From: Bacteroidota bacterium
Lineage (GTDB): Bacteria > Bacteroidota > Bacteroidia > Flavobacteriales_D > Crocinitomicaceae
Assembly: GCA_016192075.1 (NCBI GenBank)
Contig: JACPUU010000021.1
Location: 62,001-126,000 of the forward strand
Length of the DNA stretch: 64,000 bases
Direction: 5' to 3'
In this document: positions 1 through 64,000 of the stretch, piece after piece
Layout of the letters: each line of letters begins with the position of its first letter
Numbering within the stretch: position 1 is the stretch's first letter
The notes under the pieces: generated by a model
The model's database searches: none
Told to the model about the DNA's origin: nothing
The model's input: only the letters and a program-made list of their open reading frames with translations
Made by a program: the position numbers and the translations under genes

Positions 1-637
1 CCGGTACAAACTCAGCCGCTTCAACGGCTTCTTTAGGCACAATAACACCAAATACAGCTGCCATTTTCTGCAGGAAAATAGTGCTTGGTTCAGTCAGTGT
101 GAAAATAACCTTATTGCCTTCTGCTTTGATTCCTGAAATTTCAGTCGCTTTTCCATTGTAAAAATCATCACCGCCGGCAATGGTGTTTTTGAACGTGTAA
201 TAGGCTCTGTTCTCAGGCCCTGCCGTAAAAATTGTTTTGAATGTGTAGATGACATCTTCAGATGTTAATTTGCGGCCTTTTCCGCCTTCAAAACAGGCAT
301 TATCGTGAAAATAAACCTCATCACGCAGCGTAAAGGTATACGTTAAACCGTCCGGTGAAATTTGCCAGTCGCTGGCCAGTGAAGGTTCAATTTCAAGCGT
401 TTTTGGATTGTATTTGACAAGCCCTTCAAAGACCTGATCGTAAACCTGTGCGGTTTCAAGTTTCTGAACTTCAACGACACGGATGGGTGAAAAATAACTT
501 CCCATGGGCATCCTGAAAACTCCGCCGTACATACTTTGTTCTTCAACGCTGTTTTCCGCTTCATCTCCGGAACCACTGCAACCAGCCAGAAAAAATACAG
601 GTAAGGTTACAAAAAGATAGATCAATTTTTTACGCAT
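1..637 (-). CDS. ABC transporter peptide-binding lipoprotein (SBP family 5), 3' part outside window
   Basis: The reading frame runs from an ATG at 637 to the window edge (about 212 codons) and is therefore truncated at its C-terminus. The N-terminus has a lipoprotein signal peptide ending in the lipobox LAGC, followed by a Ser/Glu-rich linker. The next part reads like the start of a DppA/OppA-type solute-binding protein: a 'VYDQVFEGLVKYNPKT' stretch, 'PSLASDWQISPDGLTYTFTLRDEVYFHD', then 'LTSEDVIYTFKTIF'. Family knowledge says these proteins bind oligopeptides outside the inner membrane and deliver them to an ABC permease. The permease genes are not visible here. A perfect TAnnTTTG -7 box lies about 40 nt upstream. 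Family assignment is confident; the substrate is unknown. Confidence 0.85.
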   Translation of the reverse strand, partial: MRKKLIYLFVTLPVFFLAGCSGSGDEAENSVEEQSMYGGVFRMPMGSYFSPIRVVEVQKLETAQVYDQVFEGLVKYNPKTLEIEPSLASDWQISPDGLTYTFTLRDEVYFHDNACFEGGKGRKLTSEDVIYTFKTIFTAGPENRAYYTFKNTIAGGDDFYNGKATEISGIKAEGNKVIFTLTEPSTIFLQKMAAVFGVIVPKEAVEAAEFVP

Positions 638-675
638 AGGCTTTGGGGTAAACCAAAAAAGGGTTGATAATACGC

Positions 676-683
676 CAAATATA
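676..683 (-). promoter_or_regulatory. candidate -7 box (TATATTTG) for the peptide-binding lipoprotein
   Basis: TATATTTG on the minus strand matches the Bacteroidota -7 consensus TAnnTTTG and lies about 40 nt upstream of the start codon at 637. No convincing -33 TTG/TTTG is seen at the usual spacing, so this is only a candidate. Confidence 0.35.
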
Positions 684-840
684 AACCAAATTTTATTATA
701 GATTGATGCGGGCCATTTTTTTAAACAGCTACGAATAACCGGCTTTCATAGAAAAAAATTGTTGATTTGTCTTGTTTTTGTTGAAAGTAAGTTTTAATAT
801 TGCGCTAACTTTTGAGCTTACAAGGTTTTTAAATAAAGCT

Positions 841-1653
841 ATGATGTTGAAAAACAGTTACTTACTCTTACTTTTTCTGGGTGCATCCTACTCATCATTT
901 GCAGATTTGTCAATAGAAGGTCATTATCAGGGGAAAAATCTGTTTGTTCAGAACCCTGAAGATGAAGATGGATTTGGTTTTTGTGTAACGAATGCAACTG
1001 TAAACGGTGACCCTATTTCGGACGGAATCCAGTCCAGCGCTTTTGAGATCAATTTTGCGGAATTCAATCTTAAAATCGGTGATGCTGTATTTATTGTTCT
1101 GGAACATGGAATGGGTTGCAAACCAAAAATTCTGAATCCCGAAGTATTGCTTCCAAAAAGTACATTTGTTGTTGCTGAAGGAGCCATTTCATGCACCCCT
1201 GACGGAACGCTTTCCTGGACAACAACCGGTGAATCCGGAAAACTTGCTTTTACAATTGAACAATACCGCTGGAACAAATGGGTTGCCATTGGTGAAGTAG
1301 ATGGCATTGGTTCAGAAGGCCCTAACAAATACAGCTTTAAAGTTTCTCCGCACTCCGGAGAAAACAAAGTGCGTGTTGTACAAACAGACCACACCGGTAA
1401 AAAACGCCCTTCTCCTGAAACTACCTTTACACCAACCGGAGTTAAAGAACCAACCATTACTCCCCTCAAGGTAAAAGACGTTATTAAGTTTATTGCAGAT
1501 GGCTCGTCGGTTGAAACCAAATATGAAATTTACGACGCCTACGGGAACATTGTCAAAAAAGGTGTAGGTTCAGAAGTTGATTGCACAAACCTGAAAAAAG
1601 GTGCGTACTATATCAATTACGACAACAAGAATGAAAAATTTGTGAAGATTTAA
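841..1653 (+). CDS. secreted protein with T9SS-like C-terminus, paralogue of 15453-16268
   Basis: About 270 residues. The ATG at 841 is chosen because it gives a clean signal peptide (MMLKNSYLLLLFLGASYSSFA) and a length equal to the paralogue; the open frame extends upstream without a plausible leader. After the signal come an N-terminal region with conserved GHYQGKNL and DEDGFGFCV motifs, a middle part resembling a fibronectin-III fold (SWTTTGESGKL, WNKWVAIGEV, SPHSGENKVRVVQTD), and a C-terminal tail (YEIYDAYGNIVKKG then LKKGAYYINYDNKNEKFVKI) that resembles a type A T9SS sorting domain. Five cysteines are largely shared with the paralogue. It is followed by a hairpin terminator. I do not recognise a named family for the N-terminal part; likely extracellular or surface-anchored. 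Confidence 0.75.
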   Translation: MMLKNSYLLLLFLGASYSSFADLSIEGHYQGKNLFVQNPEDEDGFGFCVTNATVNGDPISDGIQSSAFEINFAEFNLKIGDAVFIVLEHGMGCKPKILNPEVLLPKSTFVVAEGAISCTPDGTLSWTTTGESGKLAFTIEQYRWNKWVAIGEVDGIGSEGPNKYSFKVSPHSGENKVRVVQTDHTGKKRPSPETTFTPTGVKEPTITPLKVKDVIKFIADGSSVETKYEIYDAYGNIVKKGVGSEVDCTNLKKGAYYINYDNKNEKFVKI

Positions 1654-1671
1654 TTCTTCTCTCCTGATATT

Positions 1672-1709
1672 AAATCCCGGGTTACAATGCGTAGTCCGGG
1701 ATTTTTTTT
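1672..1709 (+). terminator. Rho-independent terminator after the secreted protein gene
   Basis: A stem pairing AAATCCCGG with CCGGGATTT encloses a loop of about 14 nt and is followed by a run of T. It sits 19 nt after the stop codon and just before the epimerase gene. Confidence 0.75.
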
Positions 1710-1730
1710 AGCACCAAATACAACCCTGCT

Positions 1731-2129
1731 ATGAAACTCGAACACATTGGAATTGCAGTTAAAGACCTTGAGAAATCAAACCGGCTTTTTGCAGCACTTT
1801 TTAATCAGGCACCTTATAAAACAGAAGACGTAGAATCTGAAGGTGTCAGAACTTCTTTTTTTAAAACCGGTGAAAGTAAAATTGAGTTGCTGGAAGCTAC
1901 GAGCCCTGACAGTGCCATAGCCAAATTCATTGAAAAAAAGGGAGAAGGTATCCATCACCTGGCATTTGAGGTTGCTGATATTGATTCTGAAATTGAACGA
2001 CTTAAAACCGAAGGTTTTGAACTGATTCACCAAACCCCGAAAGATGGTGCGGACAATAAACGCATTGCCTTTCTACATCCCAAATCTACAAACGGAGTGC
2101 TGGTAGAACTTTGCCAGGAAAAAAACTGA
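1731..2129 (+). CDS. mce: methylmalonyl-CoA epimerase
   Basis: 132 residues, the usual length for this glyoxalase-fold (VOC) enzyme. It interconverts (R)- and (S)-methylmalonyl-CoA in the propionyl-CoA/succinyl-CoA route. Two beta-alpha-beta-beta-beta modules are apparent, and the likely metal ligands are H5 (EHIGIAV), E52 (KIELLE), one of H75/H76 (GIHHLAFEV) and E126 (VLVELCQ). The gene starts 22 nt after a terminator. Its stop codon abuts, with no gap, the stop of the convergent histidine kinase gene. No mutase gene is present in the window. Confidence 0.9.
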   Translation: MKLEHIGIAVKDLEKSNRLFAALFNQAPYKTEDVESEGVRTSFFKTGESKIELLEATSPDSAIAKFIEKKGEGIHHLAFEVADIDSEIERLKTEGFELIHQTPKDGADNKRIAFLHPKSTNGVLVELCQEKN

Positions 2130-3725
2130 TTACACCTGTTTTAATGTAATGCGGAACGTGGTTGCAATACCAGGTTCTGATTTAATTACGGCAATTTTTC
2201 CTTTGTGAAAATCGTCTACAATTCGTTTTGCAAGTGAAAGCCCAAGACCCCACCCGCGTTTTTTGGTAGTATACCCCGGTTGAAATACGGTTTTCAGTTT
2301 GTTGGCCGGTATCCCTTTTCCGTTATCGGTAATATCAATCCACAGCTCATCTTCAAAGGGATGTACCCGCACCTGAATTTTACCCGCTCCCTCCGTTGCA
2401 TCCACCGCGTTTTTGACAATGTTTTCAATAACCCACTCCAGCAACGCCGGATTAACCATGGCATGCAGCCCATCCGCTTCTGAAACAAAGGTGAATTCAA
2501 TTTTAGACGAAATGCGCCTGCGCAAATAATCACAAGCCTTGCCAACAATACCTGCCAACTCAATGCTCTCAAGGACAGCATCTGAACCAATTTTAGAGAA
2601 CCGGTTTGTTACGGTATTGAGCCGGTCAATGTCTTTTTCTATTTCACTTGTAATGCTTTTATCTACACCCTGTGCGGCAAGCAACTCATTCCACGCCATA
2701 AGTGATGAAATAGGTGTACCCAACTGATGCGCCGTTTCTTTGGCCATTCCCACCCACACCTGGTCCTGCTCAGCTTTTCTGAATGTGCTGAACACCAGGT
2801 AGGCAATCAGGATAAAAAGCCCGATCATGAAAAACTGCACAAACGGAAAATATTTCATCTGAATCAGTTCAGGCGAATGCTCAAAATAAATGATACCCTT
2901 GCTGTTACCCCCTAAATCCACTACAATGGAATCACTTTGCGGCAGCCGCGCATCAGGAACCGGGCCAGTGAGTGAATCAAATTCAGGCATGTTGGTTGAA
3001 ATAATACGCCGCGTATCTGAATGAATAAAAACCACGGGCACCAAAAATTCATTATTGACCAGCTCATTGCTAAATGCATCAACCAATGAATCACGGCTGT
3101 TGCGAAGCTCTGCCAGTTTTTCATTTTTAAAGAACACCGAATCAAAATAAAATACCTTTTGCTTTTCACTTCTGTACAAATCCATCTCAATAGGTTGATG
3201 GTTTTTGCGCCACACCGGCAGGTATGATTCTAAACTGTCTGCTTTGGCAACTGTGAAAACGGAATCACGAAAGGCCCTGTTTGCCGTTGGAAACGTTGTG
3301 CGAATGAACCTGCTGATAGCTGTATCCAGGGCTGAAACATTGTAGCTTGAAACCACATTTTCATTCATGTCTGTAACAATCATGGGAGCGGTAGATACCT
3401 CACCCAGAATGCGTACTACAAATGAATAATCATCCAGCGGGCGGTTTGCCTCCTCAATAGCCAGCGCCCACATTTCTACGGTTTTGAAATCACGAATCTG
3501 AATTTCAGAAAGAGCCGCAGTCAACTCTTCAAAAGCCCGGTTGGTAAGGTTTACCAGCTCTGATTTGCGTTTTACACTCTCGGCCCACTGCTCAATACGC
3601 TCAACTTCACGCTGCTGCACCTTGTTCACAATACGGTATGAAAACCAGATAGATGCAACCACCAATAAAATGGCGGCACCCAGCAGGGCAATTTTCCAGC
3701 GTTGTTTTTTATGGTAGAGATTCAT
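2130..3725 (-). CDS. membrane-bound sensor histidine kinase
   Basis: 531 residues. Two transmembrane segments (about 11-31 and 293-313) bracket an extracytoplasmic sensor region of about 260 residues. The cytoplasmic part has an H-box ETAHQLGTPISSL with the phospho-acceptor near H333, an N-box NIVKNAVDAT, and the ATP-binding G-boxes NGKGIP and GWGLGLSLAKRIV. No HAMP or PAS domain is obvious between TM2 and the H-box. No response regulator is adjacent, so the kinase is an orphan in this window. The AHQLGTPISSL variant of the H-box is frequent in Bacteroidota kinases. The signal sensed is unknown. Confidence 0.9.
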   Translation of the reverse strand: MNLYHKKQRWKIALLGAAILLVVASIWFSYRIVNKVQQREVERIEQWAESVKRKSELVNLTNRAFEELTAALSEIQIRDFKTVEMWALAIEEANRPLDDYSFVVRILGEVSTAPMIVTDMNENVVSSYNVSALDTAISRFIRTTFPTANRAFRDSVFTVAKADSLESYLPVWRKNHQPIEMDLYRSEKQKVFYFDSVFFKNEKLAELRNSRDSLVDAFSNELVNNEFLVPVVFIHSDTRRIISTNMPEFDSLTGPVPDARLPQSDSIVVDLGGNSKGIIYFEHSPELIQMKYFPFVQFFMIGLFILIAYLVFSTFRKAEQDQVWVGMAKETAHQLGTPISSLMAWNELLAAQGVDKSITSEIEKDIDRLNTVTNRFSKIGSDAVLESIELAGIVGKACDYLRRRISSKIEFTFVSEADGLHAMVNPALLEWVIENIVKNAVDATEGAGKIQVRVHPFEDELWIDITDNGKGIPANKLKTVFQPGYTTKKRGWGLGLSLAKRIVDDFHKGKIAVIKSEPGIATTFRITLKQV

Positions 3726-3899
3726 AGCGCGTCATGGCAAATAACGCAAAAAGGATTGACTTCGTCTAAGGGTTGTTTAAAAAAGGGAAACACCATGTGG
3801 GAAGAAGCAAGAGGAATGTTGAGTTTCGCAGACTGTCTGATAAGATTAGTTACGTATTCCCTTTGCGCTCATGGCTCTTTCCGCTTACCCTTTTATTCC

Positions 3900-6575
3900 T
3901 CAGAGATCTTCTCCAAACTCCACTTCCTCCTCATCATTCCCTTTGTCTTCTTTCAGTTTATTGAAGAGTTTATTGGACCTTGTTTTATTTTTTTCTTTCT
4001 GTTTTGTGCTGTCCGCTGATTCGATATCTTCTTCATAAAAAATAAATTCAACCTGTCCCTTGTTCTTTTCCTGGATACCGGTAACGGTGGTGTCACTTTT
4101 GAAAAGTCCAAATTCCGTTTTGAGCATTGACTTTAAGTCCTGCTTTTGTTGTGCCAGGTTTTCTTTAATGTCGTTTTTACGTTCATCGGTATCCATTGCA
4201 AAGGTTGGGTTATCGAGCGGTCCGGACATGGTCATGTAAATAACAATTCCCAGCCCGTCGTCTTCAATTTTACCAAACTCTGTATACTCTGCCACCGTTT
4301 TTAAATCACGGAACCTGAAACTGAAATGGTATTCAACATTATTGTCAAAATCATGCCAGCCAAATAAATTTACGTCAAGCGCATTGCATGAAATGGTCAT
4401 TTTTGGAATAAAAATCTTACGGTCTTTAATCTCAATGGTATTGGCCAGGGTTGAAAATTTCAAATGCATCAGCTTCTCTTCGAATTTATCAATGTGCTTA
4501 TTCAGCATCAGTTTAAGTGCGGTATTCGAGCGCATATAATCTGTTATCAGCTTCATGGTTTCCAGGTCATTCAACTCCCCATTGTGAATTTCAACATCAG
4601 ACAATGCGTAAATTTTGTCTTCTATGAGTGAAAAATAAGGGTTAAAAAACAGCAGCAAATCCATGTGTCCGTTTCCTGTGCCTGAAATGTGTTTGTCGGT
4701 AATGGTTTCCTGGTCAAAATTTTTCCATTCACTGAACAGTGATTTTACGTTGACATTTTTAAAATTCAGATTGCCCTCAATCACATTGCCGGCCTCAACC
4801 AGGTTATTAAGCACCAGTTGCCCTGAAACACTACCACCCAGTGTTTTGAGTGAGAAGTCTGATGCCGTTGCTTTGCGGTTAACCAGCAGCAATTTACCTT
4901 TGAGGGCTGTAAACTGATGCTGATCCCAAACCAGGTCACCCACATCCAGGTCAATATTCAGGTTTAAATCAGACGGCAGAATAAATTTTTCTGGTGATTC
5001 GTCTTCTTTGGTATTGGACTCGCCAATAAATTCATTCAAATCAATGTGCGATGATTCTAGTGTGGCAATCATACCCAGGCCCCCAAAACCAGCCAGGTAC
5101 TGGAGCAGGTTATTTAATGCACCGTTCAGCACCAGATCTGATTTTTCAGTTTTAATGGCCAGATCTTTTACGGCAGCATCATTGTCCCGGATAATGACAT
5201 CCCCATTAATTTCACGGTAGGTTATGGCGTCTTCAACATGTTTATAAAGCACATTTCGTAAGCTCAGTGTACCTTGTGATTTTGAAATGGAGAATTTTTC
5301 TTTACGGTATTCAGGGTCAAAAAACTGAATGGCCAGATCCATGTTGAGCTGCACATTGCCTGCAACCTGCTCTACCCCGGGTATTCTGAAAAAGCGGTGA
5401 AATGCAGCCAGGTCAAGGTTTCCCTCCATGCGTGATTTAATAGCCGGCTGCTCAAAATTGCGCACCTGCCCCGTTCCTTTAAAAAAGCTGTTCAGCAGTT
5501 TCAGTTCAAATGTTTCAAACGCCAGCATTTCATCACGGCCTTTTTGTGCATTCTGATAACTACCATCCAATTGCACGTCATAGACCTTGAGCATGTTTGA
5601 AGGATTGGTAAGCGTGCCGTTGGCAAGGTCAAAATCAGCCTTAACCGAAGGCATTTCTGTGGTGGAAACCGGACCCTCAATTTCAGCCTTGAAATTCAAT
5701 ATTCCGGTGCCATTGTAGCGCGGGGCGTCTGGCATGGTACCAGCAGCAAGGCTATTTGCCAAATCTGCAAGTTCAATTTCTTTGCCGCTTATGGCCAGAT
5801 CAATTTGAGTTGAATCAACAAAGCCCCCCAGTTCAAAAGGCATTTTGCCAATGGTAATGTCTCCCTTTTTAAACGTATAAGAACCGGCAGAAATATCAGC
5901 ATCCAGTGTAATTGCCAATTGCGCCGGTTTGTTGCGGATGAGTGTAAGCGAGTTACTTTTGAGTTTGCGAATGTTCACATCAGATTCCGTTACGACCTCA
6001 AATTTGTCAGCACTGAAATCTCCCGTGATCAGGCTTTTTATCACATCAACCTGGTAATACTGACCGGTGGCCAGGTTAGCATACTGAAACGCCAGCCGGT
6101 CAACCCGCAACAATTCCAGCTTAAATTCAAAATTAGAATCGGTTGTATCGGCTGATTCTTTGAAAATGTTGTAATTCACATCACCGTCTTTACCGGTTCG
6201 CAGGTTTAGTTTGGAATCTTCAAAAGCCAGGCGCTGAACGCTGTAATCACCATTCCATATATCCCAAATGTTAAAGGTGAGAAACGATCGTTTTGCAAAA
6301 AGCATGGTGTCTGAGCTTTGCTGGTTTTCAAAAGCATCCCTGATCAGTACATTTCTGAATTCAAGCGATGCCCGTGGAAAATCATGAAACAAAGACAATT
6401 CAATGCTCTGAACTTCGAGGTCCGTTTTCAGGTGATCATTAATTTCATCAATTGCAAATTGTTTAATGTCATCTTCATAAATATGGAGCAATACGGTTAC
6501 CGTTGTCAGCAAAAACAGGCAGACAAAGAAGGTCCAGAAAAGGAATTTGCGAAGGTATTTCCAGAATTTCTGCAT
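3900..6575 (-). CDS. AsmA-family protein
   Basis: 891 residues. One N-terminal transmembrane helix (about 11-33) is followed by the AsmA N-terminal pattern (DEINDHLKTDLEVQSIELSL, FPRASLEFRNV), a long beta-rich middle and the AsmA-like C-terminal region, ending in an acidic, Lys-rich tail (roughly the last 70 residues). AsmA-like proteins belong to the bridge-like lipid transfer superfamily and are thought to move phospholipids between inner and outer membranes; that function is inferred here from family. The ATG at 6575 gives the membrane anchor. The 3' flank up to the kinase gene (3726-3899) holds nothing recognisable. Confidence 0.85.
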   Translation of the reverse strand: MQKFWKYLRKFLFWTFFVCLFLLTTVTVLLHIYEDDIKQFAIDEINDHLKTDLEVQSIELSLFHDFPRASLEFRNVLIRDAFENQQSSDTMLFAKRSFLTFNIWDIWNGDYSVQRLAFEDSKLNLRTGKDGDVNYNIFKESADTTDSNFEFKLELLRVDRLAFQYANLATGQYYQVDVIKSLITGDFSADKFEVVTESDVNIRKLKSNSLTLIRNKPAQLAITLDADISAGSYTFKKGDITIGKMPFELGGFVDSTQIDLAISGKEIELADLANSLAAGTMPDAPRYNGTGILNFKAEIEGPVSTTEMPSVKADFDLANGTLTNPSNMLKVYDVQLDGSYQNAQKGRDEMLAFETFELKLLNSFFKGTGQVRNFEQPAIKSRMEGNLDLAAFHRFFRIPGVEQVAGNVQLNMDLAIQFFDPEYRKEKFSISKSQGTLSLRNVLYKHVEDAITYREINGDVIIRDNDAAVKDLAIKTEKSDLVLNGALNNLLQYLAGFGGLGMIATLESSHIDLNEFIGESNTKEDESPEKFILPSDLNLNIDLDVGDLVWDQHQFTALKGKLLLVNRKATASDFSLKTLGGSVSGQLVLNNLVEAGNVIEGNLNFKNVNVKSLFSEWKNFDQETITDKHISGTGNGHMDLLLFFNPYFSLIEDKIYALSDVEIHNGELNDLETMKLITDYMRSNTALKLMLNKHIDKFEEKLMHLKFSTLANTIEIKDRKIFIPKMTISCNALDVNLFGWHDFDNNVEYHFSFRFRDLKTVAEYTEFGKIEDDGLGIVIYMTMSGPLDNPTFAMDTDERKNDIKENLAQQKQDLKSMLKTEFGLFKSDTTVTGIQEKNKGQVEFIFYEEDIESADSTKQKEKNKTRSNKLFNKLKEDKGNDEEEVEFGEDL

Positions 6576-6922
6576 TAACCTGCAAAGTTAGGTTAACACA
6601 TAACGCAATACCGGCGAAGGTTACGGAGATTATCAACTGTGCCGGGTTAGTAGCGGACCGGCGAACCGCAAATGCGACAGGTTTAAACAGCGCCTTGTGA
6701 CGGCACATCTTAACGGTTGTAGCAACCTGTTTCAAAAAACACACAAATCCTTTTAAAAACAAGCATTACAATGCCTCGCTCACACGGTATAGGATGGTTT
6801 TATACAGGTATCAAAATTAATGATTGAACAAGGGGTCAAAAAAAAGCGGATTCCAGTTTAGAAGTATGCTAATCTTCCTAAATTTGATGCAGTATTTAAT
6901 TATTCACTAAACTTTATATAAA
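6576..6922. other. intergenic region between divergent asmA-like and sodA genes
   Basis: 347 bp with no supportable ORF. The right-hand part holds the candidate sodA promoter. The rest shows no hairpin or repeat that I could support. Confidence 0.6.
6857..6886 (+). promoter_or_regulatory. candidate sodA promoter (TTTA-N18-TAAATTTG)
   Basis: TAAATTTG at 6879-6886 matches the Bacteroidota -7 element TAnnTTTG, with a near-consensus TTTA 18 nt upstream. The start codon follows 36 nt after the -7 box. Confidence 0.5.
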
Positions 6923-7528
6923 ATGGCCTTTGAATTACCAGCTTTACCATATGCGCACAATGCGCTTGAACCGCATATTGATGAACTAACCATGCAAATT
7001 CACCATGGTAAACACCATGCGGCTTATACTGCAAATTTGAATGCAGCTATTGCCGGCACTGATCTGGAAGGAAAATCAATTGAACAAATTCTGGAAAAAT
7101 GCATTGACATGCCCGCAGTCAGAAACAACGGCGGTGGGTATTACAATCACACCCTTTTCTGGCAGATGATGGCCCCAAATGCGGGCGGACAGCCAACCGG
7201 CGAATTAGCCGATGCCATTAACAAGGCGTTTGGCTCATTTGATGCCTTTAAAGAAAATTTTTCCAAGGCTGCAGCAACTCGTTTTGGATCAGGCTGGGCC
7301 TGGCTTTGCGTGAAAAAAGGCGGGACACTTGAAATTTGCTCAACCGCAAACCAGGACAATACGTTAATGCCTGGTATTGGCTGCGGCGGAACACCAATTC
7401 TGGGGCTGGATGTATGGGAACATGCCTATTATCTGAAATACCAGAACAGAAGACCAGATTATATCAACGCTTTTTTCAACGTGATTAACTGGACTGAAGT
7501 AGCTAAAAGATACGCCTCAGGAAAATAA
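6923..7528 (+). CDS. sodA: superoxide dismutase, Mn/Fe family (Mn-type signature)
   Basis: 201 residues, full length. It dismutates superoxide to peroxide and oxygen in the cytoplasm (no signal peptide). Predicted metal ligands are H27 (IHHGKHH), H76 (YYNHTLFW), D163 and H167 ([13 protein letters not shown]). The second-sphere pattern, Gly in GGGYYNH and Gln144 in TANQD, is that of Mn-type enzymes; Fe-type enzymes place the Gln in the first position. I therefore call it Mn-type or cambialistic. A strong terminator follows. C60, C129, C139 and C154 are extra cysteines of no obvious role. Confidence 0.93.
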
Positions 7529-7547
7529 GAATACAAGCATTTTAATA

Positions 7548-7580
7548 AAGAGGGGTCCAACATTGGATTCCTCTTTTTTT
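7548..7580 (+). terminator. Rho-independent terminator after sodA
   Basis: Stem AAGAGGGGTCCAA pairs with TTGGATTCCTCTT (with G.U pairs) around a very short loop, followed by seven T. It separates sodA from the next gene. Confidence 0.85.
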
Positions 7581-7593
7581 ATTAATTTTAGGT

Positions 7594-7962
7594 ATGAAAA
7601 AAACGTGCGGACTGCTTTTCGGTCTGATGGTGATTAGCCTGCTTTCTTCATGCCTTAAGGCCAAAACAGAACCTGTTAATGCGGCAGAATGCCCAACAGT
7701 TATAAGCTATTCACTTGAGATAGAACCTATCATTCATGCTTCGTGCATGACCAATCTTGGTCCCGGCACCGGATGTCATGACGCCTGGATTACCAACTAC
7801 GATAATGTAAAATCATACCTTGACCTGGACATCTGGCAGGCGGATGTACTGATCAACAAAACCATGCCTAAAATACCAAATGACTTTGCCATTGACTCAC
7901 TTACGGCAGATGAATTACAGGTTATGAAATGCTGGATTGATCAGGGGTATCCGCAAAACTAG
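7594..7962 (+). CDS. small lipoprotein with degenerate cytochrome c-type haem site
   Basis: 122 residues. The signal peptide ends in a lipobox (LLSSC), so the mature protein should be lipid-anchored. The body resembles Bacteroidota lipoproteins with a cytochrome c-like domain ('IEPIIHASC...GCHD...YDNVKSYL...MPK...ADELQVMKCWIDQGYPQN'). The expected CXXCH is stretched to CX9CH (C-MTNLGPGTG-CH), and a Met-Pro (MPK) plus the 'W-I-x-x-G-x-P-x-N' ending are typical of these domains. Whether haem is bound is not decidable from sequence. The gene sits between sodA and a phosphatase gene with no visible shared function. Confidence 0.65.
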   Translation: MKKTCGLLFGLMVISLLSSCLKAKTEPVNAAECPTVISYSLEIEPIIHASCMTNLGPGTGCHDAWITNYDNVKSYLDLDIWQADVLINKTMPKIPNDFAIDSLTADELQVMKCWIDQGYPQN

Positions 7963-8020
7963 GCAATCGTTCTACAGTCCCTCTTCAGGTAAAACCATTG
8001 AATTTTTTATCTTTAACCAG

Positions 8021-9382
8021 ATGCGCCTTAAAACTATTTGGACAACCATTACCTTTCTTGGGTTAAAAGAGCAGGATGAATTCAAGCACCGTGAAGTGGT
8101 GCTGATGAACAAACTTATTTTCATTTCCAGCCTGCTGATGGCCGGTCTACTGCCAGTAGAAATTCTTATTAACGGGTGGGAATTTGTCTGGCTTGAGGGA
8201 ATGATCATTTTGCTCTGTGCATCAACCCTTGCATTTAATTACATCGGCTGGTTCACTTTTTCCAAATTTTACTTTTTTGTGGTAGCCGTATCTATTATTT
8301 TTTGGCTTGGATTAGCCATTGGAAAAGGTTCTGCCAACGAATTATTTTTCTTTCCGACATTCATTTTTCCTGCCATGCTGTTTAATGACCGCAGGGTTAT
8401 TATTTCGCTGTCAGTGACTGCCTTTCTGCTTTTTGTGCTGCAATCTTACCTGATGGATTTTGTTGAGCCGGCACTTTATGTAAAGCCTGAAATAAAGGCC
8501 ACCATACGGTATCTGTTTTATATTATTGTTTTCACCATTGTGTTTTTTGAAATCTATTATTTCAGAACTATTAATTACCGGTTTCAGTTATTACTAGCGT
8601 CAAAAAATGAAGAAATTGAGTTTAAAAACAGGGAAATTATTGACTCTATTAATTACGCCAAACGCATACAGGAAGCCATTTTACTGCCGCTCGACCTGGT
8701 GAAAAATCACCTGCCTGATTCCTTCGTTATTTTTAAGCCCAAAGACATTGTTGCAGGTGATTTTTACTGGATTGAAGAATCAGACGGAAAAACCCTTTTT
8801 GCCGTGGCAGATTGTACCGGGCACGGCGTACCCGGTGCCATGGTAAGCGTGGTTTGTCACAATGCTTTAAACAGTTCACTGCGTGAGTTTGACCTGACTG
8901 AGCCGGGCAAAATTCTTGACAAAACCCGTGAACTGGTGATTAAACAATTTTCAAAAAGCCACCAGGATGTAAAAGACGGAATGGATATTTCACTCTGCTC
9001 CTATTCTCCCTCAAATGGTATGCTGAACTGGGCCGGTGCAAATAATCCGCTTTGGATTCTGCGTCACGCCACCGGCGAAATAGAAGAGTTTAAACCAGAC
9101 AAACAATCGGTGGGAAAAGGAAACCTGGATCAGAAATTTAATACCCGCAGCATTCCACTTTCAAAAGGCGACCAGGTGTATATTTTTTCAGATGGTTTTG
9201 CTGATCAGTTTGGTGGTGAGCGGGGTAAAAAGTATAAATACAAACCCTTTAAAGATTTGCTGCTGGCCAATGCCACCAAAAGTATGGAGGAACAAAGTGC
9301 CATCATTCTGAAAGAATTTGATACCTGGAAACATGACCTGGAGCAGGTGGATGATGTTTGTATAATCGGTGTGAGAATATGA
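8021..9382 (+). CDS. membrane-anchored PP2C/SpoIIE-type serine phosphatase
   Basis: About 453 residues. The ATG at 8021 is preferred: an earlier in-frame ATG at 7937 would overlap the preceding gene by 26 nt and add a non-hydrophobic leader. The N-terminal half has five to six transmembrane helices, followed by a short coiled stretch (NEEIEFKNREIIDSINYAKRIQEA) and a SpoIIE/PP2C domain with metal-binding motifs GDFYWIE, ADCTGHGVPGAMVS, KDGMDISLC and FSDGFADQFGG. The family dephosphorylates Ser/Thr-phosphorylated partners such as anti-sigma-factor antagonists; no such partner is nearby. The last codons (I-G-V-R-I-stop) are part of a repeat duplicated downstream. A soluble paralogue lies at 24935-25780. 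Confidence 0.85.
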   Translation: MRLKTIWTTITFLGLKEQDEFKHREVVLMNKLIFISSLLMAGLLPVEILINGWEFVWLEGMIILLCASTLAFNYIGWFTFSKFYFFVVAVSIIFWLGLAIGKGSANELFFFPTFIFPAMLFNDRRVIISLSVTAFLLFVLQSYLMDFVEPALYVKPEIKATIRYLFYIIVFTIVFFEIYYFRTINYRFQLLLASKNEEIEFKNREIIDSINYAKRIQEAILLPLDLVKNHLPDSFVIFKPKDIVAGDFYWIEESDGKTLFAVADCTGHGVPGAMVSVVCHNALNSSLREFDLTEPGKILDKTRELVIKQFSKSHQDVKDGMDISLCSYSPSNGMLNWAGANNPLWILRHATGEIEEFKPDKQSVGKGNLDQKFNTRSIPLSKGDQVYIFSDGFADQFGGERGKKYKYKPFKDLLLANATKSMEEQSAIILKEFDTWKHDLEQVDDVCIIGVRI

Positions 9383-9510
9383 CGAAGTCATAGTACGAGC
9401 GCCAGATTATACAAATCCTGCGGAACGCAGTGAAGCAGGATCTACCCAATAGAATCCAAAAGCAAAATCGGTGTGAGAATATGACTGCGTCATTTCGAGC
9501 GCCAGATTAT
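9365..9510 (+). repeat. duplicated 3'-tail repeat of the phosphatase gene
   Basis: Two copies (9365-9410 and 9467-9510) share the last 18 nt of the coding sequence exactly (ATC GGT GTG AGA ATA TGA) and a downstream block CGAGCGCCAGATTAT. Between them is a hairpin with outer stem ATCCTGC/GCAGGAT (about 9414-9441). A related array follows the second phosphatase gene at 24.64-24.95 kb. The remaining part of this gap (9511-9705) carries no ORF that I can support. Confidence 0.8.
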
Positions 9511-9705
9511 CCGTCTTAGCCTTGCGATTACGAATTCTGTAGCACAATCCATCCGAAATCATCGCAAATACCGTCCGCACCTTGTTTTCACAGCTATCTA
9601 CTGAGATCAATTCATTAAAAAAGAGCTCCGAAAATCAAATAGTCTGCTGTCAGTTAACCCTATTCCCATTTTCAATAACTACCTTTACCGACTTTTAAAT
9701 TATTT

Positions 9706-10188
9706 ATGAAAATTTCAAAACACAGTGTAGTGACTATGCATTACACACTCAAAAATCAGGAGGGTATGACTCTTGATTCATCTGAAGGACGCCAGCCACT
9801 GGTTTATCTGCACGGTGTTGGTGCACTTATTCCCGGACTGGAGACCGAACTCAACGATAAATCACAAGGTGATAAAGTAACGGCTGTTATTGCCCCGCAA
9901 GACGGCTACGGTGAAATTCGCAAAGATTTGCTGCACGTTGTGCCAAAAAGCGGCTTTGTAGGTGATGAAGAACTGATGGAGGGAATGCAGGTACAACTGG
10001 ATACTGAACATGGTCCGCAAATAGCTGTAGTTGCTAAAATCAGCGGTGATGAAGTAACATTAGACCTCAACCACCCGCTTGCAGGCATGACCCTTTATTT
10101 TGATGTGGAAATTGTTGGTGTAAGAGCTGCAGAGCAAGAGGAGATTACGCACGGACATGTGCACGGACACGGTGGTCACCACCATTAA
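9706..10188 (+). CDS. slyD: FKBP-type peptidyl-prolyl isomerase, SlyD-like
   Basis: 160 residues, cytoplasmic. The FKBP half (MHYTLKNQEGMTLDSSE ... PLVYLHGVGALIPGLE) is interrupted by an IF/chaperone insert (APQDGYGEIRKDLLHVVPKSGF) as in SlyD, then returns with NHPLAGMTLYFDVEIVGVR. The C-terminus is His-rich (HGHVHGHGGHHH), the metal-binding tail used by SlyD to bind Ni/Zn. It catalyses Xaa-Pro isomerisation and acts as a folding helper. A TACCTTTA sequence about 20 nt upstream is a weak -7 candidate. Confidence 0.92.
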   Translation: MKISKHSVVTMHYTLKNQEGMTLDSSEGRQPLVYLHGVGALIPGLETELNDKSQGDKVTAVIAPQDGYGEIRKDLLHVVPKSGFVGDEELMEGMQVQLDTEHGPQIAVVAKISGDEVTLDLNHPLAGMTLYFDVEIVGVRAAEQEEITHGHVHGHGGHHH

Positions 10189-10327
10189 ATCAGAGCGGGT
10201 GCGGAGAGTGAGAGCGACGAGAAGAATGATACAAGATAAAGGGTGACTAAACTACTTCCCAGCCAAGCCCTGGTGGCATTATAGACAGGGAAGTTAACTT
10301 GTTGGTATACTATTCCGAACTTCTTTT

Positions 10328-11242
10328 TTACAAAGGCATTCTGAAAATAAAGCGGGCTTCAAAACTGAGCCCGTTTTTCATTAATGCCGGTACATCAGCA
10401 CGATCATTCCCCAGGTTGACCGGACCCAGTTTCAAATCCAGCTTATCGTCTTCATTGTATAACCGGTATTTTCTCAAAACCGAATAGCCCGCCTTCAGGT
10501 TCAGCACCAGATTTTTGGTCAGGTAAATGTCACTGTACAACCAGGCATTGTTGTCTGCCTTGTCCATGTAGGGCTGATAATTTTCCGGGTAAGTGGCATA
10601 AGGATTTAATTGCTGCCGCATGCGGTAAGAGGCATTGGCACCTATGAAAAGTAAACCGGCAATCCACCGTTTATTCATGATACGGCTCAATTCAAGGTTA
10701 ACCGGAATCAACATTTTCCACCGCCATTTTTCATTCATTTTCCAGTTAAATCCAAAAAGAGGTACAATCATTACACTGAATAATTCTGAATTTACATAAG
10801 CCCCAAAACGCCAGTCAAAATTATCGCTGCGCTTGAACGTGTTTAGTGTTAGCCCGCCAAACTGCAAATCTTTGGAATCAACACCACCGGTAAATGTAGT
10901 GCTGTATTTAGGTATAACCATAAATACCGATTTGAACCGATCACTCCATTTATATTCAAGCCCCAGTTGAAGTGCAACCGACGAAAAAACCCAGCTGTTT
11001 CCGTTAGAATTGACAATGCTGTTGTTTGCCAGTTCTGTACCGGGCAATAAAATCAATTTATCCGAAATTTTTACCGGAATTTTGGCATCCATGGCCCTGG
11101 TATTGAAGTTCACTTTTTCGTCAGAACCTTCGACCGCGTTACCGGGAGACATTCGCCAATAAACATTTGCCAGATCGACAAAATTCTGGGTAAACCCAAT
11201 CTTTGCAGCTGCCAGCAAAATAACCAACACCATCTTTTTCAT
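10328..11242 (-). CDS. outer-membrane beta-barrel protein, DUF6268-like
   Basis: About 304 residues. The ATG at 11242 is chosen so that the protein starts with a signal peptide (MKKMVLVILLAAAKIGFTQ). The mature part is rich in alternating aromatic/polar strands (for example 'FDWRFGAYVNSELFSVMIVPLFGFNWKM', 'WRWKMLIPVNLEL', 'GLLFIGANASYRM') and ends in an aromatic-rich strand (FEARFIFRMPL), as expected for a barrel inserted by BAM. The family resemblance is to DUF6268; function unknown. An 18-bp palindrome lies 27 nt upstream of the start codon. Confidence 0.7.
   Translation of the reverse strand: MKKMVLVILLAAAKIGFTQNFVDLANVYWRMSPGNAVEGSDEKVNFNTRAMDAKIPVKISDKLILLPGTELANNSIVNSNGNSWVFSSVALQLGLEYKWSDRFKSVFMVIPKYSTTFTGGVDSKDLQFGGLTLNTFKRSDNFDWRFGAYVNSELFSVMIVPLFGFNWKMNEKWRWKMLIPVNLELSRIMNKRWIAGLLFIGANASYRMRQQLNPYATYPENYQPYMDKADNNAWLYSDIYLTKNLVLNLKAGYSVLRKYRLYNEDDKLDLKLGPVNLGNDRADVPALMKNGLSFEARFIFRMPL
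10352..10378. terminator. possible bidirectional terminator between slyD and the DUF6268-like gene
   Basis: CGGGCT pairs with AGCCCG around a short loop, followed by TTTTT on the plus strand. It overlaps the last codons of the minus-strand gene. The short stem keeps confidence modest. Confidence 0.4.
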
Positions 11243-11268
11243 TGATTCAATGATACTCAAAATAAATG

Positions 11269-11306
11269 AATTAGCAGGTACAGGTCGTGACCTGTGCCTG
11301 CTAATT
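11269..11306. repeat. 18-bp near-perfect palindrome upstream of the DUF6268-like gene
   Basis: AATTAGCAGGTACAGGTC is followed after 2 nt by its complement, with one G.U position. It is 27 nt upstream of the start codon at 11242 and is followed on the plus strand by GAATTTTT. It could be a terminator facing plus, an operator, or a cruciform. Confidence 0.6.
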
Positions 11307-11373
11307 GAATTTTTGGCACGGTATTTTCATTACCCACTTTGAATTAGACTAATTGATTCATGGATTTTGGGTT

Positions 11374-11405
11374 AAAGCCGCTCTGAAACGTCAGAGCGGC
11401 TTTTT
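11374..11405 (+). terminator. orphan Rho-independent terminator
   Basis: Stem AAAGCCGCTCTGA / TCAGAGCGGCTTT with a 4-nt loop and a T5 tract. No plus-strand ORF precedes it within 1 kb, so it may end a small RNA or read-through from slyD. Confidence 0.7.
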
Positions 11406-11419
11406 AATTCAATGAGGCA

Positions 11420-11454
11420 GTGATTTATAAAATGCCTCGCATTTTATAAATCAC
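11420..11454. repeat. perfect 16-bp inverted repeat with 3-nt loop
   Basis: GTGATTTATAAAATGC, loop CTC, then GCATTTTATAAATCAC. The right arm runs into the first 76-bp tandem unit. Confidence 0.8.
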
Positions 11455-11650
11455 GTAGCCGAATTGACCCTGTAAGGGTCTGCCCAAACAAACCCAAAAC
11501 ATCAAAAAAGTCCGGAGAATCGAAAATCACGTAGCTGAATTGACCCTGAAAGGGTCTGCTCCAAACAAACCCAAAACATCAAAAAATTCCGGAGAACCAA
11601 AAATCACAAGCCGAATTGACCCTGTAAAGGTCTGCTCAAACAAACATCAA
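11448..11650. repeat. three tandem repeats of about 76 bp, each with a GACCCT/AGGGTC hairpin
   Basis: Units start near 11448, 11524 and 11601. Each begins AAATCAC(GT)AGC(C/T)GAATTGACCCTG and carries the hairpin GACCCT-nnn-AGGGTC (weaker in unit 3), followed by an A/C-rich linker with CAAACAAACCCAAAACATCAAAAAA and TCCGGAGAA. This fills the gap between the DUF6268-like gene and gatC; no ORF is supported here. Confidence 0.8.
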
Positions 11651-11728
11651 GGCCTGAAGTAACATTGAAAAGATTTCTCTCTGCCGGTTGAAATGACGTG
11701 TTCAAAAGGCCGCTTAGCGAAGCCAAAA

Positions 11729-12019
11729 CTATTTCTTCAAAACAGTTGGAATCTTGAAATAATCGGTATCGTGAACCGGGGCATTTTTTAAAGCCTCAGT
11801 CTGAGAAATGGTAACCACATCGACATCATCACGCAATACATTTTCAGTTTCTGTCATAAAAATTAACGGCTCAACCCCATCTGTATTAACGCTGGACAAC
11901 TGATCTACAAAATCAATTATTTTAGTCAGATCGGTTTTGATACGTTCTTTCTGATCACCATTAAATTCAAGGCGTGCCAAGTGTGAGAGGTGATCAATGG
12001 TTTCGTCGGTAATTTTCAT
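11729..12019 (-). CDS. gatC: Asp-tRNA(Asn)/Glu-tRNA(Gln) amidotransferase subunit C
   Basis: 96 residues, the usual length. GatC stabilises the GatA/GatB amidotransferase that converts Glu-tRNA(Gln) (and Asp-tRNA(Asn)) to the amide forms. Conserved parts visible are the N-terminal ITDETIDHLSHLARLEF helix, the 'IIDFVDQLSSVNTDGVEPL' segment and the C-terminal 'LRDDV' region. The start overlaps the upstream acyltransferase stop by 4 nt (ATGA type), so the two are translationally coupled. gatA and gatB are not in the window. Confidence 0.92.
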   Translation of the reverse strand: MKITDETIDHLSHLARLEFNGDQKERIKTDLTKIIDFVDQLSSVNTDGVEPLIFMTETENVLRDDVDVVTISQTEALKNAPVHDTDYFKIPTVLKK

Positions 12020-12777
12020 TTCTCTTCGTAGACCTTTTTATTGTATTTCAAAAGTGGTTTATTAATCACTTCAAACGTGCGATGACGCAAAAGTACTAAA
12101 TCTTTTTTTGTCATGTTTTTGGTGCTGATTTCATCGTGAATAATAACACGTGAAATACCAGGCCGTGCATAGCCGGTCAATACCGGATCGGTGTAAAACA
12201 ACTTCCAGTTATCAATGATGGTAATGGGCAATACCGGTACCTGGGCATCAATAGCAAGTTTAAAGGCTCCGCTTTTAAAAAGATCCAGTTTGGGAGCATC
12301 CAGCGGAATTTTACCTTCCGGAAAAATAACAATGGACCATCCCTTGCTGAGTTCCTGCCGCGCGCGCAGAATAGATTTCATGGCTGAATGGCGCTTTTCA
12401 CGGTTCACAGCAATATCTACTTTTCGGAAAAAAATACTCAGAATAGGCCAGCGCAAAAGTTCAGATTTACCCATAAACAAAAAACGGGTATGCGGCAATA
12501 CACGGTACATCAGAATAATATCCAGGTATGAGGAATGGTTAGGGCAAATCACGTAAGGCCCCTTAAGTTTGGGCTTAGTAAGCCTGCGTATGTAAATGAA
12601 ATCCAGGAAAAGGATAATGGAAGAAACAATGGCTTTGAGTTTAAATACTTTTTCATTGTTTTTTTCACTCATCAGCAAAATCCAGAAAACCGGGTAAAAC
12701 AATGTCAATACTGCAAAAAAGACGATCGCAAAATAAATGCGATAAACAATCACAAACGGAAGCAGCAGTAATCTCAT
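12016..12777 (-). CDS. plsC: 1-acyl-sn-glycerol-3-phosphate acyltransferase (PlsC family)
   Basis: 253 residues. The acyltransferase motifs NHSSYLD (HX4D catalytic pair), the GKSELLRWP region and FPEGKIP are in the family order, preceded by a hydrophobic N-terminal membrane region of about 35 residues. It transfers an acyl chain to lysophosphatidic acid at the inner membrane; the exact acyl acceptor could differ because the family also contains lyso-ornithine-lipid acyltransferases. It overlaps gatC by 4 nt. Confidence 0.88.
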   Translation of the reverse strand: MRLLLLPFVIVYRIYFAIVFFAVLTLFYPVFWILLMSEKNNEKVFKLKAIVSSIILFLDFIYIRRLTKPKLKGPYVICPNHSSYLDIILMYRVLPHTRFLFMGKSELLRWPILSIFFRKVDIAVNREKRHSAMKSILRARQELSKGWSIVIFPEGKIPLDAPKLDLFKSGAFKLAIDAQVPVLPITIIDNWKLFYTDPVLTGYARPGISRVIIHDEISTKNMTKKDLVLLRHRTFEVINKPLLKYNKKVYEEK

Positions 12778-12832
12778 TTGTTCAAATTTAATTAAAATTA
12801 GGTCTTTTCAGTGCTCATCTCTTGTGAATACT

Positions 12833-12840
12833 TAATTTTG
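12833..12840 (+). promoter_or_regulatory. candidate -7 box (TAATTTTG) for trpS
   Basis: Matches TAnnTTTG and ends 20 nt before the trpS start. A -33 element at standard spacing is not evident. Confidence 0.45.
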
Positions 12841-12860
12841 GGCATCTACGAAAAGGCATT

Positions 12861-13832
12861 ATGGCACGAATTTTAACAGGCGTTCAAAGTACCGGTGTTC
12901 CACATCTTGGAAACATTCTGGGCGCTATTAAACCAGCAATTGAAATGGCCAAAGACCCTAACCATGAGTCTTTGTTATTCATTGCCGACTTACATTCACT
13001 CACGCAGATTAAAGACCCGAAAACGTTGCGTGACAACACCTATGCTGTTGCTGCGGCCTGGCTGGCCATGGGGCTTGACACCAAAAAATCACTGTTTTAC
13101 CGCCAGAGTGATGTGATTGAAACCACCGAGCTCACCTGGTATCTGAGTTGTTTTTTTCCGTTCACGCGGCTTGAATTGGCACATTCATTTAAAGACAAAA
13201 AAGATCGTTTGCAGGATGTAAACGGTGGACTTTTCCTCTACCCGATGCTGATGGCGGCTGATATTTTATTGTATGATGTAAACTTTGTTCCGGTAGGTAA
13301 AGATCAGCAACAACATCTCGAATTTACACGGGATGTGGCATCGCGTTTTAATCACCAGATGGGTGAAACCTTTATTTTACCTGAAGCACAGATGCAGGAG
13401 GAAACCATGTTGATTCCCGGAACGGATGGAGAGAAAATGTCTAAATCACGCGGCAATATCATCAACATTTTTTTGCCGGAGAAAGAACTGAAAAAACAGG
13501 TAAACAGCATTGTGACAGATAGCCTTGAACTGGAAGCACCTAAGAACCCCGATACCTGCAATGCGTTTAAATTATACGCTGCTTTAGCCAGCGAATCAGA
13601 AACGGCCGAAATGCGCAAAAATTATTTAGCCGGCGGCTGGGGTTATGGTCACACCAAAAAAGCAATCCTGGATAAAATTCTCACTGATTTTGTCGATGCG
13701 CGCAAGCAGTATGATTATTACATGGCCAACCATGCTGAGCTGGATAAAATACTTGCTGCTGGTGCTGAAAAGGCACGTGCCGTAGCCAAAAATGTATTGT
13801 CACGTGCGCGAAAAAAATTAGGTTATTTATAA
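12861..13832 (+). CDS. trpS: tryptophanyl-tRNA synthetase
   Basis: 323 residues, standard for bacterial TrpRS. It charges tRNA(Trp) with tryptophan. Class I signatures are visible: the HIGH-like PHLGNI near the N-terminus and KMSKS (GEKMSKSRGN). The GKDQQQHLEFTRDVA segment is typical of the family's substrate pocket. The gene starts 83 nt from the divergent plsC and is followed after 3 nt by a small membrane ORF. Confidence 0.95.
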   Translation: MARILTGVQSTGVPHLGNILGAIKPAIEMAKDPNHESLLFIADLHSLTQIKDPKTLRDNTYAVAAAWLAMGLDTKKSLFYRQSDVIETTELTWYLSCFFPFTRLELAHSFKDKKDRLQDVNGGLFLYPMLMAADILLYDVNFVPVGKDQQQHLEFTRDVASRFNHQMGETFILPEAQMQEETMLIPGTDGEKMSKSRGNIINIFLPEKELKKQVNSIVTDSLELEAPKNPDTCNAFKLYAALASESETAEMRKNYLAGGWGYGHTKKAILDKILTDFVDARKQYDYYMANHAELDKILAAGAEKARAVAKNVLSRARKKLGYL

Positions 13833-13835
13833 TTT

Positions 13836-13976
13836 ATGACAGCTTACGAAACGGGCTATGCTTTTGGCCAGGCATTCGGATACCTGCTGGTAGCAGGTGT
13901 TTTTGGGTATATTCTTTACCGCCGGTATAGAAAAAAGAAGAAGAAAGAAGATCAAAATTACCTGGACGAGGTTTGA
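13836..13976 (+). CDS. small single-pass membrane protein (46 aa)
   Basis: An ORF of 46 codons starting 3 nt after the trpS stop. It has one predicted transmembrane helix (about residues 10-28, GQAFGYLLVAGVFGYIL) followed by a strongly basic RRYRKKKKKEDQ segment, giving an N-out/C-in orientation by the positive-inside rule. The tight spacing to trpS suggests a co-transcribed gene. Not a family I recognise; confidence rests on membrane composition and position only. Confidence 0.55.
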   Translation: MTAYETGYAFGQAFGYLLVAGVFGYILYRRYRKKKKKEDQNYLDEV

Positions 13977-14054
13977 TCCTAACCACATCGATTCCGATCT
14001 GTCAAATCAGTCGAACAATGCCGCAGGCTGGCACTTAATTTCTATCTTTTTCGA

Positions 14055-14106
14055 AATCAGTAAGCGCTTAGTCCCGCACATGCGGGACTCTAACCAACTG
14101 AGCCAA
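14055..14106 (-). pseudogene. tRNA-Asn-like D-arm fragment with GTCCCGCA palindrome (third copy)
   Basis: On the minus strand TTGGCTCAGTTGGTTAGAG (14088-14106) matches the D-arm region of tRNA-Asn, then runs directly into the palindrome GTCCCGCACATGCGGGAC (14071-14088). No anticodon arm or T-arm follows. The fragment forms the last codons of the GIY-YIG gene at 14068-14373. Confidence 0.75.
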
Positions 14107-14373
14107 TTTCTTTTGGGGAATAAAGTCAGGATCTATCAACATTCCGATAAGTCGCTGGCTTTTTTGTTTTTTAATCAGGCGTTCCACAACCAAGGCATCA
14201 GATCTTTCCGGTGAAACTGAAAAAACCGCAACCAATTCCCAGTCGGCATATTTTCCGGTGGACGCTTCTGTTTTAACGGTATTATGCTCAAGTAACCTTC
14301 TCCAGGGATCAGAAGAATGGCCTACATAAAACTGACTGTTTTCTTTGGATTGTATTATATAGATATAAAACAT
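14068..14373 (-). CDS. GIY-YIG nuclease-domain protein, copy 2
   Basis: 101 residues. The ATG at 14373 is chosen because the protein then begins with the family's MFYIYIIQS strand; the open frame upstream is translated tRNA/terminator sequence. Motifs: YIY and YVG (the GIY-YIG pair), Arg in DPWRRLLEHN, and catalytic Glu in VERLIKKQKS. This group (UPF0213/COG2827-like) is usually 80-100 residues; function is unclear. The last dozen residues (KKLAQLVRVPHVRD) are encoded by a tRNA D-arm fragment plus palindrome rather than by family sequence. Closely similar to the copy at 14492-14797. Confidence 0.85.
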   Translation of the reverse strand: MFYIYIIQSKENSQFYVGHSSDPWRRLLEHNTVKTEASTGKYADWELVAVFSVSPERSDALVVERLIKKQKSQRLIGMLIDPDFIPQKKLAQLVRVPHVRD

Positions 14374-14390
14374 GGATGCTAGCGTATAAA

Positions 14391-14424
14391 AAAAAGAGTG
14401 TGACGCTTTCGCTCTCACACTCTT
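14391..14424 (-). terminator. terminator after the tRNA-Asn-like pseudogene
   Basis: On the minus strand AAGAGTGTGA pairs with TCACACTCTT, followed by eight T. It lies directly between the broken tRNA and the start of GIY-YIG copy 2. Confidence 0.8.
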
Positions 14425-14436
14425 AATCTGTTTTTG

Positions 14437-14531
14437 CTCCCCCTTCAGGACTTGAACCTGAGACTCCCGCAATCGCGGGACAGGCCTCTGATTAATCCCG
14501 CAGGTGCGGGACTCTAACCAACTGAGCCAAT
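14437..14531 (-). pseudogene. tRNA-Asn pseudogene interrupted by two palindromes
   Basis: On the minus strand the D-arm (GGCTCAGTTGGTTAGAG), the 3' side of the anticodon arm (TTAATCAGAGG) and the T-arm plus 3' acceptor (TCAGGTTCAAGTCCTGA, AGGGGGA) match the intact tRNA-Asn at 14832-14905. The 5' acceptor strand is gone. The anticodon 5' part is replaced by TCCCGCACCTGCGGGA, and a second palindrome (TCCCGCGATTGCGGGA) is inserted before the T-arm. It cannot form a cloverleaf. A terminator follows. Confidence 0.85.
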
Positions 14532-14797
14532 TTACCTGATGGAAGAAAATCATGTGCTAATAAACGAAGAATAAATTGTCTACTCTTTTGTCTTTTTATA
14601 AAGCGTTCTATACGTAATGCATCTGCCCGACTTTGTGACACCTCAAAAACGGCTACCAAATGCCAGTCGGTATACTTTCCCGTGTATTTGTCGGTGCTTG
14701 CAGTATTATGTTCAATCAATCTTTTCCAGGGATCGGCAGAATGCCCAACATAAAATTGACCCGTACATTGCGATTGTATGATGTAGATATAAAACAT
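14492..14797 (-). CDS. GIY-YIG nuclease-domain protein, copy 1
   Basis: 101 residues, starting within the T-tract of the tRNA-Asn terminator. GIY-YIG motifs: YIYIIQS, FYVGHS, catalytic-type Arg in DPWKRLIEHN and Glu in RIERFIKRQKS. As in copy 2, the C-terminus KLAQLVRVPHLRD is translated from a tRNA D-arm fragment and a palindrome, ending at the TAA of TTAATCAG in the tRNA pseudogene. Members of this domain family cut DNA in homing endonucleases and UvrC, but the small stand-alone proteins have no agreed role. Expression could be by read-through from the tRNA promoter. Confidence 0.87.
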   Translation of the reverse strand: MFYIYIIQSQCTGQFYVGHSADPWKRLIEHNTASTDKYTGKYTDWHLVAVFEVSQSRADALRIERFIKRQKSRQFILRLLAHDFLPSGKLAQLVRVPHLRD

Positions 14798-14799
14798 AA

Positions 14800-14826
14800 A
14801 AAAAGCCGGTGATCAGACCGGCTTCG
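14800..14826 (-). terminator. terminator after tRNA-Asn
   Basis: On the minus strand AAGCCGGT pairs with ACCGGCTT around a 7-nt loop, followed by six T; the ATG of GIY-YIG copy 1 lies in the T-tract. Confidence 0.8.
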
Positions 14827-14831
14827 TTTTG

Positions 14832-14905
14832 CTCCCCCTTCAGGACTTGAACCTGAGACCCTCTGATTAACAGTCAGATGCTCTAACCAACTGAGCTAAG
14901 GAGGA
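14832..14905 (-). tRNA. tRNA-Asn (GTT)
   Basis: 74 nt. Acceptor stem TCCTCCT/AGGGGGA (one U.G), D-arm AGCTCAGTTGGTTAGAGC, anticodon stem/loop TCTGA-CTGTTAA-TCAGA with anticodon GTT, and T-arm TCAGG-TTCAAGT-CCTGA. The discriminator is G, as usual for Asn; CCA is not encoded. It is the only intact member of a three-copy tRNA-like series. Confidence 0.95.
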
Positions 14906-14927
14906 ATTTTTTCGCTAAAAGCGAGCG

Positions 14928-14960
14928 CAAATATAGACAATTCCTGACGAATTAAGCAAA
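14928..14960 (-). promoter_or_regulatory. candidate tRNA-Asn promoter (TTTG-N21-TATATTTG)
   Basis: On the minus strand TATATTTG at 14928-14935 is a perfect -7 box with TTTG at 14957-14960, 21 nt upstream. The tRNA begins 22 nt downstream of the -7 box. Confidence 0.6.
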
Positions 14961-15055
14961 TATTATCTCAAAAAAAGAAAAGTGCTTTAAAAATACGGCT
15001 TCTACACAAATCAAGGGCTTCAAATAGAAGATTTTACATTTTTTTGAAAACCCCC

Positions 15056-15345
15056 GGGTTACCTTTCAAAAAACCTGACATATACCTATTGAGCCTTCAG
15101 CAGCTCACACTTGAAACAAACGAATTCATTTTGCAAATTCGGCACTTGCATCGAATTCGGCCCGAAAGTCTCTTTGTACCTTCAGGCAGTTTCAACTAAT
15201 GTAACGGCAAAAGTCTTTCACAGAAGTTGAAAGACTTTTGTTTTTTTGATAAGGCAGGGTTACCTTTTAAAAAAGCAGACATACATACTCAGATTAACAG
15301 TTTAATTAGATTACCCGGCTTTAGCAATCAACACTTAATATTCAC
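15056..15345. repeat. diverged direct repeat flanking an orphan terminator
   Basis: GGGTTACCTTTCAAAAAACCTGACATA (near 15057) and GGGTTACCTTTTAAAAAAGCAGACATA (near 15257) begin two diverged copies; both continue with a CTTnAGCAnn(T)CAACACTT-like block. The gap 14906-15452 contains these copies, an orphan terminator and the tRNA promoter; no ORF in it looks real. Confidence 0.55.
15208..15247 (+). terminator. strong orphan terminator
   Basis: Perfect 13-bp stem CAAAAGTCTTTCA / TGAAAGACTTTTG with a 7-nt loop and T7 tract. There is no plus-strand ORF upstream for more than 1 kb (nearest is the small ORF ending at 13976), suggesting a small RNA. Confidence 0.8.
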
Positions 15346-15402
15346 ACACGCTTTTTTGGGGGACGATGCTCCAAAGCCAGGTTATCAGGGTTTTTTCATA
15401 AC

Positions 15403-15434
15403 AAAAAAAGCGGGGAGTAACCTCCCCGCTTTTC
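15403..15434 (-). terminator. terminator of the secreted paralogue gene
   Basis: On the minus strand AAAAGCGGGGAGG pairs with CCCCGCTTTT and is followed by T7. It begins 19 nt after the stop codon at 15453. Confidence 0.8.
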
Positions 15435-15452
15435 TTTATATCCAGTTTGTTT

Positions 15453-16268
15453 TTACTCGTTGATGTAGCGCTCGTACTTATTGTCGTAATTGACATGATA
15501 AACCCCTTGTTTCAGGTTGGTACAAACCACAATTGAATTCATTCCCTTTTTAACAATATTGCCGTAGGCATCAAATATTTCGTATTTCGTTTTTACCGGT
15601 TTTCCTTCATTTTCAAAAACAATTCCATCCTGCGATTTTGTCATTTTTGGTTCAGGGCACGTGGTGCAGGTAAAAATTACTTCTTTGGAAATGCGTTTTT
15701 TGCCAGAGTTGTCTGTTTGACTTACGCGAATTTTGTTTTCGCCGGAATGCGGTGAGACAACAAATGAGTAAGCATTTTCACCACTAGCTCCATTTCCCTG
15801 AACTTCACCAATAACAACCCATTTATTCCATTTGTATTGTTCTACCTGGTAATTCAGTTTGCCTGATTCACTGGTCGTAGTCCAGCTGAGCAAGCCATCG
15901 GCAGTGCATGAAATATCGCCCAGAATGTAGGTGCTTTTTGGAAGCAACACTTCGGGGTTCAGTAATTTTGGCTTACACCCATCTTCATGTTCAACCACCA
16001 CCAATACGGCGTCGCCAACATTAATATCAAACTCCGTCAGGTCAATTTGAAAAGCACTGGCCTGAAATGAAGCCGTAGAAGGCTGCCCGTTAACGGTAAT
16101 GCGATTAACGCAGTATCCGAATCCATCTTCACTTTCAGGGCTCTGAACAATCAGGTTTTTTCCCTGATAGTGCCCTTCAACCGAGATATCAGCAAACGTA
16201 AAAGGGGTAAATCCCGCAGCCATTGATATCACGCACACCGTCTTTTTTATCCAATTTCCCACCATCAT
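15453..16268 (-). CDS. secreted protein with T9SS-like C-terminus, paralogue of 841-1653
   Basis: About 271 residues from the ATG at 16268 (a second ATG follows at 16265; an in-frame TTG at 16280 would add four residues). Signal peptide MMVGNWIKKTVCVISMAAGFTPFTFA, then the same sequence of motifs as its paralogue: GHYQGKNLIVQSPESEDGFGYCV, LNPEVLLPKST, SWTTTSESGKL, WNKWVVIGEVQG, SPHSGENKIRVSQTD, KYEIFDAYGNIVKKG. The tail (LKQGVYHVNYDNKYERYINE) resembles a T9SS type A sorting signal. It differs by a CTTCPEP segment before the last domain. Function unknown; likely exported across the outer membrane. Its own terminator follows; TAACTTTG at 16332-16339 is a weak promoter candidate. Confidence 0.75.
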   Translation of the reverse strand: MMVGNWIKKTVCVISMAAGFTPFTFADISVEGHYQGKNLIVQSPESEDGFGYCVNRITVNGQPSTASFQASAFQIDLTEFDINVGDAVLVVVEHEDGCKPKLLNPEVLLPKSTYILGDISCTADGLLSWTTTSESGKLNYQVEQYKWNKWVVIGEVQGNGASGENAYSFVVSPHSGENKIRVSQTDNSGKKRISKEVIFTCTTCPEPKMTKSQDGIVFENEGKPVKTKYEIFDAYGNIVKKGMNSIVVCTNLKQGVYHVNYDNKYERYINE

Positions 16269-16457
16269 GATTACGTACAATTATAAGTTAGAAGTTAAGG
16301 TTATACCAAATAGTATACCAACATTCTTCGACAAAGTTACGACTTTTGGCGGTCCAATGTCTGTTTTTTTTAGATAAAACTTATTCAAACGATTTTTCCG
16401 GCCCTTTTCAACAGGTTTTCAGGCCGGCGTTAAATTGTTAACGGGGGTTTCGTTCAC

Positions 16458-17414
16458 CTAGAATTTGTATGAAAATCCAACGCCTATAACTTCTTTAAAT
16501 TGCGTGCGCGGACCAACATTACCTTTTGCATCGGTAATACTGATATCATCATCGTAAATGAGGTGCGTGGTGATGTTGCATGAAATAAACTTGTTCACCT
16601 TCAGTTCCAGCAGGTTTTCCCAGTTAACATCAATATTCTGCGGATTGTTGGCATAATTGGAAAACAAACTGAGTTTGGATGTCAGCGTTACATTTTCCAT
16701 GAACGTTTTTTTGTATGACAAACGGATATAGCCCCCGTACTCCATTCTGAACCGTGAGCCCTTTACGATCAGGTTTCCGAAATCATCATACACCGCCTTG
16801 GTTACCCCGTAAGCGCCCGCATTGGCCAGCGAATCATCATTGATAAAGGTAGTTTTCATGGTAATGGGTGAAATAAACGCCGTGAATGTTTCCTTTGGTT
16901 TGTAATCCATTCCAACAGCGCCCAATAAATAAGCCGGGGCCATAAAACGTGAAATTACAACTGAATCATTCGGGTAGGTGTAACCGGGTGTTGACTGCGT
17001 ATTAAAATTGATCAATCCGGCATAATACCATTTTTCAGATGCACGTCGCCCGTATTTTGAAACCAGATCTATTTTGTCGTCCGTCTTAAGAAAAATTCCG
17101 TTTTTAAGCGCAACACCACTTCCCTGCCGAAGAATACCGTATCCAAGATCAAGCGTATTATCCCAGGTAGAGCTTCCTTTTTTGAGATTGGCATACAGGC
17201 TCACTATACCATTTAATGCAACCGAACTCTGGCCACCCGCAGCCCAGTTTGTAAGACCAACCTGTGATATGTTAAGGGCCGTAAGACCACCTTTTTTCCA
17301 ACCATCCAGCGAATCTATACGAATGGCTTTCAAATCCTCTTCCCGCTCAGTAACCTGTCCAAAACCCTGGTTGACGCAGCAGACAATACATACCAGTATC
17401 AAAAAACGCTTCAT
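16458..17414 (-). CDS. DUF3078 outer-membrane protein
   Basis: 318 residues with a signal peptide (MKRFLILVCIVCCVNQGFG). The mature N-terminus carries the family hallmark 'GWKKGGLTALNISQVGLTNWAAGGQSSVALNG' followed by barrel strands and a final aromatic strand (EVIGVGFSYKF). DUF3078 proteins are Bacteroidota outer-membrane barrels of unknown function. The start codon lies one base after the mscL stop, so the pair is an operon (mscL first). No ligand or partner can be named. Confidence 0.88.
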   Translation of the reverse strand: MKRFLILVCIVCCVNQGFGQVTEREEDLKAIRIDSLDGWKKGGLTALNISQVGLTNWAAGGQSSVALNGIVSLYANLKKGSSTWDNTLDLGYGILRQGSGVALKNGIFLKTDDKIDLVSKYGRRASEKWYYAGLINFNTQSTPGYTYPNDSVVISRFMAPAYLLGAVGMDYKPKETFTAFISPITMKTTFINDDSLANAGAYGVTKAVYDDFGNLIVKGSRFRMEYGGYIRLSYKKTFMENVTLTSKLSLFSNYANNPQNIDVNWENLLELKVNKFISCNITTHLIYDDDISITDAKGNVGPRTQFKEVIGVGFSYKF

Positions 17415-17415
17415 A

Positions 17416-17787
17416 TTATTTCGCTTTTAATAAATCCCTGATCTCTGTCAGCAATTTTTCTTCTGCAGAGGGTTCTTTTGGTGCTGGCTCGGCATCTTTT
17501 TTCCGGGCCAGTTTATTCATACCTTTTACCAACAGAAAAATGACAAATGCAACAACCACAAAATTAATCACCGTGGCCAGAAATTTACCATACAAAACAC
17601 CATTCCATGCAACTTCTTCAAGTTTGGTTACATTCAGTTTTTCCATCACAGGGTTCAGCAGTAACGGGGTAATAACATCTGCCACCAGTGAACTGACAAT
17701 AGCGCCAAAGGCTGCACCAATAATTACCGCTACAGCAAGGTCAACCACATTGCCACGGAGAATAAACGCTTTAAATTCTTTTAACAT
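17416..17787 (-). CDS. mscL: large-conductance mechanosensitive channel
   Basis: 123 residues. MscL opens under membrane tension to release solutes during hypo-osmotic shock. The signature RGNVVDLAVAVIIGAAFG (TM1, residues about 11-28) is intact, TM2 follows at about 66-88 (FLATVINFVVVAFVIFLLVKG), and the C-terminal helix is charged (EEKLLTEIRDLLKAK). The periplasmic loop is about 36 residues. First gene of a two-gene operon with DUF3078. Confidence 0.95.
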   Translation of the reverse strand: MLKEFKAFILRGNVVDLAVAVIIGAAFGAIVSSLVADVITPLLLNPVMEKLNVTKLEEVAWNGVLYGKFLATVINFVVVAFVIFLLVKGMNKLARKKDAEPAPKEPSAEEKLLTEIRDLLKAK

Positions 17788-17968
17788 AGTTCCTTTTTTG
17801 GATCAGCTACAAAAGTAGTGCATCCTGCTTTAACCGCCTAACTCCCTGAAACTATAACTTTTCCACAAAAGCCGTGTTAATCATTTCGCAGATAGGGGCT
17901 GAAATAAATTTCAGTCACTGAAACAGGGCCCCCCGGTTTAGAACGAAAAAATTGTACATTTATAACCT

Positions 17969-19843
17969 GTGAAAGAAACCACCTTCATACAACAAAATAA
18001 AAAGAAATGGGCCCGCTTTGAAAAACTGTCAGGCAGCAGCAGCAATGACCCTGATGAAGTTGCCGAACTTTTTACAGAGATTACAGAAGACCTTTCATAC
18101 GCTAAAACTTTTTACCCGAGACGATCGGTACGGGTATACCTGAACCAATTGGCACAAGGCGTTTTCACCAGTCTTTACAAACAGCGCAAACAACCGCTGG
18201 GCAGTTTTGTCAAGTTCTGGACTGAATCAGTACCGCTTGAAATGTACCGCGCCCGGTTTTCTTTGCTCACCTCCTTTTTATTTGTGCTGGTGGCAGCTCT
18301 TATCGGGTTGGTTTCGCAGGAATATGATCCTGGATTTTTGCGCATCATTGTTGGTGACGGTTACGTTGATCAAACGCTTGACCGGATTGCGGATGGTGAC
18401 CCCATGGGGGTTTATGGCACATCTGAAAGCGGTTCCATGTTCTGGATGATTACCATCAACAATATACGGGTGGCCTTTATCATTTTTGCACTGGGTATTA
18501 CCTTTGGTATTTTCACCTATTTTATGCTGTTGTACAACGGTGTAATGCTGGGTGCCTTTCAGTGGTTTTTCAAAGCAAACGGTGTTTTGCTGACTTCCTT
18601 TCTGGCCATCTGGATTCACGGTGCATTTGAAATTTCGTCCATCATCATTGCGGGCGCTGCGGGTATAACCGTTGGCAGCGGACTGGTATTTCCAAAGTCA
18701 TTTACACGCATTCAGTCACTCGTTTTTTCTGCAAAGCGCGGGTTGCTGATCATGCTCAGCCTGATCCCGTTTTTCATCATCGCCGGATTTTTGGAAAGCT
18801 ATGTAACACGCCATTATTTATCGATCCCTGATCCGGTTAAAATGCTGCTGATTCTGGTTTGTTTTGCCATTATGATTTTATACTACGTGGTATACCCGTT
18901 CAGGGTAGCGCGCAAATTTCCGGAACGTATAAGCCTCAAAGAAGTGCCCCGCTTTATACCGGCCCGCAAAATGGAATGGTATAAAATACGCAACGTGGGT
19001 GAAATTTTTACGGATACCTTTTACCTCTTTATTGGCCGGATAAGCAAGCTGTCGCGCATTTTTTTCACCGTGGTGTTTCCGCTTGCCCTGGCACTCACCA
19101 TTACCATTTATTCGATCGATTCGTATCGTTTTGATTTTTCAGACATGGATTGGTATGAAAACCTGGGGACCCTTTTTGGAACCGGACGTGATTTTTCACT
19201 GCTTAAATTAGCCGGCTGGTCATTTCTGCTGGCGTTGATGGTATGCGCCGTGCATTTTGTGCTGCATGACGATTCAGATGAAATGCTGATTCCAAATTTT
19301 CTGAAATACCTGCTGAAACCTTTTATTTGGGTCTACCTTTTTGCAGCAGCTGTTTTTGCCATATTGATTTTTTCAAACGGTTTTATTCTTTTTCTGACTG
19401 TATTTTTAACTCCTTTTCTGCTGATAATTCCGTCCATTGTGCTGCTTGAAAAAACAAACTTTTTTACGGCACTCAGCCGGTGCTTTTCAATCGGAAACGG
19501 GGCTTATGGTGACGGACTTGGATCATTTTTACTCTTTGGTCTCATTACCGTTATTTTCTTTTTCTTTCTTCAAAACCCTATTGTGGGATTCCTGGATTTG
19601 CTGATTATGGTAATCAAAGAATTTGTAATTACCACAACCGATGATTATAATGTTGTTCTTGCCTTTGTATCCAGCATTGTTTACATCACCTTTATTTTCT
19701 TCATGTTCAGCATCTGTTTTTTCTCATACATCCTTTGTTATTATACCTCAGCTGAAAAGAAAACCGCCAAAAGCCTGTACGAGCGTATCAGCCATTTTGG
19801 AAAACGCAACCGCACGGTTGAAAACGCACTTGATTTTGAATAA
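17969..19843 (+). CDS. SpoIIM (DUF95) protein fused to a second membrane domain
   Basis: 624 residues from a GTG start. The N-terminus VKETTFIQQNKKKWARFE aligns with the usual Met start of Bacteroidota stage-II-sporulation-M proteins, which supports the GTG. Residues about 1-330 are the SpoIIM/DUF95 domain (SFLAIWIHGAFEISSIIIAGAAG is its hallmark). Residues about 335-610 form a second block of at least six hydrophobic segments (for example FFTVVFPLALALTITIYSI, FILFLTVFLTPFLLIIPSIVLL). In related organisms these are normally two neighbouring genes, so this looks like a fusion. It leads an operon with DUF4129, DUF4350, MoxR and DUF58 genes; such loci are tied to membrane-protein assembly or envelope stress in family literature, but the function is not established here. 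Confidence 0.8.
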   Translation: MKETTFIQQNKKKWARFEKLSGSSSNDPDEVAELFTEITEDLSYAKTFYPRRSVRVYLNQLAQGVFTSLYKQRKQPLGSFVKFWTESVPLEMYRARFSLLTSFLFVLVAALIGLVSQEYDPGFLRIIVGDGYVDQTLDRIADGDPMGVYGTSESGSMFWMITINNIRVAFIIFALGITFGIFTYFMLLYNGVMLGAFQWFFKANGVLLTSFLAIWIHGAFEISSIIIAGAAGITVGSGLVFPKSFTRIQSLVFSAKRGLLIMLSLIPFFIIAGFLESYVTRHYLSIPDPVKMLLILVCFAIMILYYVVYPFRVARKFPERISLKEVPRFIPARKMEWYKIRNVGEIFTDTFYLFIGRISKLSRIFFTVVFPLALALTITIYSIDSYRFDFSDMDWYENLGTLFGTGRDFSLLKLAGWSFLLALMVCAVHFVLHDDSDEMLIPNFLKYLLKPFIWVYLFAAAVFAILIFSNGFILFLTVFLTPFLLIIPSIVLLEKTNFFTALSRCFSIGNGAYGDGLGSFLLFGLITVIFFFFLQNPIVGFLDLLIMVIKEFVITTTDDYNVVLAFVSSIVYITFIFFMFSICFFSYILCYYTSAEKKTAKSLYERISHFGKRNRTVENALDFE

Positions 19844-20642
19844 AATTCTGTTCCATATTTTTCTGTTTTTACAGATCGTAACGGTTTACGGTCAGGAAGA
19901 GGATCTTTATAACCACCGGCTTGATGAGAACAAATGGGATGATATCCGCCGGTCGATACGCTATGAAAATCAACCCGAAGGCGCCGGACGCGAATGGACC
20001 TATGAAAACCAGGAGGAGTATCAGCGTGAAAAACGCCGTTACCAGGATGGAAACGGACAAGGCGGCAATGGCGGCGGACAGGGACAAGGTGATGGCGGCT
20101 CTTATGACGGCGGTAACGAAAGGCCGGATGAAAGTGACTCATACAGTTCACCGCCACCTTCAAGTGCTCCATCCCTGAGTGTGTTCAACGGATTGGGCGT
20201 TATTGGTTATGTTCTGCTGGGTATATTCATTCTGTTAGTCGCCTATTTGATTTATAAACTTTTTGTAAATACCCAGCATGATGGTAAAAAAGTAACTCCC
20301 GTTAACCTGGAAGATCAGGCACCAACTGAAATACCGCTTACAGAGCTACAGCGCCTGTTGCAGGAAGCGCTGGCAAAAGGTGATTTTCGCAGTGCGGTGC
20401 GCATTTATTTCATTTTCATTATCCGCGACCTGGCGCAGAAAAACTGGATTCGCTGGGAAAAGGATAAAACCAACTTTCAATACCTGCGTGAGATGTCAGG
20501 TAAATCTGAATACAATGAGTTTAACCGCTCTGTCAGTTATTTTGAAATTATCTGGTATGGTAAACGTGAAATTGACCGTGACACATTTGAAACCATCAAA
20601 CCTGATTTCACACGCTTTTTAGATAAACTTGGGGTACACTAA
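19836..20642 (+). CDS. DUF4129 domain membrane protein
   Basis: About 268 residues. A TTG at 19836 is the best start: it overlaps the preceding stop by 8 nt and gives a signal/anchor sequence (NKILFHIFLFLQIVTVYG); another TTG lies at 19830. No ATG is usable before residue 100. A Gly/Gln/Asn/Asp-rich low-complexity stretch (NGQGGNGGGQGQGDGGS) precedes one transmembrane helix (about 123-141), then comes the DUF4129 domain (LTELQRLLQEALAKGDFRSAVRIYFIFIIRDLA ... EIIWYGKREIDRDTFETIKPDFTRFLDKL). Second gene of the MoxR-type operon. Confidence 0.85.
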   Translation: MNKILFHIFLFLQIVTVYGQEEDLYNHRLDENKWDDIRRSIRYENQPEGAGREWTYENQEEYQREKRRYQDGNGQGGNGGGQGQGDGGSYDGGNERPDESDSYSSPPPSSAPSLSVFNGLGVIGYVLLGIFILLVAYLIYKLFVNTQHDGKKVTPVNLEDQAPTEIPLTELQRLLQEALAKGDFRSAVRIYFIFIIRDLAQKNWIRWEKDKTNFQYLREMSGKSEYNEFNRSVSYFEIIWYGKREIDRDTFETIKPDFTRFLDKLGVH

Positions 20643-21932
20643 TTGAACAAATACGCTAAAATATTACTTCTGACCGCTGTTGCAGTACTGTTTATTGTAC
20701 TGATCTATTTTTTCGGCGGATCACGAAAAGAACAAGCCTATGTTTCTGACAACTGGGAAATGACCTACGACCCTTCTGACAAAGGGCCTTATGGAACTTA
20801 CATGCTTAAGGAATTGTTAGACACAGCCGGTCTTTTTGGAAATTTTTTAGAAATCAATAAAAAGCTGGAAGAAGTTCTGGAAGATAAACCCGGCGTAAAT
20901 GACATTTACTTTTTTGCTGGGGATGAAAATTTTCTGGAGTCTGAATCGGTTGAATTTCTCTATAATTTTATTCTGAAAGGCAATACGGTTTTTATGTCCT
21001 GCCACACTTTTCCTGCTGAATTTATGGATTACCTGGTACTGGACCCTGATTCAACACTAAGGACAGAACCGGTAACCGACTCTGTTCAGTATTTCAGGTT
21101 CACACATTCAGCACTAAGCAGCAAACGTTATACATCTGCCTTTATCAACAACAATAAACGCACTGAAACTGAATGGGAGTATTTCAATCAAACCAATTTT
21201 GATTTGTATGATGACGATACCATCTTTGCATTGGGCAGCAATACCAAAGGAGCCTGGAATTTTGTAAAAATAAAATACGGTGAAGGATCCATCTTTTTAC
21301 ACAGCACACCGTATTTGTTTACGAACATCTCACTTATGAAACGCGATGGGTTTGAATATGCTGAAAAGGTGCTGGCTCACATACCTCCCGGGCGCATTCA
21401 GTGGGACCGCTATAATCTCACCAACCATTTTTGGGAAGATATGCAGGGTGACGGCGGTGGTGACGGATCAGGCGGCAGTGAAAAACGTCAGAGCATTCTT
21501 CAGTTTATCCTGGATCATCCACCGTTGGTATGGTCTATGATTCTGCTGCTGGTTGGTGCCATTTTATACGGTGTATTCAAAGGCAAGCGCATGCAAAAAA
21601 TTATTCCGGCCGCTGAATCAAAAGAAAACACATCACTGGGCTATATCAACACTTTATCATCTCTTTACCTGCAGGAAAACAAACATGCCAAACTGATAAG
21701 GCTCAAAGAAAGAACATTCCTGAATTTTATAGCTGAGCATTACTACATCATCACCAAAGAAGTGGATGACAAATTCATTTCAAAAGTGGCTATAAAGTCA
21801 CAGATTGAAAAAGAAAAAATAAAGGAGATCTTTGATATTTTCAGGAAACTTGAAAAGGTTCAGGATGTTACAGATGATGAACTGATCCTATTACATCAAA
21901 AAATAGAATACTTTTATAAAAAATGTCGATAA
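20643..21932 (+). CDS. DUF4350 domain membrane protein
   Basis: 429 residues from a TTG that immediately follows the DUF4129 stop codon (TAA TTG). N-terminal transmembrane helix at about 5-24 (KILLLTAVAVLFIVLIYFF), then the DUF4350 region with WEMTYDPSDKGPYGTYMLKELL, a Gly/Asp-rich linker (MQGDGGGDGSGGSEKR), a second transmembrane helix (about 293-311) and a C-terminal cytoplasmic domain. In this position the protein is usually one of the integral partners of MoxR ATPase. The 3' end overlaps the MoxR start by 10 nt. Confidence 0.85.
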   Translation: MNKYAKILLLTAVAVLFIVLIYFFGGSRKEQAYVSDNWEMTYDPSDKGPYGTYMLKELLDTAGLFGNFLEINKKLEEVLEDKPGVNDIYFFAGDENFLESESVEFLYNFILKGNTVFMSCHTFPAEFMDYLVLDPDSTLRTEPVTDSVQYFRFTHSALSSKRYTSAFINNNKRTETEWEYFNQTNFDLYDDDTIFALGSNTKGAWNFVKIKYGEGSIFLHSTPYLFTNISLMKRDGFEYAEKVLAHIPPGRIQWDRYNLTNHFWEDMQGDGGGDGSGGSEKRQSILQFILDHPPLVWSMILLLVGAILYGVFKGKRMQKIIPAAESKENTSLGYINTLSSLYLQENKHAKLIRLKERTFLNFIAEHYYIITKEVDDKFISKVAIKSQIEKEKIKEIFDIFRKLEKVQDVTDDELILLHQKIEYFYKKCR

Positions 21933-23020
21933 TGGAAGGACAAGAAAATTTAAATACAGGAGCTGAACAAAACGGAAAACAGGCACCGGAAAACAATTCA
22001 ACTGCACCAGATTCCGGATCTGTTTCAGGTGAATATTCGCAGGAAGCGTCACGGCTTTTTGCCCCAAGCCTGAACCTGGGTTTTATACATGAAAAAGTAA
22101 CGCAAACGCGTAAAGAAATTGGCAATTTTGTTATTGGCCAGCACGACATGGTTGACCTGCTGCTGATCAGCATTTTCTCAAACGGACACGTGCTTTTGGA
22201 AGGTGTACCCGGTGTTGCAAAAACGCTTACTGCAAAAGTGCTGGCAAAAACGCTCTCTGTTGATTTTTCACGGATTCAGTTTACACCCGACCTGATGCCT
22301 TCAGATATTATTGGTACATCTGTCTATGATCTAAAAGACAGTTCATTCAACTTCAAAAAAGGACCGGTTTTCTCAAACATTGTTTTGATTGATGAGATTA
22401 ACCGTGCCCCGGCCAAAACACAGGCGGCCCTTTTTGAAGTAATGGAAGAGCGCCAGATTTCATACGACGGAAAAGTGTATACTATGAGTTTCCCGTTCCT
22501 GGTTCTGGCAACGCAAAACCCCATTGAGCAGGAAGGAACGTATAACCTGCCTGAAGCGCAACTGGATCGTTTCCTGTTCAAAATCAAAATTAATTACCCC
22601 ACCCTTTCAGATGAGCAGGAAATTCTGCAGCGCTACCGCAGCAACATTAAGGCACCTGATTTAAAAGATATTGCAGGCGTGTTTAATGCCAGTGATCTGC
22701 AAAAAGTGCAGGACCTGGTGGCACAGATAAAAGTAGAAGATCAGATTCTGAAATACATTGCACAGATTACCGATAAAACCCGCAACCATGCCAAATTATA
22801 CCTGGGCGGATCACCGCGTGCATCGCTGTCAATGATGAAAGCTTCCAAAGCATTTGCCGCCATTCGCGGACGTGATTTCGTAATTCCGGACGATGTGCAG
22901 TTTGTTGCACCGCATGTTTTAAATCACCGGCTTATTTTAACGCCCGAAGCAGAGATGGAGGGAATGACGACCGAAGACCTGATCAAAGAAATAATTCAGG
23001 AAGTAGAAGTACCAAGATAA
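21923..23020 (+). CDS. moxR: MoxR-family AAA+ ATPase
   Basis: 365 residues. Walker A GVPGVAKTLTAK (about residues 90-101), Walker B FSNIVLIDEINRA, sensor-1 region VLATQNPIEQEGTYNLPEAQLDRFLFKI and sensor-2 region SPRASLSMMKASKAFA are all in place. About 50 residues of Asn/Gln/Ser-rich sequence precede the ATPase core. MoxR proteins act as chaperone-like ATPases together with a von Willebrand A-type partner; the DUF58 gene 17 nt downstream supplies the likely partner. The ATG at 21932 could also be used. Confidence 0.92.
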   Translation: MSIMEGQENLNTGAEQNGKQAPENNSTAPDSGSVSGEYSQEASRLFAPSLNLGFIHEKVTQTRKEIGNFVIGQHDMVDLLLISIFSNGHVLLEGVPGVAKTLTAKVLAKTLSVDFSRIQFTPDLMPSDIIGTSVYDLKDSSFNFKKGPVFSNIVLIDEINRAPAKTQAALFEVMEERQISYDGKVYTMSFPFLVLATQNPIEQEGTYNLPEAQLDRFLFKIKINYPTLSDEQEILQRYRSNIKAPDLKDIAGVFNASDLQKVQDLVAQIKVEDQILKYIAQITDKTRNHAKLYLGGSPRASLSMMKASKAFAAIRGRDFVIPDDVQFVAPHVLNHRLILTPEAEMEGMTTEDLIKEIIQEVEVPR

Positions 23021-23037
23021 ACCAATAACCAACCAAC

Positions 23038-24381
23038 GTGCGCTTTTTATTCAGGCTACTCTATCCGCACCTGTACCTGTCATACAGGTTCTTTGTGGTG
23101 CTGCTGTTGCTGGCGGTTTGCCTGGCAACAGGGTTTGTGGTGCCTGTATTTTTCCTGGTTGGCCAGATTGGGGTTGCGGCTTTGCTGGCACTTTTGCTGG
23201 TTGAAATTTTTATTCTTTTCTTCAAAAAAAATCCGGTAACGGCAAAACGTCATGTGGCAAGCCAGTTGTCCCTGGGTGATGAAAACAAGGTGACTCTGAA
23301 AATTTCACACGACTATACCTTTCCGGTTTACCTGGATGTCTATGATAACCTGCCTTACCAGTTTCAGATACGTGATCAGCATTTTGAAGTATTGCTTGAT
23401 CCGGGTCATCAGACAGCCATCACCTATTACGTGCGCCCTAACGAGCGCGGTGAATATGAGTTCTCAGATATTTATGTATACGTTGCAGCACTCACCAAAT
23501 TAATTCAGCGCAAGGTGGTGGTGAAAGAACGTCAGCAGGTAGCTACGTACCCTTCTATTCTTCAGATGAAGAAATATGAGCTGAAAGTTTTTGCAAAAAC
23601 AGCCAGCACGGGCATCAAAAAAATTCGCCGCCTGGGGCACAACAATGAATTTGAACAAATCAAAAATTACGTACAGGGTGATGATATCCGCACGGTGAAC
23701 TGGAAAGCCACCAGCCGCCGTAACGAGCTCATGGTAAACCAGTACCAGGACGAACGTGCGCAACACGTTTATTCCGTCATCGATAAAAGCCGCAGCATGC
23801 GTATGCCTTTTAACGAGCTTACACTGCTTGATTACTCCATCAATTCTACCCTGGCTTTTTCAAATATTTGCCTGCGCAAAGGAGACAAAGTGGGTTTAAT
23901 GACCTTCTCAGACAAACTGGGAACCAAAATGGCTGCTGAGCGCAATGCCAATCAGCTGCCGCGGATCATTGAACTGTTGTACCGGCAGAAAACACGTTTT
24001 CTGGAGGCCAATTTTGAAATGTTGTATCACGGCATACGTAACCACATCAAGGGCCGCAGCCTGATTATGCTGTATACCAACATTGAATCAGAATATTCAT
24101 TAAAGCGCGTGTTGCCGCTGCTCAAAAAAATCAACCAGCTGCATGTGCTAGTGGTCATTTTCTTTGAAAACACAGAGATTGACAAGGCGGCAGAAATGGA
24201 GCCGCGCCACGTGCGCGATATTTACCTGAAAACCTTTGCGGAAAAATACAAAATGGATAAAAAGAAAATTGCACTCGAGCTCCGCAAAAATGCTATCCAA
24301 ACGGTACTTACAACACCTGAAAAACTCAGCATAGATACCATTAACAAATACCTGGAGCTGAAAGCAAGAGGTATTATCTAA
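23038..24381 (+). CDS. DUF58 (VWA-like) protein
   Basis: 447 residues from a GTG at the family's usual start position (MRFLF-like). Two transmembrane helices (about 18-34 and 41-61) are followed by the DUF58 core: RGEYEFSDIYV, DDIRTVNWKATSRRNELMVNQYQDERA and a VWA-like VIDKSRSMRMPF MIDAS-type region. It likely works with the MoxR ATPase. The substrate is not known. The stop lies 12 nt before a small membrane ORF. Confidence 0.9.
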   Translation: MRFLFRLLYPHLYLSYRFFVVLLLLAVCLATGFVVPVFFLVGQIGVAALLALLLVEIFILFFKKNPVTAKRHVASQLSLGDENKVTLKISHDYTFPVYLDVYDNLPYQFQIRDQHFEVLLDPGHQTAITYYVRPNERGEYEFSDIYVYVAALTKLIQRKVVVKERQQVATYPSILQMKKYELKVFAKTASTGIKKIRRLGHNNEFEQIKNYVQGDDIRTVNWKATSRRNELMVNQYQDERAQHVYSVIDKSRSMRMPFNELTLLDYSINSTLAFSNICLRKGDKVGLMTFSDKLGTKMAAERNANQLPRIIELLYRQKTRFLEANFEMLYHGIRNHIKGRSLIMLYTNIESEYSLKRVLPLLKKINQLHVLVVIFFENTEIDKAAEMEPRHVRDIYLKTFAEKYKMDKKKIALELRKNAIQTVLTTPEKLSIDTINKYLELKARGII

Positions 24382-24393
24382 TACCAGATCGTA

Positions 24394-24579
24394 ATGAATT
24401 ACGTTCGTTTTTTTAACTCGCTGTTCCTGGGTGCAGTAATTGTACTGCCGGTTATGGTTATAGCCGGGCGTGAAGTAGATGAACTAAAGGGATTGGATGA
24501 TTATATCTGGATTCCCATTCTGGTGGCTTTGCTGTCTCTTTTTCTGAAAACAGTAATCGAAAAGAAAAAGAACCGGTAA
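24394..24579 (+). CDS. small two-helix membrane protein at the end of the MoxR operon
   Basis: 61 residues. Two hydrophobic segments (FFNSLFLGAVIVLPVMVIA and WIPILVALLSLFLKTVI) are separated by a charged loop (REVDELKGLDD) and followed by KKKNR. Its start is 12 nt after the DUF58 stop, on the same strand, so it is probably the last gene of the operon. No family recognised. Confidence 0.6.
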   Translation: MNYVRFFNSLFLGAVIVLPVMVIAGREVDELKGLDDYIWIPILVALLSLFLKTVIEKKKNR

Positions 24580-24640
24580 AGACGCACTGGTTTAGTCATT
24601 CAAATCATACGCAACTGTAGTGACATTGTTGTCATTATCA

Positions 24641-24952
24641 ATAGCATTCTGCGTAGCTTTAGCGAAGCAGAATACGATGCTTACACCGATGGAGTGATCT
24701 CCGCTATATTGAAAAGATCCTGCGTAGCTTTAGTGAAGCAGGATTCGCCTTCGCAAAAGCTACGGCGGACACGTTTGTGTTATCTGGCGCTCGCTATTTG
24801 GCTGCATTCTGCGTAGCTTTAGCGAAGCAGAATCAAATGCTCACGCCGATGGAGTGATCCCGTTATATTGAAAAGATCCTGCTCCACGTTGTTCCGCAGG
24901 ATTTGTGTTATCTGGCGCTCGTTATTTGACTTCGTCAAATACTCACGCCGAT
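24641..24952 (-). repeat. hairpin-rich repeat array including copies of the phosphatase gene tail
   Basis: Read on the minus strand, three versions of the codons for I-G-V-S-I occur: in the gene itself (24935-24952, with stop), at 24833-24850 (with stop), and at 24673-24690 (stop lost). Downstream of the first two is a shared block C/G-GAGCGCCAGATAACACAAA. Between them lie hairpins with outer stems ATTCTGC/GCAGAAT or ATCCTGC/GCAGGAT around TTCGCTAAAGCTACG. The stretch 24580-24934 holds no other ORF. Confidence 0.8.
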
Positions 24953-25780
24953 AACACAAACATCATCAATCTGCTCTTGTTTTCCTTTCCAGTTATTGTA
25001 TGAAAAAAGCAATTCTTTCTTTTGCTTGTCAAGGCTCATATCGTTCATTGACAGCAACAGACTGCGGAACCGTTCACGGTTAAATTTTTTGACATTTTCA
25101 CCGCCAAACTGATCGGTATAACCATCTGAAAAAAGATAGAATCGGTCACCTTCACGCAAATCAAAATAAACCGTTTCAAATTCTTTTTCATTTTTAGAAC
25201 TGTAGCCAATTGCATCGGCCCCTTTCTTAAATTCAACCAGTTCGTTGTTACGAACCAGCAACAAAGGACGGCCCGCACCGCAAAACGAACCCTGCATTTT
25301 GCGCAGATTAAATTTGCAGAAAACAATATCCATACCATCACGCGTGTTGCCTTCGGTCAGGTTTTCATTGAACAGACTTACGAGCTCGTTATCCAAAAGC
25401 CGCATAATTTCACCGGGCTCGGTGAGTCCTTCAATACGAATGATCTGCCGCAGAATTGTATTGCCGGCAATATTCACCAATGCCCCGGGGACACCGTGGC
25501 CTGTGCAATCACCTACTGCAAAATAGATGTCATCGTGATGCTGAAAAATCCAGTAAAAATCGCCGCTAACCACATCTTTGGGCTGAAACAGAACAAACGC
25601 GTCTGTAAAAGCATTTTTAAAAATACGCTCATTCGGAAGAATAGATCGTTGCAGGCTTCCGGCATAGCGGATGCTTTCTTCCATTTCAACTGATTTGGCC
25701 TCGAGGTAAGCAAGCCGTTCTACTAAACTTTGTTCTTCAGGTAAAAGAACGAAATCCTGATTTACAGTTAACGCATTCAT
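24935..25780 (-). CDS. soluble PP2C/SpoIIE-type serine phosphatase
   Basis: 281 residues, no transmembrane helix or signal peptide. A short N-terminal coiled segment (about 16-45, SLVERLAYLEAKSVEMEESIRYAGSLQ) precedes a SpoIIE/PP2C domain with the metal motifs GDFYWIFQ, VGDCTGHGVPGALV, RDGMDIVFC and FSDGYTDQFGGENV. It is paralogous to the membrane phosphatase at 8021-9382: the domains align throughout and both end in D-D-V-C-(V/I)-I-G-V-(S/R)-I. Its 3' end is embedded in the repeat array. Partner proteins are not encoded nearby. Confidence 0.88.
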   Translation of the reverse strand: MNALTVNQDFVLLPEEQSLVERLAYLEAKSVEMEESIRYAGSLQRSILPNERIFKNAFTDAFVLFQPKDVVSGDFYWIFQHHDDIYFAVGDCTGHGVPGALVNIAGNTILRQIIRIEGLTEPGEIMRLLDNELVSLFNENLTEGNTRDGMDIVFCKFNLRKMQGSFCGAGRPLLLVRNNELVEFKKGADAIGYSSKNEKEFETVYFDLREGDRFYLFSDGYTDQFGGENVKKFNRERFRSLLLSMNDMSLDKQKKELLFSYNNWKGKQEQIDDVCVIGVSI

Positions 25781-26007
25781 GCTGATTTACATCTTAAAAA
25801 ATTCAAAAATCTGATTCTTCTCAGGTTAGAAAAGGGACCTGAAACCCTCAATCGGAAACGTATTGCTTAGTTGCAAATACAATAATTCCTGACCACCGTA
25901 AAGGGTCTAAACCAGCGGTGGTTCCAAATTCGATATGAAAGAATTTGTTTCATTTGAGTGCATCAAAAGTAGAAAGAATTTTATTCCAAAAACAAAACGC
26001 GCAAAAA

Positions 26008-28701
26008 TTATTGCAGGTAGTGCTGGGCATAAAACACCCGGTAGGCCTCCAAATCCTTGGACGTCATGAGTGTAGAGAAATTGGCCGAATTGATCAGAAA
26101 GCCCTCAAAATCTTTTGCCATGGTGCCAACAATGGTTGCAGCGGAGGTTGAAGTGAAGGCTGCCACAAATTGTTTTCCTTCTTCAGCATTCGCAAAAGTT
26201 TTTACTACGAGCAGCTCATTTTCACCACTCAGAACAGAATTGATTACGGTGTAACGCTTGCCCCTGAAATATTCGGTATTAAAGTTTGCCAGCTTGACTT
26301 TATTTGCCTCCAGGTTATTTCCGGCAGAGGCCGGAACAATCACAATAAAGAAATGCTGTGATTCAGAATCAGCCTGGTAAAGTGATTGTTCCTGATCAGG
26401 ATTAACAATACTGCCGCCGGCATAGATTTTATCCAGGTATATTTTTGCCTGTTTACCCTCATCACTCTCAGGTGATAGTTCATACAAATCTTTCAGCGGG
26501 CTGGCAATTGCCTCTACATTTCCAGGACTTGTTTTGCTCACCGCAAACGCCTTGAGCAGGTAATATTTGTTCAGAAACTTATTGGTGGTATCGTAGGCAA
26601 TTACTTCATTGCATTTGGTAATAACGGCACCGTAGTAGCGCTGTTTGTAATCATTCAATGTAATCGCGTAATCATTCAGTTCTTTTTTGTTTGCCTCTTC
26701 TTTCTTTTTGAGGTAATCAGGGTCACGCATCACCATGGCTATTTCAGTATCCGGATAGCGGTTCAGGATCATTTGCCGGTAGGTTTCGGCTTCACCGGAT
26801 TCTTTTTTGGTATAAATCAGGTACAGCTGGTACATTGCTTCCAGCACACGCGGATGCTCAATGCCCCGGTCAATGACTTTGTTGAAATAGGTAATTGCCT
26901 CCGGTTCTTCTTTCAATTGCTCTTTGTAGATAACCCCCAGCATGTATAGTGAATTCATAAGCCGGTTGTTGGATGAATCAACAGCACCGGGTGATAGCGG
27001 TATATCTGCCAACAAATCTTCTACCGTCAGTGAATCTTTTTTCTCATCAGCCTGCAGGGAGTCATTGTCCGGATCTCCGGTTTCGAGCGTAAAGCTGGTT
27101 TTGTCAGACCGGCGCCAGTTATCTTCAAGCGGCCGTGTGCCCCATTGAGCCCTGAAATCATTGAATCCGCTGCCGCGGACTTTGACATTGTAGAAATACC
27201 ATTTTGAGCCCTCTCCGGTAATTCCTGTTTGCGTATTCACTTTATTCTGTGTTGCCAGAAGCCTCTCCTGCTCTTGCTTTTTACGCAATTCTTCTGCTGC
27301 AATAAGATCCTTTAATGTCTGCTTCAGAAACTTTTCACGGGCATCGGGGTCCATAGCTGCAATTTGCTGCACACTGTCTTCAAAAACAACGGTTTCATAA
27401 TGAAACACCAGCTCTTCAAGCCCCTCAGCCTTACTTGCAATTGCCTCGTACCCTTCATAATCTTTAGGCAATACGGTGATGCAGCTATCGTAATATTTTT
27501 GCGCTCTTACATAGTCCTTTTCACCAAAAGACAGATCAGCCATGCGCAGGTAACTGATTCCCTTCTGGCGGTCATTTTTTACCGACCAGTAAACCGAACT
27601 TGAATAATTTACCTTAGCCCCTGGTATATCGCCATCTTTGATATCCATCTCTGCAAGGGCATAATAAATCTGATCTTTAAACTCTGCATTTTTTTCATCA
27701 CGCAGCATTTTATATAAGTCTTTACGAATTTCATCACCCCCTGAGGTTGCGCTGATTGCCTTGTTGATTTTTGCAGCAAACTGCATTTCATAAGGCGCAT
27801 TTGAATGAGCAACTTTGGTATAATAATTTGTAGCCATGGTACCGTCGCCCATTGCCTGGTAAAGCTGCGCCAGTACAAACATATACCGCGCCCTGCGTTT
27901 TTTGTCGTGGCATACTTCAATGGCTTTTTCAAGATGTTCAATGGCCTGTTTGTATTCACCCTGCTGTATGTAAAAATCAGCCATGGTGGCCTCGTAATCT
28001 ACGGTCAGTTTTTCAGGAAAAACGGCTGGCTCTATAATCTTTTTCTGCTTGTTTTTCTTTTTGCGCAGCCGGTTTGATTTAATGTCTTTTATTTTTTCTG
28101 TAAACTTCCGGTCACGGCTTTCCTGCGCCTCTTCCATAGACGCTTCAACCCTTATCAGAATACGTTTTGCCTCTGGAAAATTGCCTAATGCAATGTATGT
28201 TTTAGCCAGCCAGATCTGTGCTTCGTAAATAGATTCTTCACCAATGTAAATTTGCTGTACGTAATTGAATTTTTGTTCCGCCAGCAAATACTCCCGCTTG
28301 TAATAATGCGCTTTGGCAATAACCAGCCAGTTGTCATCAATCCAGCGGCACAGCTCTTCATTCTTTTTTTTCTTTTGCTGTGACGGCATGCTGTGCCTTA
28401 AAATAACGCGTTCACATTTCTCAATGGCTTTATCCATATCCGGGTACAAACCGGGAGCATCTTTCTCAGTAGGGTAAACTTCAAGCGGAATGATTTTGTA
28501 GTACTCATCCGTATACGAACTGCGGTACCCGGTCAGCGCTGTTTCAATGACAACACCGGCATTGTAATACCCGTTAAACCGCGCTGTCATGTTATGATAG
28601 CCCCGGTTAATTGCCGCATCTTTTTCGGTAGAACACGCCGAGAGAACAGTCATCAAAAAAATGACCGCAATACGGGTATAATATATTTTAGAAACTGACA
28701 T
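26008..28701 (-). CDS. porW: T9SS-associated TPR lipoprotein, PorW/SprE-like
   Basis: 897 residues. Lipoprotein signal peptide with lipobox ending LSAC (about residue 23), then 'INRGYHNMTARFNGYYNAG', the sequence characteristic of SprE/PorW, followed by TPR repeats in the first half (YLLAEQKFNYVQQIY, YKQAIEHLEKAIEVCHDKKRRARYMFVLAQLY and others), a Lys-rich charged segment (about 193-205) and a C-terminal domain of alternating motifs. In Flavobacterium and Porphyromonas this protein connects the T9SS core with its regulator and is needed for secretion and gliding. Fits the T9SS-signal-bearing proteins encoded elsewhere in the window. Confidence 0.85.
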   Translation of the reverse strand: MSVSKIYYTRIAVIFLMTVLSACSTEKDAAINRGYHNMTARFNGYYNAGVVIETALTGYRSSYTDEYYKIIPLEVYPTEKDAPGLYPDMDKAIEKCERVILRHSMPSQQKKKKNEELCRWIDDNWLVIAKAHYYKREYLLAEQKFNYVQQIYIGEESIYEAQIWLAKTYIALGNFPEAKRILIRVEASMEEAQESRDRKFTEKIKDIKSNRLRKKKNKQKKIIEPAVFPEKLTVDYEATMADFYIQQGEYKQAIEHLEKAIEVCHDKKRRARYMFVLAQLYQAMGDGTMATNYYTKVAHSNAPYEMQFAAKINKAISATSGGDEIRKDLYKMLRDEKNAEFKDQIYYALAEMDIKDGDIPGAKVNYSSSVYWSVKNDRQKGISYLRMADLSFGEKDYVRAQKYYDSCITVLPKDYEGYEAIASKAEGLEELVFHYETVVFEDSVQQIAAMDPDAREKFLKQTLKDLIAAEELRKKQEQERLLATQNKVNTQTGITGEGSKWYFYNVKVRGSGFNDFRAQWGTRPLEDNWRRSDKTSFTLETGDPDNDSLQADEKKDSLTVEDLLADIPLSPGAVDSSNNRLMNSLYMLGVIYKEQLKEEPEAITYFNKVIDRGIEHPRVLEAMYQLYLIYTKKESGEAETYRQMILNRYPDTEIAMVMRDPDYLKKKEEANKKELNDYAITLNDYKQRYYGAVITKCNEVIAYDTTNKFLNKYYLLKAFAVSKTSPGNVEAIASPLKDLYELSPESDEGKQAKIYLDKIYAGGSIVNPDQEQSLYQADSESQHFFIVIVPASAGNNLEANKVKLANFNTEYFRGKRYTVINSVLSGENELLVVKTFANAEEGKQFVAAFTSTSAATIVGTMAKDFEGFLINSANFSTLMTSKDLEAYRVFYAQHYLQ

Positions 28702-28754
28702 TCAACCAGAGGTTCTGCGCACTAATAACTGCAAAAGCCCAAAATTATTTTAAA

Positions 28755-29522
28755 TTATTGAAATACTATAGTCTGTAAGTGATTAATTAAGCCTTGCGGA
28801 TTTTCAATAAAAGACATGTGTCCACAGTTGTCAATGGTATATACTGCCGGATACTGTGCCAGTTTAGCCAGTTCAAGCTGCAAAATTCCGTTTGGAATAA
28901 CCGGATCATCTGAACCCTGGATAATGGCAATTTTATGTGTATTCATGAGATCGTATGATGCACGCCGGTCACGAAGCCCGCCCGTTGCGGCAGCAATTTC
29001 AGCAGCGTCAAGCCGGTTTGCTTTTTGAATCAGGGTTTGAATTTCTGCCCCTCTGAATTCACGGTTTACCGGTGCAAACAGGTTGGGAATAGATTCATTC
29101 AGAAAAAGACTTTTATTCTTTTTAACCACTTCTATAACCCGGTTTCGGTCTGTTTTTTTTGTTTCCGGATCAGACCAGAAATTGGAATGAACAAGCGTCA
29201 GGCGAACAGGCATGAGGCGCAATAACTCCAGCCCTACATACCCGCCCATAGAATGGCCAACGACAAAAGGATTTTCAATACCCCTGATTTTGAGCTCAGC
29301 TGATACACAACCAGCCATGTATTGCATGGTGCATACTTCTCCATTAAACCTTGACTTTCCATGACATGGCAAATCAAAAAGCAGGCATTGAAAACCCGCA
29401 TTTACAAAGTCAGGATAAATGGTATTCCAAACCGTATGATCTTCCAGAAAACCGTGTAAAAAAACAATAGCCGGACCGGTTCCAACAGATTTTAGAAAAA
29501 TTTCAGAGGAGGTGTTATGCAT
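28755..29522 (-). CDS. alpha/beta-hydrolase
   Basis: 255 residues. Oxyanion-hole HGFLED, nucleophile elbow GHSMGG (Ser at about 92), an acid residue region (QGSDDPVIP) and the late catalytic His in NCGHMSFIENP complete the triad. The resemblance is to small carboxylesterase/hydrolase families (BioH/MhpC-like) with no substrate deducible from sequence. No signal peptide, so probably cytoplasmic. It is 53 nt from porW, and 100 nt from the peptidase gene, all on the minus strand. Confidence 0.88.
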   Translation of the reverse strand: MHNTSSEIFLKSVGTGPAIVFLHGFLEDHTVWNTIYPDFVNAGFQCLLFDLPCHGKSRFNGEVCTMQYMAGCVSAELKIRGIENPFVVGHSMGGYVGLELLRLMPVRLTLVHSNFWSDPETKKTDRNRVIEVVKKNKSLFLNESIPNLFAPVNREFRGAEIQTLIQKANRLDAAEIAAATGGLRDRRASYDLMNTHKIAIIQGSDDPVIPNGILQLELAKLAQYPAVYTIDNCGHMSFIENPQGLINHLQTIVFQ

Positions 29523-29622
29523 GCAAACAGCTAATACTAAAACGGGTAAACTAAAATACCAGGCTTCCCCCGGTTACCTGAAAGAAATGCTAATGCCGGA
29601 TGATAACCGGAATTCAGCCAAA

Positions 29623-30924
29623 TCAACGTGATTTTTTGTTCATGAGCTCTTCAATATGCTCGGCTTCTATTGGTATGTTGCCCATGAGGTTAAACGGCGC
29701 ACCTTTTTTCTGAACCACCACATCATCTTCAAGCCTGATTCCAAGCCCTTCAGCCGGAATATAGATACCGGGTTCTACCGTAAAAACCATACCTGCCTTA
29801 ATGGGTTCTGTCCAAAGGCCCACGTCGTGGGTATCAAGCCCCAGAAAATGGGAAGTGCCATGCATGAAGTATTTTTTATAGGCCGGCCAGTTGGGGTCTT
29901 GCTTTTTAATATCTGTTTTATCAATCAGCTTAAGGCCCAGCAACTCTTTCTCCATCAGCTTACCTACCTCAACATGGTATTCATTCATTAACGTGCCCGG
30001 TACCAGCAATTTGGTGCAGGCTTTTTTTACGCGCAGCACGGCATCATACACGGCGCGCTGGCGTTTGGTGAATTTACCGTTTACCGGAACGCAGCGTGTT
30101 AAATCAGACGCATAATTGGCATATTCTGCTGCAAAATCCATCAGAATTACATCGCCACTTTTACATTGCTGGTTGTTTTCTATATAGTGCAGTACGCAGG
30201 CATTTTTACCCGACCCGATAATGGGTGTGTAGGCAAACCCTTTGGAGCGGTTGCGAATGAATTCGTGAATAATTTCAGCCTCAATTTCATATTCCCACAC
30301 GTTGGGTTTTACAAAATTGAGCACCCGTTGAAATCCTGCTGCGGTAATATCACAGGCTTTTTGCATCAGGTCAAGCTCTTCTTTTTCTTTCACTGACCGG
30401 ATACGGTGCATGATTGGAGCACTTTTTTTGTAGGTATGTGCCGGAAAATCATGCTGCAGTTTTTGGATAAACCGATCTTCACGTGTTTGCGTTTCAGAAT
30501 AACGCCGGGTGTGCTCATTGGTATTGATATAGACATTTTCAGCCTGCGCCATAACGGTTTTTAAAACGGTTTCAAATTGCGTAAGCCAGAAAACTGTTTT
30601 AATACCTGACGTTTGAAAAGCCGCATCTTTAGTAAGTTTTTCACCTTCCCAAATAGCAATGGTTTCATTGGTTTCTTTCAAAAAAAGCATTTCGCGGTGC
30701 ATGGGGTTAAACGCATCGGGATAAATCACCAGTATACTCTCTTCCTGATCTACGCCAGAGAGGTAAAAAATATCACGGTGCTGCTGAAAAGCAACGGTGC
30801 TGTCTGCACTAACAGGGTAAATATCGTTCGAATTAAAAAATGCTACTGAATTGGGAGCAAGTGATTTAACAAATTTGGCGCGATTCCTGACGAAAAGCTC
30901 CCTCGAGATACGGTGATATTTCAT
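29623..30924 (-). CDS. pepP: M24 metallopeptidase, Xaa-Pro aminopeptidase (PepP-like)
   Basis: 433 residues, the two-domain size of aminopeptidase P. The N-terminal creatinase-like domain (about 1-170) is followed by the pita-bread catalytic domain with dinuclear metal ligands: Asp in ILMDFAAEYANYASDLTR (two Asp), His in THFLGLDTHDVG-type segment, Glu in VEPGIYIP and Glu in RLEDDVVV. It removes N-terminal residues preceding proline. The substrate range is not determinable. Confidence 0.92.
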   Translation of the reverse strand: MKYHRISRELFVRNRAKFVKSLAPNSVAFFNSNDIYPVSADSTVAFQQHRDIFYLSGVDQEESILVIYPDAFNPMHREMLFLKETNETIAIWEGEKLTKDAAFQTSGIKTVFWLTQFETVLKTVMAQAENVYINTNEHTRRYSETQTREDRFIQKLQHDFPAHTYKKSAPIMHRIRSVKEKEELDLMQKACDITAAGFQRVLNFVKPNVWEYEIEAEIIHEFIRNRSKGFAYTPIIGSGKNACVLHYIENNQQCKSGDVILMDFAAEYANYASDLTRCVPVNGKFTKRQRAVYDAVLRVKKACTKLLVPGTLMNEYHVEVGKLMEKELLGLKLIDKTDIKKQDPNWPAYKKYFMHGTSHFLGLDTHDVGLWTEPIKAGMVFTVEPGIYIPAEGLGIRLEDDVVVQKKGAPFNLMGNIPIEAEHIEELMNKKSR

Positions 30925-31042
30925 ACGCCTTGCGGTTGTTTGATTCAGACAGCTAAGTTAACCTTTTGTTAATTTCATAAGACAAGAGTTAAATTATATT
31001 TTACCTGATTCGGATAAAACCACCAAAATATGGTGTAAGCTA

Positions 31043-31072
31043 TTGCTATTTCAAGATAAGTGGCTACATTTG
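31043..31072 (+). promoter_or_regulatory. candidate prs promoter (TTG-N19-TACATTTG)
   Basis: TTG at 31043-31045 and a perfect TAnnTTTG at 31065-31072, with 19 nt between. It lies 88 nt upstream of the prs ATG at 31161. One of the two best matches to the consensus in this window. Confidence 0.7.
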
Positions 31073-31160
31073 CGCTCTCAAAATTTTCAAAATAAGGGAA
31101 GGAATCGGGCAGAAATCAGGTTTTGAATTTTGAGTTTTGAATCGTGGAAATTTAGAAAAA

Positions 31161-32087
31161 ATGTCAGCCGGGGTTAAATTATTTGCAGGACGCGCCACCA
31201 TGGAACTGGCTCAGAAAATTGCTTCTGAGTATGGACAGTCATTGGGCCAGGTTGCGGTAAGTATTTTCAGCGATGGAGAATTTTCACCGTCGTTTGAAGA
31301 AACGGTGCGCGGACAGGATGTTTTCCTGATTCAGTCAACCATGCCACCTACCGAAAACCTGTTTGAATTGCTGCTGATGATAGATGCTGCCAAACGCGCA
31401 TCTGCCAGGTCAATTATTGCGGTGATTCCATATTTCGGATTTGCACGGCAGGACCGTAAGGATAAACCCCGTGTAGCCATTGGGTCGAAACTGGTAGCCA
31501 GCATGCTTGAAACTGCCGGTGTAGACCGCATTATGACCATGGATTTACATGCTGACCAGATTCAGGGATTTTTTGAAAGACCGGTTGATCATTTGTATGC
31601 ATCGTCGATCTTTATTCCATACATCAAATCTATTGACACTGGTAATTTGATTATGGCAGCACCCGATGCCGGCGGAGCAAAACGCGCCAATTCCTATTCC
31701 AAAAAATTCAATACCGGTTTAGCCATGTGTCACAAACAGCGTAAAGTGGCGAACGAAGTGGCTGAAATGACTGTGATTGGTGACGTGCGCGGAAAAGATG
31801 TTATTCTTTTGGACGACATGGTTGATACTGCCGGAACATTGGCCAAAGCAGCTGATCTTTTTATGCAGGAAGGCGCCAAATCAGTCCGCGCATTTTGCAC
31901 ACACGCCGTACTTTCAGGCCCGGCATACGAACGCATTGAAGAATCTGCACTGACTGAACTGGTCGTTACAGACTCCATTCCACTGAAAAAGGAATGCAAA
32001 AAAATAAAAGTACTTTCGGTTGCACACCTTTATGCCGAAGTCATGCATGCACTGATTAAACAAGAATCAATCAGCGCTCATTTTTGA
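31161..32087 (+). CDS. prs: ribose-phosphate pyrophosphokinase
   Basis: 308 residues from the ATG at 31161 (MSAGVKLFAGR), which matches the usual start of Prs; an upstream in-frame TTG at 31137 would add 8 atypical residues. It makes PRPP from ribose-5-phosphate and ATP for nucleotide, His and Trp synthesis. Visible motifs: the ATP/flexible region FGFARQDRKDKPR, DLHADQIQGFF, and the PRPP-binding loop DVILLDDMVDTAGTLAKAA. Followed by rplY and pth in the common prs-rplY-pth order. Confidence 0.95.
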   Translation: MSAGVKLFAGRATMELAQKIASEYGQSLGQVAVSIFSDGEFSPSFEETVRGQDVFLIQSTMPPTENLFELLLMIDAAKRASARSIIAVIPYFGFARQDRKDKPRVAIGSKLVASMLETAGVDRIMTMDLHADQIQGFFERPVDHLYASSIFIPYIKSIDTGNLIMAAPDAGGAKRANSYSKKFNTGLAMCHKQRKVANEVAEMTVIGDVRGKDVILLDDMVDTAGTLAKAADLFMQEGAKSVRAFCTHAVLSGPAYERIEESALTELVVTDSIPLKKECKKIKVLSVAHLYAEVMHALIKQESISAHF

Positions 32088-32090
32088 TGC

Positions 32091-32371
32091 TTCTTACTGC
32101 GAATGAGCCTTTGGCGAAATGAACAGTTAGAAGCATCAAATCCTGGCCGGAATGAAATGCAGGTCAGGATCTGTTCAAGTCAAACGTGACTGAACATGGA
32201 TAAAAAAGGCACATTAAAAGCCTGAAAAATTTCTTACTGTGAATGAGCCCTCAGGCGAAATGAACAGTAAGAATCATCAAATCCTGGCCGGAATGAAATG
32301 CAGGTCAGGATCTGTTCAAGTCAAACGTGACTGAACATTTATGAAAAAGTATATTAACCAGCCTGAAAAAT
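32091..32371 (+). repeat. tandem duplication of a ~140-bp three-hairpin element between prs and rplY
   Basis: Unit 1 (32091-32230) and unit 2 (32231-32371) contain an identical 64-nt core (about 32133-32196 and 32275-32338). Each unit folds into (H1) a long stem with an inner GCC/GGC hairpin, (H2) ATCCTGGCC/GGTCAGGAT with one G.U, and (H3) TGTTCA(A)GTCA/TGACTGAACA with one bulge. In H1 the outer pairs differ between units while pairing is kept. Each unit ends in a weaker GCCTG-containing segment. The rest of the gap 32088-32396 is the rplY leader end with a GCCTG/CAGGC hairpin. Confidence 0.85.
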
Positions 32372-32396
32372 AACCAGGCATAAAACAAATAAACAA

Positions 32397-33029
32397 ATGA
32401 AAGAAGTATCATTGAGCGGCTCTCCAAGAGAGAGCGTAGGGACTAAAGATGCTACAGCGGTTCGTAACAGCGGACGCATTCCATGTGTTGTTTACGGTGG
32501 TGGTTCACAAACCCACTTTACTGTTAACATCTTAGACATGGAGCGTTTGGTTTTTACACCACATGTATCTATTGTTAACCTGGACGTAGCCGGAAAAAAA
32601 TCAAAAGCATTGATTCAGGCAGTTCAGTTTCATCCGGTAACAGATAAAATTCACCACGTGGATTTTCTGGAACTGAATGACAAGAAAAAAGTAAAAGTTG
32701 AAGTACCTGTTATCTTAACCGGTCGTTCGGTAGGTGTTATGGCTGGTGGTAAACTGCAACAGGTTTTCAGAAAAGTAAAAGTTCAGGCCTTACCAGGTGA
32801 TTTGCCAGATAACCTGACTATTGATATTACTGAAATGAAAGTTGGAGATGCTATTCGTATCAAAGAACTGAGCACTGATAAAGTACAGATTCTGAACGCA
32901 CCAAATGCGGTTGTTGTATCTGTGAAAGTTGCACGTGGTGTTGTTGAACCTGCACCAGGTACGGCTCCGGGCGCAGCAGCTCCGGCAGCAGCCCCTGCCG
33001 CAGCAGCCAAACCGGCCGCTAAAAAATAA
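32397..33029 (+). CDS. rplY: 50S ribosomal protein L25/general stress protein Ctc family
   Basis: 210 residues: the L25 N-terminal domain (VSLSGSPRESVGTKDATAVRNSGRIPCVVYGG) that binds 5S rRNA, plus the TL5/CTC C-terminal beta domain (about 95-185), ending in a low-complexity Pro/Ala/Lys tail (PGTAPGAAAPAAAPAAAAKPAAKK). The CTC form is found in most Bacteroidota. It is preceded by the duplicated structured leader and followed by a terminator. Confidence 0.94.
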   Translation: MKEVSLSGSPRESVGTKDATAVRNSGRIPCVVYGGGSQTHFTVNILDMERLVFTPHVSIVNLDVAGKKSKALIQAVQFHPVTDKIHHVDFLELNDKKKVKVEVPVILTGRSVGVMAGGKLQQVFRKVKVQALPGDLPDNLTIDITEMKVGDAIRIKELSTDKVQILNAPNAVVVSVKVARGVVEPAPGTAPGAAAPAAAPAAAAKPAAKK

Positions 33030-33048
33030 GTAATTGTCTTTTTAAACT

Positions 33049-33089
33049 AAAAACCCCGGTAGGCTGCACTTACCGGGGTTTTGTTTTTT
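33049..33089 (+). terminator. Rho-independent terminator after rplY
   Basis: Stem AAACCCCGGTA / TACCGGGGTTT with a 9-nt loop, then TTGTTTTTT. It separates rplY from pth. Confidence 0.85.
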
Positions 33090-33155
33090 AGTGATCTGGT
33101 TCAAACACCATCACATTGTCAATTTTCTGCGATATTTGCCCCTGAAACTGAATGC

Positions 33156-33719
33156 ATGAAATACCTGATAGTTGGTTTGGGAAATCCGGGAGACAAGTAT
33201 GCCAATACACGTCACAATGTCGGTTTTAAGGTATTGGAACACCTGATCAAAGGCACCGAAACCCATTTTGAAACAGCCAAACTTGGAAATGTTGCCCATT
33301 ACAAATTCAAAGGACGAACGCTTGTATTGTTGCAGCCTTCCACATTTATGAATTTAAGCGGCAAAGCGGTCAATTATTGGATGCAGCATGAAAAAATTCC
33401 GCTTGAAAACCTGTTGATTATCACCGATGATCTTGCACTGCCCACAGGCAAACTCAGGTTAAAACCAAAAGGCAGTGATGGCGGACACAACGGGTTAAAA
33501 GACATTCAGGCCACATTGCAGTCTGAAAATTATGCCCGGCTGCGTTTTGGCGTAGGCAATGAATTTGCCCGGGGAAAACAAGTAGATTATGTTTTGGGTG
33601 AATGGACCAAAGAAGAAATACCGGTACTGGAAGAACGTATGAAAATTTCAGATGAAATGATCAAATCATTCGTAACCATTGGTATTGAAAAAACCATGAG
33701 TCTTTGGAATAACAAGTAG
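33156..33719 (+). CDS. pth: peptidyl-tRNA hydrolase
   Basis: 187 residues, standard. It recycles peptidyl-tRNAs released from stalled ribosomes. The ATG at 33156 gives the family start MKYLIVGLGNPGDKYANTRHNVGF, with N10 and catalytic H20; the D-loop DDLALPTGKLRLKPKGSDGGHNGL includes the conserved D and G-G-H-N-G. The open frame extends upstream without family sequence, so the shorter start is preferred. A GATATTTG about 20 nt upstream is a partial -7 match. Confidence 0.94.
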   Translation: MKYLIVGLGNPGDKYANTRHNVGFKVLEHLIKGTETHFETAKLGNVAHYKFKGRTLVLLQPSTFMNLSGKAVNYWMQHEKIPLENLLIITDDLALPTGKLRLKPKGSDGGHNGLKDIQATLQSENYARLRFGVGNEFARGKQVDYVLGEWTKEEIPVLEERMKISDEMIKSFVTIGIEKTMSLWNNK

Positions 33720-33770
33720 GCCCGCACAATTTGTTGCAAAAAACAACAAAGCAACAGATGCCAATCAACC

Positions 33771-34619
33771 ATGTACACTTTTTTCGAAAAAATACTTGGT
33801 GAAAAACCAACCCAAATTACACCCCTTTCAGGTGGTGATATCAACGCCGTTTTTGAAGTAACCGGTTCAACGGGCAATTGTGTTATCAAAGTCAACGACG
33901 CCACAAAATTTCCAGGAATGCTGGCCGCTGAAGCTGTCGGGTTAAGTGAACTGGCGGTGACCCAAACGATACGCATTCCAAAAGTTATTGCCTGCGGAAT
34001 GCAGGATGACAGACAATTCCTTATTCTCGAAAAAATCACAGAGGGACAGCCTGTCACTAAAACGTGGGAATTATTCGGACAAAAACTGGCCGCCATGCAT
34101 CACAGTTCGCGCAGCTTGTTTGGACTTGATCAGACCAACTACATTGGGTCACTCACACAACAAAACGAATCCTGCAAAACATGGACTGAATTCCTGATCA
34201 CACAACGGCTGCAACCCATGCTTGAAATGGCCGTTAACCAGGGTGATGTCAATTATGTTGAAGCCAAAGTGTTTGATGCCCTTTACGCACGCCTGGATGA
34301 ATTGATACCGGTTGAAAAACCTGCCTTGCTGCACGGTGATTTATGGGCAGGCAATTTTCTGACACACACCTCCGGAGAGCCCTTTTTGATTGATCCGGCT
34401 GTTTATTACGGACATCGTGAAATGGACCTTGCCATGATGCACCTTTTTGGCGGATTTGATGCGGCACTTTTTAACACCTATCACACATCGTTTCCGCTTG
34501 AAAAAGGCTGGCAGAAACGCATTGAACTAAACCAGCTTTATCCGCTTCTGGTTCATGTTAATCTCTTTGGAAGGTCTTATTGGGAGAAAGTTCAGCGCAT
34601 TGTTGAACCTTTTGGTTAA
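33771..34619 (+). CDS. fructosamine/ketosamine-3-kinase family protein
   Basis: 282 residues. Kinase-fold features: the ATP region (PLSGGDINAVFEV), the catalytic HGDLWAGNFL, and the metal/Asp loop LIDPAVYYGHREMDLAMMHLFGGF, all in the order of the fructosamine-kinase family (choline-kinase-like fold). Family members phosphorylate glycated amines so that they decompose, a repair reaction. The bacterial substrate is often uncertain, so the substrate is left open. It starts 51 nt after pth. Confidence 0.88.
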   Translation: MYTFFEKILGEKPTQITPLSGGDINAVFEVTGSTGNCVIKVNDATKFPGMLAAEAVGLSELAVTQTIRIPKVIACGMQDDRQFLILEKITEGQPVTKTWELFGQKLAAMHHSSRSLFGLDQTNYIGSLTQQNESCKTWTEFLITQRLQPMLEMAVNQGDVNYVEAKVFDALYARLDELIPVEKPALLHGDLWAGNFLTHTSGEPFLIDPAVYYGHREMDLAMMHLFGGFDAALFNTYHTSFPLEKGWQKRIELNQLYPLLVHVNLFGRSYWEKVQRIVEPFG

Positions 34620-34649
34620 TTTTTTGTACCTTTTCTTAAAGCCAACGCT

Positions 34650-35009
34650 ATGAAAACCTTTTTGCTTTGTTTGATTTTCAGCGCTCCGTTCATACTCTTT
34701 GCGCAGCCCGCTGAACAAAAGCCCGGTTGCCTGGACTCACTGAATATTGCAACTTCATTTACACCAAACGGTGATACTGCAAATGACGATTTTTCGATTT
34801 ATTTTCCCTGCACACCTGAGAAATTTGAAATTCACATTTACAATCGCTGGGGCGAAGAAATTTTTGCGTCTGAATCATATTCTTTCAGGTGGGATGGAAA
34901 ATCTGCCGGAGGGAACTACGTATCTGAGGGTGTCTATTTTTACATTGTAAAATTCACGTATCAGCAAGCAGAGAAACAACTTACCGGAAATGTGACTGTT
35001 CTATTTTAA
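34650..35009 (+). CDS. stand-alone CHU_C (T9SS type B sorting domain) protein
   Basis: 119 residues: a signal peptide (MKTFLLCLIFSAPFILFAQ) and almost immediately a gliding-motility-associated C-terminal domain (SFTPNGDTANDDF, IHIYNRWGEEIF, WDGKSAGGNYVSEGVYFYIVKF, GNVTVLF). The CHU_C domain normally sits at the end of large exported proteins; here there is no cargo in front, only a 15-residue Pro/Cys-containing spacer. Whether it is exported, processed or acts as a decoy is unknown. The start is 30 nt after the kinase gene. Confidence 0.85.
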   Translation: MKTFLLCLIFSAPFILFAQPAEQKPGCLDSLNIATSFTPNGDTANDDFSIYFPCTPEKFEIHIYNRWGEEIFASESYSFRWDGKSAGGNYVSEGVYFYIVKFTYQQAEKQLTGNVTVLF

Positions 35010-35093
35010 GTCACCGTTATCTCTAATGCTGATTGTCTAAAAACTACCAGGAAAGAAAGCCCTGCAGACAGATAACACGGACGCCGCAATGGT

Positions 35094-36401
35094 CTAGCCA
35101 ATACGGGTAATTTTTGCGCCCAGGTTATTCAACCGCATATCGATATTTTCATAACCGCGGTCAATTTGTTCAATGTTGTGAATGGTACTTTTTCCCTCAG
35201 CAGAAAGTGCTGCTATAAGCAATGAAACTCCTGCCCTGATATCTGGTGATGTCATTGAAATACCGCGCAGACGCTGCTCGTGATTCATTCCAATAACTGC
35301 TGCGCGATGCGGGTCACAAAGAATAATTTGCGCACCCATGTCAATCAGTTTATCGGTAAAAAACAAACGTGATTCAAACATTTTCTGGTGAATCAGAACA
35401 GAACCTTTGGCTTGTGTTGCCACTACCAATACAATGCTCAACAAATCGGGCGTAAAGCCTGGCCATGGCGCATCAGCAATGGTGAGAATGGAACCATCAA
35501 TAAACGTATCAATGGTATAATTTTTTTGTGCCGGAATGTACAAATCATCTCCTTTCAGATCAATTTGAATTCCGAGTTTTCTAAAAACGTCAGGAATAAT
35601 TCCCAGGTTTTCATGACTGACATCCTTGATGGTAATTTCAGATTGTGTCATAGCCGCAAGACCAATGAAACTGCCTATTTCAATCATATCCGGCAGAATG
35701 CGGTGAAAACAACCGCCCAGACTTTTGACCCCTTCAATGATTAGCATGTTGGAAGCAATACCTGAAATTTTTGCACCCATGCTGTTGAGCATTTTGCACA
35801 ATTGCTGCAGGTAAGGTTCACAGGCCGCATTGTAAATAACGGTTGTACCTTTTGCTAAAACAGCTGCCATCACTACGTTTGCTGTACCGGTTACGGAAGC
35901 CTCGTCCAGGTGAATGTAGGTGCCGGTTAGTTTTTTTGCATCAACGTTGTAGAAAAAATTCTGCGCATCGTATTCAAACTTTGCTCCCAGTTTCTGAAAC
36001 CCTTCAAAGTGGGTATCTAATCGCCGGCGACCAATTTTATCACCGCCCGGCTTTGGAATAAACGCTTGTCCAAAACGTGCCAGCAAAGGACCTACAACCA
36101 TAATTGATCCGCGCAGTGATGCCGCACGTTTGGCATAATCTTCGGTCTTTAAATAATCCAGGTTTACGTCAGATGCTTTGAACGTATAGGTTCCTTTTTC
36201 AACCTTTTCAACCTTCACACCCATTGCCTGCAGCAGGTTAATGAGTTTATTTACATCGACAATATCCGGAATGTTACTGATTGTTACTTTTTCACCTGTC
36301 AGTAAAACGGCGCATAAAATCTGTAATGCTTCGTTTTTTGCTCCCTGTGGATAAAGCTCCCCTTTTAAGGAATGTCCTCCGTGAATTTCAAATGCACCCA
36401 T
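35094..36401 (-). CDS. murA: UDP-N-acetylglucosamine 1-carboxyvinyltransferase with Asp at the catalytic Cys position
   Basis: 435 residues. It transfers enolpyruvyl from PEP to UDP-GlcNAc, the first committed step of peptidoglycan synthesis. N-terminal GGHSLKGELYPQGAKNEALQI and the substrate-binding segments are intact. The active-site loop reads PKPGGDKIGRRRLDTH: the Cys of E. coli MurA (C115) is replaced by Asp (D121 here). That replacement makes MurA insensitive to fosfomycin in other bacteria. The start is 6 nt after the DUF4290 stop, so the two are coupled. Confidence 0.95.
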   Translation of the reverse strand: MGAFEIHGGHSLKGELYPQGAKNEALQILCAVLLTGEKVTISNIPDIVDVNKLINLLQAMGVKVEKVEKGTYTFKASDVNLDYLKTEDYAKRAASLRGSIMVVGPLLARFGQAFIPKPGGDKIGRRRLDTHFEGFQKLGAKFEYDAQNFFYNVDAKKLTGTYIHLDEASVTGTANVVMAAVLAKGTTVIYNAACEPYLQQLCKMLNSMGAKISGIASNMLIIEGVKSLGGCFHRILPDMIEIGSFIGLAAMTQSEITIKDVSHENLGIIPDVFRKLGIQIDLKGDDLYIPAQKNYTIDTFIDGSILTIADAPWPGFTPDLLSIVLVVATQAKGSVLIHQKMFESRLFFTDKLIDMGAQIILCDPHRAAVIGMNHEQRLRGISMTSPDIRAGVSLLIAALSAEGKSTIHNIEQIDRGYENIDMRLNNLGAKITRIG

Positions 36402-36407
36402 GCTGGT

Positions 36408-37145
36408 TTAATTTCGCTTTTGATTCTGGTTCTGATTTTGATTCTGCCGTGATGCGTCACGATTAAAACCCTGTCCGCCACCGCCGGAATTATTCATTCC
36501 GTTTTTCTTCTTTTTCTTTTTGTTCTTATTGCCGCTGAAGCCTGCCTTCATTGGGTTGCCAGGTACAGCGTTTGATTTGAGAATGTCATTGGTGTTTGGC
36601 AAAAATGACAGATCGGTGAGCACCAGTTTTCCTTTAGACAGCATTTTCAGGTGATTGGCAATTACCTGGTCTTCTACCGAAGCGGTGTTGAAGGTAAGGT
36701 GAAACCGTTTCATGAGCCCTGCAATTATTTTTGTGAGGGCATTGCGTTCATCACCCTCAGGCATTTCACACGCCTTTTCAATCATCTGCTGCACAATTTT
36801 GCCGTAGTGACCAATTTTGATTTCACTTTGCGGATAGGCTACTTTGCCGGGCTTTTCTTCAAGCGCTTCACGGGTTGGAAGCGGGTAGGGTGAATCAACG
36901 TCCAGTTTAAAATCAGACATGATAAACAGGTGCGTCCACAATTTGGGTTTGTATTCTTCCACATCGCGCAGCTGCGGATTCAGCTCACCCATAACTTTGA
37001 TAATTGCATTCGCCACTTTATTCCGCTCTTCTTTGGATGCAAGGCCTACCGCATGATCGACCATTTTTTGTACATTTCTTCCATATTCGGGAATGTGCAT
37101 TTTGGGTCTTTCAGTATTGTATTCTATATGATGTGTTCTATCCAT
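36408..37145 (-). CDS. DUF4290 protein
   Basis: 245 residues, no signal peptide or membrane segment. The core (EYNTERPKMHIPEYGRNVQKMVDHAV ... KPKLWTHLFIMSDFKLDVDSPYPLP ... IGHYGKIVQQMIEKACEMPEGDER) is the DUF4290 domain, conserved in Bacteroidota and almost always next to murA. The C-terminal 45 residues are low-complexity: a poly-Lys run (KNKKKKKKN), a Gly run and alternating Asn/Gln. Function unknown; the gene pair suggests a link with cell-wall synthesis or RNA binding, which is inference only. Confidence 0.88.
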   Translation of the reverse strand: MDRTHHIEYNTERPKMHIPEYGRNVQKMVDHAVGLASKEERNKVANAIIKVMGELNPQLRDVEEYKPKLWTHLFIMSDFKLDVDSPYPLPTREALEEKPGKVAYPQSEIKIGHYGKIVQQMIEKACEMPEGDERNALTKIIAGLMKRFHLTFNTASVEDQVIANHLKMLSKGKLVLTDLSFLPNTNDILKSNAVPGNPMKAGFSGNKNKKKKKKNGMNNSGGGGQGFNRDASRQNQNQNQNQKRN

Positions 37146-37210
37146 AATCTCAAAAGTACTATTTTTTGACGCTTTTTAGCGTTCAATCCCAAATTTTAGC
37201 CTGAAATAAA

Positions 37211-39331
37211 TCAGTTGGCACGCATCTGGATCAGGGCCTTAGGCACCTCGGTAACGGGCATCTGGCAGGTCTTGTTTACGCAGACATAAATCATCGATTC
37301 CCCGCCAAATTTTCCATCAAGCAACGGTAATTTTCCGCTGGTACCCCCCATCAGCACTTTGTTGGGCTGGTAATAACGGTTCAGTTCTGCCGAAAGCTGG
37401 GGCCATTGTTCACCTGTAACCGCCACCTCGTAATACGGGTAAACCAGGTTCATTGCCAGAATTCCCCAATTCGAATAGGCCGACCCATAGGTTTCCATAC
37501 CGTCGTATACATTGGCCAGCATTTGCTTTGATTTTTCAATATACGATTCATTTGCAAGCAACGTTCCCAATTTGAAAAGCACTTTTGCCATTGACGAGTT
37601 GGAGGACGGAATGACATTGTCTGAGATTTCCATTTTGCGCGCAATCAAATCAGTTGCCTCATCTGAGGTATAGAAAAACATACCGCTTGAACTGTCATAA
37701 AAATGGGCTATGGCATATTCTGTTAGCAGTTGTGCACGCGCAATCCAGGTTTCATCAAACGTGATTTCGTATAAGCGAATAAATGCTTCTGCGGTAAATG
37801 AATAATCATCCAGGAATCCGTCGATGGTGCTTTTTCCATTTTTCCGGGTGTGCAAAAGTTTTCCGTCTTTTTTCATCTGATTTTTTACAATCCAGGTTCC
37901 TATCCTGACGGCACCGGTCAGATCTCCGTGAGCCTGTCCAAAGGCATCGTAAGCATCTGCCATTGCAATAGCCACCAGCGCATTCCAGGAGGTGAGTGAT
38001 TTATCATCTTTTCCCGGGCGCACACGTTTTACCCGCTCTGTCAATAGTTTGCCGCCAATTATTTCAGACCAGAGTTCAACATCTTCAACAGACATGTTAT
38101 GCTTTACTGCAAAGGCTGAATCAGTCATACTCCGCTGCAAAATATAATGCCCTTCCCAACTCTCTGAAGGTTCAATTTTATAATATTCTTTTGCCCGCTC
38201 ATAATCATCTTCCAATATGCGTTTCATTTCTTCTTCAGACCAAACATAAAATTTTCCTTCTTCCCCTTCTGAATCTGCATCCAATGCAGAGTAATACCCA
38301 CCCTCTCCATTTTTCATTTCAGCATACAGCCATTGAATGGTACTGCTTACAACCTGCTTATACAGCGGATTTTTTGTTCGCTGGTACGCCTTGCTGTAAA
38401 GTGAAATCAACTGGGCATTATCATAAAGCATTTTTTCAAAATGCGGAACACGCCATAAACTGTCTACCGAATATCTTGAAAAACCTCCGCGAATCTGATC
38501 GTAAATTCCGCCCATTGCCATTTTTTGCAACGTGAGATCCACATGATTCATAACCGCTGTATCACCGGTATGCCAGGCATACTGCATTAAAAATTCATAG
38601 TTGTTTGGCATGGGAAATTTGGGTGCACGGGTGTTACCGCCACGCACAGTATCAAAATTACGCTTCCAGTTCACGAGCATTTCATGCAATTTCTCCTGCT
38701 CAAACTGAATGCTGCCCGTTTTAATTTCAATCAGTTCTGTTTGCTGAATACCTTGTGTCAGTTCATCTGCATATTCCAACACCTTGGCCTTGTCTTTCTG
38801 ATAGGTGTAATGCAGATTTTGCAGTACCTGTGACCACTGCTCTTTTGGAAAATACGTGCCCCCGTAAACAGGCCTGCCATCAGGCAATGTAAAGCAGTTC
38901 AGCGGCCAGCCTCCACTGCCGGTCATGAGCTGAACGGCATTCATGTAAATCTGGTCTACATCAGGCCGCTCTTCACGGTCTACTTTAATGCACACAAAAT
39001 TATCGTTCATGATTTTGGCAATAACCTCATCTTCGAAACTTTCATGTTCCATTACATGGCACCAGTGGCACGATGAATAACCGATACTCACAAGCACCAG
39101 TTTATCCTCGGCCTTTGCTTTTTCAAATGCAGCAGTTCCCCAGGGCATCCAGTTTACCGGATTGTGGGCGTGCTGCAGCAAATAAGGACTGCTTTCATGA
39201 ATCAGCTCATTGGTATATTTCGGGTTGTCTTTCATCGGGTCGTCATTTTTCTGACTGCTGGCACACGAGACGGTAAACGTTGCAAGTAATACCGCAATTG
39301 TACGAAATGGATAGTTGAAAAGTTGATTCAT
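37211..39331 (-). CDS. YyaL-like thioredoxin-domain (DUF255) lipoprotein
   Basis: 706 residues. The N-terminus has a lipoprotein signal with a C in VSCASS. The thioredoxin-like DUF255 domain ([56 protein letters not shown]) is followed by an (alpha/alpha)6 barrel related to N-acylglucosamine 2-epimerases ([57 protein letters not shown]). The function is unsettled; the human homologue is SPATA20. It lies alone between DUF4290 and the divergent M1 peptidase. Confidence 0.92.
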
Positions 39332-39399
39332 GCCGTCGGTGTAGTATCGTTCAGAATTTACAGTAAATATAGCTATCTTGCGCTGAAATAATTTCCATT

Positions 39400-42300
39400 A
39401 TGAAAAAACACCTGTCATTCATCCTTGGTTTGATCTCTGTCAGTGCCTTTAGTCAGGGCTATTTTCAACAACAGGTTAATTATACCATCAGTGTTTCACT
39501 GAATGATCAGGATCACACCTTGTCAGGGTTTGAATCGTTTGAATATATCAATAACAGTGGCCAGGCCATGGATGCAATTTACATTCACCTGTGGCCAAAT
39601 GCTTACCGCAACAACAAAACAGCGCTTGCCAAACAGTTGTACAACATGAATGACATGTCACTTGAATTTGCCAGTGAAGAAGACCGCGGTTATATTGACT
39701 CTCTCAACTTTCAGGTGAACGGTGAAGATGTGAAATGGGCATACGATGAAGAAAATCCGGACATCTGTAAAATCAACCTGAATGGTGTGTTGAAACCGGG
39801 TGAAAAAATGGTGGTTACCACCCCGTTTAAAGTTAAAATTCCATCGGGCGACATTTCACGCCTGGGCCATGTTGGCGAATCATACCAGGTTACACAATGG
39901 TATCCAAAACCGGCTGTTTTTGATCAGAATGGATGGCACGCTATGCCTTACCTGACGCAGGGTGAATTTTATTCTGAATACGGATCATTTGACGTGTCTG
40001 TTACCGTTCCAAAAAATTACGTGGTGGGTGCAACCGGTGATTTGCAAACCGAATCTGAAATTGCATTTCTGGATTCACTGGCTAAACGCACACAGGCCAA
40101 ATATGACAACGGAGAATTCAAAGACCGTAAAACAATTACCGGTGGAAATACCCCTTTTCCGGAATCTTCAGCTGAAACAAAAACCATTCGCTTTACGCAG
40201 AACGATGTACACGATTTTGCGTGGTTTGCTGACAAACGTTTTGAAGTTTTAAAAGGTGAAGTAGAATTACCGCATAGCAAACGTAAAGTGACAACCTGGG
40301 CCATGTTTGTGACACACCACCATGCCCTGTGGGCTGATGCGATTGAGTACATCAATGACGGAACATATTACTATTCACTCTGGAACGGTGATTACCCTTA
40401 CAACAATGTAACTGCCGTGGACGGAACGATAAGTGCCGGCGGTGGTATGGAATATCCAAACATTACCGTTATTGGAAATGCCGGATCAAAAGAAGAGCTT
40501 GAAATTGTCATTGTGCATGAAGTAGGACACAACTGGTTTTACGGGCTGTTAGGGTCTAACGAACGTGACCACGCCTGGATGGATGAAGGACTGAATACAC
40601 TGAACGAAATACGCTATATTGAAACCAAATACCCAAAAAATCAGCGGTTGTCTGACATGATGATGGGCATGGCGGATAAAATTCACCTGGAGCATTTGTC
40701 GCATCATGACATGAATGACCTCACCTACTCCATGTCTGCCGGATACGGTATTGATCAACCCATTGAACTGCCATCTGCCGATTACAACATGATCAATTAC
40801 GGCGCCGTGGTGTATTCCAAAACAGGCCTTGTTTTTACCTATCTCAGAGATTACCTGGGTGATGAATTGTTTGATAAATGCATGCAGGCGTATTACGACC
40901 AGTGGCATTTCAAACACCCGCAGCCGGAAGATTTGCGTGCTGCATTTGAAAAAACATCAGGCAAAGATTTAAGCTGGTTGTTTGACGACATTATTCCCTC
41001 AACCGGACAAATTGATTTTGCCATCAAAAAAGTAAAGGTGGAAGAAAATCAAACCCTGGTAACGGTAAAAAATGTGGGGCAGGTAAATGGCCCTATCAGT
41101 GTTGATGGTGTTTTCAACGGCAAAGTGCGCAGCACGCAATGGGCTGAACCAGGTGCCAAAAAAACAACCCTTACGTTTGAAGGAACCAATTATGATGTTT
41201 TTGCCATTGACAGTGATAACCGCATTCCTGAAATAAACCGCAACAACAATTACTGGAAACAAAAAGGGCTTTTTGGTAAAATTGAACCCTGTAAAATGGA
41301 GTTTTTGGCCGGTGATAACGAAGCCGGAAAAACCAATGCCTGGTACACCCCTGTTTTGGGCGGCAATGTATACGACAAGTTTATGGTGGGCATTCTATTC
41401 CACAACCAAACACTCCCCAAAAACAAGTTTGAATACACGCTTGCACCCATGTTCTCAGTAGGGCGTTTAAACCTTGCAGGATTTGGAAACATCAACTACT
41501 CCTGGGTACCAAAAGAAAATTTTAAACTGATTTCAATCGGGCTTACAGCCAAAACATTTGGAAACGGTGTGGGCGTTGCACCTGATTCATTAACTGAACC
41601 ACGCGGCGTGTATTATGCATTTCAGCCTTACCTCGATGTTAAAATTGGCAAACCGGCCGCACGTAAATTTTATAAACAGCGCCTGCGCCTGAACGGAAAT
41701 TATGTGTTTGAAAGCGGCAGTTTATATGACAACACTACCGTTGGCGGATCAGCCATTTATACCTTCAATTACAAAAAACGGATACACCAGTTTGATGCAA
41801 GCCTTCGTGCTGATTATTACAATGTGTCTGAAAAAGCAGGTATTTCAGCCATTGCATCTGATTTGTTAAATGCGCAGGCTGAACTGAAATACCGCCTGGA
41901 ATATTGGAAAGAAAAAGATGAATTTGTAGAGATCAGGGCTTACATTGGACAGAATTTATTCTACAACGGAGCCTACAATCTGCGTTATGGGTTTGGCATG
42001 GGCGGGCAAACCGGCAGCATGGATGCCTTCTATGAAAATTACATGTTTGGCAGAAATGAAACAAGCGGACTTTGGGCCAATCAGCGCATTGAAAACCAGG
42101 GAGCATTCAAAACACTTTCAGGTGTAGGCACAACAAACCGCATGCTCTTTACCACCAACCTTTTTGTTGATCTTCCTTACGTGCCGCTGGTCGGACTTTT
42201 TGCAGACTACGGTGTGTTTGAAAACAATGCCGGCAACATGGACAGTGCCTACGATTTTGGAGTTGGTTTACGCGTGGTAGATAAGCTGGCCATTTATTTT

Positions 42301-42426
42301 CCGGTTTATGAATCAGACAACATCAAAAATTCATTTGCCGCCGATGTTAAATACTGGAATAAAATCCGTTTTGTGTTAAACATGAATGGCATTAATCCGG
42401 CCGAAATTATTCAATCCGTTTTCTAA
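39400..42426 (+). CDS. M1-family zinc metallopeptidase, secreted or periplasmic
   Basis: 1008 residues with a signal peptide (MKKHLSFILGLISVSAFSQ). The M1 catalytic core has the exopeptidase-type GGGMEYPNI and the zinc motif HEVGH-x18-E (HEVGHNWF near residue 372; distal Glu in WMDEGLNT). Beyond about residue 550 it continues with a domain of some 450 residues rich in beta strands and aromatic residues (for example FEYTLAPMFSVGRLNLAGFG, IHQFDASLRADYYN), unlike the short C-terminal helical domain of soluble aminopeptidases; this part resembles an outer-membrane barrel. Likely an outer-membrane-associated peptidase. Confidence 0.88.
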   Translation: MKKHLSFILGLISVSAFSQGYFQQQVNYTISVSLNDQDHTLSGFESFEYINNSGQAMDAIYIHLWPNAYRNNKTALAKQLYNMNDMSLEFASEEDRGYIDSLNFQVNGEDVKWAYDEENPDICKINLNGVLKPGEKMVVTTPFKVKIPSGDISRLGHVGESYQVTQWYPKPAVFDQNGWHAMPYLTQGEFYSEYGSFDVSVTVPKNYVVGATGDLQTESEIAFLDSLAKRTQAKYDNGEFKDRKTITGGNTPFPESSAETKTIRFTQNDVHDFAWFADKRFEVLKGEVELPHSKRKVTTWAMFVTHHHALWADAIEYINDGTYYYSLWNGDYPYNNVTAVDGTISAGGGMEYPNITVIGNAGSKEELEIVIVHEVGHNWFYGLLGSNERDHAWMDEGLNTLNEIRYIETKYPKNQRLSDMMMGMADKIHLEHLSHHDMNDLTYSMSAGYGIDQPIELPSADYNMINYGAVVYSKTGLVFTYLRDYLGDELFDKCMQAYYDQWHFKHPQPEDLRAAFEKTSGKDLSWLFDDIIPSTGQIDFAIKKVKVEENQTLVTVKNVGQVNGPISVDGVFNGKVRSTQWAEPGAKKTTLTFEGTNYDVFAIDSDNRIPEINRNNNYWKQKGLFGKIEPCKMEFLAGDNEAGKTNAWYTPVLGGNVYDKFMVGILFHNQTLPKNKFEYTLAPMFSVGRLNLAGFGNINYSWVPKENFKLISIGLTAKTFGNGVGVAPDSLTEPRGVYYAFQPYLDVKIGKPAARKFYKQRLRLNGNYVFESGSLYDNTTVGGSAIYTFNYKKRIHQFDASLRADYYNVSEKAGISAIASDLLNAQAELKYRLEYWKEKDEFVEIRAYIGQNLFYNGAYNLRYGFGMGGQTGSMDAFYENYMFGRNETSGLWANQRIENQGAFKTLSGVGTTNRMLFTTNLFVDLPYVPLVGLFADYGVFENNAGNMDSAYDFGVGLRVVDKLAIYFPVYESDNIKNSFAADVKYWNKIRFVLNMNGINPAEIIQSVF

Positions 42427-42436
42427 TACCCACAGC

Positions 42437-42949
42437 ATGAAAGGGCTCCTTGTTGCAGGTGTTTTGATCGCTGTTTTTTCGCTGAGTCTTACATCACGCC
42501 AACCAGAAAATTCATTGCCGGCAAATCCCGCCGTTGATACAACACTGCTTGTCAAACAACATAATTTTTACCGTCAGCGGGTAAACGCACCAGACATTCA
42601 CTGGTCAGATGAATTAGCGGTATATGCCCAGGCCTGGGCGAACAAACTGGCCAAAACCTGTCAGCTGCAGCACAGCGGTGGTAAATACGGTGAAAATATT
42701 TATTGGACCAGTGATGAGGCCAACGAACAGGCGGTAGTAGATTACTGGGCTGAAGAAGAAAAATATTTCAACCACAAAAACCCCACTTACATACGCGGTA
42801 AAAGTTCTAAAAGCGGGCATTATTCACAGGTGATCTGGGCTAAATCAACCCTGGTAGGCGCGGGTGTTGCCAATTGCAAGGGAGGCGGTCAAATCTGGGT
42901 TTGCGTGTATGATCCGCCGGGGAATATGATTGGGGAAAAAGCTTACTAA
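42437..42949 (+). CDS. CAP (SCP/PR-1-like) domain protein
   Basis: 170 residues with a signal peptide from the ATG at 42437, 10 nt after the peptidase stop; the reading frame extends upstream without a good leader. CAP-family signatures: HNFYRQRVNAPDIHWSDELA, the LQHSGGKYGENIYW segment, HYSQVIWAKSTLVGAG and VCVYDPPGNMIGEKAY, with paired Cys. CAP proteins are secreted and proposed to act on lipids, wall or other proteins; the role in bacteria is unclear. The tight spacing suggests co-transcription with the M1 peptidase. Confidence 0.88.
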   Translation: MKGLLVAGVLIAVFSLSLTSRQPENSLPANPAVDTTLLVKQHNFYRQRVNAPDIHWSDELAVYAQAWANKLAKTCQLQHSGGKYGENIYWTSDEANEQAVVDYWAEEEKYFNHKNPTYIRGKSSKSGHYSQVIWAKSTLVGAGVANCKGGGQIWVCVYDPPGNMIGEKAY

Positions 42950-42989
42950 AGGGTATTAGGAGTTGGGATTTACCACTAAATCCTGAAAA

Positions 42990-43568
42990 TTATCTCATTT
43001 TACCCCGCTGCCCTTTAGACATTTGTGCCATGCGCATTTGGTTGGCAGATGTAGCTTTACCCATTTGTTTTTTGAGTGACTTTAAATGCTCTGCCAGTAA
43101 ACCGTCTTTATCCAGTTTTTTAGCTTCAGCCAAAAGGGTATCGGCTTCATTTCTGCGCCCGGTGCTCATACAAATGGCGGCCAGGTGCATTTTTGCCATT
43201 GCCTTATCGGTATCCCGTTTAAGACCTATTGCAAGTGCCTTGCGAAAAAGTGATTCCTTCTGGCCCAGGCTGGTTGCGCCACCCGCACCGGTAGTACCCG
43301 ACAAATAGAAAAAATACGCCCGTTGCCGTGGCAGCAAAAACTGCGGCTGTTTAATTTTATTCAGGTGATGCGTTGCCTTTTCCATATTCTGCAACCGCAG
43401 TTGATTAATGGCGAGAATAATACGCTCATTACGAAAAATCAAAAGCACAAAAAGTGCTGTTACAAAAATGAATACAATTCCCCACCCCCAGTGTCCGTCA
43501 TAAAAAAGAAAAGCGGTGTAAAAAAGAGAAGAAAGACTGAGTGCGAGTTTAATTATTAAAGCGATCAT
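42990..43568 (-). CDS. small membrane protein with TPR-like C-terminus
   Basis: 192 residues. Two transmembrane helices (about 1-22 and 26-46) precede a helical segment with TPR-like periodicity (RIILAINQLRLQNMEKATHHLNKIKQP ... KESLFRKALAIGLKRDTDKAMAKMHLAAICMSTGRRNEADTLLAEAKKLDKD) and a Met/Lys/Gln-rich tail. Family not recognised by name; similar small proteins are common in Bacteroidota. Convergent with the CAP gene; 10 nt from the RidA stop on the same strand, so likely co-transcribed behind it. Confidence 0.7.
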   Translation of the reverse strand: MIALIIKLALSLSSLFYTAFLFYDGHWGWGIVFIFVTALFVLLIFRNERIILAINQLRLQNMEKATHHLNKIKQPQFLLPRQRAYFFYLSGTTGAGGATSLGQKESLFRKALAIGLKRDTDKAMAKMHLAAICMSTGRRNEADTLLAEAKKLDKDGLLAEHLKSLKKQMGKATSANQMRMAQMSKGQRGKMR

Positions 43569-43578
43569 GAAATGTTAA

Positions 43579-44007
43579 TTAGTCAATAGTAGCAATACAT
43601 TTTAATTCAATGGCAATGGGTGTTGGCAACGAGTTGATTTCGACCGTGGTTCTGCAGGGTTGATTGTCTTTAAAATACTCAGCATAAACGCGATTATAGG
43701 TTACAAAATCACGTTTCATGTTTACCAGAAAAACGGTTACATCAACCAGCTTATCCCAGGATGAGCCTGATGCTTCAAGGATTAGTTTTACATTGTCAAA
43801 GACAGAACGGCACTGAGCCTCAAAATCAAATGCTTTAAAGTTGCCGTTGTGGTCCAGCTCCAAACCCGGGACCGCAGAATCGTTTGCGTTAGAACCCGCA
43901 GTGCGCGGACCCACACCCGATAAAAAAAGCAAATTACCCACTTTGCGTGCGTGCGGATAAAGGCCCACTGGTTTAGGTGCATTCGAAGCATTGATTTTAT
44001 CTGACAT
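43579..44007 (-). CDS. RidA/YjgF-family protein, possible 2-aminomuconate deaminase
   Basis: 142 residues from the ATG at 44007 (MSDKINAS). The RidA fold is shown by APKPVGLYPHARKVGNLLFLSGVGPR and the C-terminal PCRTTVEINSLPTPIAIELKCIA. The extra segment between (GSNANDSAVPGLELDHNGNFKAFDFEAQCRSVFDNVK) and LVDVTVFLVNMKRDFVTYN resembles the RidA-like 2-aminomuconate deaminases of kynurenine/2-nitrobenzoate routes. Kynurenine genes lie only 3 kb away, which supports this, but a general 2-iminoacid hydrolase is equally possible. Confidence 0.8.
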   Translation of the reverse strand: MSDKINASNAPKPVGLYPHARKVGNLLFLSGVGPRTAGSNANDSAVPGLELDHNGNFKAFDFEAQCRSVFDNVKLILEASGSSWDKLVDVTVFLVNMKRDFVTYNRVYAEYFKDNQPCRTTVEINSLPTPIAIELKCIATID

Positions 44008-44214
44008 GCATTGAATTTTGTGCAAATATACGATTTGAGCGGCAAAATAAACATCTCCACAACACTTCCACACACACTATTGTTCGCAGAAGCTGCCGAA
44101 AGCGGAGAATAGCATGCAAAGATGCTGCTTCTGAGCCGGTCAACAGATCATACAATCACTGCCTCATTACCTTAAGTTTGCATTCGTATTTACCTGCGTA
44201 TTATCTTTGCCCCC

Positions 44215-44649
44215 ATGTCACGCAAAATTTTTGCCGTAAGTGCAGGCCTTGCATTTCTGATGTCACTCATTAGTATGTATTTTGGCTCAAGCATTTACAA
44301 CGCCAATGAAAATGTCCACATTCAATACCTGAATGAAATGGATCATATACGCTATTACGATGCGGATATGGTGCCCGGATTAACCCGCCTTGCAGCCATT
44401 CTCTCAATCCCTTTTCTACTGGGTATATTGGGTATTGAACTTTATGTTTTTCGTAAAACACCGGTGCCTGCTGCCAAAAAAATTGCCCTGGCCATCAGTA
44501 TTCTTGCCTTAATTCTGATCATACTGGCTATGGTTACCATCAAAACTCCGCTTCAATTTGATTTCAGCAAATGGGGCTTTGCCTGGGTCTTTGGCGGCCT
44601 ATTTACCATTGCCGGGAATGCACTGAGTGTGTTTTTGAAAGGGAACTAA
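44215..44649 (+). CDS. four-helix membrane protein of unknown function
   Basis: 144 residues with four predicted transmembrane helices (about 6-28, 57-75, 88-107, 119-141). Between helix 1 and 2 lies a polar extracytoplasmic loop of about 35 residues (IYNANENVHIQYLNEMDHIRYYDADMVPG). No family recognised. It is divergent from RidA, 207 nt away, and well separated from the TonB gene. Confidence 0.7.
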   Translation: MSRKIFAVSAGLAFLMSLISMYFGSSIYNANENVHIQYLNEMDHIRYYDADMVPGLTRLAAILSIPFLLGILGIELYVFRKTPVPAAKKIALAISILALILIILAMVTIKTPLQFDFSKWGFAWVFGGLFTIAGNALSVFLKGN

Positions 44650-44823
44650 GAATTTTCTTCCTCAACCGTTATTCTGCCCCGAAACCCTGGGATTGCTCAG
44701 AAGTTATGCTGAACCTGATTCAGCAACTGCCTAACTTTTAACAGCCTGGAAAACTACCAGTCATTAACAAAAAATTAACTAAAATCACCACAATAAATAA
44801 CTGTTTTGTAGTTAGTTATAAAA

Positions 44824-44840
44824 TTGGCACAGCACTTGCA
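44824..44840 (+). promoter_or_regulatory. sigma-54-type promoter (-24/-12) of the TonB gene
   Basis: TTGGCAC, 5 nt, then TTGCA, matching the RpoN consensus TGGCAC-N5-TTGC with correct GG/GC spacing. The start codon at 44876 is 36 nt downstream, leaving a plausible +1 near 44851. Confidence 0.75.
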
Positions 44841-44875
44841 AATCAGAAAGTATTATTAACTAAAAACATATTATT

Positions 44876-45577
44876 ATGATCGCAAAAAAAAGCAGTAAGG
44901 CAGACCTCGAACGCAAGAGGTTTGCTTTTTTCCAGATTGGATTGATCGTGGCCGGATCGCTGACCCTGGCAGCATTTGAGTACTCATCTGTTCACACTGA
45001 AACAAAAAAAGTAGCCATTCAGGATGACGGACCTTCGACCATTATTTTTGACCCCAGCCTGTATGAAGACCAGGTAGAGGAAAGACCTGAACCGCAGCAT
45101 AGTCAGCAACAACAGGCTCCGGTTGTAATGATTCCGATTGATGAGGTAAGCATTGTGACCAAACCCGTTGATCCCAATCTTAAATACACCGGTCAAACCA
45201 TTTTTGTAACCGACCCATGTACCGATTGTATTGGAACCGCGACAATCATTGAAGAAGATGAGCCGCTGTGGGTATCAGAGGTAGATCCTGAGTTTCCGGG
45301 AGGGTTCAAAGCCATGTACGAATTCATTTCATCAAACGTAAAGTATCCTGATTTGGCAGCAGAAATGGGTGCACAGGGAACCGTACAGGTCCATTTTATT
45401 GTGAACCGTGATGGATCAATTTCAGATGTAACAACAGATTCACGAATGAATAAAGATTTGGAAAAAGAAGCAATGCGCGTAATCAGCATGATGCCTAATT
45501 GGAAACCGGGCGAGCAGGCAGGCAAACCAGTTCGTGTTCACTACACCGTTCCAATCAATTTTATCATTCAAAAATAA
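44876..45577 (+). CDS. TonB-like energy transducer
   Basis: 233 residues. Short cytoplasmic N-terminus rich in Lys/Arg, one transmembrane helix (about 18-37, FAFFQIGLIVAGSLTLAAFEY), a periplasmic linker with Glu, Gln and Pro (EERPEPQHSQQQQAP), and a C-terminal TonB domain (EFPGGFKAMYEFISSNVKYPDLAAEMGAQGTVQVHFIVNRDGSISDV ... MPNWKPGEQAGKPVRVHYTVPINF). It transmits proton-motive force to outer-membrane receptors; no ExbB/D or receptor gene is nearby. It sits behind a sigma-54-type promoter and in front of a strong terminator, so it is monocistronic. Confidence 0.9.
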   Translation: MIAKKSSKADLERKRFAFFQIGLIVAGSLTLAAFEYSSVHTETKKVAIQDDGPSTIIFDPSLYEDQVEERPEPQHSQQQQAPVVMIPIDEVSIVTKPVDPNLKYTGQTIFVTDPCTDCIGTATIIEEDEPLWVSEVDPEFPGGFKAMYEFISSNVKYPDLAAEMGAQGTVQVHFIVNRDGSISDVTTDSRMNKDLEKEAMRVISMMPNWKPGEQAGKPVRVHYTVPINFIIQK

Positions 45578-45591
45578 CCATTGAAAAAAAG

Positions 45592-45630
45592 AAACCCCGG
45601 ACCTGCAAAGATCCGGGGTTTTTTATTTTT
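45592..45630. terminator. terminator between the TonB gene and the convergent OM protein gene
   Basis: Stem AAACCCCGGA / TCCGGGGTTT with a 10-nt loop, T-rich on the plus side and A-rich on the other (TTGAAAAAAAG), so it may serve both convergent genes. Confidence 0.85.
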
Positions 45631-45643
45631 TGCCTGAATGTTT

Positions 45644-46486
45644 TTACTGATTCAGATAGTTGTTATTTCGCTGCTCATCATCATCCATTCCGTCTACAGA
45701 CGGGCAGCCTTTTTTAGGGAAAAGCCAGGCGAATTTAAGCGTAAAAATCATTGGCTGGTAACGGCTGTTAAACCAGTGGTGTGATGGGTTAAAATCATCA
45801 AAACTCACGATAGTAAGAATGGGTGTCTGAAAACTTGGAACAATAAAAAATCCGTCGTCTACCTTATACCCAAAACCAAATGTATAATGCAATTGGGCAA
45901 CCAGTTTTCCCTGGTTATTTGATGCTAAGGGAGAAAGGTAATTGGCATCCTCATTGCCGCCGTAAATGCGGTAATCCACATTAAAACCCAACGACTGATC
46001 AATGAAATTAAACATGCTTATTTGCCAGACATTGTGAATATCTGCCCGCAAAAAGGCAGAACCAAAATTGAATTGTCCGCGGGTAGCCTGTGAACCTTCA
46101 ACTGCATATTTTTCTTGTCCGCCAAAATGTTTAACCCCTAATCCCCAATCAAAATAATGCACAATTTTCTGGTCTTTTTTAAAGAGGTGTTCCATACCTG
46201 CTTCCAGGTAATATCCAGGCAAACCAGTTGGTGTAAGATCATAAGGCCGGTTGCTGTCATCAGCTGAGTTACCCAGCATATAGGTTAACCCCGGATTAAT
46301 AAACCAGCCCAATCCACGGTGCTGACTCTGGCTGTGGCTCCAGATTGCATCACGCCGGTTTTTGCCAAAGGGTGACCCTTTCATGTCCTTTTCACGTTTA
46401 GACTGGCTCCGGTTAAAATCATCCACAAACTGCCCGCTGGCGGACACCGAAACAAAGAGTATCAGAAAAAATAACAAGCGGCTCAT
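45644..46486 (-). CDS. outer-membrane barrel-like protein, unknown family
   Basis: About 280 residues. The ATG at 46486 gives a signal peptide (MSRLLFFLILFVSVSASGQ); an earlier in-frame ATG at 46498 (MPLP) is also possible. The mature protein is rich in aromatic/Gly beta-strand segments (GYYLEAGMEHLF, YHFDWGLGVKHFGG, QFNFGSAFLRADIHNV, LVAQLHYTFGFGYK, MIFTLKFAWLFP) and ends KKGCPSVDGMDDDEQRNNNYLNQ. Family not recognised. Convergent with the TonB gene. Confidence 0.65.
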   Translation of the reverse strand: MSRLLFFLILFVSVSASGQFVDDFNRSQSKREKDMKGSPFGKNRRDAIWSHSQSQHRGLGWFINPGLTYMLGNSADDSNRPYDLTPTGLPGYYLEAGMEHLFKKDQKIVHYFDWGLGVKHFGGQEKYAVEGSQATRGQFNFGSAFLRADIHNVWQISMFNFIDQSLGFNVDYRIYGGNEDANYLSPLASNNQGKLVAQLHYTFGFGYKVDDGFFIVPSFQTPILTIVSFDDFNPSHHWFNSRYQPMIFTLKFAWLFPKKGCPSVDGMDDDEQRNNNYLNQ

Positions 46487-46944
46487 AGGTAAGGGCATTT
46501 TGACTAAAGGTACGAATTTAGAACAAGACATGTCAAGCCATTCAACCCGTTTGATCAGGTTACCAACAGTAAAACGGGGAAAAACGGTTTAGTTACAGGG
46601 AGGGAAGAGCCAATGGGCAAGAGGAAAGAAATATTAAATATCCAATGTCGAATAACAAATGTCGAAGGGATTAATCACAGGATGTCCAAAGGGGGAAGAG
46701 GAATCAGAGACATTGCACGCAAAATACGGAGAGATCTTTCACTGCGTTCGGGATAGCCCTCCATTCATTAAACGTTTGGTTAGAATAATCGGTGGCTTCG
46801 ACTACGCTCTCAGCCACCTTAGATTCTTCTCCAGTGGATAAAATTCTACTTCAGCTACGCTCTGTGTGCGATTCTACTGAATAAATACCAGGGTTAAAAC
46901 TGGTGCAATCGGTGGCCGAGCGAAGCCGGGGCCACCGCAAACGA
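46487..46944. repeat. intergenic region with two large GGTGGC palindromes and other repeat fragments
   Basis: Hairpins at 46791-46818 (GGTGGCT ... AGCCACC) and 46911-46936 (GGTGGCC ... GGCCACC) share the lead AATCGGTGGC and contain TTCGACTACGCTCT / GAGCGAAGCCG cores, of the kind seen as dispersed palindromic repeats in many Bacteroidota. The segment 46620-46680 looks like a degraded AT-rich repeat (AATATCCAATGTCGAATAACAAATGTCGAAGG). No ORF in it is supportable. Confidence 0.65.
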
Positions 46945-48294
46945 TTACACCCCCGCTGTTACAAGCTTCAAAATAGCATCTTCCACTTCTTTTGAATCCC
47001 AAACTTTTTCAATATCGGGCCGGTCCATAACTTTACGCATAATCTCATCCTGCCGGTTTCCGTTTTTCAGTGCAACGGAGTAACGTGTATTGGTAAAAGA
47101 AACCTGGGTATAAAGCGGAATCCATTTATCAGGATGCAGGGAGCTGAAGCGGCCTTCAATTTTTTTCTGGAGCAAAAACCGTGGATCAGCCACAAAATCA
47201 CGCATTACAAAATAATTCTGAACAGACAGGTCCTGCACGGCATCACCATCTGGTTTACGCAGCACTTCATATTCTTTAAAAACAGCAGGCCAGTTTTCAT
47301 TGTGCTTCTGCATCAGTTCATACATCACGGTACAATCTTCAAATCCGGCATTCATACCTTGTCCGTAAAACGGCACCGTAGCGTGTGCGGCGTCACCCAT
47401 CAGGGCTACCTTACCGTGTGTCCATGGAAAACAGCGGATGATGGCCAGCGATGACAGTGGATTGGAATGCCAGGTTTGCAAAAGATTCGGGCAGATGTCG
47501 TAAAAATCAGGAAAGGTATTTTTGAAAAATTGTTGAATATCTGCATCTGTTTTTAATGCATTGAATGACACGTGTCCTTCAAAAGGCATAAATAAGGTGC
47601 AGGTAAATGAACCATCTTCATTGGCCAGGGCAATTAACATAAACCGGCCGCGCGGCCAAATGTGCAATGCGTTTTTGTCAAGCTTGTATGATCCGTCAGC
47701 ATTGGCCGGCAGCACCAATTCACGGTAACCATCTTCAATATAATTCTGACTGTAATTAAAGCGGTCTAACTTTTGAAAGGCGTTGTATCGGGCAGCAGAA
47801 AAAGCACCATCTGTTGCAAAAACCACATCGGCTTTTGCTGAAATTTTTTCACCGGTTTCAGTATGTTCCAGGTAGGCAATTCCTTTTTCCAGGTCAACAT
47901 CCACGCATTTATGGTGGTAATAAATTTTGGCACCGCCGCGCTGTTCAGCAATATCCATCATTTTAGCATTCAGGCCGCCGCGTGAAACTGAATAAATGGC
48001 TTGTCCTTCTTTGCCATACGGCTGATAATTTTGTTTGCCATCCAGGTCGTGCATAATACGCCCGCTCATGCCAATTGCAATCTTGCGAATCTCATCATCA
48101 ATACCCACCGTTTCCAGCGCTTTCCAGCCTCTGAACGACATGGCCAGGTTAATGGATTTTCCGGCTGAAATATCTGCCTTGCGGATATCGGGCCGGCGCT
48201 CATAAATAGTGACCTTGTAACCAGCTTTTGAAAGAAAAACTGCCCAGAGTGATCCTACTAATCCGGCGCCTATAATAATTGCTGATTTTTCCAT
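46945..48294 (-). CDS. kmo: kynurenine 3-monooxygenase
   Basis: 449 residues. FAD-dependent aromatic hydroxylase that converts kynurenine to 3-hydroxykynurenine. N-terminal FAD motif IIIGAGLVGSLWA, the YERRPD end of strand 2, GKSINLAMSFRG (family-specific), and the second FAD motif MGDAAHATVPFYGQGMNAGFEDC are intact. The last 100 residues lack an obvious membrane anchor, as in bacterial Kmo. It is downstream of kynU and the AhpD-like gene on the same strand, after a 166-bp gap. Confidence 0.93.
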   Translation of the reverse strand: MEKSAIIIGAGLVGSLWAVFLSKAGYKVTIYERRPDIRKADISAGKSINLAMSFRGWKALETVGIDDEIRKIAIGMSGRIMHDLDGKQNYQPYGKEGQAIYSVSRGGLNAKMMDIAEQRGGAKIYYHHKCVDVDLEKGIAYLEHTETGEKISAKADVVFATDGAFSAARYNAFQKLDRFNYSQNYIEDGYRELVLPANADGSYKLDKNALHIWPRGRFMLIALANEDGSFTCTLFMPFEGHVSFNALKTDADIQQFFKNTFPDFYDICPNLLQTWHSNPLSSLAIIRCFPWTHGKVALMGDAAHATVPFYGQGMNAGFEDCTVMYELMQKHNENWPAVFKEYEVLRKPDGDAVQDLSVQNYFVMRDFVADPRFLLQKKIEGRFSSLHPDKWIPLYTQVSFTNTRYSVALKNGNRQDEIMRKVMDRPDIEKVWDSKEVEDAILKLVTAGV

Positions 48295-48460
48295 GTTGGT
48301 TGAATGCTTTTGGTAAAGATAAAAGGAAAACGCGAAGTAACATTCGTCTGCTCAACAGAGTTATAAAACCTGATAAAAATCAGCCGGAAAAAGCGTATAC
48401 ATTTTGCGCTAAAAAAATGAAAGGGTCGGTTAAAAAATCTGAAATAACGTTATACGACAG

Positions 48461-49054
48461 TTATTTTTTGACACCGTATTTTTTATCCAGAATGCGGCGA
48501 ACGGTACCGTACAAAAACCGCGGTGGAAATTTATACCCTTTGGTTGAAAGCCGCTGACCCATTTCAAGGTATTCTGCCTTGTCAGCCGGAGGCGTTGTGG
48601 CTAACCCATCAACATACCGGTTAAACATGCAAAACGCTGCCGCAATGAGTACGGCATCATGAATGTCTTCATCGGTTGCACCTGCTTTACTGGCCGCTTC
48701 AACTTCAACCGCAGATACCTGTTTGCCCCCCTGCTGCGTTTTTGCAGCTATTGCAAGCAGCGCCTGCATTTTTGGGGTTTGACCTTTCATAAATTCAGGT
48801 GTTGAATAGTCACACACTTCTACCTTTTTTTTCAGGTGTCCCATGGCTGCACCGTTGTGTGATTCACTGCAAAATTCACAGGAGTTCAGGGATGAAGTAT
48901 ATGCCGCAATGGTTTCACGTTCACCGGACGTAAGACCTGATTTTCCAAGCAGCAATTCATGTGCAAACGCTGATAGTTTACTGCCGGTACTTGGCTTATA
49001 CCAAAGTAATTCCAATATTCCGGGATAGTTATTCTGCGTTTTAATATGTGCCAT
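48461..49054 (-). CDS. AhpD-like carboxymuconolactone-decarboxylase-family protein
   Basis: 197 residues from the ATG at 49054 (MAHIKTQNNYPG); the frame extends upstream only into kynU's 3' end. The redox motif is CEFCSESH (C59xxC62 and H66), as in AhpD and peroxidase-related CMD proteins, with supporting GERETIAAYTSSLNS before it and a second helical repeat (KAGATDEDIHDAVLIAAAFCMFNRYVDGLA). Probably a thiol peroxidase-type or disulphide-exchange enzyme; its reaction in this operon is unknown. It lies 16 nt after kynU. Confidence 0.85.
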   Translation of the reverse strand: MAHIKTQNNYPGILELLWYKPSTGSKLSAFAHELLLGKSGLTSGERETIAAYTSSLNSCEFCSESHNGAAMGHLKKKVEVCDYSTPEFMKGQTPKMQALLAIAAKTQQGGKQVSAVEVEAASKAGATDEDIHDAVLIAAAFCMFNRYVDGLATTPPADKAEYLEMGQRLSTKGYKFPPRFLYGTVRRILDKKYGVKK

Positions 49055-49070
49055 ACAAGTGTTTTGGTTT

Positions 49071-50357
49071 TTAGTTATTCTGAAGCGCCTGTTCCAATGA
49101 CTGTCCAAAATTGTAAATGTCTTCAAACGAATTGTACAACGGCGCCGGCGCAATACGAATCACGTTTGGCTCACGCCAGTCAGCAATTACACCCTGTTTC
49201 GTAAGGGCATCAAAAAGTGATTTGCCTTTGCCATGAACAAGAATTGACAGTTGTGCGCCACGTCTTGTAGCTTCTTTGGGTGTTATAATTTCAAACTGAC
49301 AAATGGCTGAATATTTTGCTGAAATTTCCTGAACAATTTCTTCCAGGTAATTGGTGAGTTTAATGCGTTTTTCGATAAGCCGGTCCATGCCCACTTCATC
49401 AAAAATATCGAGCGATGCCAGATGTGCCGCCATGCCCAAAACCGGCGCATTACTGAGTTGCCAGCCCTCAGCACCCTTCATGGGTTTAAAGCCGGGCTCC
49501 ATTAAAAAACGCACTTCTTTATCGTGTCCCCACCAGCCGGCAAAACGCGGCAGTTCAGGTTTATTTTCATGGTTCTGATGCACAAACATGCCCGACACGC
49601 CACCCGGACTTGAGTTCAGGTATTTATACGAACACCAGGCTGCAAAATCTACCTGCCAGTCATGCAGATTCAATTTAACATTTCCGGCAGCGTGTGCCAG
49701 ATCAAAACCAACCATGGCGCCTGCTTCATGACCTGTTTTGGTGATACTTTCCATATCAAACAACTGCCCGGTATAATAATTTACGCCACCAATCATAACC
49801 AATGCAATTTCATCACCGTGTTTACGAATGGTGTCCATAATATCCTGGTCGGTAATCAAATGATCCCCTGATCTCGGAGCTACTTCCACAATGGCATCTT
49901 TGGGATCATAGCCGTGAAATTTCACCTGCGATTCAAGCGCATACTGGTCAGACGGAAATGCTTTTTTCTCACACAAAATTTTGTAACGTTTACCCGCAGG
50001 CCGGTAAAATGAAACCATCAGCAAATGCAGGTTGGTTGTGAGACTGTGGGTGATAACCACCTCTGATGTTTTAGCGCCCACAATCTTAGCTGCCTTTTCA
50101 GAAAGAAATTCGTGGTAGGCAAACCAGGGCTTTTTAGCCTCAAAATGTCCTTCTACGCCAAACTTTGCCCAGTCATTGAGTTCCTGCTCAATATACGCTT
50201 TGGCTGATTTAGGCTGAAGGCCCAGTGAATTACCGGTAAAATACACAGTGTCTTTTCCATTGAACTGCGGAATGTGAAATTTGGAACGATATTCTTTCAG
50301 ATTGTCTGCCTGATCCATTTCACGTGCGAATTCAAGCGAATTTTTGTTTGCTACCAT
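49071..50357 (-). CDS. kynU: kynureninase
   Basis: 428 residues. PLP enzyme that cleaves kynurenine (or 3-hydroxykynurenine) to anthranilate (or 3-hydroxyanthranilate) and alanine. Family motifs: FTGNSLGLQPKSAK, FDLAHAAGNVKLNLHDWQVDFAAWCSYKYLNSSPGG with the Schiff-base Lys in SYKYLN (about residue 244), and WQLSNAPVLGMAAH. Together with kmo it forms the upper kynurenine pathway; no tryptophan dioxygenase is visible. The 5' end overlaps the hemL promoter region. Confidence 0.93.
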   Translation of the reverse strand: MVANKNSLEFAREMDQADNLKEYRSKFHIPQFNGKDTVYFTGNSLGLQPKSAKAYIEQELNDWAKFGVEGHFEAKKPWFAYHEFLSEKAAKIVGAKTSEVVITHSLTTNLHLLMVSFYRPAGKRYKILCEKKAFPSDQYALESQVKFHGYDPKDAIVEVAPRSGDHLITDQDIMDTIRKHGDEIALVMIGGVNYYTGQLFDMESITKTGHEAGAMVGFDLAHAAGNVKLNLHDWQVDFAAWCSYKYLNSSPGGVSGMFVHQNHENKPELPRFAGWWGHDKEVRFLMEPGFKPMKGAEGWQLSNAPVLGMAAHLASLDIFDEVGMDRLIEKRIKLTNYLEEIVQEISAKYSAICQFEIITPKEATRRGAQLSILVHGKGKSLFDALTKQGVIADWREPNVIRIAPAPLYNSFEDIYNFGQSLEQALQNN

Positions 50358-50373
50358 TGTTTGCTTACTTTTG
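50344..50373 (+). promoter_or_regulatory. candidate hemL promoter (TTG-N19-TACTTTTG)
   Basis: TTG at 50344-50346 and TAnnTTTG at 50366-50373, 19 nt apart. The -33 box lies inside the first codons of the divergent kynU gene. Confidence 0.7.
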
Positions 50374-50451
50374 CAGACCCGCTATGCCTCTCTGTTTTAC
50401 TCAGTCACAGCAGGTCACACAAAGATACAAACTACATTCAAACGAAAACCG

Positions 50452-51747
50452 ATGATTTCACGCAAAAATTCAGAACAACTCTTTGAAAAAGCAAAAACCC
50501 TTTTTCCGGGCGGTGTTAATTCACCCGTTAGAGCATTCAAATCTGTTGACGGTGCCCCGCTATTTATTGCCAAAGGTGATGGATGCCACATTTGGGACGA
50601 AGACGGAAATAAATTTGTAGATTTTTGCTGCAGCTGGGGACCGCTGATTCTTGGTCACAACCACCCCGCCGTGCGTGAGGCTATTGTGAGCACCGTAGCA
50701 AACGGAACCTCTTTTGGCGCACCTACCAAACTTGAAAATGAATTGGGGGCGCTGATTCTGGCAAACAATCCGTTCATTGATAAAATTCGTTTTGTCAGTT
50801 CAGGTACTGAAGCCGTAATGTCAGCTATTCGCCTTGCACGCGGTTATACCAAACGCGATAAAATTATCAAGTTTGACGGCTGTTATCACGGCCATGCTGA
50901 TTCATTGCTGGTAAAAGCCGGATCAGGCCTTGCAACCTTTGGAACGTCTTCATCTGCCGGCGTACCCGAGGCCTTCTCGAAAGAAACCATTGTGGTACCG
51001 CTCAACGATGAACAAGCTATTCTTGAAGCAGTAAAAAAATACAAAGATCAGATTGCCTGCATGATCATTGAACCAATACCGGCCAATAACGGGCTGCTTT
51101 TACAGAAAAAAGAATACCTGCAGTTTTTGCGGAATGTGTGTACTGAAAATGGTATTTTACTATTCTTTGATGAGGTCATTTCAGGTTTTCGGGTCGCTTT
51201 TGCCGGCGCAGCGGCTTATTACGGCATCAAACCCGATATTATTACCTACGGAAAAATTATTGGCGGCGGAATGCCGGTTGGGGCCTATGGTGCATCACAC
51301 CAGATTATGGACTGCATTTCACCCGTGGGTAATGTCTACCAGGCCGGAACGTTATCCGGAAATCCGGTTGCTATGGCGGCCGGAATTGCACAATTGAACG
51401 AATGCTTAAAGCCTGATTTTTATAAAGATCAGGAAAATAGAACTAAACTATTCGTTGATAAAATTAATACGCATGCCAAAGCCCGTAACTATACCTTCGA
51501 AATCTTTACGATAGGCTCTATTTTCTGGCTTGCATTTTCCAAAAAAGAGGCCATTCGAAAAGCAGACGAAATTGACGGCGCTACCATGAATGATTTCAAA
51601 AAACTCTATGCCCTTTTACTTGAAAAGGGAATTTACCTGGGCCCATCAGGTTATGAAGTAGGTTTTGTGTCAGCAGCACATACCGCCGAAATACTGAACA
51701 CCTGCGCTGATAAATTTTGCGCCGCGCTGGATGAGGTGTTTGCTTAA
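50452..51747 (+). CDS. hemL: glutamate-1-semialdehyde 2,1-aminomutase
   Basis: 431 residues from the ATG at 50452 (MISRKNSEQLFEKAKTLFPGGVNSPVRAF), the family's usual start. It converts glutamate-1-semialdehyde to 5-aminolevulinate in the C5 haem pathway. Motifs: DEDGNKFVDFCCSWGPLILGH, VSSGTEAVMSAIRLARGYT, FDEVISGFRVAF and the PLP Lys in TYGKIIGGGMPVGAYG (about residue 267). Divergent from kynU, with a good promoter between. Confidence 0.95.
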   Translation: MISRKNSEQLFEKAKTLFPGGVNSPVRAFKSVDGAPLFIAKGDGCHIWDEDGNKFVDFCCSWGPLILGHNHPAVREAIVSTVANGTSFGAPTKLENELGALILANNPFIDKIRFVSSGTEAVMSAIRLARGYTKRDKIIKFDGCYHGHADSLLVKAGSGLATFGTSSSAGVPEAFSKETIVVPLNDEQAILEAVKKYKDQIACMIIEPIPANNGLLLQKKEYLQFLRNVCTENGILLFFDEVISGFRVAFAGAAAYYGIKPDIITYGKIIGGGMPVGAYGASHQIMDCISPVGNVYQAGTLSGNPVAMAAGIAQLNECLKPDFYKDQENRTKLFVDKINTHAKARNYTFEIFTIGSIFWLAFSKKEAIRKADEIDGATMNDFKKLYALLLEKGIYLGPSGYEVGFVSAAHTAEILNTCADKFCAALDEVFA

Positions 51748-51782
51748 ACCGCATTTGAAATTTCGTATATTCGGTTCACTAA

Positions 51783-54752
51783 ATGCGTGAGTTGAAATAC
51801 ATACCGGTAGTACTGATTTTATTTTTTTCAGTGTATGCGCATTCCTGGTCGCAAGACATTGAACTCACTGTTCAGACAGGGCACTCCTCTGCCATTAATG
51901 CCATTGCTTTTAGTCCCGGTGATGATTTAATTGCTTCCGGCGGAAGCGACAACAAAATTATTCTATGGGATTTTCTCACCGCTAAACAGGCAGATGTGTT
52001 TACCGGTCATACCGGTTTTGTGACCGATTTAATTTTCCATCCGGACGAAAAAAAACTCTTCAGCTCATCACTTGACAGCACCGTTAAAATATGGGACCTG
52101 TTTACCGGAGAATGCCTGCAAACCCTGCGTTTCAACTACCCCGTGTATGCACTTGATTTTATGGGAAACGGCCTGTTTGCTACAGCCGGCAAAGAAATTT
52201 CACTCTTCAGCTACCCGGCCTTAACCAAAAAAACTTTACCGCTATTGGCCAAAAAAAATTTTACGGCCGTTTCTTTCAGCAAGGATGGAAATTTAATTGC
52301 CTTTGGCGGAAAGCAGGAAGACCTGGCGTATGTTGTGAACCTCTCAGAAAAAAGTGTGGTCAAAAAAGTGACTGCCGCCTTTACAGATGTCACCTTTGAT
52401 GAAACAAATGAACGGCTTATTTACACAACCAACCAGGGAATTGGCGGAGAACTGCTGATTACCCAAAAAGGAAAAAAAAGCACCAATACTGACTGGATGC
52501 TGAACAGCTACAATGCCGTTGCATGCAACAAGACGCATCTTTTTATGGCAAACGACCTGGGTGAAATACGCGTGATTCAGCGCTCCACATTCCAGGAAAA
52601 AAATATTCTGAAATCTGCCCACACCAGCATCAATGCCCTGAAAATTTCACACAACCATCATTTTCTGGCAAGCGCCGGCAACGATGGGCGTGTTGTGGTG
52701 TGGGACCTCTCAACCAATCATGCGGTTAAAGACATGGAGGGCTCAGTGACCCAAATCAACGCAGTGGCCTTTTCACCTGACGGAACCGAAATTCTGGTCG
52801 GTTACCAGGACGGATCATTGCGCAAAACAAACCTTTTTTCAAATCAGAGTTTACTCAATTCACCCTTGCCTGCTTCAGAAATTATCAATAACCGTTTTAC
52901 GTGGTCTGTTTATGAAATTGAACAGTTTGAAAAAGATTCGGCCGTGTTGATTATGCACAAAAAACGCTATGCGCTGGATGAAGAAAACGCGTTTGACAAA
53001 ATCACCCAATACCAGGTAATATGGTACTTTAAAGAGAACGTACTCACCCTCACAGAGCAGGATGCGCTGACGCCGGAAGCCAGCCAATATATGGCAGACC
53101 GCAAACAGGGAATCCGGTATCCGGTTACGTTTTTATTAAACCCTGAGCTAACTACTGCAACTACAAAAGACAAAGGCCTGACAGCAACCGCGCAATGGCC
53201 CAATGTAACTATCTACCGCGGTAAATCACTAAACCCGCAACAACTTAACTCACAGCATACGGACCGCATTACAGCACTTGCTATCAATGAAACATTCGGC
53301 TTTTTTGCCACCGCCGGCTGGGATGGTTTAATCCGTTTCAGAGATCTGGAATCCGGAAAACTGCTCACCACGTTTGGTGCATTTTCAGACGGTCAGTTTA
53401 TTTATATCAACCCTGACGGCTATTATTTTTCGTCTAAAAAAGCACTGGATTATGTAGGCTTCAGACTCAACCAAAAACTCTACTCATTTGAGCAGTTTGA
53501 CCTGATTTACAACCGGCCTGACCTGGTGGCTGCGTACCTTCCATACTACGATGAATACTATGTATCAGCCTACAAAAAAGCCTACCAGAAACGACTTGCA
53601 AAACTAAACCTGACAGAGGCCGATCTCACCTCAAAACAAGAGGTGCCGCTTATTACATACCAGCGCAGCCTTGATCAGCTGCTCACAACCGGAAAAATCA
53701 GCCTCGCTGTTCAGTGCAGCGATGCGCAGAATGAACTGGACAAACTGCATATACGTGTTAACGGTGTACCTGAATTCGGCCGGTTTGGCAAATCCATTTC
53801 AGGTCACGAATTTCACGATTCGGTTGAAATTGAACTAAACCCGGGCACCAATTACATCCAGTTATACTGCACCAATAAAAGTGGTATTTCATCACTGCAG
53901 GAATCATTTTCAGTTGAAGCGCACAAAAAAGACATGGTCACTGATTTATACCTGGTTTCCATAGGCGTTTCAAATTACCGTGAATCACAATACAATTTGA
54001 ATTATGCCCGCAAAGATGCGGAAGATATGGTACGTTATTTTAACCGGCCTTTCGGGCCGTTTAATGCTGTTTATACTAAGTTATTAGTTGATACAACAAT
54101 TACATTATCAAATATTTACAAGCTAAATGAGTTTCTTTCTGCTCCAAAGCCAAACGATGTGGTAATGGTTTTTGTAGCAGGCCATGGCGTGCTTGATCTG
54201 AAGTTTGATTATTACCTGGCAACGCACGATATGGACTTTAAAAATCCTGCCGGAAAAGGAATTCCGTATGAACTTTTTGAAGAGCTGCTGGATAACACCC
54301 GCAGCCGCAAAAAAGTATTGTTTCTGGACGCCTGCCATTCTGGTGAAATTGATAAAGAAGAAGTTATCAAATCAGAGGTACTTGAATCAGAACAGGGAGA
54401 TATCCGGTTCCGCAGTGCGGGAATAAATATTGCCAATAAAGAACAAACCAATTCACTCGACCTGGCCAAATCACTTTTTGCAGATATGCGCCTGAACAAT
54501 GGCACCACCGTTATTTCAAGCGCCGGCGGAACCGAATTTGCCATTGAAAGTGAAAACTGGCGCAATGGTGCCTTTACCTATTGCCTGCTCTATGGTCTTT
54601 CATCCGGATCAGCAGACCTCAACAAAAACAAACAAATCACCTTGTCTGAGTTGCAGGACTACCTGCTATTCCAGGTAAATAAAATAACCAACGGGGTGCA
54701 AACACCAACCTCCCGGGTTGAAAATTTAAACAATGATTTCAGAGTTAAATAA
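51783..54752 (+). CDS. secreted WD40-repeat protein with C-terminal caspase-like (C14) domain
   Basis: 989 residues. Signal peptide (about 1-23), then WD40 repeats to about residue 345 (GHSSAINAIAFSPGDDLIASGGSDNKIILWDFLT, FTGHTGFVTDLIFHPDEKKLFSSSLDSTVKIWDL, ASAGNDGRVVVWDLS) with one or two more around 480-545. The last 270 residues form a caspase-fold domain: DLYLVSIGVSNYRESQYNLNYARKDAEDM, catalytic His in VAGHGVLD (about 801) and Cys in LFLDACHSG (about 851). Such proteins, called orthocaspases, usually prefer Arg/Lys. The stop is 1 nt from the next gene. Confidence 0.88.
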   Translation: MRELKYIPVVLILFFSVYAHSWSQDIELTVQTGHSSAINAIAFSPGDDLIASGGSDNKIILWDFLTAKQADVFTGHTGFVTDLIFHPDEKKLFSSSLDSTVKIWDLFTGECLQTLRFNYPVYALDFMGNGLFATAGKEISLFSYPALTKKTLPLLAKKNFTAVSFSKDGNLIAFGGKQEDLAYVVNLSEKSVVKKVTAAFTDVTFDETNERLIYTTNQGIGGELLITQKGKKSTNTDWMLNSYNAVACNKTHLFMANDLGEIRVIQRSTFQEKNILKSAHTSINALKISHNHHFLASAGNDGRVVVWDLSTNHAVKDMEGSVTQINAVAFSPDGTEILVGYQDGSLRKTNLFSNQSLLNSPLPASEIINNRFTWSVYEIEQFEKDSAVLIMHKKRYALDEENAFDKITQYQVIWYFKENVLTLTEQDALTPEASQYMADRKQGIRYPVTFLLNPELTTATTKDKGLTATAQWPNVTIYRGKSLNPQQLNSQHTDRITALAINETFGFFATAGWDGLIRFRDLESGKLLTTFGAFSDGQFIYINPDGYYFSSKKALDYVGFRLNQKLYSFEQFDLIYNRPDLVAAYLPYYDEYYVSAYKKAYQKRLAKLNLTEADLTSKQEVPLITYQRSLDQLLTTGKISLAVQCSDAQNELDKLHIRVNGVPEFGRFGKSISGHEFHDSVEIELNPGTNYIQLYCTNKSGISSLQESFSVEAHKKDMVTDLYLVSIGVSNYRESQYNLNYARKDAEDMVRYFNRPFGPFNAVYTKLLVDTTITLSNIYKLNEFLSAPKPNDVVMVFVAGHGVLDLKFDYYLATHDMDFKNPAGKGIPYELFEELLDNTRSRKKVLFLDACHSGEIDKEEVIKSEVLESEQGDIRFRSAGINIANKEQTNSLDLAKSLFADMRLNNGTTVISSAGGTEFAIESENWRNGAFTYCLLYGLSSGSADLNKNKQITLSELQDYLLFQVNKITNGVQTPTSRVENLNNDFRVK

Positions 54753-54753
54753 G

Positions 54754-56559
54754 ATGAAAAAAATTCTGCTTCTGCCAATCTTTTTAAGCACCTTCTCAGG
54801 TCATGCGCAGAGCCTTGATTTTGGGCTGGAGGTTCAGCAAAACACAAACCTGGTTCAAAAATGGGTATTGACAAATGAGCTCAATGAACTCAACCGCGCG
54901 TTTTCACTTCAGGATGCAAACGGTGATACCATGAATGTGTATTTTACCACGTTTTCCATGACCAACAATTTTGAAATTCCGGTTTATTTCCGGTTTAATT
55001 TCAAACGCCGGTGGTTTGCAGATTTTAAACTATCCAACGCCTCGCATACATTGATTATGGAAGGTGTTGCCAACTTCAACAAATCATTCTTTACAAGCAA
55101 TTATGGTACCTACGCTGACTTTGTGACACAGGCGCAGGCCAATGGCTTCAACTCGGTTGACACGTCTGATTACATCAATTATATAAATGGTGCAGCAGCC
55201 TTGTATCAAACCAGTGTACGCTCCAAAGAAGAATTCAAGGTGCTTGCCATGACCGCCAATTTTGGTCTGCGGCTTATGCCACACCGCAGCATAAGGCCTT
55301 ACATTACAGCCGGCCTGACCCTAAAAAGCAAATACCGCAAGTTCTCTTATCAGCACCTTGAGTTTACAAACCCAAACATTTATGACTACCATAAAGTCAA
55401 CCAGGGTGTTAATAAATTTGCTGAAAATACACTCTACCTGAATATGGGGTTTGGCCTTGAATTTTATCGCTTCAGGGCCGGTCTCTATTACCAGGCCGGC
55501 TTCTCTTTTCAGCCCACTAACGGAATCACCAATGATGTGGTCATTGATGTAAATCCATACACCTCATTTCAGCGCATTCACTCGTATGGTTTTACCATTT
55601 GCACCAACCTGTTTTCAGCACCCGTTGGCAAACGTGTTATTTACGACGACCTTTCAGCAGATGAAATGGTACTCTCAAACATTCAAAAAAAACAGTATAA
55701 ATGGGATTTCGGACTTCGGTTTAACCGCCGGGGATTCAACGACGTAAGTACCTTCTACACCAACAACGAAAACCGGTTATCGGTAATGTCACGCGATTCT
55801 ATTTTGTATAACAACGGCAGTGTTATTCAAAGTGCTGAGAAAGTTGAAATGCTCACTTTTGGAGATGTGAAACGTATCCTCTGGTCTGGCCAGCTTGACT
55901 TTGTTTTTACCCGCAATTTTGGCAAACGTTTTTCCCTGGAATTCCTGGTTGGTTCATCAAGCTTAACAACAGATATTGAAACCACGGAGTTTACGGCCAC
56001 TGTTTTGCATGACACGGCTGCAAACAGCTACCTCTATACCAATTCAGAACCCCGCATTCAATCAGGCGTATACCGCAACACATTCAACCTTACCAATTTT
56101 TCCATTGCCGCTGGTTTCAAAATTATTGACCGTGATTTATTCAGCCTGAAAATTTTTGCCGGAACAGGTTATACGGTCATGGTTCACCGCTCACTTAGTT
56201 TTATTGATTTGCCCGATGGTGTAAACGGCTTGACCATTTACAAAACCATTGATCAGAATTATTACGCGCTTGAAGATAATTCACTATACGCAAACCAGGG
56301 AACCCTGAATGTAACCCTGGATGATTCGCCCGATGCACTTTTTACACAATTTGGAAATACCCGGCTGGACAGCAACTGGCCCACGCCTGAACGGCAACGC
56401 AAAAAATTTCCGATGGTCAGAATTGGATTTGAAGCCGCAATAGACCGCTTTACCCTGGGACTTAGCGTAGACAGGAGTGCAAACTATATGGATGGGTTTT
56501 TACTCAACCAATACAGCTCTGTTTATTTTTCAATCGGGTATAAACTGATACGGCATTAA
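54754..56559 (+). CDS. outer-membrane barrel-like protein coupled to the caspase gene
   Basis: 601 residues from the ATG at 54754, 1 nt after the caspase stop; an upstream in-frame ATG at 54733 would overlap it. Signal peptide MKKILLLPIFLSTFSGHAQ. The rest is alternating beta segments typical of Bacteroidota outer-membrane proteins (FEIPVYFRFNFKRRWFADFKLSNAS, LYLNMGFGLEFYRFRAGLYYQAGFSF, VYFSIGYKLIRH at the end). No named family recognised. Its coupling to the caspase gene suggests a shared envelope function. Confidence 0.75.
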   Translation: MKKILLLPIFLSTFSGHAQSLDFGLEVQQNTNLVQKWVLTNELNELNRAFSLQDANGDTMNVYFTTFSMTNNFEIPVYFRFNFKRRWFADFKLSNASHTLIMEGVANFNKSFFTSNYGTYADFVTQAQANGFNSVDTSDYINYINGAAALYQTSVRSKEEFKVLAMTANFGLRLMPHRSIRPYITAGLTLKSKYRKFSYQHLEFTNPNIYDYHKVNQGVNKFAENTLYLNMGFGLEFYRFRAGLYYQAGFSFQPTNGITNDVVIDVNPYTSFQRIHSYGFTICTNLFSAPVGKRVIYDDLSADEMVLSNIQKKQYKWDFGLRFNRRGFNDVSTFYTNNENRLSVMSRDSILYNNGSVIQSAEKVEMLTFGDVKRILWSGQLDFVFTRNFGKRFSLEFLVGSSSLTTDIETTEFTATVLHDTAANSYLYTNSEPRIQSGVYRNTFNLTNFSIAAGFKIIDRDLFSLKIFAGTGYTVMVHRSLSFIDLPDGVNGLTIYKTIDQNYYALEDNSLYANQGTLNVTLDDSPDALFTQFGNTRLDSNWPTPERQRKKFPMVRIGFEAAIDRFTLGLSVDRSANYMDGFLLNQYSSVYFSIGYKLIRH

Positions 56560-57398
56560 AGCCAAAAAAAAAGAGCAGCTATTCCGGGTAAAAAAATAAA
56601 TCCGTCTAACCAAAAGGAGTAAAAAAAATCATCAGTTCTGCGGCGGGCAATAAACATCAGAATGGCCCCGGTTAACCCAATTAATACAAGGCAAATCCAC
56701 CACGCTGGTTTGAGCAGCATCATTGTAAAAATTGCTGCAACCAAACTTATCAGTGCAACGGTGAGTGTGCCATTTTGCCCCATAAGCTGCGGTATGGTTC
56801 TCATCGCCGGGTCATCAATTGACACATCTCTTAAATCAAAAATCACCGCCAGCGAAAAAACAAAAAAGAACAGCGCAATGGCATACATTAAATGAGCTGA
56901 ATTCCACAAACTGCCTGCCTCAAAAAGTGGTAAAAAAACCAGCATGGCTGTCCATGCCAATGCCACTACATAGGCTTTTAGAAAAGGCAAATCTCTGAAT
57001 CCCGGTATTTTGCGAATTAAAAAACGGCCTACGTAAAATACCGACAAAATGCCGGCTGGTATCAGAATTTTCAGCGTTTCAAGTTCCAGCAAAAGCATTA
57101 AAACAACAGAGGCCAGGCCCGACGTATAGAGTATACCCTGCACAAATAGGCTATGCCGTGTCATCCATGTCTGCCGTTCAGCAGAAAAATGCTGCTGTGT
57201 TTTGATTTTGGCATACCGCTGATAAGTATAGATAAACAAGGTAGAGGTAAACGTAAACGAAAGAATCAGCCAATCAGGTTTTGACTGATTAATCACATAA
57301 AATGGCAGGCAAAGCAAAGTAACGGCTGAGGCAATCCAGAGGTTGGAATAAATGATAAAATGAAGAAACGGTCTGATACTAATTGGGGGTAAAAACAA
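56556..57398 (-). CDS. UbiA-like prenyltransferase-family membrane protein with degenerate first motif
   Basis: 280 residues, eight or nine transmembrane helices. The second Asp-rich motif of UbiA proteins is present (VIFDLRDVSIDDP). The first (NDxxDxxxD after helix 2) is not; the corresponding loop reads YTYQRYAKIKT. UbiA enzymes transfer prenyl groups with Mg bound by both motifs, so catalysis is doubtful or altered. The gene is convergent with the OM protein, overlapping its end by 4 nt, and overlaps the upstream gene by 20 nt. Confidence 0.65.
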   Translation of the reverse strand: MFLPPISIRPFLHFIIYSNLWIASAVTLLCLPFYVINQSKPDWLILSFTFTSTLFIYTYQRYAKIKTQQHFSAERQTWMTRHSLFVQGILYTSGLASVVLMLLLELETLKILIPAGILSVFYVGRFLIRKIPGFRDLPFLKAYVVALAWTAMLVFLPLFEAGSLWNSAHLMYAIALFFFVFSLAVIFDLRDVSIDDPAMRTIPQLMGQNGTLTVALISLVAAIFTMMLLKPAWWICLVLIGLTGAILMFIARRRTDDFFYSFWLDGFIFLPGIAALFFWL

Positions 57399-58080
57399 AA
57401 TATGAAATCATGCCTGCACCAATTCCAATAGCACTGCCTGACAATGCGGCAAAAATGCGCCGTTGTTTGGCAATGCGGTGAAATCCGCGGTAATAACTGG
57501 CATCGCCAATCATGTTTTTTTGAATAATCTGATCACCTTTAATCCGAAATGACGGAATGCCCCAGGTAGCAGACAAAACCAGCGGAACAAGCACAGGCAT
57601 TAAGGTAGGCCTTATTCCAAAAAATCCAACAGTAGCATTAACCGGTGGAACCCCGTTTTCTGTCACAAATTTATTATAGGAAGACTGGGTGTAATACGTG
57701 TCTAACAATGAAACACCAAGCCCAAGCGCCCAGCTGGAATAAAACACAAAATGCGGTTTAAAATTCATGCGGGCATCATAACTGCCTAATGTTGAACGGC
57801 GTGCCTCTTCTACTGTTAAAAAGTCACCTATAAACTCGTTCTGCACATAACACACAGTTTCCTTGTCGTTTTGAACGTACGAAAACAAACGGTCTGTAGT
57901 AAGTTCAATGACAACCCCCTGCTTTTTTTTCTCAGTCCCGGTGTAGGTTAAAACACCTTTATCAACTGAAATAATGGTTCCGCGGTATACCTTGCCGTTG
58001 AGCAGAACAATAGAGTCTTGCTGGGCAACCAGAAACGCGGTGTTAATATTTATAAGCAAAAAGAGGGACAAGAGACGCAT
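57379..58080 (-). CDS. secreted/membrane protein of unknown function
   Basis: 233 residues with a signal peptide (MRLLSLFLLININTAFLVAQ). An N-terminal part (QQDSIVLLNGKVYRGTIISVDKGVLTYTGTEKKKQGVVIELTTDRLFSYVQNDKE) resembles a small SH3-like or lipocalin-type segment often found in Bacteroidota envelope proteins, followed by two or three hydrophobic segments (FVFYSSWALGLGVSLL, LMPVLVPLVLSATWGI, IFAALSGSAIGIGAGMISYFVF). It overlaps the UbiA-like gene, suggesting co-expression. Family unknown. Confidence 0.65.
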   Translation of the reverse strand: MRLLSLFLLININTAFLVAQQDSIVLLNGKVYRGTIISVDKGVLTYTGTEKKKQGVVIELTTDRLFSYVQNDKETVCYVQNEFIGDFLTVEEARRSTLGSYDARMNFKPHFVFYSSWALGLGVSLLDTYYTQSSYNKFVTENGVPPVNATVGFFGIRPTLMPVLVPLVLSATWGIPSFRIKGDQIIQKNMIGDASYYRGFHRIAKQRRIFAALSGSAIGIGAGMISYFVFTPN

Positions 58081-58254
58081 GCGCTGACGAAATTTTAGTG
58101 TTAAAGGTCCGAAATATTTTTTAATGACGGTTTAACAGTTTAAGGGAAGGTTGAATTCAAAAACAAATCACCCGCTTGGTTTCAATCGTTTAACAGGTTT
58201 TCCGGAATCTGTGATAATAAATAGCGCCAGTCCTCAAAAATAAATGAAACTGGC

Positions 58255-58262
58255 TATATTTG
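58255..58262 (+). promoter_or_regulatory. candidate -7 box (TATATTTG) for gcvP
   Basis: Perfect TAnnTTTG 37 nt before the gcvP start; no clear -33 element at the standard distance. Confidence 0.45.
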
Positions 58263-58299
58263 TTATTGGATTAAATTCTAAAAATAAAACACGAATTCT

Positions 58300-61179
58300 A
58301 TGATCTTTGAAGACAGACACATCGGAACCAGCAGTGCTGAAAAACAAGCCATGCTAAAGGCAGTAGGAGTGAACACCATTGACGAGCTGATTGATAAAAC
58401 GGTTCCGGCAGGAATTCGTCTGAAAGCCCCGCTAAAACTTTCTGAACCAATGACAGAACATGAGTATCTGGCACACGCCAGAGATCTTGCTTCTCAGAAC
58501 AAGGTTTACAAATCATACATTGGTCAGGGATATTACGGAACACTTGTTCCGCCTGTTATTCTGAGAAATGTATTTGAAAATCCGGGCTGGTATACCGCCT
58601 ACACTCCTTACCAGGCTGAGATTTCACAAGGCCGCCTGGAGGCACTTCTGAATTACCAGACCCTGATTCTAGACCTTACCAAAATGGAAATTGCAAACGC
58701 ATCTCTTTTGGATGAAGGTACTGCCGCTGCCGAAGCAATGATTATGTTTCTGAACTCACGCAGCAAAGAGCAGGAAAAAACAAACGTTCATAAATTCTTT
58801 GTCTCCAATACCTGCTTTGCACAAACCATTGATGTAATTGTTGGCCGCGCTGCCAATTTTGGTGTTGAAGTGGTGGTGGATGCGCCTGAAAAATTCACCT
58901 TTGGAGCCGATTATTTTGGCGCCATTGTTCAGTACCCTGATAAATTTGGAAAAGTTGAAGACCTCACCGGTTTTATCTCAAAAGCACATGCCGCACAAAT
59001 CAGAGTTGGTGTTGCTGCAGATATTCTTTCATTAGTGGTGTTGAAAGCACCGGGCGAATGTGGTGCTGATGCTGTTTTTGGAAACTCACAGCGCTTTGGT
59101 GTTCCAATGGGCTTTGGCGGACCGCATGCTGCTTTCTTTGCTACCAAAGAAGAATATAAACGCACCATTCCGGGACGTATCATTGGCGTGTCGGTTGATG
59201 CTGACGGAAACCATGCGTTGCGTATGGCCCTGCAAACACGTGAACAGCATATTAAACGTGATAAAGCTACCTCTAACATTTGTACTGCCCAGGCGCTGCT
59301 TGCTGTTATGGCTGGTATGTATGCCGTTTATCACGGACCGGTTTACCTGCGTGAAATTGCAATGGATGCACATCAAAAAGCATTGTTGCTTGAAAATGCG
59401 CTGAAAGGATTGGGATATACCTCTTTGAACGGACACTTTTTTGATACACTTCACATTGGCATACCAGCCGGAAAATCAGAAGCTGATTTGAAAACTGCCG
59501 CAGAAGCAGCGCAAATTAACCTGTATTACACCGGTCAAAATTCCGTAACCATTTCCGTTGACGAAACTGTCACCACGGCTGACCTCAACAACCTGTTGGC
59601 CGTATTTGCAAAACTGGTTGGCAAATCAGCTACCACAGTCAATAACGGTGACTGGAAAAAAGAAAAATGTCCGCTTGGTGATTTACACCGCAAAGATAAA
59701 ATTCTGCAACACCCGGTATTTAATACCCATCATTCAGAATCTAAAATGATGCGTTACCTGAAAAGTCTTGAAAACAAAGATTTATCGCTGGTACATTCTA
59801 TGATTTCACTGGGTTCATGCACCATGAAACTGAACGCGGCATCTGAACTGATTCCGCTTTCGTGGTCTGAATTTGCAGACATACACCCGTTTGCACCGCT
59901 TGACCAGTCAAAAGGCTATAAAAAAATGACCGATCAGCTGGCTGCTGACTTATGCGAAATTACCGGATTTGCCGGTGTGTCATTACAGCCAAACTCGGGC
60001 GCACAAGGTGAATACGCCGGGCTGATGGTTATTCAGGCATATCACCATTCACGCGGAGATCATCACCGGAATATCTGCTTAATTCCAAGTTCAGCACATG
60101 GTACAAACCCTGCTTCTGCAGCCATGGCCGGTATGGAAATTGTAGTTGTAAAATGCGATGATCACGGAAATATTGATGTGGCTGACCTGAAAGCAAAAGC
60201 TGAACAACACAAAGACAAACTTTCATGCCTGATGGTAACCTACCCGTCAACCCACGGTGTTTATGAAGAAACCATTATTGATTTGACAACCATAGTTCAC
60301 AACAACGGCGGACAGGTTTACATGGACGGCGCCAACATGAATGCCCAGGTTGGATTGACAAATCCGGGAAATATTGGTGCCGACGTTTGTCACCTCAACC
60401 TGCACAAAACCTTTGCTATTCCGCATGGCGGTGGTGGACCCGGCATGGGACCAATTGGCGTGGCCAAACACCTGGTTGACTTTTTACCGGGCAATCCGCA
60501 GGTTAAATCTGCCGGTGGTTCCAAAGCCATTCACGCCGTTTCTGCAGCTCCGTTTGGAAGTGCATTGATTCTGCTTATTTCATACGCCTACATTAAAATG
60601 CTGGGCGCAAAAGGAGTAACTGAATCTACCAAAAATGCCATATTGAATGCCAATTACCTGCGTGTAAAACTGGCAGCGCATTATCCGATTCTTTATACCG
60701 GAAAAAATGGAACCGTAGCGCACGAAATGATTGCAGACTGCAGAGATTTTAAACGCACATCGGGCGTTGAAGCGGGTGACATTGCAAAACGACTGATTGA
60801 CTTTGGATTCCATGCACCAACCGTTTCTTTCCCGGTTGCAGGTACTCTTATGATTGAACCTACTGAAAGTGAAGACAAAGCAGAACTTGACCGGTTTATT
60901 GAAGCACTGATAACCATTAAGCATGAGATTGATGAAATAGCTTCAAAAGGGCTTGATCAGAACAATAACCTGCTTAAAAATGCACCACATAGCGCCGCAT
61001 TGGTTACTGCAACAGAATGGAACTTCCCATACTCCCGTGAAAAAGCAGCCTATCCGGTTGATTACCTGAGAACTGCCAAATACTGGGTACCGGTTCGTCG
61101 TGTTGACAATGCTTATGGAGACAGAAATCTTGTTTGTGCCTGTCTTCCAATTGAAAATTACATAACAGAAACAGTCTGA
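58300..61179 (+). CDS. gcvP: glycine dehydrogenase (decarboxylating), P-protein, single-chain
   Basis: 959 residues, the fused (GcvPA plus GcvPB) form. PLP-dependent decarboxylation of glycine, first step of the glycine cleavage system. Motifs: FEDRHIGTSSAEKQAMLKAVG at the N-terminus, SQGRLEALLNYQTLILDLTKMEIANASLLDEGTAAAEAM, SMISLGSCTMKLNAASELIPLSW, and the PLP Lys in HLNLHKTFAIPHGGGGPGMGPIGV (about residue 703). gcvT and gcvH are not in the window. A terminator follows. Confidence 0.95.
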   Translation: MIFEDRHIGTSSAEKQAMLKAVGVNTIDELIDKTVPAGIRLKAPLKLSEPMTEHEYLAHARDLASQNKVYKSYIGQGYYGTLVPPVILRNVFENPGWYTAYTPYQAEISQGRLEALLNYQTLILDLTKMEIANASLLDEGTAAAEAMIMFLNSRSKEQEKTNVHKFFVSNTCFAQTIDVIVGRAANFGVEVVVDAPEKFTFGADYFGAIVQYPDKFGKVEDLTGFISKAHAAQIRVGVAADILSLVVLKAPGECGADAVFGNSQRFGVPMGFGGPHAAFFATKEEYKRTIPGRIIGVSVDADGNHALRMALQTREQHIKRDKATSNICTAQALLAVMAGMYAVYHGPVYLREIAMDAHQKALLLENALKGLGYTSLNGHFFDTLHIGIPAGKSEADLKTAAEAAQINLYYTGQNSVTISVDETVTTADLNNLLAVFAKLVGKSATTVNNGDWKKEKCPLGDLHRKDKILQHPVFNTHHSESKMMRYLKSLENKDLSLVHSMISLGSCTMKLNAASELIPLSWSEFADIHPFAPLDQSKGYKKMTDQLAADLCEITGFAGVSLQPNSGAQGEYAGLMVIQAYHHSRGDHHRNICLIPSSAHGTNPASAAMAGMEIVVVKCDDHGNIDVADLKAKAEQHKDKLSCLMVTYPSTHGVYEETIIDLTTIVHNNGGQVYMDGANMNAQVGLTNPGNIGADVCHLNLHKTFAIPHGGGGPGMGPIGVAKHLVDFLPGNPQVKSAGGSKAIHAVSAAPFGSALILLISYAYIKMLGAKGVTESTKNAILNANYLRVKLAAHYPILYTGKNGTVAHEMIADCRDFKRTSGVEAGDIAKRLIDFGFHAPTVSFPVAGTLMIEPTESEDKAELDRFIEALITIKHEIDEIASKGLDQNNNLLKNAPHSAALVTATEWNFPYSREKAAYPVDYLRTAKYWVPVRRVDNAYGDRNLVCACLPIENYITETV

Positions 61180-61199
61180 CCTGTATAAAAATGAAAAGG

Positions 61200-61237
61200 G
61201 CGGCTCACCAGATGGTGGGCCGTTTTATTTTATTTTT
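61200..61237 (+). terminator. Rho-independent terminator after gcvP
   Basis: CGGCTCACC pairs with GGTGGGCCG (one G.U) around AGAT, then TTTTATTTTATTTTT. It precedes the next start codon by about 30 nt. Confidence 0.8.
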
Positions 61238-61268
61238 CTATCTTTACCTATTATTAATTAAGTTAACT

Positions 61269-63107
61269 ATGAAAAAAATCTACACTTTCTTAGGTTGTGC
61301 TTTAATGTCAGGAGCTGCTGTTGCGCAGGCACCTTATTCGGTGAACGGACAGTATCAGTTCAGCTCTACGACCAAGCATGCGCCTAACGGCATTACGTTT
61401 GTTGATATGCGTGACGCTGTAAATCATTACCAGGACCGCGTAATTTTCTATACTGAAAATTTTGACGCAGGCTTTAACGGATGGGCTCCGGTAACACAAA
61501 ACGGACCCGTTGATTTTCAAATTACAAATGTGGGTCATGCAAATGACGCCGGATCAAGTTTTGTAATTCCTGCTTTGTTGACATCAACACCAACAAACTG
61601 GGTTTTGTTTGATTCTGATTCAGACGGAAGTTCAGGACAGCAGGAAGATGCTACACTTACCTCTCCGGTAATTGACCTGGTTGCACTTGGTGCCCCGGCA
61701 TCAGGACCATACCAGTTAAAAGTAGAATTTGAACAATTCTATGCAGGATGGCAGTCAGACACTTTGTTTTTAGCTGTTTCTGACGATGGCGGAGCTACCT
61801 GGGATGAAGTGGAAATTATGAACAACAGTGTTGGCCGTGAAGGACGTCCAAATCCTGAAATTGTTTCTATCAACGTATCACCTTACATTACAGATGCAAC
61901 CAACGTAAAACTGCGTATGCGCTGGACAGGAAACTGGGATTACGGCTGGCAGTTTGACAACATCACCATTGCTGAATTACCTGACAACGATATGAAAATC
62001 ACTTCTACCTTCCACGGAGATCTGATCAATGCGTTCATGTTCTCACAAGTTCCGGTTGAACAAGCTATTCCACTTGTTATTGGTGCTGATGTTAAAAACA
62101 TTGGTTACCTGGCACAAACCAACATTGCTATTGAGTGGGAAGTTTTTGACCCTTCTGCAGCTTCAGTTGGAAGCGGTACTTCTTCTACAACTATCGCATC
62201 ACTGAACAACAATGAAAATGACACCATCTGGATTAACACCGGTATTACACCAACTGCACTTGGTAACTACACCTTTACCTTTAATGTAATTGCTACTTCA
62301 CCGGATGATGCTACCTCAAATAACTCCATGGATAATACCAATTTCTGGTTAACACCATATACCTACGCTGCTGATTATGGCAACCCAAGTGCTGCATTCT
62401 ACAACTGGTCAGGAAACAACGACGGAGCCTGCTCTATCGGTAATATCTATACCATTGAAGCAAATGACGTAATTGGTGGTATCACAACACGCATTGACAA
62501 CAATGTGGTAGTGGAAGATAAACTGATGTACTACGTACTTTATAAATTTGACGGAACAACGTATGTTTATGAAGACCAAACCAGCGATTATACAACTACA
62601 CCTGCTGACAACGGTCAGTTTGTAACACTGTTCTTTGACGCTCCGGTAAATGCAGTTGCAGGTGATGCTTTCCTTGCTATGGCTGCACACTACGGTGGAA
62701 CTGAAACTGTAGGTTTTGAAATGGGTGGTTCAGTTTCTCAGGGATCTGTTGCCGGAACTGACGAAACCAGTGCACTGGTTTCACTTATCAGCCCTGCTGC
62801 TCCATTTGTTCGTATGTTAATGCATGATTTTACAGGTGTTGAAGAAACTGCTTCAGCTGATCGTTTTGAAGTATATCCAAACCCTGCATCAGAAGCATTG
62901 AACGTAACACTGACACTGACTCAATCAGAAAACACAATTATCAATGTACTTGACATTACCGGAAAAGTGGTTAAAACCATTAACCTGGGAACTGTTAACG
63001 GAGATAAAAACGTTACTGTTTCACTGGACGAAATGACCAGCGGAATTTACTTCATTCAATTGGTAAATGCCGATGGAAAACAAGTGAAAAAATTCGTGAA
63101 AAAATAA
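61269..63107 (+). CDS. T9SS type A sorting-domain protein
   Basis: 612 residues. Start chosen at the ATG at 61269 for its signal peptide (MKKIYTFLGCALMSGAAVAQ); an upstream in-frame ATG at 61191 overlaps the gcvP terminator. After an MAM/jelly-roll-like beta region (FTENFDAGFNGWAPVTQNGPVDFQITN ... DGGATWDEVEI ... NVKLRMRWTGNWDYGWQFDNITIAEL) and a CARDB-like region (FMFSQVPVEQAIPLVIGADVKNIG), it ends in the canonical type A T9SS signal (FEVYPNPASEALNVTLTL ... DITGKVVKTI ... MTSGIYFIQLVNADGKQVKKFVKK). Exported through T9SS and surface-attached or released. A terminator follows. Confidence 0.9.
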   Translation: MKKIYTFLGCALMSGAAVAQAPYSVNGQYQFSSTTKHAPNGITFVDMRDAVNHYQDRVIFYTENFDAGFNGWAPVTQNGPVDFQITNVGHANDAGSSFVIPALLTSTPTNWVLFDSDSDGSSGQQEDATLTSPVIDLVALGAPASGPYQLKVEFEQFYAGWQSDTLFLAVSDDGGATWDEVEIMNNSVGREGRPNPEIVSINVSPYITDATNVKLRMRWTGNWDYGWQFDNITIAELPDNDMKITSTFHGDLINAFMFSQVPVEQAIPLVIGADVKNIGYLAQTNIAIEWEVFDPSAASVGSGTSSTTIASLNNNENDTIWINTGITPTALGNYTFTFNVIATSPDDATSNNSMDNTNFWLTPYTYAADYGNPSAAFYNWSGNNDGACSIGNIYTIEANDVIGGITTRIDNNVVVEDKLMYYVLYKFDGTTYVYEDQTSDYTTTPADNGQFVTLFFDAPVNAVAGDAFLAMAAHYGGTETVGFEMGGSVSQGSVAGTDETSALVSLISPAAPFVRMLMHDFTGVEETASADRFEVYPNPASEALNVTLTLTQSENTIINVLDITGKVVKTINLGTVNGDKNVTVSLDEMTSGIYFIQLVNADGKQVKKFVKK

Positions 63108-63128
63108 GCATACAAAACGCTTTGATGA

Positions 63129-63163
63129 AAAGGCTGTCCGCAATGCGGGCGGCCTTTTTTTTG
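63129..63163 (+). terminator. Rho-independent terminator after the T9SS cargo gene
   Basis: AAGGCTGTCCGC pairs with GCGGGCGGCCTT (two G.U pairs) with a 3-nt loop, followed by T8. Confidence 0.85.
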
Positions 63164-63252
63164 CACACGAAAATGCATTTCCCGCAATACCAACGGGCAT
63201 TTTTTAAGCGTAAAAACGTAGCAAAAAGTGAACGGATAAAAGATACGCCGGC

Positions 63253-63594
63253 CTAAAGCCCCGGTTGACTGAGACGGAAATTAATGCTGTCCAGCGCAGC
63301 TTCATAAATGCCGTAAATAACGTGCGTGTTTTTTGAATAAAAGGTGTAGCTTGAATCAAAGCTTTCTTTTGTCACCCCATATTCATTAAAGACTACTGCA
63401 CTTGAAGAATCCAATGCGTTTTTGTAAAGATCAGGCCGCTGATAAAGCCGCTGAAAATGCGATTCCAGAATTTGTAAATCCACAATAATCGGAATCATTT
63501 TTTCAGTCGAAATCAAATTGCCGGGTACATTCAAATCTTCTTCTCCTGAACAGGAAAAACAACAAACCAATGAACCCAGCAACCATTTTTTCAT
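63253..63594 (-). CDS. DUF4296 lipoprotein
   Basis: 113 residues. Lipoprotein signal with C in CCFSC (lipobox-like), then the DUF4296 core: PGNLISTEKMIPIIVDLQILESHFQRLYQRPDLYKNALDSSSAVVFNEYGVTKESFDSSYTFYSKNTHVIYGIYEAALDSI. Bacteroidota-specific, unknown function. The start is 3 nt after the dihydroorotase stop, so it belongs to the same operon. Confidence 0.88.
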   Translation of the reverse strand: MKKWLLGSLVCCFSCSGEEDLNVPGNLISTEKMIPIIVDLQILESHFQRLYQRPDLYKNALDSSSAVVFNEYGVTKESFDSSYTFYSKNTHVIYGIYEAALDSINFRLSQPGL

Positions 63595-63597
63595 GCA

Positions 63598-64000
63598 TCA
63601 GTGAATTGGTGAAAAAAACAGCCGCTGCCCGGCTTTCTGTTCGTTTAACTGACCCCGGTGATAAACCATTTTACCATTTACAAACGTGGTTTCAATGGTA
63701 TGGCTGAAGGTATAACCTGCAAAGGGTGACCAGTCACATTTTGACAAAATCACGTTTTGATCAACCACATAAGCCTTTGACGGGTCAATAACTACCAGGT
63801 CAGCAAAGTAACCTTCACGGATAAAACCTCTTTCCTGGAGCCGGAAGCAAACAGCCGGTGCATGTGCCATTTTTTCTACCGCCCGCGCCAGGGTTATTTT
63901 ACCTTCTTTTACCTTTTCAAGTATTGCCAGTACGGCATGCTGTACAAGCGGTCCGCCAGAAGGGGCACTCAGGTATTTCTGCTGTTTTTCTTCTTTGGTA
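63598..64000 (-). CDS. pyrC: dihydroorotase, C-terminal part (N-terminus outside window)
   Basis: The open frame extends to the window edge (134 codons); an internal Met is not the start. Residues visible: KYLSAPSGGPLVQHAVLAILEKVKEGKITLARAVEKMAHAPAVCFRLQERGFIREGYFADLVVID, the C-terminal signature of class I dihydroorotase (QHAL-type loop then GFIREGYFADLVVID). It closes the carbamoyl-aspartate ring in pyrimidine synthesis. The last 90 residues match the amidohydrolase barrel end. The gene is complete only upstream of the window. Confidence 0.88.
   Translation of the reverse strand, partial: TKEEKQQKYLSAPSGGPLVQHAVLAILEKVKEGKITLARAVEKMAHAPAVCFRLQERGFIREGYFADLVVIDPSKAYVVDQNVILSKCDWSPFAGYTFSHTIETTFVNGKMVYHRGQLNEQKAGQRLFFSPIH

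Follow-up and report, generated by a model that had tools for sequence, protein, structure and literature searches.

Free-standing GIY-YIG homing endonucleases that reside at tRNA genes are known from phages. SegB of phages T4 and T6 cuts in tRNA DNA, and microhomology between the 3′ end of segB and the 5′ end of the tRNA drives tandem amplification of tRNA–nuclease units; in T6, SegB amplifies tRNA-Tyr against a tRNA-cleaving defence (PMC13096335). A survey of SegB found frequent co-localisation with tRNA genes and no isotype preference (PMC13096335). Intronless homing by free-standing endonucleases has also been described (PMC2988022).

The window analyzed here is a stretch of 64,000 nucleotides from a Bacteroidota genome, in which two small GIY-YIG ORFs follow a tRNA-Asn gene on the minus strand. 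The reading that we favor, and consider probable, is that the window holds a tandem pair of minimal tRNA-gene-targeted GIY-YIG cassettes, which would behave like an intronless homing element on bacterial chromosomes. SegB is the strongest relative in behaviour, as both systems have a GIY-YIG gene at tRNA genes and tandem tRNA–nuclease units. SegB belongs to phages, whereas the window-type cassettes lie on a bacterial chromosome, and unlike SegB they combine a bare GIY-YIG domain of ~100 aa, isotype-specific clades, and a palindrome-disabled tRNA copy in a unit of ~0.3–0.45 kb. A tblastn search of the window ORF against the phage collection gave no match, and PHROGs homing-endonuclease matches were weak (E 0.004–0.016). 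The window ORFs share the catalytic core and its conserved residues with free-standing GIY-YIG homing endonucleases, and here, too, a single target locus (slyD/tRNA-Asn) had both occupied and empty alleles. Because a DNA-binding module is absent and cleavage is inferred, we do not class them as proven members of that group. A targeted search of the open-licence literature found no description of a tRNA/GIY-YIG/palindrome pattern on bacterial chromosomes.

Other known systems were similar in part. UPF0213 (COG2827) is likewise a stand-alone GIY-YIG domain of ~100 aa and gave the best PDB sequence matches (1zg2, E 1.6e-10; 1ywl, E 6.8e-9). Unlike the tRNA-linked ORFs, UPF0213-like ORFs in the same genomes (L001, L014–L018, L020, L021) had no tRNA neighbour or remnant; the two groups look distinct in sequence and context, although the domain tree is built on 71 columns and resolves few of its forks. 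A ~46-nt repeat occurs in several tandem copies 3′ of one such UPF0213-like gene in the window's own genome (L001:1820-2045). SLX1 and HIGLE have the nearest folds (Foldseek E 1.9e-4 to 1e-3), which suggests hairpin or branched DNA as a possible substrate; unlike the window ORFs, they are eukaryotic repair enzymes with partner or extra domains and are not mobile. Integrative elements that target tRNA genes through tyrosine recombinases regenerate a full tRNA and leave a displaced fragment, as here. Unlike them, the cassette has an ORF of ~100 aa, no recombinase, and multiplies in tandem; no tyrosine or serine recombinase ORF was present between the tRNA copies of the window.

Organization of the Window Locus

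All features described below are on the minus strand. A Bacteroidota-type promoter-like element (TTTG-N21-TAtaTTTG, 14928–14960), a pattern match with a putative function, lies 5′ of the tRNA-Asn gene, and the region 14040–15010 contained no other match to this pattern. Apart from the intact tRNA-Asn(GUU) gene (14831–14905), the genome (4.65 Mb, 99.94% complete) contained no full-length match to tRNA-Asn. Intrinsic terminator 1 (14798–14822), formed by a hairpin at 14822–14805 and a T-run, abuts the start codon of GIY-YIG ORF1 (101 aa, 14492–14797). The dead second tRNA-Asn copy, tRNA′, has a D-arm fragment (14512–14530) inside this ORF that codes for the ORF1 C-terminus. It is followed, still inside ORF1, by the palindrome TCCCGCACCTGCGGGA (14496–14511), which takes the place of tRNA positions 26–35, the 5′ strand of the anticodon arm. 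A second palindrome, TCCCGCGATTGCGGGA (14465–14480), occupies the variable-loop region, and the 3′ part of the copy (14436–14464) is identical to positions 47–75 of the intact gene.

Intrinsic terminator 2 (14388–14422; hairpin 14422–14396 and T-run) is unrelated in sequence to terminator 1. GIY-YIG ORF2 (101 aa, 14068–14373) has 66% protein identity with ORF1, and the spacing between the two ORFs is 424 bp. Its C-terminus is encoded by D-arm fragment no. 3 (14088–14106), next to which stands a third palindrome, TCCCGCATGTGCGGGA (14072–14087); the 3′ half of this tRNA copy is gone. Both ORFs matched the PF01541 profile well over the cut-off (48.9 bits for ORF1 and 51.8 bits for ORF2). The original prediction had read this order (tRNA-Asn, terminator, ORF, tRNA pseudogene, terminator, ORF, D-arm fragment) from the letters alone, and the features were found where it had placed them. 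It had also derived the last dozen residues from tRNA and palindrome DNA, which is correct: D-arm, palindrome, and anticodon-proximal tRNA sequence together encode the 12 C-terminal residues (LAQLVRVPHxRD) and the stop codon of both ORFs.

A graded loss was visible along the tRNA-Asn copies of the window. The degraded second copy still matched the Rfam tRNA model with 25.9 bits (cut-off 29). As the intact gene is the sole full-length match in a nearly complete genome, the decayed copies are the redundant ones; the predicted progressive tRNA loss applies to them and not to the single functional gene, which is intact. The Rfam scan of the locus returned only tRNA, plus one sub-threshold match on the opposite strand. 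Upstream, 5′ of the promoter region, a 43-nt repeat occurs at 15040–15082 and 15241–15283 (77% identical, 201 nt apart).

The Encoded Protein

The PF01541 domain covers residues 1–73 of the ~101-aa ORF, and the remaining tail is encoded by tRNA and palindrome DNA and ends with low model confidence. The ORF is a bare GIY-YIG domain, with no DNA-binding module beyond the catalytic one. In 45 sequences, Y5, Y16, G18, R26, H30, E64, and K68 were invariant; among them, Y5, Y16, G18, R26, and E64 are conserved catalytic positions. The predicted structure was a confident GIY-YIG-like fold (mean pLDDT 86, pTM 0.79). Foldseek ranked the HIGLE and SLX1 catalytic domains closest, followed by UPF0213 BH0048, with I-TevI at rank 14; the profile search placed UPF0213 at the top and SLX1 next.

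All 30 computable ORF pairs showed dN/dS below 1 (30/30), with a median of 0.12, and the pair ORF1–ORF2 had a dN of 0.22 with saturated dS. Judged by these ratios, the small GIY-YIG ORFs are under strong purifying selection, which rules out that they are decaying pseudogenes. Phage, plasmid, and viral-contig collections contained no relatives of the ORF; an origin from phages or plasmids was dismissed on this ground, and the collections pointed to no vehicle between cells. A role as a defence system was also dismissed, as PADLOC gave an E value no better than 0.035.

Linkage to tRNA Genes across Bacteroidota

The arrangement was found again in the same genome. At one locus (L002) the order was pseudo-tRNA-Phe, tRNA-Phe, GIY-YIG ORF, and a tRNA-like remnant with a repeated terminator; at another (L003) a GIY-YIG ORF adjoined tRNA-Arg sequence in a tandem array at the contig end. 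The general pattern is a small GIY-YIG ORF (~90–100 aa) on the same strand just 3′ of a tRNA and its terminator; behind the ORF comes a second, broken copy of that tRNA, with an arm swapped for a short palindrome and often with a duplicated terminator as well. In a PF01541 search of this genome and 19 relatives, 15 of the 20 genomes had at least one small GIY-YIG ORF linked to a tRNA or tmRNA.

The presence of GIY-YIG ORFs near tRNA genes elsewhere had been set beforehand as a test of the original prediction. From 199 distinct GIY-YIG matches in 91 genomes, 158 ORFs had sufficient upstream sequence. A same-strand tRNA or tmRNA was located within 250 nt upstream in 81 of these 158, which is not a phylum average because most matches were picked by similarity to the window ORF; on the opposite strand the count was 0 of 158, and the strand contrast (81 vs 0) is independent of that choice. 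The tRNA or tmRNA mostly ended 40–65 nt ahead of the GIY-YIG domain. Upstream isotypes included Asn, Val, Met, Phe, Asp, Leu, Arg, Ala, Pro, His, and Ser, together with tmRNA. The association with tRNA genes and fragments, whose absence would have counted against the predicted repeating unit, is thus clear, strong, and specific for strand and isotype. The prediction is partly supported; the link is not confined to tRNA-Asn, since a dozen isotypes are concerned.

When both flanks could be classified as a tRNA or a fragment, the isotype agreed in 76 of 79 cases. Agreement was 49/50 for an intact tRNA upstream with a fragment downstream, 19/19 for fragments on both sides, and 8/8 for a fragment upstream with an intact tRNA downstream. 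There were two mirror ARRANGEMENTS, with the upstream copy intact and the downstream copy broken in 50 cases and the reverse in 8, such as Gly and Leu in G172, Ala in G033, and Arg in G206. An intact copy on either side is consistent with an element that enters a tRNA gene and regenerates one functional copy, and is a poor fit with an ORF standing behind a tRNA by chance. On the GIY-YIG domain tree, the isotype label changed 27 times (minimum 12, shuffled mean 84.8). As far as this tree tells, the ORF clades are isotype-specific, and Asn is one among many isotype-specific families.

A scan for the Asn family in named genomes gave 79 loci, with an intact tRNA-Asn upstream in 62, an Asn-like fragment in 8, no upstream tRNA in 5, and a contig edge in 4. 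None of the 79 had an upstream tRNA other than tRNA-Asn. The scan included orthologues in cultured, non-pathogenic Algoriphagus, Pedobacter, Zeaxanthinibacter, and Psychroflexus. As one of the two query peptides was the tail encoded by the D-arm, loci with that junction were favoured; this choice introduces no bias for the upstream tRNA. One Asn-family cassette was observed on a contig labelled as Gammaproteobacteria (L310, a Thioalkalivibrio MAG record), probably a mis-binned Bacteroidota sequence.

Small GIY-YIG ORFs of the KYLKSGSGKAF type were also seen 149–325 nt behind tmRNA on the same strand (L009, L039, L047, L054); the one in the window's own genome (L009) has a degenerate look. They were not counted as proven members because no duplicated tmRNA sequence occurs 3′ of the ORF.

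The Palindrome in the Broken tRNA Copy

The TCCCGCNNNNGCGGGA palindrome occurred three times in the 64-kb window and never across 100 shuffles. The 4.65 Mb genome had five sites of the form TCCCGCN2-6GCGGGA: three at the window locus, one in 23S rRNA (L010), which we take to be a natural rRNA helix, and one intergenic. These counts rule out a chance arrival of the Asn palindrome at this locus as one copy of an abundant genomic repeat. REP/RAYT systems also tie palindromes to a small nuclease-like gene; unlike TnpA_REP, a Y1 HUH enzyme, the gene here is GIY-YIG, and the Asn palindrome is low in copy number.

Palindrome arms of at least 6 bp were found in 48 of 60 interrupting segments, compared with 2.6 expected from shuffles; the segments came from 54 units whose upstream tRNA is intact and recurs downstream over 20 nt or more. 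Most isotype families carry their own palindrome in the dead tRNA copy, at a fixed tRNA position; both the position and the sequence differ by family. The Asn-family palindrome TCCCGCANNTGCGGGA takes the place of tRNA positions 26–35 and the Val-family palindrome TCCCGATGCATAGCAATCGGGA that of the anticodon arm; the Met-family palindrome TCCGTCAGCTGACGGA is at positions 38–47 and the Phe-family palindrome CCGCCGCGGCGGA within the T-loop. A palindrome joined to tRNA D-arms in other genomes, which the original prediction had proposed to look for, was observed in 61 of the 79 Asn-family loci, where TCCCG directly follows the D-arm, in several Bacteroidota classes.

The palindrome codons GTC, CCG, CGG, and GAT showed a same-amino-acid codon identity of 0.96–1.0 against a mean of 0.43 for the ORF body in 57 units; the units were chosen by peptide ending, a choice that does not bias synonymous sites. 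As synonymous sites are frozen in the palindrome while the ORF body varies, the constraint acts on the nucleic acid and not on the peptide, and conservation of the C-terminal tail for the protein is ruled out. In the same 57 units the arms of the Asn palindrome were fixed and its two centre bases were variable. This pattern would also suit an explanation in which the palindrome is a working substrate: a structure-specific GIY-YIG nuclease would cut its own palindrome in hairpin or cruciform form and thereby drive unit release and array turnover, in the manner of TnpA/RAYT on REP hairpins, with tRNA specificity arising from flanking homology in repair. The presence of an own palindrome in most families and the nearness of the branched-DNA nuclease SLX1 and of HIGLE in fold and sequence point the same way. 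However, palindromes of the same kind also exist away from GIY-YIG ORFs, and the SLX1 likeness is at the domain level only. We regard this explanation as unlikely.

A few loci differed from the usual layout. At L251 (~1500–1650) a D-arm/palindrome junction was present 5′ of an intact tRNA-Asn with no ORF between them, as if the order were reversed or the unit lost. At L207 and L217 (genomes G278 and G149) a ~280 bp non-GIY insert separated tRNA-Asn from a palindrome-bearing tRNA′ fragment; this insert, common to two species, is possibly a non-autonomous cargo or a replacement.

Proposed Mechanism

The best-supported account for mechanism and ALTERNATIVES is a tRNA-gene-targeted homing cassette with expansion and collapse through direct repeats. 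On this sequence-based account the cassette would be selfish and would multiply as [ORF–tRNA′–terminator] units, with cutting and homing inferred. The small nuclease would cut one type of tRNA gene, tRNA-Asn in this case, at a position within the tRNA that is specific to the family. In the repair, cassette DNA bearing a portion of the tRNA would insert the ORF, rebuild a full functional tRNA on one side, and leave the interrupted copy tRNA′ on the other. An essential single-copy tRNA would survive because the insertion regenerates a functional copy. At the interruption, the family-specific palindrome would replace an arm and mark the end of the cassette; it probably abolishes the recognition site or acts as a structural substrate of the nuclease. 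Since the tRNA 3′ half and the terminator form direct repeats, recombination could then multiply or delete units, and its products would be arrays, truncated last units, and scars that lack the ORF. ORF1 is probably expressed by terminator read-through from the tRNA promoter, which would keep the nuclease low; the terminator takes up the 33 nt that separate the tRNA from ORF1, which makes read-through the simplest route.

The main weakness of the homing account is self-immunity: unless insertion removes sequence that belongs to the target site, the nuclease would be expected to attack the intact upstream tRNA as well. The bare GIY-YIG domain, lacking the DNA-binding module of known homing enzymes, also counts against it, as do the absence of ORF relatives from phage, plasmid, and viral-contig collections and the partial agreement of the Asn-family tree with host groups.

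That the arrangement recurs at a dozen tRNA gene types throughout Bacteroidota suggests an undescribed family of minimal tRNA-gene-dependent mobile elements. We propose more tentatively that they form an autonomous class of ~0.3–0.45 kb, made of a bare GIY-YIG gene and a palindrome-tagged tRNA fragment, with one tRNA type per family and tandem growth across the phylum. If this is true, minimal mobile genes are widespread and hidden in Bacteroidota chromosomes, parasitising essential tRNA genes without harm, and would rank among the smallest self-mobilising protein-coding elements. Homing and tRNA amplification of the SegB type would then reach beyond phages to the chromosomes of bacteria. In annotations, the arrays probably appear as stray ‘GIY-YIG nuclease family proteins’ alongside tRNA pseudogenes, and they may disrupt assemblies. 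The minimum size of a homing element, the survival of a host with a nuclease aimed at a single-copy essential gene, and the retention of a palindrome in a dead copy would become testable, and the family may be a source of compact nucleases with tRNA-gene specificity.

Alleles, Arrays, and Alternative Explanations

A comparison with empty sites in close relatives had also been proposed, and in genus g21 the orthologous slyD/tRNA-Asn locus has occupied, empty, and scarred alleles. The locus is occupied in G212, G080, and G181 and apparently empty in, for example, G272 and G280. G068 has an ORF-less scar of tandem T-arm/palindrome/terminator remnants, and G279 has a collapsed array that is ~90% identical to the occupied G212 across the query. 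Arrays terminate in truncated ORFs. Identity between the terminators on the two flanks of an ORF reached 80% or more in 21 of 40 units, compared with 2 of 230 comparisons between genomes; the two terminators were either near-identical or unrelated, and the Asn family was again bimodal. Near-identical flank terminators are what local amplification would leave; unrelated ones would result if a cassette brought in a foreign terminator or if the divergence is older. On the Asn-family tree the host class label changed 18 times (minimum 5, shuffled 31), with MAG labels that are not fully reliable; the tree partly tracks host groups, so vertical inheritance is probably substantial.

These data bear on ordinary tandem duplication, which the original prediction had named as the simpler alternative. 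In this explanation a GIY-YIG gene came to lie behind a tRNA by chance, blocks were copied by slippage or unequal crossing-over, and the extra tRNAs decayed independently. It predicts arrays with truncated last units and identical flank terminators within a locus, and it suits the graded loss among the window copies. However, one and the same accident must then have happened at a dozen isotypes, whose ORFs are clade-specific, and random decay does not place a family-specific palindrome at one tRNA position phylum-wide. In half of the loci the terminators flanking the ORF are unrelated to each other, and the intact tRNA can stand before or behind the ORF. The explanation also does not account for the conservation of the palindrome at the codon level, the purifying selection, or the empty and scarred sites. 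Plain duplication followed by decay is therefore very unlikely.

A domesticated function, in which the host retains the nuclease for amplification or repair of tRNA genes under stress, as T6 SegB does with tRNA-Tyr, has the SegB precedent (PMC13096335), the strong purifying selection, and the tandem arrays in its favor. Occupancy is nevertheless uneven (a single genus includes both empty sites and scars), and amplification does not raise the functional tRNA dose, as the extra tRNA copies are disabled in nearly all units; we consider such a function highly improbable. A group I intron or another RNA was ruled out, as the only meaningful Rfam scores belong to the tRNA and its degraded copy and the upstream tRNA is uninterrupted. 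Set against the homing cassette, plain duplication, a domesticated tRNA amplifier, introns, integrase islands, and REP/RAYT are thus less likely or excluded.

Enrichment at contig ends was considered as proof of long arrays and dropped: 20 of 145 tRNA-linked ORFs and 5 of 54 other ORFs lay within 400 nt of the left contig end, an unconvincing difference and a hint at most. At L189 (G163 C21, 302362 and 296467), a truncated GIY-YIG ORF behind tRNA-Asn has a matching C-terminal piece ~6 kb off, which suggests one Asn cassette divided by a larger insertion. At four further loci (L194, L195, L212, L220), a phage-type-integrase-like ORF (MATLxLVLDKRRxxKDGTYP) begins within a few hundred nt behind the same tRNA-Asn in several relatives; this tRNA is seemingly a shared landing site.
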